Program-made: the position numbers and the translations under genes
Notes under the pieces: model-generated
What the model saw: only the letters and a program-made list of their open reading frames with translations
What the model was told of the DNA's origin: nothing
The model's database searches: none
Part shown: piece by piece, positions 1-33,137 of the stretch
How the letters are laid out: each line of letters starts with the position of its first letter
Numbering within the stretch: the first letter of the stretch is position 1
NCBI GenBank assembly: GCA_017882265.1
Contig: JADGPW010000117.1
Coordinates: 1-33,137, forward strand
DNA from: Chitinophagaceae bacterium
GTDB lineage: Bacteria > Bacteroidota > Bacteroidia > Chitinophagales > Chitinophagaceae
DNA length: 33,137 nt
Direction of reading: 5' to 3'

Positions 1-101
1 AAGTGAATGGTAAAGATGTGCCGGTGGGTACCTATTATTATATAGTGGATCCGAAGAATGGGCGGGCTAAAATGGCCGGCTATGTGGATGTAATCAGGTA
101 A
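1..101 (+). CDS. C-terminal end of a T9SS type B sorting-domain protein (partial)
   Basis: An open frame enters from the left edge (reading from base 3) and stops at TAA 99-101. The 32 visible residues include VPVGTYYYIVDPKNG and end GYVDVIR. This matches the extreme C-terminus of the gliding-motility-associated (CHU_C, type B) sorting domain, which directs large secreted proteins through the Bacteroidota type IX secretion system. In the family this tail is recognised at the outer membrane and the mature protein is released or anchored at the surface. Nothing can be said of the rest of the protein, which lies outside the window. Sorting domain likely; identity of the cargo unknown. Confidence 0.75.
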   Translation, partial: VNGKDVPVGTYYYIVDPKNGRAKMAGYVDVIR

Positions 102-213
102 AGCCATGATAAAAAGGATTTTTATAACTGGGTTAAGTATATGAGATAACTTAGATATTAGCCAGCGAAAACCAATTGATTGTTATTTCTTATATAAAAG
201 TGGAAATGCAATC

Positions 214-389
214 TGTGTTCCAGCGGAACACATCATGGGTAGAAAGATTCAGAAGGATGGGAAGTGTTCCAGAGGAACACATCGTGCTTTTTTTCAAATG
301 GACGTTAGCACGATGCATTCCTACGGAACGTTTACCGGCTTAACATTTTGGTAGCTACCCATGAAATGTCCCTCCGGGACATATTTCAT
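214..389. repeat. Cluster of four short hairpin repeats
   Basis: Four related small palindromes lie in a row. TGTGTTCC pairs with GGAACACA around a 3-base loop (214-232). GTGTTCC pairs with GGAACAC (264-280). An imperfect TTCC/GGAA copy is at 315-331. ATGTCCC pairs with GGGACAT (366-382) and is extended by ATGAAA/TTTCAT outside (361-389). The text next to the palindromes is also shared (CATCATGGGTAGAAAG near copy 1, CATCGTGC after copy 2, GTAGCTACCCATG before copy 4), which suggests one repeat family in both orientations. Similar TTCC-N3-GGAA hairpins are, from memory, common between genes in this phylum. Function unknown. Confidence 0.65.
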
Positions 390-608
390 TGTAAGATGGT
401 AATAATACAAAGTAGAAAGAAGTTAGCAGATAATACTAATATTTTACAGTGATTGGGCTTTTATCACCAGCTAAATATCTTCGATCTTTGGCCCTGAAAA
501 ACCAATCGATTAATTCGAGTTATATAAAAGATAAAAGTTATTCAAAGCAGATAGTGGCCTCTTGGCCAGAGGATTCATATATGACCGATATGGCTTATCT
601 GTCTTCTT

Positions 609-656
609 ACTGTACCACTGACTCACTGTCTAACTGTCCTACTGTCTCACTGTCTT
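609..656. repeat. Octamer tandem array (ACTGnnnn x6)
   Basis: ACTG recurs at 609, 617, 625, 633, 641 and 649, exactly every 8 bases, with four variable bases between (for example ACTGTCTA, ACTGTCTC). The array ends 3 bp before the stop codon of the M56 peptidase gene. It is the only 8-bp array; the others in the window have a 7-bp period. Confidence 0.8.
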
Positions 657-659
657 GAA

Positions 660-2357
660 TTACAAGTGGACGATCTTTTTAGTATGAACTAATCTCAGGG
701 TAGTAATTGTTTTTTGTACGGCTTGTTTTTTGTCTTCTAATGTCTTCATGGTAATATCCGTATCAGGAATGCCGTCGAGTTTATTAAGGGCAAGTTCCCG
801 GTGTACCTGGTCTAATTTATTGAGCGCTTCATCACATACACTAATCAGGCTATCCACGCGGATCTGTTTAACAGCTTTTGACAGTTGCTCATTCACCCTG
901 TTCCAATCTACGATATCATAGGAAAGACGAAGTTTATTTTCCAGTTTGCTCCAGTCAAACTTATCCATTTCCTGCTGGTAGTCAGCTTTCAGTTCGGCTT
1001 TTTCTTTCTGAGTAAATACATCAGCAATTCCCTTCTCAACCGATTTCCATTGCGTCTCTTTCAGCACTTTCTTTGAAGCTTCCACCGCATCCTCCACCTG
1101 TTGTTCCTGGTATTTTTTCAAATGGGGTTCTTCAGGAGCTATAAAACCCGCCTGTATATAGGAAAGGTTCGCTTTCACAAAATCGGAGGCCGCTGCGATT
1201 GAAATATTGTGTAGCGGGCTCGTCTTTGGCGGTACTTGTTTTAATTTAACGATGGGAGCAGATTTGAAAGCCGGGGTCTGTACACTTGTTTTCCTGGGTT
1301 CACCACCTGCGGCGGTAAATTCACTAAACGGGGAAGACAAGTGCGCAAAAGAAGCGGGTTGGCTGCCATTTAACGGCTTACTCAGGATAAGCAAGGCATT
1401 CAATGAAATAATACATAACAGACCGGCCAGGAGGCCTGCCAGCTTATAAAAGGAGACCACTGGTTTTTTTGTTATCCCCAGGATCAACTCAATGCGGTGA
1501 AGGAGTTCGTTCTTTTTGCCGGTGGCGGCCAGGGCAAATGTTCTTTGTCCATAATTACTCTTCTCCAGTGTCAGTAAAGCTGTTGCATATTCCCGAGAAT
1601 CATATTGGAATTGCATGACCATCTGATCGCAGCTTTTCTCCCGTTCCCGTTCTGTGATCTTCACCAATGCCTTGACAAAGGGGTTGAAATAAAAGATGGT
1701 TTGAATTAAATTGATCACCAGGTTAAGGAGGTAGTCATATCGTTTGATATGTGACAGTTCATGCAGTAATACTGCTTCCAGTTGTGGGATGCTTAAATGA
1801 TTAATCGCTGCAATCGGCACCAATATTACCGGTTTTAAAAAACCAACCGTTACGGGAGAAGAAACCAATTCCGATACCCATATACGCACTTGTTTTTTTA
1901 TGCTCATTTGGGCGGCAACTTTCTTTACAAACAATCTCCACTGCGCATCGATCTTTTCCAATCCATAACGCCGGATCACCTGCACATAGCGGTAATTCCT
2001 GATAAAATGAAGACCCGGGAACAGTAGCAATACGAGATAGAGAACAGAGGCTACAGGCAGGGCTTGTTGCAACCAGTTATTTAATTGTGGGTTTCTTGCT
2101 ATGGTGGCAAAGGAAGGGATGTTCAGCGAACCATTCGCTGCATTATCCCTGAATACGGCTATGAAAGTATAAATGAACCATACAAAACCTGTTATCAATA
2201 ATAAAGCTGAGATTGAACTTTTAGCACCGGGTCTAATGGATTTGAAAATTCCGGTAAAGGCCTGGTAAAGGACCCATAGCAATGCCATTTGCCACAGACT
2301 GTTAAGTACAGCCCATCCTAATGACTCAAGAAAGTTAGTCTGGCCGATGCCGGTCAT
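660..2357 (-). CDS. M56 family (BlaR1-like) membrane metallopeptidase
   Basis: A 565-residue membrane protein. Hydrophobic segments lie near residues 12-34, 48-68, 101-116 and 302-324. The zinc motif HELSH is at 199-203, followed by EREKSCDQ near 238-245, the usual M56 third-ligand region. In the BlaR1/MecR1 family this cytoplasmic protease domain removes the BlaI/MecI repressor once an outer domain senses a signal. The region after the last membrane segment (about 330-565) is charged and probably coiled-coil. It shows no SxxK penicillin-binding domain, so the signal is probably not a beta-lactam bound covalently. The gene starts 5 bp after the blaI stop, so the pair is almost certainly one transcript. 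Family firm; signal and target unknown. Confidence 0.88.
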   Translation of the reverse strand: MTGIGQTNFLESLGWAVLNSLWQMALLWVLYQAFTGIFKSIRPGAKSSISALLLITGFVWFIYTFIAVFRDNAANGSLNIPSFATIARNPQLNNWLQQALPVASVLYLVLLLFPGLHFIRNYRYVQVIRRYGLEKIDAQWRLFVKKVAAQMSIKKQVRIWVSELVSSPVTVGFLKPVILVPIAAINHLSIPQLEAVLLHELSHIKRYDYLLNLVINLIQTIFYFNPFVKALVKITEREREKSCDQMVMQFQYDSREYATALLTLEKSNYGQRTFALAATGKKNELLHRIELILGITKKPVVSFYKLAGLLAGLLCIISLNALLILSKPLNGSQPASFAHLSSPFSEFTAAGGEPRKTSVQTPAFKSAPIVKLKQVPPKTSPLHNISIAAASDFVKANLSYIQAGFIAPEEPHLKKYQEQQVEDAVEASKKVLKETQWKSVEKGIADVFTQKEKAELKADYQQEMDKFDWSKLENKLRLSYDIVDWNRVNEQLSKAVKQIRVDSLISVCDEALNKLDQVHRELALNKLDGIPDTDITMKTLEDKKQAVQKTITTLRLVHTKKIVHL

Positions 2358-2362
2358 CGCAA

Positions 2363-2752
2363 TTATTTTTTAAGACTATCCAGTAATGCCTGAATTTTTT
2401 CCAGTTCCTCGCGGCTTGCCTTATGATGGCTGTCGTCTCCCAGGGCCTGAATGACCAATTGGGTGGGGGAACCGCCAAACAGGCTGTCGATCATTTTGCT
2501 CAGCAAATGTTTTTGCGTTCTTTCTTTATTCACAGCTGCCTGGTACACATGGGTACGCATGGAATCATCTCTTTTGACAATACCCTTTTCATTCATGATC
2601 TGCATGAGCTTCAGGGTAGTGGTATAACCCACATCCTTTGTCTGCCCCAGTTCTTCATGGACTTCCCGAACGGTCGCCAATCCTTTTGTCCAAAGGATCT
2701 GTAATATCTCCAATTCGCTTTCAGTAGGCTTGATTACTTTTTGAACTGACAT
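2363..2752 (-). CDS. BlaI/MecI/CopY family transcriptional repressor
   Basis: A 129-residue winged-helix repressor. The N-terminal half (about 5-75) has the typical BlaI order: TESELEILQILW, then VREVHEEL and the recognition-helix region GYTTTLKLMQIMNEKG. The C-terminal half is the dimerisation helix region. It is the first gene of a two-gene operon with the M56 peptidase, which in the family inactivates it. A perfect inverted repeat lies 24 bp upstream of the start between the presumed -33 and -7 boxes (see 2777-2794), so the operon is very likely self-repressed. ATG at 2750-2752 fits the family N-terminus. No beta-lactamase gene is adjacent; regulated targets are unknown. Confidence 0.92.
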   Translation of the reverse strand: MSVQKVIKPTESELEILQILWTKGLATVREVHEELGQTKDVGYTTTLKLMQIMNEKGIVKRDDSMRTHVYQAAVNKERTQKHLLSKMIDSLFGGSPTQLVIQALGDDSHHKASREELEKIQALLDSLKK

Positions 2753-2771
2753 GGTATTAATATTTATACCC

Positions 2772-2801
2772 CGAATATACGACTATTTTCGTATGACCAA
2801 A
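2772..2801 (-). promoter_or_regulatory. Promoter and BlaI-type operator of the blaI-M56 operon
   Basis: ATACGA and TCGTAT form a perfect inverted repeat with a 6-base spacer at 2777-2794. Read on the minus strand, TTTG (2801-2798) and TATATTCG (2779-2772, one mismatch to TAnnTTTG) are 18 bp apart, so the palindrome lies within the promoter and overlaps the -7 box. This is how BlaI/MecI repressors act on their own promoters. I saw no second copy of the paired half-sites in the window. Confidence 0.65.
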
Positions 2802-2883
2802 AAATCCAGTCTTTTTTTTAGGTTTTTTAACATCCATTAACCTTGAGACGATCTGTGGAGGTAAAGGTTATAGGATAGAATTT

Positions 2884-2918
2884 GGAATTCGGGTTGGGAG
2901 TTAGGAATTGGGAATTAG
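2884..2918. repeat. Heptamer array, GAATTRG type
   Basis: Units such as GAGTTAG, GAATTGG and GAATTAG follow each other with TT recurring every 7 bases from 2894 to 2916. The array lies between the divergent blaI and small secreted-protein genes. It resembles the arrays at 5713 and 27727-27817. Confidence 0.6.
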
Positions 2919-3014
2919 GTCTTAAAGTTCAGCCAAGTCTATATAATGAGGCGTTCTTCTTTCGGGAAATTTGTAAATTAGGTTACACATTATTCATTAA
3001 TTAAAATATTTTTT

Positions 3015-3308
3015 ATGAAGTACTTGCATGCAGTTCTGACCATTATTGCCGTATGTTTAATTATGATCACTTTTGCCGTAACGGGTATTATTCCTTCAGC
3101 AAACGCGGAAGACAAAAATCCCCGCACCGTATCTGTTCCATTGAATCCAGATGGTTCTATCAATGTGAAATTTGCACCTGGAACTATTTCTGACGTTAAT
3201 ATTAAAGAAGTGGGGGGGAACAGTAATTACGGAAAAATCGATGTAAATGTTGCTGCAGTGGATGGAAGTTCATTTAGCGGGTCTCTGCCGGTTAAGATCG
3301 CTAATTGA
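3015..3308 (+). CDS. Small secreted or periplasmic hypothetical protein
   Basis: 97 residues: a clear signal peptide (basic start, hydrophobic stretch about 5-26, likely cleavage after SANA near residue 31), then a short region rich in Val, Asn, Gly and Ser with alternating beta pattern. No family recognised. It is transcribed away from the BlaI operon and ends 36 bp before a bidirectional hairpin. No Shine-Dalgarno is visible, as is usual in this phylum. The signal peptide and good frame make it a real gene with moderate confidence; function unknown. It could be a target of the neighbouring repressor, but no operator copy is seen in its upstream region. Confidence 0.6.
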   Translation: MKYLHAVLTIIAVCLIMITFAVTGIIPSANAEDKNPRTVSVPLNPDGSINVKFAPGTISDVNIKEVGGNSNYGKIDVNVAAVDGSSFSGSLPVKIAN

Positions 3309-3344
3309 AAGAATAATAATTGGAATAGACGTATAGAAAATAAT

Positions 3345-3372
3345 AAGCCCCGTTGTAGAAACAACAGGGCTT
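3345..3372. terminator. Bidirectional terminator hairpin
   Basis: AAGCCCCGTTGT pairs with ACAACAGGGCTT (one mismatch) around the loop AGAA. It lies between two convergent genes ending at 3308 and 3402. The flank on the minus-strand side is T-rich; the plus-strand side has only a weak T run. Confidence 0.7.
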
Positions 3373-3401
3373 AATGTAATGGTTCTGATTAAGCTTTTCT
3401 A

Positions 3402-5630
3402 TTACTGATAGACAGCAGTATTTTTCTTATCTAATAAAGCAAGAGGCACTGGCTTGATCATGATCGTGTTTTGTTTACCGGTTACCGGCTCCACCTTTTT
3501 ACTGTGAATTTGCGCCAGGGTAGGGGCTATTACCAGGGACACAATGGACATTAATTTGATAAGGATATTCATGGACGGCCCGGAGGTATCTTTAAAAGGA
3601 TCCCCAACAGTATCACCAGTTACAGAAGCCTTGTGCGGTTCTGATTTTTTGTAATACATCACTCCATTGATCTCTGCGCCTTTTTCAAATGATTTTTTCG
3701 CGTTATCCCAGGCTCCGCCGGCATTATTCTGGAACATGCCCATCAATACGCCACTCACAGTGGCGCCGGCCAGGAATCCACCCAGGGCTTCAGGACCCAA
3801 TACAAAACCAATCACCAGTGGGGAAATGATAGTAATGGCCCCCGGTAACATCATCTTCTTTATAGAAGCCTGCGTGGAAATGGCAACACATTTTTCATAT
3901 TCGGGTTTAGCGGTCCCTTCCATGATGCCCGGTATTGTTTTAAATTGCCTTCTTACTTCTTCTACCATTGCCATGGCAGCTTGACCAACCGCACGGATAG
4001 CAAGGGAGGAAAAAATAAAAGGTATCATACCTCCTACAAATAAGGAAGCCAGCACGTCTGCTTTATAGATATCAATATGTTGGTTATCGCCGGGTAAGGC
4101 TACGCCGACAAATGCCGCAAATAAGGCCAGGGCGGTTAACGCTGCCGAGGCAATGGCAAAACCTTTTCCTGTGGCTGCCGTGGTATTACCTACGGCATCA
4201 AGTACATCAGTTTTTTCCCGGACTTCTTTCGGCAATTCACTCATTTCGGCAATACCACCAGCGTTATCAGCGATGGGACCAAAAGCATCAATGGCTAATT
4301 GCATTGCCGTAGTCGCCATCATACCTGCAGCCGCGATGGCCACGCCATATAAACCGGCAAACTGGTAAGAACCCCAGATACCTGCCGCTAAAACCAGGAT
4401 AGGAAGAAAAGTTGATTCCATTCCGACTGCCAGGCCACCGATTACATTCGTGGCATGGCCCGTTGATGATTGACGGATGATTGATTTTACCGGGCCCTTG
4501 CCCATGGCTGTATAATATTCCGTAATGATACTCATTAAAGCGCCTACCGTAAGCCCTGTGCCAATAGCCCCCAGAACACCCCATTTTGTAAATATGACAC
4601 CCCTTAGCTCCATTGCATCCGGAAGAATCCAATAAACCAGGCCGGAAGCGGCGATTGCCGTTAAAATGATCGAACCCCAGTTGCCCATATTCAGCGCCTT
4701 CTGCACATTATCTGTATTGATCCCGGCGGCATCTTTAACCCGGACAAACAATGTTCCGACTATGGAAAAAAGTATTCCCACTCCGGCTATCAACATCGGC
4801 AAAACAATCGGAGAAAAACCATGGAGGCTGTCTTCGGTGATTACCGTCGTTTGCTGACCCAATACGATAGTTGCCAATACGGTGGCTACATAAGAACCAA
4901 ACAGGTCAGCGCCCATCCCGGCTACATCGCCAACATTATCACCTACATTATCCGCAATAGTGGCTGGATTACGCGGATCGTCCTCAGGTATACCGGCTTC
5001 CACTTTTCCTACGAGGTCAGCACCCACATCGGCTGCTTTGGTATAGATACCCCCGCCAACCCGGGCGAACAAGGCAATTGATTCAGCACCCAATGAAAAT
5101 CCTGTCAGTACTTCCACTGTTCTTACCATCTCTTCAGAACTTACAGCAGAGTCAGGAGCAAAATACATTTTTAATACAATGAACAATCCTCCCAGGCCAA
5201 GCACCGCCAGACCAGCAACACCCAAACCCATTACCGAACCCCCGGTAAATGAAACATTTAATGCTTTACTTAAACTGGTGCGGGCGGCATGTGCTGTCCT
5301 AACATTGGCCTTGGTGGCTACTTTCATACCGATATAACCAGCTGTGGCGCTTAAGACAGCTCCAACTACAAAAGCCACCGCGATCATCCAATGAGAATGG
5401 GGATTTGCGCTGGCCATTACTGCAAGTAATATCCCGACGATCACTACGAAATAGCCCAGTATTTTCCATTCCGCTTTCAAAAAGGCCATGGCTCCATCAG
5501 CAATGTATTTGCTGATCTCCTTCATCCTGTCCGTCCCGGCATCCTGCTTTGAAACCCAGTTGAATTTGATGAACGTATACACTAAACCAATCAGGCCCAT
5601 GACAGGGACGAGATATATCAATTTGTCCAT
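3402..5630 (-). CDS. hppA: K+-dependent membrane-bound pyrophosphatase (H+ and/or Na+ pump)
   Basis: 742 residues, about 16 membrane segments. It hydrolyses pyrophosphate and pumps H+ or Na+ across the inner membrane. The signature region at residues 201-239 contains [19 protein letters not shown] and [15 protein letters not shown], the Mg-PPi binding motifs. [10 protein letters not shown] at 481-490 has Ala and Gly where K+-independent enzymes have Lys and Thr, so it belongs to the K+-dependent group. That group includes H+, Na+ and dual pumps; the ion cannot be fixed here. The start was set at ATG 5630 ([10 protein letters not shown]). A longer frame opens with TTG at 5696, but a perfect -7 box overlaps that codon, so it should not be in the mRNA. 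Single-gene unit. Confidence 0.95.
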
Positions 5631-5693
5631 AAGAGTTGATTCTTTATATTTTAAAACCATCCCGGTTGCTATAGGGACAGTAGTCAAGGGCGG

Positions 5694-5701
5694 CAAAGAT
5701 A
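5694..5701 (-). promoter_or_regulatory. hppA -7 promoter box
   Basis: TATCTTTG on the minus strand matches the Bacteroidota -7 box TAnnTTTG exactly, 63 bp upstream of the chosen hppA start. No good -33 TTTG is seen; a heptamer array (5713-5748) occupies that place. Confidence 0.5.
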
Positions 5702-5712
5702 GGGGAAGGGGG

Positions 5713-5748
5713 GGAATTTTGGAATTGGGAATTTGGGATTTTGTAATT
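5713..5748. repeat. Heptamer array, GGAATTT type
   Basis: AATT or GATT recurs at 5715, 5723, 5730, 5737 and 5745, a spacing of 7-8 bases. The array abuts the hppA promoter, where the -33 element would be expected. Confidence 0.55.
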
Positions 5749-5776
5749 GAGTCCGTAGGCTATAGATGCCTGATTT

Positions 5777-5811
5777 GGTAACGATTGCAATGGTTACCTA
5801 TATTACCATTG
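5777..5811. other. Two overlapping, mutually exclusive small hairpins upstream of hppA
   Basis: GGTAAC (5777-5782) can pair with GTTACC (5793-5798), while CAATGGT (5788-5794) can pair with ACCATTG (5805-5811). The two stems share bases, so only one can form. They lie between the nnr stop and the hppA promoter, so they would be transcribed only from nnr read-through or an unseen promoter. Confidence 0.45.
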
Positions 5812-5880
5812 ATGATTATTACAAAGTGAAGGGTATGCAAAATAAAGAATACATTTCTTAAATTTTCATAACCTAGGTGA

Positions 5881-7431
5881 TTACTTTTTTATTGAATTTT
5901 CCCGGATCAGCAGAAAAGCCTTTCCCAATGAATCAATTATATCTCCGGCCAACATCGCTTCCTTGGAAAGCTGCCGGGCTGCGATATCACCCGCCATTCC
6001 ATGGAGATAAACACCAAGTATAGCCGTTTCTGTTGAAGGATACCCCTGTGCCAGCAGGCCGGTCAATATTCCTGTCAATACATCACCGCTGCCAGCAGTT
6101 GCCATACCCGCATTACCGGTACTATTGAAAAAACCTTTGCCGGAGGGGGTGGCAATAAATGAATAATGCCCTTTCAATACAATGATAACATTCAACTCCT
6201 TTGCTTTTTTCTGCACAAGTCCGAGTCGTTCAAAATCATCAGCAGTTTCCCCAAATAATCTTTCAAATTCTTTCGGGTGAGGAGTAAGTATGGAATTCTC
6301 CGGAATTAATTTTAATAACTCTTTCTGCGAAGCCATGATATTTAACGCATCGGCATCAAGAACGACCTGGTTACGATAAGTAGTTAGAATATCCCGAAGC
6401 ATGCTGCCTGTTTCTGTGGCTGTGCCGATCCCTGGGCCAATGCCTAATGAATCATACCTGGTCAGATCTTCATGGTAGCTATCGGATATGATGGATGTAC
6501 TGAAAGCTGAATTTATATCCATACTCAGCATGGCTTCAGGAATACAGGTTTGTAAAATATCGTACCCGCAGTTCGGAATATGGCAAGTCAGCAGTCCAAC
6601 TCCACTTCGCATACAGGCTTTTGCAGATAAAACAGTGGCCCCCATTTTCCCATAACTTCCGGCAACAAGCAAAGCATGACCAAAATTGCCTTTGTGAGCA
6701 AAAGCGTTCCTGGGTTTATAGATCGTTTGAATGAGGGGTCCATCCACTAATTCATACCCGATGCCAGGGTTTAAAAAATCCGGATGCAATCCAATATCCA
6801 ACACATGAACTTCCCCGATGTCCGCAGCATTTTCTGCCATCATAAACGCGGGCTTAAAACATTGAAAACTGAGTGTGTGATCAGCCCGGATGATGGTATT
6901 CCCTTTTGAGGAATGATCAGTATATAACCCACTAGGTATATCGATAGCGATGATCGGGCAGCCGGAGTTATTCATGTGATTGACCAATTGTGCCGTAACT
7001 CCTTCAAGTTCCCGGTTTAGCCCGGATCCAAATAAAGCATCAATGATGATGTCATTCTTTTCAAATTCATGGAAATTTTCTGCGGTTTGAACAAACCGGA
7101 TCTCCACTTTATGATATTGACGTAAACGGGCCAGGTTGGTTTGAAAATCGGTGGTTCCGGGATGTCCTGATCCGATGCTGACTGGATCAAGGATATAAAC
7201 AATTACCGGGTATTTCTTTGTTGCCCATAACCTGGCGATCGCTAATCCATCGCCTCCGTTATTTCCTTTACCGCAAAAAACGGTGAGATGATGGCCTTCA
7301 AATCCATTCTCCTCCAGCCAGGCCACACATTTACCAGCGGCTCTTTCCATCAAGTCAACAGGAGCGATGGGTTCGTGACGGATGGTATATTGATCCCAGG
7401 ATCTTATTTCTTCGGCATTCAGGATTTTCAT
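5881..7431 (-). CDS. nnr: Bifunctional NAD(P)H-hydrate epimerase / ADP-dependent NAD(P)H-hydrate dehydratase
   Basis: 516 residues with the two fused domains of metabolite repair. The N-terminal YjeF_N epimerase (about 1-215) carries FCGKGNNGGDGL at 52-63 and IDIPSGLY near 164-170. The C-terminal ribokinase-like dehydratase (about 230-510) carries LTPHPKEFERL at 382-392, LKGHYSF near 419, and the ADP-site motif GNAGMATAGSGD at 439-450. It restores damaged NADHX and NADPHX to usable NAD(P)H. ATG at 7431 was chosen; the frame can extend two codons to a TTG at 7437, which is less likely. Full length for the fused family. Upstream of hppA on the same strand, 250 bp away, so probably a separate unit. 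Confidence 0.95.
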   Translation of the reverse strand: MKILNAEEIRSWDQYTIRHEPIAPVDLMERAAGKCVAWLEENGFEGHHLTVFCGKGNNGGDGLAIARLWATKKYPVIVYILDPVSIGSGHPGTTDFQTNLARLRQYHKVEIRFVQTAENFHEFEKNDIIIDALFGSGLNRELEGVTAQLVNHMNNSGCPIIAIDIPSGLYTDHSSKGNTIIRADHTLSFQCFKPAFMMAENAADIGEVHVLDIGLHPDFLNPGIGYELVDGPLIQTIYKPRNAFAHKGNFGHALLVAGSYGKMGATVLSAKACMRSGVGLLTCHIPNCGYDILQTCIPEAMLSMDINSAFSTSIISDSYHEDLTRYDSLGIGPGIGTATETGSMLRDILTTYRNQVVLDADALNIMASQKELLKLIPENSILTPHPKEFERLFGETADDFERLGLVQKKAKELNVIIVLKGHYSFIATPSGKGFFNSTGNAGMATAGSGDVLTGILTGLLAQGYPSTETAILGVYLHGMAGDIAARQLSKEAMLAGDIIDSLGKAFLLIRENSIKK

Positions 7432-7561
7432 AATCAATAGTTAGACAAGCCGTATTTTGATATGGCCACTTCAGCAGAAAAACAGTGATATTTTATAGTA
7501 TTTCTGTGATTTGGTTGCATATCCTATCTTTAAAGGTGAGAACAATAATTGAAAAAGCTGT

Positions 7562-8803
7562 TTAGTTTCCCGACTTTGATCTCTGTTTTGCTGATTTCTT
7601 TTGCTCCTGCTTTACATTCTTTTTATTTAATTCCGTACTATCCGTTTCATCATCTGCCTGTATATGGTGCTGCTGGTAATCACCAAAAATATCATAACAG
7701 AGATGCGCTGAATTATAGATGCTGCGGTTAAACTTATTCCCGAGAATAATGATCGTTACTTTTTCATCCATTAGCCGGGCAAAAGCCGCATTAAAGCCAT
7801 GCCAGCGGCCAAAATGATAGACGATCTTTTTCCCGTTGGGTAAAAGCTCCAGACGCCAGCCCAATCCATAATTATGAATGGAAGGTTTTTCAAAACTACG
7901 GGGGGCGAAAGCTGAATCAAGCATGGCCTTGCTCAGCACCTGGTCCGTGTATAATGCCTGGTCCCATTTCAACAAATCCTGAGGCGTCGTATAAATATTC
8001 TTATCGCCATAAGTGCCATCCAGGAAATCATAGCCCCAATAAGTCCCATTGTAATTAAAGGAAGGGGTTGCGGTCAGGGTATCTTTTAATGTAAAGACAT
8101 AGGTATGTGTCATCTGCAGGGGAGTAAAGAATTTTTCCTGCATATACTCCGGGAAAGGTTTCCCGCTGATCTTTTCGACGATCATGGCGAGTAATACAAA
8201 ATTGGTATTGCTGTAGCTAAAACGTCTACCGGGAGAAAAGCTTCGATTGGGGCGGTCGTTAAACAGGATATTCAGCATATCGTTGTTAGTGGCATATTTC
8301 TTTTTATCCCAGTCACTGTTGGGGATAAAATAAATATAATTGGGTAAACCGCTCCGGTGACTCAATAACATCCTGACCGTGATGCCCGGGTAAGGCAAAC
8401 CGGGAAAATATTTTGTGATCGAATCATCCAGGGAGAGTTTGTTTTCTTGCACCAATCTCATGATGGCAACGGAAGTAAATGTTTTGCTCGTGGAAGCGAT
8501 CTGCAACGAGGTGGTGGCGGTTAATGAATCGGGTTTGCGCAGATCGGCCTTACCCGTATATTTTTCATAAATGATCGCCCCGTCTTTGGCCACCAGGATG
8601 CCACCGTTAAAACTTTTATTCAGCAGCGTGGTATCAAAAAGATCGCTTAGCTCCCGGTAATAATTCCGGAATTCATGCTGCTCCAGTTTGGCTGGGGTAG
8701 GAGGATAATATTGCAGGGAGTCATCTGCAGGTTTTTTAGTGGCGGATGAATTACATCCAGCCAATACAATTGCCAGTAATACAATTTGGGTAATAGTTTT
8801 CAA
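7562..8803 (-). CDS. Lipoprotein serine hydrolase (class C beta-lactamase/DD-peptidase fold)
   Basis: 413 residues. Residues 1-16 are a short signal peptide with lipobox LAGC (Cys17). The beta-lactamase-like domain has the nucleophile motif STSK at 104-107, YSN at 197-199, and HFGRWHGF at 330-337 in place of KTG. The Lys/Gln/Ser-rich tail after about 390 is an extension. Members act as esterases, DD-peptidases or peptidases at the envelope; the substrate cannot be told. No ATG fits: the first in-frame start is TTG at 8803, directly before the signal peptide, with an in-frame stop upstream and a -7 box at 8827-8834. A TTG start is therefore likely. It is too far from blaI to be its operon partner. 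Confidence 0.85.
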   Translation of the reverse strand: MKTITQIVLLAIVLAGCNSSATKKPADDSLQYYPPTPAKLEQHEFRNYYRELSDLFDTTLLNKSFNGGILVAKDGAIIYEKYTGKADLRKPDSLTATTSLQIASTSKTFTSVAIMRLVQENKLSLDDSITKYFPGLPYPGITVRMLLSHRSGLPNYIYFIPNSDWDKKKYATNNDMLNILFNDRPNRSFSPGRRFSYSNTNFVLLAMIVEKISGKPFPEYMQEKFFTPLQMTHTYVFTLKDTLTATPSFNYNGTYWGYDFLDGTYGDKNIYTTPQDLLKWDQALYTDQVLSKAMLDSAFAPRSFEKPSIHNYGLGWRLELLPNGKKIVYHFGRWHGFNAAFARLMDEKVTIIILGNKFNRSIYNSAHLCYDIFGDYQQHHIQADDETDSTELNKKNVKQEQKKSAKQRSKSGN

Positions 8804-8826
8804 CAGGACTTGCTTTTTAATTTTTG

Positions 8827-8834
8827 CAAAAATA
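8827..8834 (-). promoter_or_regulatory. -7 box of the serine hydrolase gene
   Basis: TATTTTTG on the minus strand matches TAnnTTTG exactly and ends 23 bp before the TTG start. The short leader contains no ATG in frame, which supports the TTG start. Confidence 0.5.
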
Positions 8835-9027
8835 AGCAGTCATTGATGAAAATGGAAAATAAGTCAGGTAAGTCAGATAGGTCAAAGGGGCCATATTGGA
8901 TCGGGGAGACTTTCCGGTAGTTAATGATTTTTTTTGCTACATGAGTTAAATAGATTTTGTAAAAGCAAGTATACCTTTCTAGAAAGACTCTGGCGTCAGC
9001 TAATCGACAGCTATTGGTGCAACCAGC

Positions 9028-9035
9028 TATATTTG
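9028..9035 (+). promoter_or_regulatory. -7 box at the serA start codon
   Basis: TATATTTG is a perfect TAnnTTTG match that ends only 4 bp before the ATG. Transcription would begin at or within a base or two of the start codon, giving a leaderless mRNA. A -33 TTTG at the right spacing is not evident, so this may be chance. Confidence 0.35.
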
Positions 9036-9039
9036 CAGT

Positions 9040-10278
9040 ATGGCAAAAGCCCTACAAACAAGTTATCCCAAAGAAAAGATCAGGATCCTTTTCCTGGAGA
9101 ATATCAGTGATGTGGCAGTTAATAATTTCCGCAGGCATGGATATACACAGGTGGATAAGATCAGTAAAGCGCTTACAGAAGAACAATTGATCGGGGAAAT
9201 CAAAGATGTTCATATCCTGGGTATCCGTTCCAAAACTCAGATCACGAATCCCATCCTGGAGGCTGCCAGGAAATTACAGGCTATTGGGTGTTTTTGTATC
9301 GGGGTAAACCAGGTAGACCTTTCGGCTGCCACTAAGAACGGTGTCGTTGTTTTTAATGCGCCTTATTCCAATACAAGATCGGTGGCCGAACTGGTGATCG
9401 GTTCAGCGATCATGCTCATCCGTCGAATTCCCGATAAGAATAAGGCAGCACATGCAGGCGTCTGGATAAAAGAAGCCAAAGGAAGTTATGAATTAAGGGG
9501 AAAGACGCTGGGTATTGTCGGGTACGGCAATATTGGTTCCCAGGTTAGTGTACTTGCCGAGGCTTTGGGGATGAAAGTTATATTTTATGATGTGGAAACA
9601 AAGCTGCCTCTCGGTAATGCGGAGGATGCAAAATCACTCAAAGAATTATTAAACAGGGCCGATGTAGTAACCCTCCATGTTCCGGAAACGGCTCAAACAA
9701 AGAACCTTGTCAATAAAACCAACCTAAAGTATTTTAAGAAAGGCGCGGTACTAATCAACTACGCCAGGGGAGAAGTAGTGGACCTGGAAGCCTTGCGCCG
9801 GTCCATCCTGGACGGGAATATTGGTGGAGCTGCTGTGGATGTTTTTCCCATTGAACCTGAAAAAAACGGGGATCCTTTTCAAACCCCATTGCAGGATTGC
9901 CCGAATGTGATCCTCACCCCTCATATCGGCGGTTCTACGGAAGAGGCACAACAGAATATTGGGGAAGATGTAAGCATAAAGCTTTTTAACTACCTGGAAA
10001 AAGGCATCACGCTTGGTTCACATACGGTGCCTGCATTAGCATTGCCACCCCAGGAAGGTTCTCACCGTATCCTGCATATCCATAGGAATGTCCCCGGGGT
10101 TTTGTCGGAGATCAATACCCGGCTTTCCCAACACCATATTAATATCCTTGGGCAATACCTGAAAACCAATGATGAGATTGGGTATGTAGTACTGGATATA
10201 GATAAAAAGCTTTCCTCCCAGGCGCTGGGTTTATTAAAAGAAGTGAAAGGATCGATCAAAGTGAGAATGTTGTATTAA
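9040..10278 (+). CDS. serA: D-3-phosphoglycerate dehydrogenase
   Basis: 412 residues, the length of the E. coli-type SerA. It oxidises 3-phosphoglycerate to 3-phosphohydroxypyruvate with NAD, the first step of serine synthesis. The substrate-binding domain is split around a Rossmann domain with GYGNIGSQ at 161-168. Catalytic residues are Arg243 (NYARGEVVD), Glu272 (DVFPIEPE) and His295 (LTPHIGGST). A C-terminal ACT domain (about 342-412, ILHIHRNVPGVLSEINT) suggests allosteric control by serine, as in the E. coli enzyme. The start at 9040 fits the family. It stands alone; ndh follows 102 bp later with its own promoter. Confidence 0.95.
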   Translation: MAKALQTSYPKEKIRILFLENISDVAVNNFRRHGYTQVDKISKALTEEQLIGEIKDVHILGIRSKTQITNPILEAARKLQAIGCFCIGVNQVDLSAATKNGVVVFNAPYSNTRSVAELVIGSAIMLIRRIPDKNKAAHAGVWIKEAKGSYELRGKTLGIVGYGNIGSQVSVLAEALGMKVIFYDVETKLPLGNAEDAKSLKELLNRADVVTLHVPETAQTKNLVNKTNLKYFKKGAVLINYARGEVVDLEALRRSILDGNIGGAAVDVFPIEPEKNGDPFQTPLQDCPNVILTPHIGGSTEEAQQNIGEDVSIKLFNYLEKGITLGSHTVPALALPPQEGSHRILHIHRNVPGVLSEINTRLSQHHINILGQYLKTNDEIGYVVLDIDKKLSSQALGLLKEVKGSIKVRMLY

Positions 10279-10328
10279 CTGCAATTCCCGGAGTAACGGT
10301 CATTCCCTACAAATAATTATTTTATGAT

Positions 10329-10350
10329 ATTTTCAATAAATATTGAAAAT
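10329..10350. promoter_or_regulatory. Perfect 22-bp palindrome at the ndh promoter
   Basis: ATTTTCAATA and TATTGAAAAT are exact reverse complements separated by AA. The site covers the place of the -33 element (TTTC at 10331-10334) relative to the -7 box at 10355. This is a likely repressor or activator binding site for the NADH dehydrogenase gene. The binding protein is unknown. Confidence 0.55.
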
Positions 10351-10354
10351 TATG

Positions 10355-10362
10355 TAAATTTG
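10355..10362 (+). promoter_or_regulatory. -7 box of ndh
   Basis: TAAATTTG matches TAnnTTTG exactly and lies 18 bp upstream of the ATG. With TTTC 20 bp before it (one mismatch to TTTG), it forms a plausible Bacteroidota housekeeping promoter. Confidence 0.6.
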
Positions 10363-10380
10363 TGTTGTAAATAACCGGCT

Positions 10381-11646
10381 ATGAAAGTAGTAATCGTGGG
10401 AGCGGGTTTCGGTGGACTCCGTTTGGCCCGCCAACTCAATAATAAACCCGGCTTTGAGGTCATTCTTATTGATCGTTTCAATTTTCACCAGTTTCAACCT
10501 TTATTTTACCAGGTAGCCACGGCCGGGCTGGATGCAAGCAATATTTCCTTTCCTCTCCGCAAGGTTTTCCAGAAAAGCAATAATGTCAGGATCAGGCTGG
10601 CGGAATTAAAACAGGTGATCCCTGCAGCCAACAGGATCATTACCGATACAGAAGAGATCGGTTATGATGCATTGGTGTTGGCCACCGGAGCTGATACTAA
10701 TTTTTTCGGGAATACACAGATCGCTTCAAATGCATTCCCTATGAAATCAACTGTAGAGGCCCTGCAGCTCCGCTACCGTTTGCTGCAAAATTTTGAAAAG
10801 GCATTGAGCGTTAAAGATGAAAATGAATGGCAGCGATTGATGAATATTGTAGTGGTGGGCGGGGGACCAACAGGAGTGGAGATCTCCGGGGCATTAGCCG
10901 AAATGAAAAAATATGTATTACCAAAGGATTATCCTGAACTGGATTTTTCTAAAATGAATATTTACCTGTTGGAAGGGACCGGTAAGACACTGGCCGCTAT
11001 GAGTGAACGATCATCTGCCCAATCATCACGATATCTTAACCGGCTTGGGGTGAAACTTATGACCAATACATTGGTAAAGGGGTTTGATGGTCATGAAGTG
11101 GATCTTGGTAATGGCAAGACCATTTTGTCATCCACCGTCATATGGGCTGCGGGTATTAAAGGCAATATCCCGGCCGGATTTGATAATATGCTTGTGGGAA
11201 AGGGTAATCGCATTAAAACAGACAGGTATTGTTGCCTAAAGGGATACCATAATATTTATGCCCTCGGTGATCTGGCTTATATGGAAACGCCACAATACCC
11301 CAACGGTCACCCGCAGGTAGCCCCGGTAGCCATGCAACAGGCGGACCTCTTGGCTGAGAACCTAAAATTAATTGAAAGAAAAGCCAGCCCCGCCCGGCAA
11401 TTTGAATTTGAATACCATGATAAGGGTTCTATGGCAACAGTAGGCCGTAACCTGGCCGTTGTGGATATTCCAAAACCGCGGCTGCATTTTGGCGGTTTCT
11501 TTGCCTGGATGATCTGGATGGGATTGCACCTGATGCTGATCCTGGGTGTCAAGAACAGGTTCTTTGTTTTTTGTAATTGGTTGTATAATTATATAACTTA
11601 CGATCAAAATCTACGACTTATCATTAATCCTCAAAAGAAAATATAA
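10381..11646 (+). CDS. ndh: Type II NADH dehydrogenase (NAD(P)/FAD-dependent oxidoreductase)
   Basis: 421 residues. The FAD-binding Rossmann motif GAGFGG is at 7-12 and the NADH-binding motif GGGPTG at 160-165, followed by VEISGALAEM. ALGDLAYM near 300 is the second FAD contact typical of the family, and the segment FFAWMIWMGLHLMLILGV near 380 with the following basic, aromatic tail is the membrane anchor of NDH-2. It passes electrons from NADH to menaquinone at the inner membrane without pumping protons. PLFYQVATAGL near 40-50 is a conserved family stretch. Likely regulated through the palindrome at 10329-10350. Single gene; the PagL-like gene follows 70 bp downstream and may be co-transcribed. 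Confidence 0.9.
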   Translation: MKVVIVGAGFGGLRLARQLNNKPGFEVILIDRFNFHQFQPLFYQVATAGLDASNISFPLRKVFQKSNNVRIRLAELKQVIPAANRIITDTEEIGYDALVLATGADTNFFGNTQIASNAFPMKSTVEALQLRYRLLQNFEKALSVKDENEWQRLMNIVVVGGGPTGVEISGALAEMKKYVLPKDYPELDFSKMNIYLLEGTGKTLAAMSERSSAQSSRYLNRLGVKLMTNTLVKGFDGHEVDLGNGKTILSSTVIWAAGIKGNIPAGFDNMLVGKGNRIKTDRYCCLKGYHNIYALGDLAYMETPQYPNGHPQVAPVAMQQADLLAENLKLIERKASPARQFEFEYHDKGSMATVGRNLAVVDIPKPRLHFGGFFAWMIWMGLHLMLILGVKNRFFVFCNWLYNYITYDQNLRLIINPQKKI

Positions 11647-11716
11647 TCTTGCGGCAACCTGGTACAGCCCCAGTTCGATTTATCCTTATTAATTTTTTAA
11701 CCGGATACTACAGCCA

Positions 11717-12925
11717 ATGACTAATCGCTTTTCGCGCATTACCCTTTGTATTTTTTTGATTATTCATTCTTTTTTCCGCGGGGCTGCGCAGGATAACAGG
11801 GTATTATATCCTTCTTTTTTTTCCGGAAAGACCTATGTGGAAGCAACCGCGGGCTATGTGGATTTTGCTTTCACCGACAAAAATTTACTACCTGGCTTTA
11901 CTACTGAAAAAATTTATAGACCGCATATTGGAGTGCGATTGACCTTGCTCGGTTACAACTTCAACAATTTTTTGTCAGCACATATTAGTTATATGCGGCC
12001 GGTGTTATGGATCTATTACAAAAATGTGAATGGCGACCAGGTACATCATACTGTTACCATGAATATATCTTCCGTGATGTTGCGGGGAAGATTCCCGGTT
12101 AATAAATCGGTGTGGGTATATAGTGAAACCGGTTTTTGCCTGGTCACCCGCAACGGGTTTTACGTCAATGCCCCGCATGTTCTTCCCAATGCTAATTTCG
12201 GAACTATTTCATTTGGAACAGGTGTGCAATACCGGCTTTCCCCAAAATCGAGTCTGGTAGCGGGTATGACCTTTTGTTCCAAAAAAGAAAATGAGCAACA
12301 ACCATCGTCTTTGTCCATAACCGGCGGATTCAATTATTCCCTTCAGCCTTTGTCCCCGAAAAAAATTATGGATGTACGTTCATCGCCATACCGCTTTCCC
12401 AAACAGATGGTGCAGGCAGGTTATTCCACCGCCGTGGTCGGTTTTGGCGTCAACAATTTCTTTGCCAATAATATAATACCTGTTTTCTGGGGAGGTGATG
12501 CAGAAGTAAAAGAGGGTGTGTCCGTCCATTACCAGCGTAATTTTTTTCATACCCGTAAAGTATTCAGTATAGACTGGGGAGCCAGTGCCAGTTATTGGAA
12601 AAGCCGGTGGCAGCGCCAGGAATTCTATACGCTTTCGCTTTACCCATTGTTTCGTTTTTCTTTTCTTCATAAAAAGGTCGCCGATCTTTATTTTGATTAT
12701 TCTGTAGCCGGACCTTCCTTTATTTCAAAGTTTCAGATTGATCAAGTTGAAACAGGCAGGAAGTTTACCTTCCAGGACTTTATGGGTATAGGCATGTATG
12801 CCGGGAAAAGCCATAACCTGAACGCAGAAATACGCATCATGCATTTTTCGAATGGGGACCTGTTCCCGAAAAACAATGGAGTGAAAGTGCCGCTCTCCTT
12901 CATGCTGGGTTATGCTTTCTTTTGA
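11717..12925 (+). CDS. PagL-like acyloxyacyl hydrolase (outer-membrane lipid A 3-O-deacylase family)
   Basis: 402 residues with a signal peptide ending near the GAAQ site at residue 25. The sequence then alternates in beta-barrel fashion and ends in Phe (GYAFF), as outer-membrane proteins do. The C-terminal half (about 220-402) resembles the PagL family: IRIMHFSN at 372-379 gives His376 and Ser378, the catalytic pair, followed by PKNNG. In P. aeruginosa PagL a Glu 12 residues after the Ser completes the triad; here that place is Lys390. The N-terminal half is a further barrel-like region of unknown role, longer than classic PagL. Its 3' end overlaps the convergent gene by 16 bp. Outer-membrane location likely; activity uncertain. 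Confidence 0.7.
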   Translation: MTNRFSRITLCIFLIIHSFFRGAAQDNRVLYPSFFSGKTYVEATAGYVDFAFTDKNLLPGFTTEKIYRPHIGVRLTLLGYNFNNFLSAHISYMRPVLWIYYKNVNGDQVHHTVTMNISSVMLRGRFPVNKSVWVYSETGFCLVTRNGFYVNAPHVLPNANFGTISFGTGVQYRLSPKSSLVAGMTFCSKKENEQQPSSLSITGGFNYSLQPLSPKKIMDVRSSPYRFPKQMVQAGYSTAVVGFGVNNFFANNIIPVFWGGDAEVKEGVSVHYQRNFFHTRKVFSIDWGASASYWKSRWQRQEFYTLSLYPLFRFSFLHKKVADLYFDYSVAGPSFISKFQIDQVETGRKFTFQDFMGIGMYAGKSHNLNAEIRIMHFSNGDLFPKNNGVKVPLSFMLGYAFF

Positions 12926-13431
12926 TGGGCAGCAAGTATTTTTTTTGCACGGGATTTAAATGCGGCTGATTCAATATCCCACCGATCCTCAATAATTGTT
13001 TTTAATTCCCGAGTGATTTCAGGGTACTGTTTGGATAAATGCTGTAATATGGATAGCGAGAAGGCTTTTATCGCAGGTTTTTCAGTAGGGGAGAGAATAT
13101 AACTAAAACATAAATTCATCACTTCACCCTGGTGTTTCTCCGGGATGGTAATATCCTGCAGCAATCGTACGGTATTGCGCTTAACTGCATTATGAAGACC
13201 GGGTTTATGAAGGTTCTTCAGCAGTTTATTGAAATGTGGCCGGATCAACTCAGGATGAGCAATGACAGCATAACTCATTGGCCAGGCAGCCCGCTGCACC
13301 ACCCGGTATTCATCATGTAAAAAAAGATCAAACAGTTCATCAAACCGGCGCTGGTCACTCCCGATCCATTTGGCAATCCGGTTACAGTTTGCTTTGGAAT
13401 GTTCGGCCAGAATCCTATCCCGAAGTTTCAT
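12910..13431 (-). CDS. HEAT-repeat-like hypothetical protein
   Basis: 173 residues from ATG 13431; the frame could extend two codons to TTG 13437. The protein is almost all helical, with paired helices of HEAT type (for example FDELFDLFLHDEYRVVQRAAWPMSY, then IRPHFNKLLKNL, then VKRNTVRLLQDI). No signal peptide or membrane segment, so cytoplasmic. HEAT-like repeats usually serve protein-protein binding; no enzymatic motif is visible. Its 3' end overlaps the PagL-like gene by 16 bp on the opposite strand, and it is followed upstream by argS on the same strand. Function unknown. Confidence 0.7.
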   Translation of the reverse strand: MKLRDRILAEHSKANCNRIAKWIGSDQRRFDELFDLFLHDEYRVVQRAAWPMSYAVIAHPELIRPHFNKLLKNLHKPGLHNAVKRNTVRLLQDITIPEKHQGEVMNLCFSYILSPTEKPAIKAFSLSILQHLSKQYPEITRELKTIIEDRWDIESAAFKSRAKKILAAHQKKA

Positions 13432-13528
13432 CAGCAAAGTCTTAATTTCTAATTTATTACTATTTCAATAATACGCGTCAGTTCTTTTCTTTTTTTTATA
13501 ATTCCTTATTCCAGGCTCCTGACAATAA

Positions 13529-15388
13529 TCACATTCTTTCAGGAACTTTTATTCCCAGCATATGCATTCCCGAAGCGATCACATTCGCCGTCATTTCAGA
13601 AAGTTTCAGCCTAAATTGTTTTTTTTCTTCTGATTCTGCATTCATGACCGAATGTTCCGTATAAAAAGTATTGAATGATTTGGCAAGATTGAAAATATAA
13701 ATAGCAATGACGGATGGATTGTGCTCCATACAAGCCTGTTCAATGATCGTTGGATATTGCTCCAGAGAAATAATTAAGTCTTTTTCGAGTTTTAGCAGAC
13801 TCCTGTCACGATAGCTATCGGGAGCCGACTGCCTATTGCCTTGTACAGACAGGGCATGCCCTGTCTCTACTGCCGACTGCCGACTGCCGACTGCCACCTG
13901 CTTCCTCAATATCGACTTGATCCTTGCGTGAGTGTACTGGACGAACGGACCGGTGAATCCATGAAAATCCACCGACTCTTCGGGATTAAAGACCATCCTT
14001 TTCTTTGGGTCAACCCGCATCAGGAAAAATTTCAGGGCGCCCAGGCCAATAATTTCATATAATTCCTTCAACTCCTCTGTATTAAAATCTTTTATTTTCC
14101 CCGATTCTTCGGTATGTTTTGCAGCAATAGTCACCATCTCATCGATCAGTTCATCCGCGTCTACCACAGTACCCTCCCTGCTTTTCATCCTTCCCGAAGG
14201 CAATTCTACCATACCATAACTTAAATGATACACCCCATCGGCGTAGGGCTTATTCATTTTCTTCAGAATAAGTTTCAGCGCTTTCATGTGATAGTTTTGT
14301 TCATCACCGATCACATAAATGCTCTGGTCGTAATGGAACTGTTCATATTTCTGCTGCGCCAGCCCAAGGTCCTGTGTCATATAGACAGAAGTACCATCTT
14401 TACGTAATACCAGTTTTTCATCCAGCCCCTCTCCGGTCAGATCAGCCCAGACACTGCCATCCTCTTTTTTCACGAATACGCCTTTTTCCAGGCCCTCTTC
14501 TACCGATTTTTTCCCCAGCAGGTAGGTATCACTTTCATAATACATGATATTGAAATCACTCCCGATCCGTTTGTAGGTGGTATCAAACCCTTCGTATACC
14601 CAGCCATTCATTTTCTTCCAGAGTTCGATCACTTCGGGCTTACCGGCTTCCCAGTCAAGCAACATTTGCTGGGTTCCTTTCATGATCGGGGCTTCTTTCT
14701 CCGCTACATCCTTTGATTTTCCTGCGGTCATTAATTCTTCAATCTGGCGTTTGTATTCGTCATTGAATTTTACATAATACTCACCTACCAAATGATCACC
14801 CTTGGTATGGGTTGATTGCGGCGTGGCGCCGTTCGCAAACAATTGCCAGGCGATCATGCTCTTACAGATATGAATACCCCTGTCATTTACCATGCAACTT
14901 TTTATCACCTCATAGCCGCAGGTTTTCAGTATTTCTGCTACACTCCAGCCTAAAAAATTATTACGCAGGTGCCCTAGGTGCAATGGTTTGTTTGTATTGG
15001 GAGAGGAGTATTCCACCATTACTTTCTGCCCGTTAGCGGGTTTGGAACCAAACTGCGGGTCAGCATAATTGGATTGAAGAAAGCCGATCCAGTAATCATC
15101 TGCAATGACCAGGTTCAGAAAACCTTTGATGACATTGAAGGTTTTAAATAACTGAGGGTTTGTATTTACCAATACTTCGCCAATTTCATTACCTAAAAGT
15201 TCAGGTGATTTTTTTAATTGTTTAACAAAGGAGAAAAGAACAAGGGTATAATCGCCTTCAAATTCCGGCTTGGTAGGACTGATGGTAAGATCGGATTCAT
15301 TAAATCCTTTAACTCCCGGGATATCTTCGTACAGGCTATTTAAAGCCTTTGCTACTAATGGTTTTATCTCAGTTACAATACTCATCAT
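13529..15388 (-). CDS. argS: Arginine--tRNA ligase with a repeat-derived insertion
   Basis: 619 residues. It charges tRNA-Arg with arginine. An N-terminal Arg-tRNA-synthetase domain (about 1-95) is followed by the class I catalytic domain with the HIGH-type motif HLGH at 137-140 and a KMSKS-type motif MKSREG at 401-406. The DALR anticodon-binding domain starts near 481 (GPFVQYTHARI). Residues 498-528, between KSILRKQ and SLLKLEKDL, are encoded by a composite intergenic-type repeat (13805-13897) in frame and look unlike any ArgS. They fall in the linker at the start of the anticodon-binding domain, where length varies, so the enzyme is probably active. ATG 15388 or the next codon (15385) is the start; a -7 box lies at 15403-15410. 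Confidence 0.95.
   Translation of the reverse strand: MMSIVTEIKPLVAKALNSLYEDIPGVKGFNESDLTISPTKPEFEGDYTLVLFSFVKQLKKSPELLGNEIGEVLVNTNPQLFKTFNVIKGFLNLVIADDYWIGFLQSNYADPQFGSKPANGQKVMVEYSSPNTNKPLHLGHLRNNFLGWSVAEILKTCGYEVIKSCMVNDRGIHICKSMIAWQLFANGATPQSTHTKGDHLVGEYYVKFNDEYKRQIEELMTAGKSKDVAEKEAPIMKGTQQMLLDWEAGKPEVIELWKKMNGWVYEGFDTTYKRIGSDFNIMYYESDTYLLGKKSVEEGLEKGVFVKKEDGSVWADLTGEGLDEKLVLRKDGTSVYMTQDLGLAQQKYEQFHYDQSIYVIGDEQNYHMKALKLILKKMNKPYADGVYHLSYGMVELPSGRMKSREGTVVDADELIDEMVTIAAKHTEESGKIKDFNTEELKELYEIIGLGALKFFLMRVDPKKRMVFNPEESVDFHGFTGPFVQYTHARIKSILRKQVAVGSRQSAVETGHALSVQGNRQSAPDSYRDRSLLKLEKDLIISLEQYPTIIEQACMEHNPSVIAIYIFNLAKSFNTFYTEHSVMNAESEEKKQFRLKLSEMTANVIASGMHMLGIKVPERM
13805..13897. repeat. Composite repeat inside argS
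   Basis: The 93-bp (31-codon) stretch contains, in plus-strand order, the palindrome CGATAGCTATCG (13809-13820), two heptamer-like units (GACTGCC, TATTGCC), a near-perfect 28-bp palindrome (13843-13870, one mismatched pair; perfect core GACAGGGCATGCCCTGTC at 13848-13865), and CTGCC recurring every 7 bases at 13870, 13877, 13884 and 13891. The same 28-bp palindrome occurs between genes at 15486-15513. Boundaries are approximate, taken from where ArgS-like sequence resumes. Confidence 0.8.
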
Positions 15389-15402
15389 TAGGAATTAGTC
15401 GG

Positions 15403-15410
15403 CAAATTTA
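15403..15410 (-). promoter_or_regulatory. -7 box of argS
   Basis: TAAATTTG on the minus strand, a perfect TAnnTTTG, ends 14 bp before the argS start codon. This predicts a very short leader. No clear -33 TTTG is seen. Confidence 0.5.
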
Positions 15411-15453
15411 CGGAATGAGGTTCCGAATACCTAACCCTGGTGCGGCGTCAGTT

Positions 15454-15513
15454 GAGACAGGGCATGCAGTAAAGACAGGGTATTCGTAGAGACAGGGCAT
15501 GCCCTGCCTCTAC
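15454..15513. repeat. GACAGGG palindrome cluster
   Basis: A near-perfect 28-bp palindrome lies at 15486-15513 (one mismatched pair), preceded by two partial copies starting GAGACAGGGCATGC (15454) and AAGACAGGG (15471). The core is the same as in the argS insertion at 13843-13870. Confidence 0.8.
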
Positions 15514-15541
15514 AATCTACAAACAATAATCCACGATACAC

Positions 15542-15716
15542 AATCCTTGTTCATCCGTTCGACATTCAATATTTCCTTTGCTGCCAATCATGCGACGCCC
15601 AGACTTGCGAATAATATCATTCTTTTCGGATTATTAAATTGTTCACCTTCGGCATTCTTAAATCCTTGTTCATCCGTTCGACATTCAATATTACCTTTAC
15701 CGCCAGCCATGCGACG
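15542..15716. repeat. Direct 56-bp duplication ending on the GtrA start codon
   Basis: Bases 15542-15597 and 15661-15716 match at 51 of 56 positions. Both contain CCTTGTTCATCCGTTCGAC and both end ATGCGACG, the start codon and first bases of the GtrA-like gene. The first copy opens a 15-codon frame beginning MRRP before a stop. Confidence 0.85.
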
Positions 15717-16224
15717 ACATATCCATACTGCCAGGGACCTTGTATTGCCCGTTATTGATTTTTTCTATCCGCCATTTCGTAAGCTGATGGGTATTCAGAC
15801 CTTCAGGTATACCGCTTCCGGCAGTATGAATACGGCCCTCGGGTTTCTTGTTTTCTATGTCAGCTTCCGTTTTATCTTTAATGAAGTTCCGGTTAACCTG
15901 GGTTTTTATACACTGGAAGCACACAGCGCCGCCCTGTTTGTTTCTTTCTGTATCTGTTTCCCATTTGGCTTCTTCCTGATGAAATATGTGGTATTCAGTA
16001 ATTCCAATATGAAAGGAAAAGTGCAATTGTTCCGTTATTTTATGCTGTATGTCTTTAACCTGGGACTTAACTATATCTTGCTTCGGGTATTCGTGGAAAC
16101 GCTGCATGTCTATCCCGTACTGGCACAGGCGATAACCACTATTCTGATTATCCTTTTCAGTTATGTGGTGCAGCGGAATTTTACTTTCAAAATAAGAAAT
16201 ACAGAAGACGAGATCACAGGGTAA
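15709..16224 (+). CDS. GtrA-like family membrane protein
   Basis: 171 residues from ATG 15709 (MRRHIHTARDL). Four membrane segments are visible, roughly at 50-72, 80-102, 120-140 and 145-163. GtrA-family signs are FRYTASGSMNTALGFLVFY after a short cytoplasmic lead, and the C-terminal SYVVQRNFTFK. Family members are thought to flip or help transfer polyprenol-linked sugars for cell-surface polysaccharide synthesis. The frame is open back to 15499, but the extra 70 codons lie in duplicated repeat DNA and do not resemble the family, so the later start was chosen. The 3' end overlaps the convergent DUF4403 gene by 11 bp. No glycosyltransferase is adjacent. Confidence 0.82.
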   Translation: MRRHIHTARDLVLPVIDFFYPPFRKLMGIQTFRYTASGSMNTALGFLVFYVSFRFIFNEVPVNLGFYTLEAHSAALFVSFCICFPFGFFLMKYVVFSNSNMKGKVQLFRYFMLYVFNLGLNYILLRVFVETLHVYPVLAQAITTILIILFSYVVQRNFTFKIRNTEDEITG

Positions 16225-17647
16225 AATTGATCGACTCCACTTTTACCGAAAGGTCGCCCGTACAATTGCTCCGTATAACCAGTTGCTGGGCCATCGGGTA
16301 GATACCGATCAGTTTAATATCACTGATATTGCCATAACTCCGGATACCTTTGATCCATTCCTGGTTCAGTTCCTTATTGATAGCTGTTTTCGCAGTATCA
16401 ATATAGGCGCCGAGATCGAACTGTGCATATTTAGTGATCTCTTTGGTTATTTTTTTATCAAAAAGCCAATCAGCTGATCCCAGTAAAAAATTCTTCGATT
16501 TAATATCAAAATCAACATTGGTTACTTCAATCCTCCTTTTTTCAACATTATATACAGGTGTGCCTACGAGGTAGACCACTCCATCATTGGTGCCGGAAAA
16601 ATTTACTTTAATGATCAGTTTTTCATTTCCTGCGCCATAGATCTTACAATCCTCGATAATGAATTTCTTTTTGATGAAACCTTTTTTAAAATCAAATTTC
16701 TTGCCCATCGCCTGCTGGTTCAGAATATTGGTAAGTGAGTCATAACTGAGTACGGCGTCCAGGAAGATGGTAAACCCGGGTTTACGGCTAAAGCTGCCGA
16801 TATTGGGCACCCAGGAACTTTGTTCAGTTGGTTTTTCAAAACTGATAACGGGTTTTGCCGACAGACCAAGATAGATATTGAGCGAATCATTTTGAGCAAA
16901 AAGATTATTGATACGGATCTTTTGCGGGTTGATCTTTAGCCAGCCCAGCCCGTATATATTATATACTTTGTTCAGTTTGTCCCAGACCTGCTGGAATCGG
17001 GGTTTCAGGTCAACGCTGCCATAGGATTTTTCCAGGTCTTTTTTGGCATCATCCAGTTCGGTGGTCAAACCTTTCATAACCTGTTTGGTGATATCCTGTC
17101 CCCAGAAACAAACTTCACATTTATCCAATGGCTGGGGTTCGTTCCTTTTAAACACCAGTTTTACTTTATAGTCGGGTTGAATGCTTAATGAATTTGTAAA
17201 AGAAACGATAACCCTCCGTTCTCCTTCGCTTCCAAAACCACAACGGCAGGCGGGTGTCCAGGGAGAAATCACGGTGCCGTTCACGCACACTCTGGTGGCG
17301 CCGACTATTTTATAATAACCGGTAAAGCCAAGGTTCAGGGCAGAGCCCATGGTATGCATTTGCAAAAGACTGCGGCGGAATACATATTTATATCGAACAT
17401 CACATCCATCCTGCACCCAGTCGTCAGGATAATGAGGTGATGTGAATATAGTATCTACGCTTTTTTCCGCCATGGTATATACCGGTTTCAGGTTGATCTG
17501 GATGGGTATGTTTATTTCTGAATTAGGCAATGAATCCAATCTGAAGTTAGTGGGGGAGAGGTCAGGGTGCTCCGGATCTATTCTTTGAGCATAAGAAGTA
17601 AAAACAAACAATAAAGCGGGTAAAATAGAAATTCCTTTCCCTTTCAT
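16214..17647 (-). CDS. DUF4403 family protein (secreted, SMP/TULIP-like)
   Basis: 477 residues. A signal peptide (1-20, ending FTSYAQ) indicates export. INIPIQINLKPVYTMAEKSV, then DDWVQDGCDVRYKYVFRR, and the paired halves that end in IKGIRSYGNISDIKLIGIYP are typical of DUF4403 proteins, which are predicted to have an elongated lipid-binding-like fold with two similar halves. Several Cys pairs (CRCGF, CEVCFW) occur in the mature part. Molecular role unknown; the fold suggests transport or binding of a hydrophobic ligand in the periplasm. The 3' end overlaps the GtrA-like gene by 11 bp. No adjacent partner on the same strand. Confidence 0.8.
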   Translation of the reverse strand: MKGKGISILPALLFVFTSYAQRIDPEHPDLSPTNFRLDSLPNSEINIPIQINLKPVYTMAEKSVDTIFTSPHYPDDWVQDGCDVRYKYVFRRSLLQMHTMGSALNLGFTGYYKIVGATRVCVNGTVISPWTPACRCGFGSEGERRVIVSFTNSLSIQPDYKVKLVFKRNEPQPLDKCEVCFWGQDITKQVMKGLTTELDDAKKDLEKSYGSVDLKPRFQQVWDKLNKVYNIYGLGWLKINPQKIRINNLFAQNDSLNIYLGLSAKPVISFEKPTEQSSWVPNIGSFSRKPGFTIFLDAVLSYDSLTNILNQQAMGKKFDFKKGFIKKKFIIEDCKIYGAGNEKLIIKVNFSGTNDGVVYLVGTPVYNVEKRRIEVTNVDFDIKSKNFLLGSADWLFDKKITKEITKYAQFDLGAYIDTAKTAINKELNQEWIKGIRSYGNISDIKLIGIYPMAQQLVIRSNCTGDLSVKVESINFTL

Positions 17648-17993
17648 ATTTTAGTGAGATTAAGATAGCCGGGAAGTCGGTAAGATGGGAAGATAACGAT
17701 TCGTCTTCCGGCTATTTAATAATAAAAATAGGTAAAGAAAGGAAAAGGAATTGTGAAGATATTATACAGTTATAGATACTATGTTGCCACCTGGACTTTT
17801 ATGCAGTTTTAATACAATGAACACGGATGACACAGCCTGTCCCGCCGATGCGGGAGATGGAACGCCTGACTGACCGGATGGGCAGGGTTCTACACGGATT
17901 TTTCATATTTAGGGGATAGTCCGACAATATCCGGCTCATCAGTGAAGTATCCGTGTTAATCCATTCAATCTGTTTAATCAGTGATCTCTATTT
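17648..17993. other. 346-bp gap with several inverted repeats
   Basis: No gene seen. Three structures are present. ATAGCCGG...AAG near 17665-17676 pairs imperfectly with CTTCCGGCTAT (17705-17715). AACACGGAT (17820-17828) is the exact inverse of ATCCGTGTT (17949-17957), 120 bp apart. A small hairpin TCCCG/CGGGA lies at 17840-17855. The stretch resembles degenerate intergenic repeats elsewhere in the window. No convincing -7 box for the DUF4403 gene was found. Confidence 0.6.
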
Positions 17994-18425
17994 TCAGCCA
18001 TCGGCGGGCATTTCTTTGGGTTGTGTCATACTGAACCAGTTACCACAACCATCCGTGACAATGCATTCAGTACCATAGAACTGTTCTTTTGGTTCTGACT
18101 TGAATTCCACTCCTTTTGCCTTTAACTCTTCATAGGTGGCCCGGCAATCATTAGTTTGCAATACTCCTGCACCCATAACGCCTTTGTCGAGTAATAGTTT
18201 TAGGGCATCCCGTACATCCTGGTCAAACCCATTCGTATCGCCGGTAGCAGGAAATAAAACAATCTCGTGATCAGGAGCTTCCGGTGCGGTGACCGTGAGC
18301 CAGCGAAAACCATTGTCCATCGTGGCATCCGTATGTACTTTGAATCCAAGTTTATTTACATAAAAATCATAAGCCTTGTTTTGGTCGGACACAAATAAAG
18401 ATGTGTGAGAAAGTTTAGTTATCAT
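17994..18425 (-). CDS. VOC (glyoxalase/bleomycin-resistance-like) family protein
   Basis: 143 residues with the two beta-alpha-beta-beta-beta halves of the vicinal oxygen chelate fold. ITKLSHTSLFVSDQNKAYDFYVNKLGFKV opens the first half, and HEIVLFP and GTECIVTDGCGNWFSMTQP fall where the fold places metal ligands (Glu residues). Family members include lyases, dioxygenases and resistance proteins; the substrate cannot be assigned. It lies downstream of an AraC-type regulator on the same strand, a pairing often seen for such genes, though a repeat element of about 130 bp separates them. ATG 18425 is a clean start. Cytoplasmic. Confidence 0.85.
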   Translation of the reverse strand: MITKLSHTSLFVSDQNKAYDFYVNKLGFKVHTDATMDNGFRWLTVTAPEAPDHEIVLFPATGDTNGFDQDVRDALKLLLDKGVMGAGVLQTNDCRATYEELKAKGVEFKSEPKEQFYGTECIVTDGCGNWFSMTQPKEMPADG

Positions 18426-18497
18426 ACTAAATAAGTTTTGTAAAGTAAAAATAAGGGGAGGGGACGAGACCGGTTTCTTGAATCTTGCTTTTGTGTT

Positions 18498-18625
18498 GGA
18501 TACTAGATACTAAATACTGGATGCTGGATATCAGATAATGGATCAACAAGAAGTTAATATTTATTAGGATCTTTCATCTTTAGGTATCCCGTATCTAGCC
18601 TCTAGCCTCTAGCATCCGGTATCCA
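18498..18625. repeat. Inverted heptamer-array element
   Basis: Seven units with strict 7-bp period (for example GGATACT, AGATACT, GGATGCT) lie at 18498-18546. After 37 bp, six units (GTATCCC, GTATCTA, GCCTCTA and others) lie at 18584-18625 and are the inverse type. The whole could fold into an imperfect hairpin. The right arm overlaps the last codons and stop of the AraC-type gene (18609-18625). Confidence 0.8.
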
Positions 18626-19031
18626 ATCTAAAGCTCTCAATAAAACAATGTGGAATGGCTTTCTTTGGCTGGGCTAGTTGCTCCTGTTTCTTCAGCCAGG
18701 CCATATTGCGGTAATACTGTGGGGCAAAACCAATTTCTTTTTTAAAAAGCACGCTGAAGGAACCTATGCTCTCAAATCCCACTTCATTGCAAACTTCTGT
18801 CACAGGTTTATTTTCGGCGAGCAGGTCTTTGGCTTTTTCCAGTCGCTTTCGGGTGAGATATTGATGCGGGGTGTGCCGGTAGATCCGGGTGAATAACCTA
18901 TGAAAATGAAACCGGGAAAGAAAAGCCTGCTGAGATATCAACTCCAGGTCGATGGGCTCCTGGTAATTATCGTCAATATAGACCTTCGCGGTTACTATAC
19001 GTTGATAGATATCATTTCTAAGTGGTGTCAT
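18609..19031 (-). CDS. AraC-family helix-turn-helix transcriptional regulator
   Basis: 140 residues from ATG 19031, essentially one AraC DNA-binding domain with no ligand-binding domain. The first HTH is DLELISQQAFLSRFHFHRLFTRIYRHTPHQYL and the second VTEVCNEVGFESIGSFSVLFKKEIGFAPQYYR. A short tail containing PHCFIESF follows. It probably regulates the downstream VOC gene or a stress response, but no site is identified. The frame extends nine codons further to a TTG at 19058, but those codons are heptamer repeat, so the ATG is preferred. The last five codons and stop (LDTGC) are also repeat sequence, so both ends of this gene are bounded by repeat elements. Confidence 0.85.
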   Translation of the reverse strand: MTPLRNDIYQRIVTAKVYIDDNYQEPIDLELISQQAFLSRFHFHRLFTRIYRHTPHQYLTRKRLEKAKDLLAENKPVTEVCNEVGFESIGSFSVLFKKEIGFAPQYYRNMAWLKKQEQLAQPKKAIPHCFIESFRLDTGC

Positions 19032-19034
19032 ATT

Positions 19035-19126
19035 CAATAAACAATTGACAATGGGCAATTGACAATAGGCAAAGGGCAGAATTCCAGGTAGATTGACTAT
19101 TGCTTATTGCCTATTGTCTATTGTTT
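19035..19126. repeat. Inverted heptamer-array element
   Basis: CAA recurs at 19035, 19042, 19049, 19056, 19063 and 19070, exactly every 7 bases (units such as CAATTGA and CAATGGG). After 15 bp, ATTG recurs at 19092, 19099, 19106, 19113 and 19120, also every 7 bases, in the inverse sense. The element starts 3 bp upstream of the AraC-type start codon, so it would form its 5' leader. Confidence 0.85.
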
Positions 19127-19147
19127 CTCTTTCGGACTCTTTCTCGC

Positions 19148-19813
19148 TTAGCTATATATTACCGGGTTTTTCCAGCCTTTGGACAATCTTTCTATCGTCC
19201 CCTTGATCCGATCTTTTCTTGTTTCTTCTCTTTTTGCTGTTACGATCCATTCAATATACTCTTTTTTATCGGTGAAGGAAAGTGCATTGAAAAAAACGGC
19301 TTGCTTATTATTCTTTTTTAAAGCTAGGGCCAGGTCCTCTGGTAGTTTAACTTCTTTTGTTTGTGGGTTTACCCAATTGAAGATCTCTCTTGGGGCGGCT
19401 GGCTTTGCTTCTTTCTTTTTATCAGCATCGGTTTTGGCCCGGAAGCCAAATACTGACCAGGTATCATCAAAGGAGATCAGGCTGATCCAGGTGAGTTTGT
19501 CGCCTTCAGACAACAAGCAATCCCAGCCCTTATCCCTTGTCAGATCGGTTTGCAATTTCGAAGTTCCCTTTGGATAATAGACCCATACAATCACACCCGG
19601 TTTGACCAGTTTCATTACTTTGCTCATTTCCTTTTCCATTTGGGCTTTGTTGAAAACAAACCAATGCACCTGGTCGTATACTTTACCAGATTCAGACATC
19701 CTGATACCAGCAGGCAATCCCTTCAAGTCTTTTTTAAAATTAGAGGGTGCGTTGATGGTCAGCAAACTGAAATTCGGTTTGATCCTTAGCTTATCAGAAA
19801 TAGAATTGGCCAT
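19148..19813 (-). CDS. DUF3052-like / YdeI-OmpD-associated fusion protein
   Basis: 221 residues, two parts. Residues about 5-125 resemble DUF3052 proteins (KLRIKPNFSLLTINAPSNF, GVIVWVYYPKGTSKLQTDLTRDKGWD, LISFDDTWSVFGFR). Residues about 155-221 match the YdeI/OmpD-associated (bacteriocin-protection) family: LPEDLALALKKNNKQAVFFNALSFTDKKEYIEWIVTAK, then RKDRIKGTIERLSKGW. No signal peptide, so cytoplasmic. Biochemical role is not established for either family. ATG 19813 fits. It runs toward the AraC-type gene on the same strand, with the inverted heptamer element between. Confidence 0.75.
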   Translation of the reverse strand: MANSISDKLRIKPNFSLLTINAPSNFKKDLKGLPAGIRMSESGKVYDQVHWFVFNKAQMEKEMSKVMKLVKPGVIVWVYYPKGTSKLQTDLTRDKGWDCLLSEGDKLTWISLISFDDTWSVFGFRAKTDADKKKEAKPAAPREIFNWVNPQTKEVKLPEDLALALKKNNKQAVFFNALSFTDKKEYIEWIVTAKREETRKDRIKGTIERLSKGWKNPVIYS

Positions 19814-20347
19814 AGAAATCGTTTTATATTGGCTAAAATTAAGAGGGATCAGGGAAATATGTTTCTCGGTTCTTGCTTAAGAAAGAAATTTGAGCTGTTA
19901 GCATCTAAAACTGGGTTACGGTATAAACGGAGCCTGATCCTCTACATCTCCTATACGGGTCTTATACGCGATTTAAACGTAAATTAGGTTCATTTCAGGG
20001 GGAGGCCCCGTAGAGGAGGCGAAGAGGTCTTATCCCCAAATTAAATCGAATGGCTCGAAGGCTTGACAAAACTGGTTGTAAATCAGCACTTTTGTAAATT
20101 CTCTTGAGTGATACTTTAAAGATTCTCCAGTCATCATTCACCGATCCTCCAGTCAACCTTGTCTGATCCTTCATTCGTCCGCCTATCAGGTATGGGTTTG
20201 GCTGAATTAGGAGCGAAGGATTACAAATGATTTATTCAAGGTTCAGTCCAATATGACAAATTCTTTATCAGGCTAATAATAAATGAACCCGGGACTGCCA
20301 TTTTTTCATATTCTCCCTTCACGGCACAATGATTGACAACAAATTAG

Positions 20348-20366
20348 CGCCTGCCTAAAGGAGGCG
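20348..20366 (+). promoter_or_regulatory. Leader hairpin upstream of dnaK
   Basis: CGCC-T-(G)-CCT pairs with AGG-A-GGCG around two to three unpaired A residues, with one bulged G. The 3' arm contains AAAGGAGG, a strong Shine-Dalgarno-like sequence that would be masked when folded. It lies 21 bp before the ATG. A second, unpaired AGGAG (20374-20378) sits at a normal distance from the start. Confidence 0.45.
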
Positions 20367-20373
20367 AATTAAA

Positions 20374-20378
20374 AGGAG
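20374..20378 (+). promoter_or_regulatory. dnaK ribosome binding site
   Basis: AGGAG, 9 bp before the dnaK ATG. Clear Shine-Dalgarno sites are uncommon in Bacteroidota, so this one is notable and supports the start at 20388. Confidence 0.7.
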
Positions 20379-20387
20379 AAATATACT

Positions 20388-22322
20388 ATGGCAAAAATTA
20401 TCGGAATAGACTTAGGAACCACGAATAGCTGTGTTTCCGTTATGGAAGGTGGCGAACCCGTAGTGATCGCCAATGACGAGGGACGCCGTACAACCCCGTC
20501 TGTAGTGGCTTTTTTAAAGAACGGCGAACGTAAAGTTGGTGACCCGGCCAAACGCCAGGCCATCACTAACCCCAATAACACCATTTCTTCGGTGAAGCGC
20601 TTTATGGGAAGGCGTTACGATGAAGTGACCGAAGAGATCAGTCACTGGAGCTATAAAGTAGTAAAAGGTGACAATAATACCGTACGAATTGACATAGACG
20701 GCCGCTTGTACACTCCACAGGAAATTTCTGCGATGGTTCTTCAGAAAATGAAGAAAACAGCGGAAGACTATCTCGGGCATGAAGTAACGGAAGCCGTTAT
20801 TACCGTACCGGCTTATTTTAACGACGCACAGCGCCAGGCTACCAAGGAAGCCGGTGAGATCGCCGGGTTGACGGTACGCCGGATCGTGAATGAGCCTACC
20901 GCTGCGGCCCTTGCTTATGGTATGGACAAAGGCAAACACGACCAGAAGATCGCAGTTTTCGACCTGGGCGGAGGTACATTTGATATTTCCGTGCTGGAAC
21001 TCGGAGAAGGGGTTTTTGAAGTGAAATCAACCAATGGTGATACCCACCTGGGTGGTGATGATTTTGATAAAGTGATCATGGACTGGCTGGCGGATGAATT
21101 CAAAAAAGATGAAGCGATAGACTTACGTAAGGACCCCATGGCCCTGCAACGTTTAAAAGAAGCCTCTGAAAAAGCGAAAGTTGAGTTATCCTCTTCCACT
21201 GAAACTGAGATCAATCTTCCTTATGTAACGGCTGTTGACGGTGTGCCAAAACACCTGGTGAAGAAACTGACTCGTGCAAAATTTGAAGCCCTGGCGGATA
21301 ATTTGTTCGCCCGTTGCCTCAAACCCTGTGAAGCTGCTTTGAAAGATGCCGGAATGACCGTATCACAGATCAATGAAGTGATACTGGTTGGGGGAAGCAC
21401 CCGAATACCCAAAGTGCAGGAATTAGTAGAGAAATTTTTTGAAAGGAAGGCCAATAAAAGTGTGAACCCGGATGAAGTGGTTGCCGTAGGCGCCGCTATC
21501 CAGGGCGCCGTATTAACCGGCGAGGTGAAAGATGTTTTACTGCTTGATGTAACACCTCTTTCTCTTGGTATTGAAACTATGGGAGGGGTGATGACAAGAT
21601 TGATCGAAAGTAATACAACGATCCCGACCAAGAAATCAGAAACATTCTCTACGGCCAGCGATAACCAGCCCGGTGTACAGATACATGTATTGCAGGGAGA
21701 GCGCCCGATGGCGAAAGATAATAAGAGCCTCGGTACTTTTAACCTGGATGGCATTCCGCCAGCCCCAAGGGGTTTGCCGCAGATCGATGTGACCTTCGAT
21801 ATTGATGCCAATGGTATCCTGCATGTAACGGCCAAGGATAAGGGAACCGGTAAAGAACAAAAGATCCATATTGAAGCCGGTAGTGGGTTGAGTAAAGAAG
21901 AAGTTGAGAAAATGAAGGCTGAAGCTAAAGCCAATGAAGCAACAGATAAAGCCGAAAGAGAAAAAGTGGATAAGCTGAATATGGCGGATAGCCTGGTGTT
22001 CCAGACCGAAAAACAATTAAAGGAATATGGAGAGAAGATACCCGCTGATAAGAAAGCGACGATCGAAGCAGCCATGGAGAAATTAAAAGAAGCGCATAAA
22101 TCACAGGATCTTGCCACTATTGACACAGCGATGGCTTCATTGAATGCAGCCTGGACAGCCGCCAGCGAGGATATGTACAAAGCAACCCAGGAGGGCGGGG
22201 CGCAACAACAACCCGGCCCTGATGGCCATGCTGGACAAGGACATTCAGCAGGAGCCGGTGGCCAAACGGCTGATGCCGGTGCTGATAATGTGACGGATGT
22301 GCCGTATGAAGAAGTTAAGTAA
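20388..22322 (+). CDS. dnaK: Molecular chaperone DnaK (Hsp70)
   Basis: 644 residues, full length. The ATPase domain (about 1-381) opens with [19 protein letters not shown] and carries [23 protein letters not shown] and [11 protein letters not shown]. The interdomain linker [11 protein letters not shown] is at 382-392, followed by the substrate-binding domain and a helical lid. The Gly/Gln-rich tail ends PYEEVK, close to the usual EEVK end. It folds nascent and stress-damaged proteins with DnaJ and GrpE. Neither partner gene is adjacent, so it appears monocistronic. A good Shine-Dalgarno and a leader hairpin suggest special translation control. A GC hairpin (22342) and a terminator (22419) follow the stop. 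Confidence 0.98.
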
Positions 22323-22341
22323 AAAAGATTGTCTCCTATTT

Positions 22342-22376
22342 CCCCTCTCCTTGGGAGAGGGGTTAGGGGTGAGGTC
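22342..22376. repeat. CCCCTCTCC/GGAGAGGGG hairpin repeat
   Basis: CCCCTCTCC (22342-22350) pairs with GGAGAGGGG (22354-22362), followed by TTAGGGGTGAGG. From memory this motif is a widespread intergenic repeat in several bacterial phyla. It lies 19 bp after the dnaK stop and could also help end or stabilise the transcript. Confidence 0.6.
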
Positions 22377-22418
22377 GATCACGGATTACGCAGATTGATA
22401 AATGGAATTCACGGATAA

Positions 22419-22450
22419 AGCCCCTGCGAATAAAGCGGGGGCTCTATTTT
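22419..22450 (+). terminator. Terminator hairpin after dnaK
   Basis: AGCCCC (22419-22424) pairs with GGGGCT (22438-22443) and is followed by CTATTTTAAA. A modest T run follows. It lies between dnaK and the next gene on the same strand. Confidence 0.6.
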
Positions 22451-22519
22451 AAACTTTAATAATGATCCTTTCCATAAGTAGGATTACCTACGCTGATAGC
22501 CACTCTAAATAATTAACAT

Positions 22520-22912
22520 ATGGAAATCGAAATCTTCACCTTATCCGACTTTGCACAGGACAATAATTCAAAACTGACCATTGTAGGCACTTTTGATTCC
22601 ATTCAATCCAAACAATTCCCTACCACCCATCCGGCCTGTGCCATTGCCTGCAGGTTGAGATTCTCCGCCAAGGAATCAGGGAGTCATGATTTCAAATTGA
22701 GACTGATCGATGATAAAAGCAAGGAAATGATTCAGCCTATCGAAGGGAATATTAATATCCCGGCTCCGCAAAATGGTCAATTCTCCTCGATCAATATTGT
22801 CGTGAATTTTAACCAGTTGAAATTTGAAAAATCGGGCAGGTATTCATTTGAGCTCTATATTGATGGGGATTGGAAATCAGGTCTGCCCTTGTTTTTGAAC
22901 CAGGCGGGGTAA
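22520..22912 (+). CDS. DUF6941-like conserved protein
   Basis: 130 residues, no signal peptide or membrane segment. It starts MEIEIFTLSDFAQDNNSKLTIVGTFDSI and ends FELYIDGDWKSGLPLFL, a pattern I recall from a Bacteroidota family of beta-rich proteins of unknown function (DUF6941). The alternating hydrophobic strands suggest a compact beta sandwich. It stands between the dnaK terminator and a convergent membrane-protein gene 19 bp away. Real gene with good confidence; family name from memory, function unknown. Confidence 0.65.
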   Translation: MEIEIFTLSDFAQDNNSKLTIVGTFDSIQSKQFPTTHPACAIACRLRFSAKESGSHDFKLRLIDDKSKEMIQPIEGNINIPAPQNGQFSSINIVVNFNQLKFEKSGRYSFELYIDGDWKSGLPLFLNQAG

Positions 22913-22931
22913 TTAGTACTAAAGCCGGCAT

Positions 22932-23306
22932 CTAAGTAAATGTATCAACCTTGCCTTTTAGAAAAAGCAAGCTACCGAGTGCCAATGTTACCCCAAAGGC
23001 TTTAAAAGCAGCTTCGTATTCATCGCCTGCAAACTTAGCCAGGAAAAAGAAAAAAAGAAGACCGGTTAGGATGAAAGTGATAATTAAACTCCATCTCGCC
23101 GATCCATTTTTTACAGTAGCAAATTTCATTCCATAGGTATATCCATAAACCGCTGCAAAAACGCCACCCACGCCAAAAGTTACGATAAAGGCAATGTTTG
23201 TGTAGAACCGGGAATAAAAAGCAGACAGCACCGCATCAAGAATACTGGCCAATATAAATACGACTACAATCGTGACAAGAGTAACCAGCAGAGACCTGAT
23301 ATTCAT
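22932..23306 (-). CDS. Small four-helix membrane protein, hypothetical
   Basis: 124 residues with four predicted membrane helices (about 5-27, 36-57, 73-92 and 97-116). No charged active-site motif is visible; the loops are short and the C-terminus is KGKVDTFT. No family recognised. It converges with the DUF6941-like gene (19 bp gap). Its upstream region runs into the inverted element at 23350-23484. Likely an inner-membrane protein; function unknown. Confidence 0.6.
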   Translation of the reverse strand: MNIRSLLVTLVTIVVVFILASILDAVLSAFYSRFYTNIAFIVTFGVGGVFAAVYGYTYGMKFATVKNGSARWSLIITFILTGLLFFFFLAKFAGDEYEAAFKAFGVTLALGSLLFLKGKVDTFT

Positions 23307-23349
23307 AAAAGGAAGATAGAATTTTTTTATTACGTAAGCTCAGTAGCAC

Positions 23350-23484
23350 GGAGATAAAAGAAAAAAGATATTAGATAATAGTGTCCTCAGCAGAAAAGAT
23401 TTTACAGATTTGATAGGGTAGCAAAGCCGCAGACCCCTTCGATCTTAATGAACTATTATCTATTAACTATCAACTTTTATCTCC
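23350..23484. repeat. Inverted heptamer-type element, 33-bp arms
   Basis: Arms at 23350-23382 and 23452-23484 are inverse copies that begin with an exact GGAGATAAAAG match and end with AGATAATAGT; only a few inner bases differ. The right arm shows a 7-bp period (AACTATT, ATCTATT, AACTATC). The spacer is 69 bp. Same size class as the other inverted elements in the window. Confidence 0.8.
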
Positions 23485-23493
23485 TTTTTTCCT

Positions 23494-23501
23494 TATCTTT
23501 G
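23494..23501 (+). promoter_or_regulatory. -7 box for the 64-residue gene
   Basis: TATCTTTG is a perfect TAnnTTTG match. Transcription would start near 23505-23508, just before the first base of the leader stem at 23510, giving a leader of about 125 bases. Confidence 0.5.
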
Positions 23502-23509
23502 CATCATCA

Positions 23510-23599
23510 TTTTGAGCATAGTACGACTTACAAACAGGTGATCGAACCCAACACTTCTTCTAACGATTCTTAGTGTTTTTCTCCCTTTATTGCTCAAAA
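23510..23599 (+). ncRNA. Putative structured leader RNA
   Basis: TTTTGAGCA (23510-23518) pairs exactly with TGCTCAAAA (23591-23599), closing a domain of about 70 bases. Inside it AACACT (23550-23555) pairs with AGTGTT (23572-23577). The outer stem starts where transcription from the -7 box at 23494 should begin. This could be a cis-regulatory leader or a small RNA. I do not recognise a known riboswitch class; no homology search could be made. Confidence 0.4.
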
Positions 23600-23632
23600 A
23601 TTATTGTGTAACCATAAAACAGGAAATATATC

Positions 23633-23827
23633 ATGAGAACTGATGTGAAGCCATCTATTGTACGGATGGAACCGGACGTATTAAGAGATCTGGTAAAAGA
23701 AGTAAAAGAAATAGTGGCCAAGGATATTCCCGGGATCAAACAAACCCGGCCGGTCTTCGGAATTGCGGACCTGTGGAATATCCGCAGAAAAGCAAAATAT
23801 TCGGGGATCTTTTCGGGAAGAAAATAA
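23633..23827 (+). CDS. Small basic conserved-type protein, hypothetical
   Basis: 64 residues, soluble. A charged helix (LRDLVKEVKEIVAKDI) is followed by a basic C-terminal part with FGIADLWNIRRKAKYS and a GRK end. Short Bacteroidota proteins with an LWNI(Q/R)R motif near the C-terminus are, from memory, frequent, and their function is unknown. A promoter box, a long structured leader and a strong terminator (23889-23924) around it support a real, separately transcribed gene. RNA or DNA binding is possible from the basic tail, but that is only inference. Confidence 0.6.
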   Translation: MRTDVKPSIVRMEPDVLRDLVKEVKEIVAKDIPGIKQTRPVFGIADLWNIRRKAKYSGIFSGRK

Positions 23828-23888
23828 CATTATCTCTTCATTTAAAAGCCTCGTATTTTGGTAAAAGCAGGCTAACAAAGGGTGTAAA

Positions 23889-23924
23889 AAAAGCCGTTCC
23901 AGGGATTAACCGGGAACGGCTTTT
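23889..23924. terminator. Strong bidirectional terminator
   Basis: AAAAGCCGTTCC (23889-23900) and GGAACGGCTTTT (23913-23924) form a perfect 12-bp stem with a 12-base loop. T runs occur on both sides (TTTTACTTTA on plus, a run of seven T on minus). It serves the convergent genes ending at 23827 and 23973. Confidence 0.88.
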
Positions 23925-23972
23925 ACTTTAATATTTAGGAGTTCTGTTAAGTTATTATGCTTTTTACATCTT

Positions 23973-24128
23973 TTACATGATGTCCATTGCCTTCACAAAA
24001 GAGGTAGCTGCAAAAGGGAGGATAAGTGTCAGCCATGGCCAATGCGTGACAATAGCAATGGCCAATGCAGCCGTAGAGGCCAGGAATACAAGCCACCATA
24101 TTCCCCTGTACTTCTTGGTTTGTTCCAT
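23973..24128 (-). CDS. 51-residue small membrane protein
   Basis: ATG at 24128, TAA at 23973. The protein starts MEQTKKYRG, then has two hydrophobic segments (about 10-28 and 32-46) separated by THWPW, and ends VKAMDIM. A basic lead followed by a helical hairpin is typical of small inner-membrane proteins. The gene ends at the bidirectional terminator, and a near-match to the -7 box (TAAATTTA) lies just upstream. No family recognised. It is below common size cut-offs but has a coherent membrane-protein composition. Confidence 0.6.
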   Translation of the reverse strand: MEQTKKYRGIWWLVFLASTAALAIAIVTHWPWLTLILPFAATSFVKAMDIM

Positions 24129-24241
24129 TTTTATAAATTTACATTTTATACGTCGAAGCCTGCTGCAGGCGGTGCAAAAATAGGGTGGGGGGATCGAATG
24201 AAAAAAAGAGATTTTGTTCTTTATTGTAAGTAAACGGTTTT

Positions 24242-24368
24242 GAATATCGAACAGATGAACAAGGAATAAAGAATGTAGAAGTTATACATTCCCTAAATTA
24301 CTGCAGTTCTTTTATGTTCGTGAATCACTTTATCTGTTCTTCATTCCTTGTTCATCTGTTCGATATTC
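24242..24368. repeat. Inverted repeat with 26-bp perfect arms
   Basis: Bases 24242-24267 are the exact inverse of 24343-24368; one mismatch further in, the arms reach about 32 bp. The arm core CCTTGTTCATCTGTTCGA recurs (C or T variants) at 15545, 15664 and 29597. The right arm encodes the last residues and stop (NIEQMNKE, TGA) of the 180-residue membrane protein. Units ending GTTC or ATTC recur about every 7 bases, so it belongs with the heptamer elements. Confidence 0.85.
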
Positions 24369-24883
24369 TTTCTCCTTCGTCGCAATGAAAATGGTATTGC
24401 CAATGCGGCCCCGGTCAGTGCAATGACCCATTTGCATGCAACAATAATATGATAGATTCCAAACTCAGCTCCAATTACCGGATCTTTTATCCATTTCAAC
24501 AAACAGCTATTTTCAAAAATGTCACAACCCCAGGCGACTAATTGTAACATACCCAGGATAAAAAATATATTTTTCAGCACCCTGTTTATTGCTTTGTCCC
24601 TGGCCATCATACATAAAGAAGTAATGCCAGGGTAGACTCCCGCCATAAAAGCGAAGTCAAAACAAAGGTTATAGCCAAGGATTGTTTTTACGTGGTTATC
24701 GAGACCAGAAAGCACATGCATCAGTTTTTCTTTTGGATAACCAATTTCCAGCCCGATAATGGTGAATTTTTCCCCGTTTTGCCAGAAATCTCCTTCCATC
24801 CACTTCATGCAAAATGCAGTTCCAACGGTGAGACCCAGGCAAAATAAAAAAAGCTTTTGCCAGCGTTTATAGCTAGAAGTCAT
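24341..24883 (-). CDS. Four-helix membrane protein, hypothetical
   Basis: 180 residues with hydrophobic segments near 10-27, 70-90, 103-121 and 145-166, and a basic SLRRRRKN end, so both termini are probably cytoplasmic. A soluble loop (28-68, DFWQNGEKFTIIGLEIGYPKEKL) sits outside. No family recognised. The last eight codons and the stop lie in the right arm of the inverted repeat, so this C-terminus is repeat-derived. Divergent from malQ with 129 bp between them. Function unknown. Confidence 0.6.
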   Translation of the reverse strand: MTSSYKRWQKLFLFCLGLTVGTAFCMKWMEGDFWQNGEKFTIIGLEIGYPKEKLMHVLSGLDNHVKTILGYNLCFDFAFMAGVYPGITSLCMMARDKAINRVLKNIFFILGMLQLVAWGCDIFENSCLLKWIKDPVIGAEFGIYHIIVACKWVIALTGAALAIPFSLRRRRKNIEQMNKE

Positions 24884-24946
24884 AGGTTTGCAAACATTTT
24901 TTAAGGTTAGTTTTCAAATAAAATTACGAACCTTGCATGTTTTTTT

Positions 24947-24979
24947 TATATTCGTTGATAATGTGTTATAAAAACACAT
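24947..24979 (+). promoter_or_regulatory. Probable malQ promoter and inverted repeat
   Basis: TATATTCG (24947-24954, one mismatch to TAnnTTTG) is followed at once by the inverted repeat ATGTGTT-ATAAA-AACACAT (24961-24979). The repeat would lie at the 5' end of the malQ mRNA or act as an operator. A binding protein cannot be named. Confidence 0.4.
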
Positions 24980-25012
24980 CAAATTGCCTTTTAAATACAG
25001 AATACGATTGCA

Positions 25013-27712
25013 ATGAAGCTTCAGTTTTATTTACGTTTCCATACCCGTTATGGACAGAGTTTATGGATCACCGGCAATATAGATGAACTGGGTAACAATG
25101 ATCCCGAAAAAGCCCTCCCCATGGATTACCTGAATGAGGAATTCTGGAGCGGTACGGTGGAGATAAAGAAAAAAGACCTGCAAAAGAGTATCTCCTATAA
25201 ATACCTCATTAAAAATGAAGACGGCGAAATGCTGGCTGAATGGGGAAATGACAGGGTGGTAGAGGCGTTTAAAAAAGAATGGCAGGAAATCCAGTTATCA
25301 GATATATGGAATCATACAGGAGAATATGAAAATGCTTTTTTTTCAGCCCCTTTCCGAAAAGTATTGCTGAAACAGACCCGTTTAAAAAGCAAAGTGACCG
25401 CAGATAAAAACTTTACGCATGTATTTAAGGTAAAGGCCCCGCTGCTGCAAAAGCATCAGGTGATCTGTCTGAATGGTAACGGGGAACGATTGGGTGATTG
25501 GGTACCCGAACCACCTGTTTTATTAGGGAAAGAGGATAACTGGTGGTCGGTTAAATTGGACCTGGCCGGCAGCGATTTCCCCCTGGCGTATAAATATGGT
25601 GTTTATGATATCCAGGAAAAGAAATTTCTTACCCACGAAGAGGGAAATAACCGGCTTTTGTACAGTGATGCCGCCAAAAGAAAACTCAGTATCGTTCATG
25701 ATGGTTTTGTTCATTTGCCCAATAATACCTGGAAAGGGGCGGGAGTGGCTATTCCTGTATTCAGCCTCCGAAGCAAGAACAGTTTCGGAGTAGGGGAGTT
25801 TGCCGATATTAAACTGCTGGTAGATTGGAGTAAAGCTTCTGGTTTAAAACTGATCCAGTTACTCCCCATTAATGATACAATTGCCACGCATAGCTGGATG
25901 GATTCTTATCCTTATGCGGCAATTTCTGCCTTTGCATTACATCCCCTGTATATCAACCTGGCAAATGTGGCCGGAAAAGAATTCGCCGATAATATCAGTT
26001 CATTAAAAATAAAACAAAAAAAACTGAATGAAATGGCTGAGGTGGATTATGAAGAAGTGATAAAGTACAAGCTTTCCGTGTTAAAGGAACTTTACGAGGT
26101 AATGGGTGAAAATTGTTTTGAATCAGATGATTATAAAGATTTCTTTAAGGATAACAAGCATTGGCTTCAGCCATATGCGGCGTTCTGTTTTTTCCGGGAT
26201 AAATACGGTAGCGCGCATTTTGAAGAATGGAAGAGTAATGGGATCTATAATAAATCCGAGATCGATAAATTATTTGCTCACAGGTCATCTTCCCTGAAAG
26301 AACTGGGATTCTATAATTTTATTCAATTCCACCTCCACCTGCAACTCAAGGAAGCGGCTGATTACGCCCACAAAAAGGGGATAGTATTAAAAGGGGATAT
26401 CCCCATCGGCATTTACCGGGATGGTTGTGATGCCTGGATGGCGCCGGAAATGTTTAATATGTGCTGGCAGGCAGGTGCTCCACCTGATGATTTTACGGCT
26501 GTGGGTCAGAATTGGGGATTTCCTACCTATAACTGGAAACGGATGCAGGAGGATGGGTTTGCCTGGTGGAAGCAACGATTTGAACAGATGAATAATTACT
26601 TTGATGCCTTTCGTATTGATCATATTCTTGGTTTCTTCCGTATCTGGAGCATACCGGCCAATGCGCTTCAGGGGATCATGGGGCATTTCGTACCCTGCCT
26701 CCCGGTACATATCAATGAATTTGGTGAAACCGGTATCTGGTTCGATTACCAGCGATATTGCCGTCCATTTATCACGGATGAAGTTTTGTATGAAGTGTTT
26801 GGAAGAGGACTGGCGGAGAAAGTAAAGGATGAATTCCTCGTGGCGAATAAATTCGGTGGGTATGATCTCGAACCTGAATTTGAAAGCCAGTTACAGGTAG
26901 AAGAGCATTTTGCCGGCCTGGAAGAATCAGCAGAAAATGAAAAACTGAAACTGGGATTATTCGATCTGATCTCTAATGTCATTTTATTTGAAGAATCAGG
27001 ATCACAGGGAGAACAGTTCCATTTCCGTATCTCGATGGAAAAAACACTCTCTTTCAGATGGCTCGATCCCCATTTACAGGAAAAACTAAGATCACTTTAC
27101 ATCAATTATTTTTACCGCCGCCAGGATGATTTCTGGTTCAGGGAGGCCATGCACAAACTGCCGCAACTGAAAGCGGCCACGAATATGCTGGTATGTGGTG
27201 AGGACCTGGGCATGGTACCGCATTGTGTGCCGGAAGTGATGCAACAGTTAGGGATTCTCAGTCTCGAGATACAGCGGATGCCGAAAGATCCCAAAATAGA
27301 ATTCTTTCATCCTAACGATGCGCCCTACATGTCAGTGATTACACCCTCTACGCATGATATGAGTACGATACGGAGTTGGTGGGAAGAGAATCGTGAGAAA
27401 ACAAAGCTTTTTTATAACCAGGTGATGGGACAAGAGGGTGATGCCCCCGCGTTCTGTGAACCATGGATCAGCAGGGCGATCGTGTTGCAGCATTTATATT
27501 CCCCGGCCATGTGGAGCATTTTCCAGTTACAGGATATCCTGGGAATGAGTGATAGCCTGCGGCGCGAAAGGCCGCAGGAGGAAAGAATTAATAATCCTGC
27601 CAATCCAAAAAATTACTGGCGCTACCGGATGCATATTTCACTGGAGGATCTTATTAAACAAAAAGAATTCAATGAAGAGTTGAGGGGGTATGTGGCGCAT
27701 TCTGGCCGGTAG
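25013..27712 (+). CDS. malQ: 4-alpha-glucanotransferase with two N-terminal CBM20 domains (DPE2-like)
   Basis: 899 residues. Two starch-binding CBM20 domains come first (about 1-110, LQFYLRFHTRYGQSLWITGN; about 135-245, FKVKAPLLQKHQVICLNGNGE), then a GH77 catalytic domain. Catalytic residues are the nucleophile Asp536 (FRIDHILG), acid/base Glu730 (CGEDLG) and Asp782 (STHDMSTIR). An inserted helical region near 335-455 precedes the motifs. The plan matches plant DPE2 and related bacterial enzymes, which move glucosyl units from maltose to glycogen-like glucans. Cytoplasmic, no signal peptide. Upstream lies a probable promoter with an inverted repeat; downstream lies a heptamer element that separates it from the epimerase gene. 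Confidence 0.95.
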   Translation: MKLQFYLRFHTRYGQSLWITGNIDELGNNDPEKALPMDYLNEEFWSGTVEIKKKDLQKSISYKYLIKNEDGEMLAEWGNDRVVEAFKKEWQEIQLSDIWNHTGEYENAFFSAPFRKVLLKQTRLKSKVTADKNFTHVFKVKAPLLQKHQVICLNGNGERLGDWVPEPPVLLGKEDNWWSVKLDLAGSDFPLAYKYGVYDIQEKKFLTHEEGNNRLLYSDAAKRKLSIVHDGFVHLPNNTWKGAGVAIPVFSLRSKNSFGVGEFADIKLLVDWSKASGLKLIQLLPINDTIATHSWMDSYPYAAISAFALHPLYINLANVAGKEFADNISSLKIKQKKLNEMAEVDYEEVIKYKLSVLKELYEVMGENCFESDDYKDFFKDNKHWLQPYAAFCFFRDKYGSAHFEEWKSNGIYNKSEIDKLFAHRSSSLKELGFYNFIQFHLHLQLKEAADYAHKKGIVLKGDIPIGIYRDGCDAWMAPEMFNMCWQAGAPPDDFTAVGQNWGFPTYNWKRMQEDGFAWWKQRFEQMNNYFDAFRIDHILGFFRIWSIPANALQGIMGHFVPCLPVHINEFGETGIWFDYQRYCRPFITDEVLYEVFGRGLAEKVKDEFLVANKFGGYDLEPEFESQLQVEEHFAGLEESAENEKLKLGLFDLISNVILFEESGSQGEQFHFRISMEKTLSFRWLDPHLQEKLRSLYINYFYRRQDDFWFREAMHKLPQLKAATNMLVCGEDLGMVPHCVPEVMQQLGILSLEIQRMPKDPKIEFFHPNDAPYMSVITPSTHDMSTIRSWWEENREKTKLFYNQVMGQEGDAPAFCEPWISRAIVLQHLYSPAMWSIFQLQDILGMSDSLRRERPQEERINNPANPKNYWRYRMHISLEDLIKQKEFNEELRGYVAHSGR

Positions 27713-27726
27713 CTGTTATTAGTTAT

Positions 27727-27817
27727 GGGGAATTAGGAATTTGGCGCAGCCTTCATATTAATGAGAAGTTTAACCGGGAGGGAAATCCCAAATTCCAAAT
27801 TCCAAATTCCCAATTCC
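27727..27817. repeat. Inverted heptamer-array element
   Basis: GGAAT at 27729 and 27736 forms a short left array (27727-27744). After 40 bp, ATTCC recurs at 27792, 27799, 27806 and 27813 (with ATCCC at 27785), exactly every 7 bases, in the inverse sense. The element sits between malQ and the epimerase gene and could fold into a hairpin after malQ. Confidence 0.8.
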
Positions 27818-27825
27818 TATTACTC

Positions 27826-27833
27826 TAGTTTTG
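27826..27833 (+). promoter_or_regulatory. -7 box at the epimerase start codon
   Basis: TAGTTTTG matches TAnnTTTG exactly and ends 4 bp before the ATG, the same arrangement as at serA. It predicts a leaderless transcript. The heptamer array occupies the -33 region. Could be chance. Confidence 0.35.
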
Positions 27834-27837
27834 ATCC

Positions 27838-28866
27838 ATGAAAGTGAAATACTGGTCATATTGCCTCAAATTCCGTCACCCCTTCACCATTTCCAAAGGA
27901 ACAAAAACGCACCAGCCTACCCTGATCGTTGAACTGGATAACAGGGGAATCAAGGGCTATGGCGAAGCTCCCTCCATCGCTTATTATAACATTCCGGTTG
28001 AAAAGATGATTGCCGACCTGGAGAGCAAAAGAACTTTCATTGAAAACTTTGCTTTCATGGAACCGGAACGATACTGGCATTACCTGCATCATTTATTTCC
28101 GCAGAATTCTTTTTTGGTTTGCGCGCTTGATATGGCTGCCTGGGATATGTATGGCAAACTCCGCCAAAAGAAACTCTATGAGCTCTGGAACGGAGATATT
28201 TCTAAAAACCCCATCTGTGATTATACCATCGGCATTGATACTATTGAAAAGATGGTGGCCAAAATGAAAGAAAAACCCTGGCCCATCTATAAAATAAAAG
28301 TGGGGACAACGGATGATATCGCCATTGTAAAAGCCTTGCGTGATAATACAAACGCGAAATTGCGGGTAGATGCCAATGCCGCCTGGAAACTGGACACTGC
28401 TTTGAAACTGATCCCCCAATTAAAAGAACTGGGAGTGGAACTGGTGGAACAACCGCTGGCGAAAGATGACTGGGAAGGAATGAAAATACTGTACAAGGAA
28501 TCTTCCTTGCCCCTGTATGCCGATGAATCCTGTGTATTCGAACAGGATGTAGAAAAATGTAACCAACATTTTCATGGCATCAATATCAAGCTGACAAAAT
28601 GCAGCGGGATAACGCCGGCTCTTCGAATGATCAAAAAGGCAAGAGAACTCGGGCTCAAAATAATGGTCGGCAGTATGAATGAATCTACCATCGGTTCGGC
28701 TGCGATTGCACACTTACTTCCTTTTATTGACGAGGTGGATATGGATGGGCCGCTATTGCTTGAAGAAGATGTGGCTACCGGTATTGATTATGATTATGGC
28801 AAGATCAGTTATTCCAACGGGCCGGGATTGGGAATCACTTACCAAGGTATTTTTCAAAAGCATTAA
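27838..28866 (+). CDS. Dipeptide epimerase (enolase superfamily, L-Ala-D/L-Glu epimerase group)
   Basis: 342 residues: an N-terminal capping domain (about 1-115) and a barrel. The catalytic KxK is Lys152 and Lys154 (YKIKVG); metal ligands are Asp178 (VDANAAW), Glu204 (VEQPL) and Asp229 (ADES); the second base is Lys251 (INIKLTKCSG). DMDG at 301-304 is the substrate-amino-group motif of dipeptide epimerases. Such enzymes invert dipeptides, classically L-Ala-D-Glu from peptidoglycan recycling, but Bacteroidota members vary in specificity. Cytoplasmic. The 3' end overlaps the convergent hypothetical gene by 32 bp. Family firm, substrate unsure. Confidence 0.9.
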   Translation: MKVKYWSYCLKFRHPFTISKGTKTHQPTLIVELDNRGIKGYGEAPSIAYYNIPVEKMIADLESKRTFIENFAFMEPERYWHYLHHLFPQNSFLVCALDMAAWDMYGKLRQKKLYELWNGDISKNPICDYTIGIDTIEKMVAKMKEKPWPIYKIKVGTTDDIAIVKALRDNTNAKLRVDANAAWKLDTALKLIPQLKELGVELVEQPLAKDDWEGMKILYKESSLPLYADESCVFEQDVEKCNQHFHGINIKLTKCSGITPALRMIKKARELGLKIMVGSMNESTIGSAAIAHLLPFIDEVDMDGPLLLEEDVATGIDYDYGKISYSNGPGLGITYQGIFQKH

Positions 28867-29464
28867 TACAATTAAGCACCCATTTCCTTTCTATCGGTTC
28901 TTGACAATAATTATAGAATTCCGCCGGGGCATAGAAATATAATTTCTTATACTTGTTTTCTGTAAGTATTTGAAACTCATATTCAGGACCGTCAGCAAGC
29001 ATCATGAACTCCTGGACTATTTCGGCCTTCCCATTCCTGATTAATGTATCAGGCTTATGTAAACACGGCATTTTCATAGTCCTTTCATCCTGCATGTCAA
29101 ATAAATGATTTTCATTTAGTTCAATCCAAATAATATTACCTATTGAATCCTTTATTTTAAACATCAGATAACAAACGGCATCGAATGTCCCAAAGCTTTT
29201 ATGATCCGTATTTATTTCAATTTTATACCATCCGGATTTGTGGTGAGCTAAAACTTTTATATGCTCATCCGGACCCCATGTACTGTACCCATTTAAAGAA
29301 ATGAGTATATCAAAACTGGTCAGGTAGGTTGCAAGAATTGACCGTTCTGGGTATTTGTCATCGGGATTCAGATTCTCTATACAAGGAATTTCAATCGAAT
29401 GAGTTTGACTACGTAATTTACCTGATAATGTAATTAAAGCAATTAGTATAAGCAGGGGTTTCAT
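28835..29464 (-). CDS. Secreted hypothetical protein
   Basis: 209 residues from ATG 29464 (MKPLLILIALITLSG), chosen because it opens directly into a signal peptide cleaved near RSQ (about residue 19). The frame extends ten codons further to 29494, but those codons lie in a perfect palindrome. The mature part has mixed alpha/beta character and four or five Cys. No family recognised. Periplasmic or secreted. It overlaps the epimerase gene by 32 bp at its 3' end. Function unknown. Confidence 0.6.
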   Translation of the reverse strand: MKPLLILIALITLSGKLRSQTHSIEIPCIENLNPDDKYPERSILATYLTSFDILISLNGYSTWGPDEHIKVLAHHKSGWYKIEINTDHKSFGTFDAVCYLMFKIKDSIGNIIWIELNENHLFDMQDERTMKMPCLHKPDTLIRNGKAEIVQEFMMLADGPEYEFQILTENKYKKLYFYAPAEFYNYCQEPIERKWVLNCINAFEKYLGK

Positions 29465-29473
29465 TCTAAAAGT

Positions 29474-29501
29474 TAAAGGTGTGAGAGTTCTCACACCTTT
29501 A
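29474..29501. repeat. Palindrome with 13-bp perfect arms
   Basis: TAAAGGTGTGAGA (29474-29486) and TCTCACACCTTTA (29489-29501) are exact inverses separated by GT. It lies 9 bp upstream of the start of the secreted hypothetical protein, so it is either an operator over the promoter or a leader hairpin next to the start codon. Confidence 0.75.
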
Positions 29502-29559
29502 GAGTTGAATTAAGGAATAATCCACAAGAAGAATATCGAAAAAACGGAAAAGAATTTCA

Positions 29560-29618
29560 GAATGTCGGAGTGTTCAACTTCATCTGTTCGACATTCCTTG
29601 TTCATCTGTTCTACATTC
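29560..29618. repeat. TTCATCTGTTC repeat cluster beside the M13 peptidase stop
   Basis: TTCATCTGTTCGACATTC (29579-29596) and TTCATCTGTTCTACATTC (29601-29618) are direct copies with one difference, 22 bp apart. GAATGTCG (29560-29567) pairs with CGACATTC (29589-29596). The last base overlaps the stop codon of the M13 peptidase gene. Same family as the arms at 24242-24368 and the copies at 15545 and 15664. Confidence 0.8.
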
Positions 29619-31660
29619 TACCAGATCCTCACTCTCAAACTATCCGGCCGGTACATCGCATCACCTGGTTTGATATTAAACGCTGTATAAAACTCATCCA
29701 CATCCTGGAAGGGCCCGTTGACACGATACCTGGCAGGGGAGTGGACATCAGTTAATAGCCGGCTGCGTAGCTGCTCTTCTCTCATTTGAAATAACCAGCC
29801 CAATGCATAGCCAAGGAAAAACCGTTGCATGGGTGTCAGTCCATTGATCTTTTCCCCTTTCTTATATTGCTCTGTTTTTTTGAAGGCATCAATACCAAGC
29901 AATATCCCGCCGAGGTCGGCAATATTCTCGCCCTGCGATGCTTCCCCGTTAATATGATAACCCTTAATGGGTTCGTAATCGCTGAATTGTTTTATGATAA
30001 CCTGTGCTCTCTTTGTAAATTCAACAGAATCTTTATCTGTCCACCATTTCGAAAGATTTCCTTTTTCGTCATATTTCCTGCCCTGGTCGTCAAAACCGTG
30101 GGTTATTTCATGCCCGATCGTAGAGGCCGCTCCATAGCCATACACAATGGCATCATCCAATTCTTCATCTTTATAGCCGGGCACAATGAATTGTGCGGCG
30201 GGTAAGGTGATATCATTATTGGAAGGATTGTACTCGGCATTATAGGTTTGTGGGGTCATCCCCCATTCATCCCTGTCTACCGGTTTGCCCAGTTTATTAT
30301 GTTCGAAATTATTTTCCCAAATATTGGCATTGACCACATTCTGAAAATAGCTTTCCGTACCAATATCCATCTTTGAATAGTCTTTCCATTTATCCGGGTA
30401 ATACACTTTCTTTTTCATAGTTGCCAGTTTCACATACGCTTTCTGTTTGGTACTATCACTCATCCAGTCCAGTTTACTGATATGATCTTTTAAGGCATCC
30501 CGGATCGCTTCGGTCATTATTTCATAACGTTGCTTATCCCTTTCACTGATATAGAGTTTTACATATAGTTGTCCGAAAATTTCACCCATCAGGCCATTCT
30601 CCTGTGTAATCACCCTTTTCCAACGCGGTCTTCTTTCTTTAGCTCCATTAAAAAGTCGCCCGAAATTGAAGGCAGCAATACCATAAGCATCTGGTAATTC
30701 CTGCGAAAAACTATTGATAAACCGGAATTTCAGGTAACTTTTCCAGAGAGCAAGCGGAGTGGTGGTCAGCATATTATCCAGGGCTTTAAAGAATTCGGGT
30801 TGGCCCACCACTACCGAATCAATCCTTTTAATGTTGGTAGTATTAAGAAAGGAAGTCCAGTCGATAGACGGTGATAATTTGGAAAGATCAGAAATAGCCA
30901 CTTTATTATAATTCTTATAATCATCTCTCAGGTCTTCCAGTTTACGGGATGCCTGGGCAAGTTTTGTCTCCATGGCCAGCATATTCCTGGCATCGGCACC
31001 TGCACTTATACTATCCTGGCCAGACATCGTAAGTATCTTTGTAATATATTTTACATATTCATTCCGGATATTAATGGTAGCATCATCATTTTTAAAATAA
31101 TATTCTCTTTCGGGCAATCCTATACCACCCTGCCAGAGGGTATAGGCCATTTCATCGCTTTTTTTACTATCCTGGCTTACAAAATCAGAAAATAAACTCG
31201 AAGAGCCGATATTCTTCATTTCAGCTACTACGGCCAGGAATGATTTCAGGTCCGAAATGGCATTGATCTTATCAAACCAGGGTTGGAGCGGTTTTAAACC
31301 CATCTTTTCAACCCCTGTGCTATCCATAGCCATTTTCCAGAAATCTCCGATCTGCTGATCTGGACTTCCTTTTTCCGCTTGGGCCGTAATAGCTTTTTCA
31401 TTGATCTCTTTAAAGCGTTTCAGGTTTTCTTCATTTACCAGGTTCCCGATACCCCAGGCACTCTGGTCAGGTGGGATGGGATTCTTTTTTAACCATCCGC
31501 CATTGGCGTATTCAAAGAAGTCCTGGCCAGGACTGACAGTTGTATCCAGGTTTTCATAAAGGATATCTCCTTTTTTACTAACCGTACCTGATTTGCTTTT
31601 ACACGAAAGGGTGGAAATGGAAAAGACACTGAATGCCAGAATTGGAATGAATAATCGCAT
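29618..31660 (-). CDS. M13 family zinc metallopeptidase (neprilysin/PepO-like), probable lipoprotein
   Basis: 680 residues, the usual length for bacterial M13 enzymes. The signal peptide ends at a Cys near residue 20 (STLSC), an acceptable but not ideal lipobox. The N-terminal M13 domain has DFFEYANGGWLKKNPIPPDQSAWG near 45-70. The zinc site is HEITH at 517-521 with the third ligand Glu578 in GENIADLGG. The C-terminal VNGPFQDVDEFYTAFNIKPGD...W is also typical. It cleaves small peptides in the periplasm or at the surface. A perfect -7 box precedes it; its stop codon touches a repeat. Divergent from the outer-membrane barrel gene. Confidence 0.93.
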   Translation of the reverse strand: MRLFIPILAFSVFSISTLSCKSKSGTVSKKGDILYENLDTTVSPGQDFFEYANGGWLKKNPIPPDQSAWGIGNLVNEENLKRFKEINEKAITAQAEKGSPDQQIGDFWKMAMDSTGVEKMGLKPLQPWFDKINAISDLKSFLAVVAEMKNIGSSSLFSDFVSQDSKKSDEMAYTLWQGGIGLPEREYYFKNDDATINIRNEYVKYITKILTMSGQDSISAGADARNMLAMETKLAQASRKLEDLRDDYKNYNKVAISDLSKLSPSIDWTSFLNTTNIKRIDSVVVGQPEFFKALDNMLTTTPLALWKSYLKFRFINSFSQELPDAYGIAAFNFGRLFNGAKERRPRWKRVITQENGLMGEIFGQLYVKLYISERDKQRYEIMTEAIRDALKDHISKLDWMSDSTKQKAYVKLATMKKKVYYPDKWKDYSKMDIGTESYFQNVVNANIWENNFEHNKLGKPVDRDEWGMTPQTYNAEYNPSNNDITLPAAQFIVPGYKDEELDDAIVYGYGAASTIGHEITHGFDDQGRKYDEKGNLSKWWTDKDSVEFTKRAQVIIKQFSDYEPIKGYHINGEASQGENIADLGGILLGIDAFKKTEQYKKGEKINGLTPMQRFFLGYALGWLFQMREEQLRSRLLTDVHSPARYRVNGPFQDVDEFYTAFNIKPGDAMYRPDSLRVRIW

Positions 31661-31707
31661 ATAATGGTTGTTTTACGATTTTAAAAATAGGGAAATCACT
31701 CGCCCGG

Positions 31708-31715
31708 CAAAAATA
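31708..31715 (-). promoter_or_regulatory. -7 box of the M13 peptidase gene
   Basis: TATTTTTG on the minus strand is a perfect TAnnTTTG match, 47 bp upstream of the start codon. Confidence 0.5.
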
Positions 31716-31811
31716 TATATGATAAACGGATACGATTCAGGCTCTTAGATCGTTACCCGATTGAAGATCCTGATTTCCTTATCAATTATTTCAGGAGCGT
31801 TGTTGTGGCTC

Positions 31812-31819
31812 TAAATTTG
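31812..31819 (+). promoter_or_regulatory. -7 box of the outer-membrane barrel gene
   Basis: TAAATTTG is an exact match, preceded by TTTC (31789-31792) at 19 bp spacing, as at ndh. It lies 25 bp upstream of the ATG. Confidence 0.55.
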
Positions 31820-31844
31820 TTAATAGAATCTGAACCCTATTTTT

Positions 31845-32693
31845 ATGAAAAACAAATATCTTTTCATCATCCTCAGTTTTGCTGTTTCCGCAGCTTCCGG
31901 GCAACCATTTCATCTTGGTCTGTTCGGCGGCCTGGCTGCTTATAATGGAGACCTTGCCGAGAAGATATTTCCCAAAAAAGGCACCCATCCCGCTATAGGC
32001 ATTACAGGTAATTATGAATTAAAGGACCAGATCATATTGCGGGCCGGGATTACCTATGGAGTAGTGGGAGGCGCCGATCGTTACAGTAATCAGTCTGATC
32101 TGCGGTTGCGTAATCTTTCATTTCAAACATCAATCACCGAATTCAGCATGGTGGGTGAATATTACCTGCTCAATCTATATAACCGGCGTTATTCACCCTA
32201 TGCTTTTGCAGGCCTGGCCATCTATCATTTTAATCCCTATGCGTTTGATGTAAATAACCAGAAAGTTTTTTTAAAACCCCTTAGCACCGAAGGGGAGGGG
32301 CTTGCAGGATATCCTGGCAGTAAACCATATAGTCTGACTCAAGTGGCGATACCTATAGGGGGTGGTATCAAATTTGCCATCAATGATGATCTGCGGGTAG
32401 GGGTAGAATTAGGAGTACGAAAGCTCTTTACTGATTATCTCGATGATGTAAGTACTAATTACGTTGATCAAAATGATCTGCAGCTGGCAAAAGGCCAGAA
32501 GGCTGTTGATATGTCTTATCGCAGTCCTGAAGTGGGCGGACCCCCTGCTTATCCTGTAAAAAATGCACAACGCGGTAGTCCTAAAAGCAAAGACTATTAT
32601 TATTTTAGCGGTATTCATTTTACTTACCGGTTAAAGGGAAATGGCGGTAGCGGACATAAGATCCGTACCGGTTGCCCGGCTAATCCGAATTAG
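31845..32693 (+). CDS. Outer-membrane beta-barrel protein (DUF6089-like)
   Basis: 282 residues. A signal peptide (1-19, ending AASGQ) is followed by repeated beta strands of an OmpA-like barrel: FHLGLFGGLAAYNGDLAEK, SPYAFAGLAIYHFNPY, VAIPIGGGIKFAINDDLRVGVELGVRKLFTDYLDDVSTNY, and YYFSGIHFTYRL. The pattern fits the Bacteroidota family I know as DUF6089. The last 16 residues (including a single Cys) extend past the usual barrel end. Likely a structural or porin-like outer-membrane protein; function unknown. It has its own promoter box and is divergent from the M13 gene. Confidence 0.75.
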   Translation: MKNKYLFIILSFAVSAASGQPFHLGLFGGLAAYNGDLAEKIFPKKGTHPAIGITGNYELKDQIILRAGITYGVVGGADRYSNQSDLRLRNLSFQTSITEFSMVGEYYLLNLYNRRYSPYAFAGLAIYHFNPYAFDVNNQKVFLKPLSTEGEGLAGYPGSKPYSLTQVAIPIGGGIKFAINDDLRVGVELGVRKLFTDYLDDVSTNYVDQNDLQLAKGQKAVDMSYRSPEVGGPPAYPVKNAQRGSPKSKDYYYFSGIHFTYRLKGNGGSGHKIRTGCPANPN

Positions 32694-32860
32694 TCTCTTC
32701 TCAAATTAAAGACGCAACATTTAATTCTCTCACAAAGATCACAGCGCCCGCTGAGAATCGGTATTAAAAGATATCCTCTTTCCGCAATGCGATCTAGGCG
32801 CAATTCAATTTGATTCATTACCTCATTTCCTTTGCTTACTTGGGTTGACTAATTGTAGTT

Positions 32861-32868
32861 TACCTTTG
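32861..32868 (+). promoter_or_regulatory. -7 box of ubiD
   Basis: TACCTTTG is an exact TAnnTTTG match ending 15 bp before the ATG. TTGG at 32840 is a possible but closely spaced upstream element. Confidence 0.5.
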
Positions 32869-32883
32869 CAAATATTTAATAAA

Positions 32884-33137
32884 ATGGCGTACAAAAATCT
32901 GCAGCAATTTATTGACAGATTGGAAAAGGCCGGTGAATTGGTTAGGATCAAAACCTATGTTGACCCGAAACTGGAAATGGCTGAAATAACGGACAGGGTA
33001 AGTAAATCCGGCCAGGGCGGGAAAGCTTTATTGTTTGAGAACACCGGTTATGATTTTCCAGTCTTAATGAATGCATATGGCAGTGAAAAAAGAATGTGTA
33101 TGGCCCTGGGCGTGGAACATTTGGACGATGTGACAAA
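32884..33137 (+). CDS. ubiD: UbiD family decarboxylase (partial, 3' end missing)
   Basis: The first 84 codons are visible. YKNLQQFIDRLEKAGELVRIKTYVDPKLEMAEITDRV, then GKALLFENTGYDFPVLMNAYGSEKRMCMALG, is the characteristic N-terminus of UbiD decarboxylases. These use prenylated FMN to remove a carboxyl group from aromatic acids in quinone synthesis; in a menaquinone-making Bacteroidota the exact substrate is uncertain. The catalytic E-R-E residues lie beyond the window. ATG 32884 fits the family. A -7 box lies 15 bp upstream. Confidence 0.88.
   Translation, partial: MAYKNLQQFIDRLEKAGELVRIKTYVDPKLEMAEITDRVSKSGQGGKALLFENTGYDFPVLMNAYGSEKRMCMALGVEHLDDVT

Follow-up and report, generated by a model that had tools for sequence, protein, structure and literature searches.

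Seven-base-pair repeats with embedded palindromes lie in frame within ArgS and other conserved enzymes of a Chitinophagaceae bacterium

The window, which is the whole 33,137-nucleotide stretch of DNA that was analysed (contig JADGPW010000117.1), comes from a metagenome-assembled genome (MAG) of a Chitinophagaceae bacterium, of 4.02 Mb in 293 contigs and approximately 90% complete. It carries argS, and within this gene lies a composite of short repeats that is continuous with the reading frame. The features of this region are as follows.

13529..15388, minus strand: argS (arginine--tRNA ligase), 619 aa, an intact ORF that is single-copy in the assembly
13805..13897, minus strand: residues 498-528 of ArgS, the stretch of the loop that derives from repeats, from sequence, translation and ArgS alignment
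13806..13823, no strand assigned: P18 palindrome TCCCGATAGCTATCGGGA with 1 mismatch, the argS copy reading TCACGATAGCTATCGGGA on the plus strand
13824..13842, minus strand: degenerate heptamers, seen in the sequence, that separate P18 from P28 in argS
13843..13870, no strand assigned: P28 palindrome GTAGAGACAGGGCATGCCCTGTCTCTAC with 1 mismatch, the argS copy reading GTACAGACAGGGCATGCCCTGTCTCTAC on the plus strand
13871..13895, minus strand: heptamer array seen in the sequence, GGCAGTC on the coding strand (TGCCGAC on the plus strand)
15486..15513, no strand assigned: intergenic P28 copy, 97 nt beyond the argS start codon

Three types of module encode the ArgS loop, namely sense-strand GGCAGTC heptamers, the 28-bp palindrome P28 and the 18-bp palindrome P18. 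P28 ends in GTAG...CTAC and is fully palindromic, so GTAG reads on both strands. A first-pass annotation of this DNA had located the composite correctly, in both coordinates and composition, and had proposed that no stop arises across it; translation confirms that the 619-aa frame is free of internal stops. It had also pointed to the same palindrome between genes at 15486-15513, and this copy is indeed 93% identical to the one in ArgS and is preceded by a half copy of P28 at 15446-15467.

The protein scores 402.5 bits against TIGR00456 (cut-off 261.65), contains the Pfam domains tRNA-synt_1d and DALR_1, and is the only ArgS match in the assembly. The earlier reading, that an essential tRNA synthetase carries a repeat in the linker at the start of its anticodon-binding domain, holds in that the repeat is in frame and the gene single-copy. 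Its position needs amending, as the repeat does not lie just before the DALR anticodon-binding domain (residues 483-619 by Pfam) but inside it, where the structural model places it after the first helix and before the second. The AlphaFold model of ArgS (pTM 0.89) has an intact fold and agrees with solved ArgRS structures; in it the repeat-derived segment lies between helices 480-508 and 533-543, with pLDDT below 50 at 508-527.

P28, the heptamers and P18 are all dispersed repeats of this MAG, far beyond chance. A genome search for the 28-bp palindrome had been suggested in the first-pass annotation, and it returned 20 sites when up to 3 mismatches were allowed, where a reversed-pattern control gave none; the heptamer pattern (an 18-mer) has 137 matches in the genome and P18 has 69 sites, each again against 0 in the reversed-pattern control. 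P28 was rejected as a family-wide marker, being present in only 11 of 246 genomes. Composites are modular, with heptamers, P18 and P28 varying in order and number, and the junctions between P18 and heptamers are nearly constant across several genes, which suggests that composites are copied as units. A further module, GTCACCCCGAGCGTAGCCGAGGGG (peptide VTPSVAEG), recurs in several interrupted genes (L166, L167, L176). The window also holds a MITE-like inverted repeat (24242-24273 / 24337-24368) with 32-nt arms that are 97% complementary and 63 nt apart, with relatives at 15526-15568, 15645-15687 and 29577-29619, and a second type of 7-bp repeat in the form of AAATTCC-like AT-rich arrays (2891-2919, 5708-5749 and 27783-27819).

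The argS case is no oddity, since the same modules occur in about 20 enzymes of this genome. The survey covered 600 kb of stretches picked around repeats, and its counts are therefore not a genome-wide rate: 102 repeat clusters were found, 30 of them inside ORFs of at least 200 aa with at least 40 residues on each side. About 20 insert-carrying proteins are recognised by Pfam or NCBIfam, and the count of insertions excludes L153 as well as ORFs whose start or end falls within an array. The carriers are ArgS, PGK, ValS (two or three inserts), UvrA, class II ribonucleotide reductase, LpxB, IspG, PDH-E1, two E2 acyltransferases (one with four arrays), MazG, AnmK, an ABC-F ATPase, an RsmB/F-type methyltransferase, BirA, an Lhr-type helicase, a P-type ATPase, UbiD, a Kdo transferase, a 2Fe-2S oxidoreductase and an alpha/beta hydrolase. 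PGK is the cleanest case of insertion. Its 36 extra residues, (QSAVGSQ)n, lie between LSELLN and VTVLFANDC and occur in none of 29 aligned orthologues, and the genome has no second full-length PGK. The AlphaFold model of PGK (pTM 0.85) likewise keeps an intact fold, with pLDDT below 50 in the insert, and in both the ArgS and the PGK model the insert is predicted to be a disordered loop that leaves the fold intact. The inserts of PGK, ValS and MazG coincide with gaps in alignments to PDB structures. PdxJ (L191) was dropped as a carrier, as its alignment to PDB 6w6a is gap-free and it thus has no insertion.

The ArgS loop is variable among relatives. In an alignment of 110 ArgS proteins, the region between the RKQ and LLKLEK motifs is 41 aa long here compared with 18-36 aa in relatives (mean 22); the sister lineage has 25 aa and most others have 18-23 aa. 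Many relatives fill this site with different heptamers. The net gain is about 16-21 aa, and the 31 repeat-derived residues are not cleanly inserted into a loop that is otherwise fixed. At the same site the sister lineage (G013, L032) has GTCCCGATAGCTATCGGGAC and degenerate AGTCGGG heptamers; the linker of L063 is identical, and the P18 copy of L032 and L063 is perfect. In a tree built without the linker, ArgS from this genome and from the nearest lineage are sisters (support 100/99). On the simplest reading of these sequences, P18 would have been gained once at this site, in an ancestor, and P28 and the clean heptamers would have been either gained later here or lost in the sister lineage.

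A period of seven bases runs through these linkers. Among 107 distinct ArgS linkers, the same-base frequency is 0.361 at lag 7, 0.337 at lag 14 and 0.347 at lag 21, compared with approximately 0.25-0.28 in random in-frame windows of the same argS genes, and other lags have no comparable rise. Tested against base shuffles, 22 of the 107 linkers are periodic at P<0.01, where about 1 would be expected. As 7 is not a multiple of 3, this signature cannot come from codon structure, and the period therefore separates a DNA-level origin from protein-level evolution. The repeated unit differs by lineage, being ACCATGG in L134, CTCGCAT-like in L080, GGGCGGA in L135, GTCAATG and ATTCACC in L094, and TTCATGG in L142. 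Other palindromes are found in the linkers of L079 and L107, and many relatives' linkers have heptamers without any palindrome. Linkers can be unrelated even where the rest of the protein is similar, as in L064 and L066 (ArgS 93.5% identical) and in L094 and L134 (86% ArgS identity).

Recurrence of these repeats was assessed with a chimeric query of ArgS linkers against their own source genomes. Among the matches listed, the linker repeats of L080, L134 and L094 have dozens of further copies in their own genomes and those of L063, L135, L090, L142 and L107 have several; the L080 and L135 repeats were, again among the matches listed, confined to their own genome. The linker heptamers of L064, L069 and L072 had little or nothing elsewhere in their own genomes among the matches listed. 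The ArgS loop is an indel-tolerant site and a recurrent sink, refilled by lineage-specific heptamers.

The same periodicity is seen in fused PDH-E1, where the linker between the two halves has same-base frequencies of 0.397, 0.340 and 0.374 at lags 7, 14 and 21, and 8 of 31 linkers reach P<0.01. This linker contains P18 and GGCAGTC heptamers in our genome, compared with ACCATGG heptamers in G277, which carries the latter also in porphobilinogen deaminase, a class II (D/K/N-type) tRNA synthetase and an epimerase. A further genome, G274, has its own heptamers inside MutL and other proteins. The PDH-E1 linker of L288 (genome G014) is 89 residues long and consists largely of heptamer repeats.

We consider it probable that the heptamer arrays, together with the palindromes embedded in them, spread and expand, and that selection keeps only those copies that are in frame, lack stops and sit in tolerant loops. 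The dispersed 7-bp tandem repeats (GGCAGTC in this genome) would reach new places in the chromosome and grow locally through replication slippage combined with copying or recombination from one heptamer array to another, the palindromes travelling as passengers. Copying of heptamer arrays fits the data, since the P18 junctions are near-constant in several genes. Numerous copies are found immediately 3' of genes. Those inside genes would survive only if their length is a multiple of three, if they are free of stops and if they fall in a tolerant surface loop or inter-domain linker, and survivors would presumably be translated as flexible filler. No enzyme responsible for the spread was found in the approximately 90% complete assembly.

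P28 and P18 could instead be mobilised by a Y1 (RAYT-type) transposase as REP- or MITE-like elements, with the heptamers as their preferred target. In favour of this are the GTAG termini of P28, which recall those of GTAG REPs (PMC3733652), the two Y1_Tnp genes of this genome (L061, L062), and the P18 junctions, which are near-constant in several genes and show a possible CGGC duplication there. We regard it as unlikely, however, as neither of these genes has P28 within approximately 1.5 kb (the nearest P28 variant is approximately 2.7 kb from one of them), the inverted repeats that flank L061 are unrelated to P28 and P18, the heptamers of many relatives' linkers have no palindrome beside them, and the constant junctions are explained equally well by the copying of whole composites.

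Around arrays outside long ORFs, none of 10 tandem ORF pairs was a gene split by frameshift; this supports selection for frame, in a test that is small and imperfect. There was no signal of peptide-level selection in the mismatches of coding arrays, which number 32, 41 and 39 by codon position (P 0.55), and because they are spread evenly the insert peptide appears to be filler. GGCAGTC lies on the coding strand in 23:3 of the arrays inside genes. This bias was rejected as a sign of coding selection and is not a coding effect, since non-coding arrays near gene 3' ends (up to 60 nt from the stop codon) are in sense orientation at an equally strong 22:3 (22/25); examples of sense-oriented arrays beside gene ends are L175 (3861-4074) and L179 (6339-6530), and convergent genes bear an inverted pair. 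The bias may point to transcription or RNA-level effects. Folded as RNA, P28 in argS forms a hairpin (-17.2 kcal/mol, z -4.6) and the whole insert reaches -47.1 kcal/mol (z -4.4); a known structured RNA was rejected, as the insert has no Rfam match.

This strong folding, and the sense-oriented arrays that adjoin gene ends, are what would be called upon if the repeats were kept for a function, with RNA hairpins or loop peptides regulating expression or enzyme activity. We think this improbable, given that the inserts are common to unrelated genes, that all aligned relatives lack the PGK insert, that linker content turns over fast, and that codon positions are without constraint and Rfam holds no match. 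Translational bypassing is known in other systems, and the hairpin could be taken to mean that the insert is bypassed by the ribosome or removed, but in about 20 genes the frame is kept and stops are absent, neither of which bypassing would require, and this explanation is hardly credible. An assembly artefact, conceivable in a MAG as fragmented and incomplete as this one, is highly implausible for an insert of only approximately 93 bp that has counterparts, differing from each other in sequence, in about 20 genes on different contigs, and where P18 also occupies this position of ArgS in L063, a MAG that was deposited separately.

The first-pass annotation had likened the repeat to the Rickettsia palindromic elements, which are hairpins of 105-146 bp with terminal inverted repeats, reported from 19 reading frames, with a product that is tolerated in the case of gmk (PMC2229807). 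The arrangement is shared, as in both systems dispersed palindromic repeats occur between genes and in frame within conserved proteins. The composition differs, since the main module here is not a palindrome alone but a 7-bp tandem repeat in which palindromes are embedded; in place of a single 105-146 bp unit bounded by terminal inverted repeats there is a modular composite of 7-bp arrays and 18-28 bp palindromes, in Bacteroidota and with units that differ by lineage. GTAG and CGTC REPs are mostly intergenic, with some inside genes including tRNA synthetases and uvrA (PMC3733652). P28, at 28 bp and with GTAG...CTAC ends, resembles GTAG REPs, which are short palindromes of 20-40 bp that carry GTAG at their foot. 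It is unlike them in being tagged at both ends instead of one, and in lacking the RAYT association (REPtron), as the two Y1_Tnp loci of this approximately 90% complete assembly have no P28 within approximately 1.5 kb; moreover, heptamers dominate here. No GTAG families are reported from Bacteroidetes in that study (PMC3733652).

Heptamer arrays occur in many bacteria, among them the TAACTGA heptanucleotide tandem repeats of Beggiatoaceae, Cyanobacteria and five Bacteroidetes, which are abundant and mostly intergenic; slippage has been proposed for repeats of this kind (PMC4679880). They share with the present arrays the 7-bp period (lags 7, 14 and 21) and the dispersal, seen here as own-genome matches, but that study does not describe heptamers entering many conserved proteins in frame, or filling the same linkers repeatedly. 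The first-pass annotation knew of no earlier description of its case, but in-frame intragenic palindromic repeats, tRNA synthetases included, are already known from other phyla (PMC3733652, PMC2229807). No account of in-frame heptamers in Bacteroidota proteins was found in the open-licence literature, and the papers searched likewise did not contain the combination seen here, in which a period of 7 goes with units peculiar to each lineage and with linkers that are refilled repeatedly.

These repeats mark a route from non-coding repeats to protein sequence, in which the same loops of universal enzymes are refilled by each lineage's heptamers, and at a speed that leaves closely related ArgS genes with unrelated linkers. 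It is possible, though we put this forward tentatively, that in Chitinophagaceae an active process, perhaps coupled to transcription, writes lineage-specific 7-bp repeats into DNA and repeatedly overwrites those loops of essential proteins that tolerate it, non-coding repeats thus being a main source of new linker sequence. Loops of these proteins serve poorly as phylogenetic or functional markers, in length and in sequence alike.
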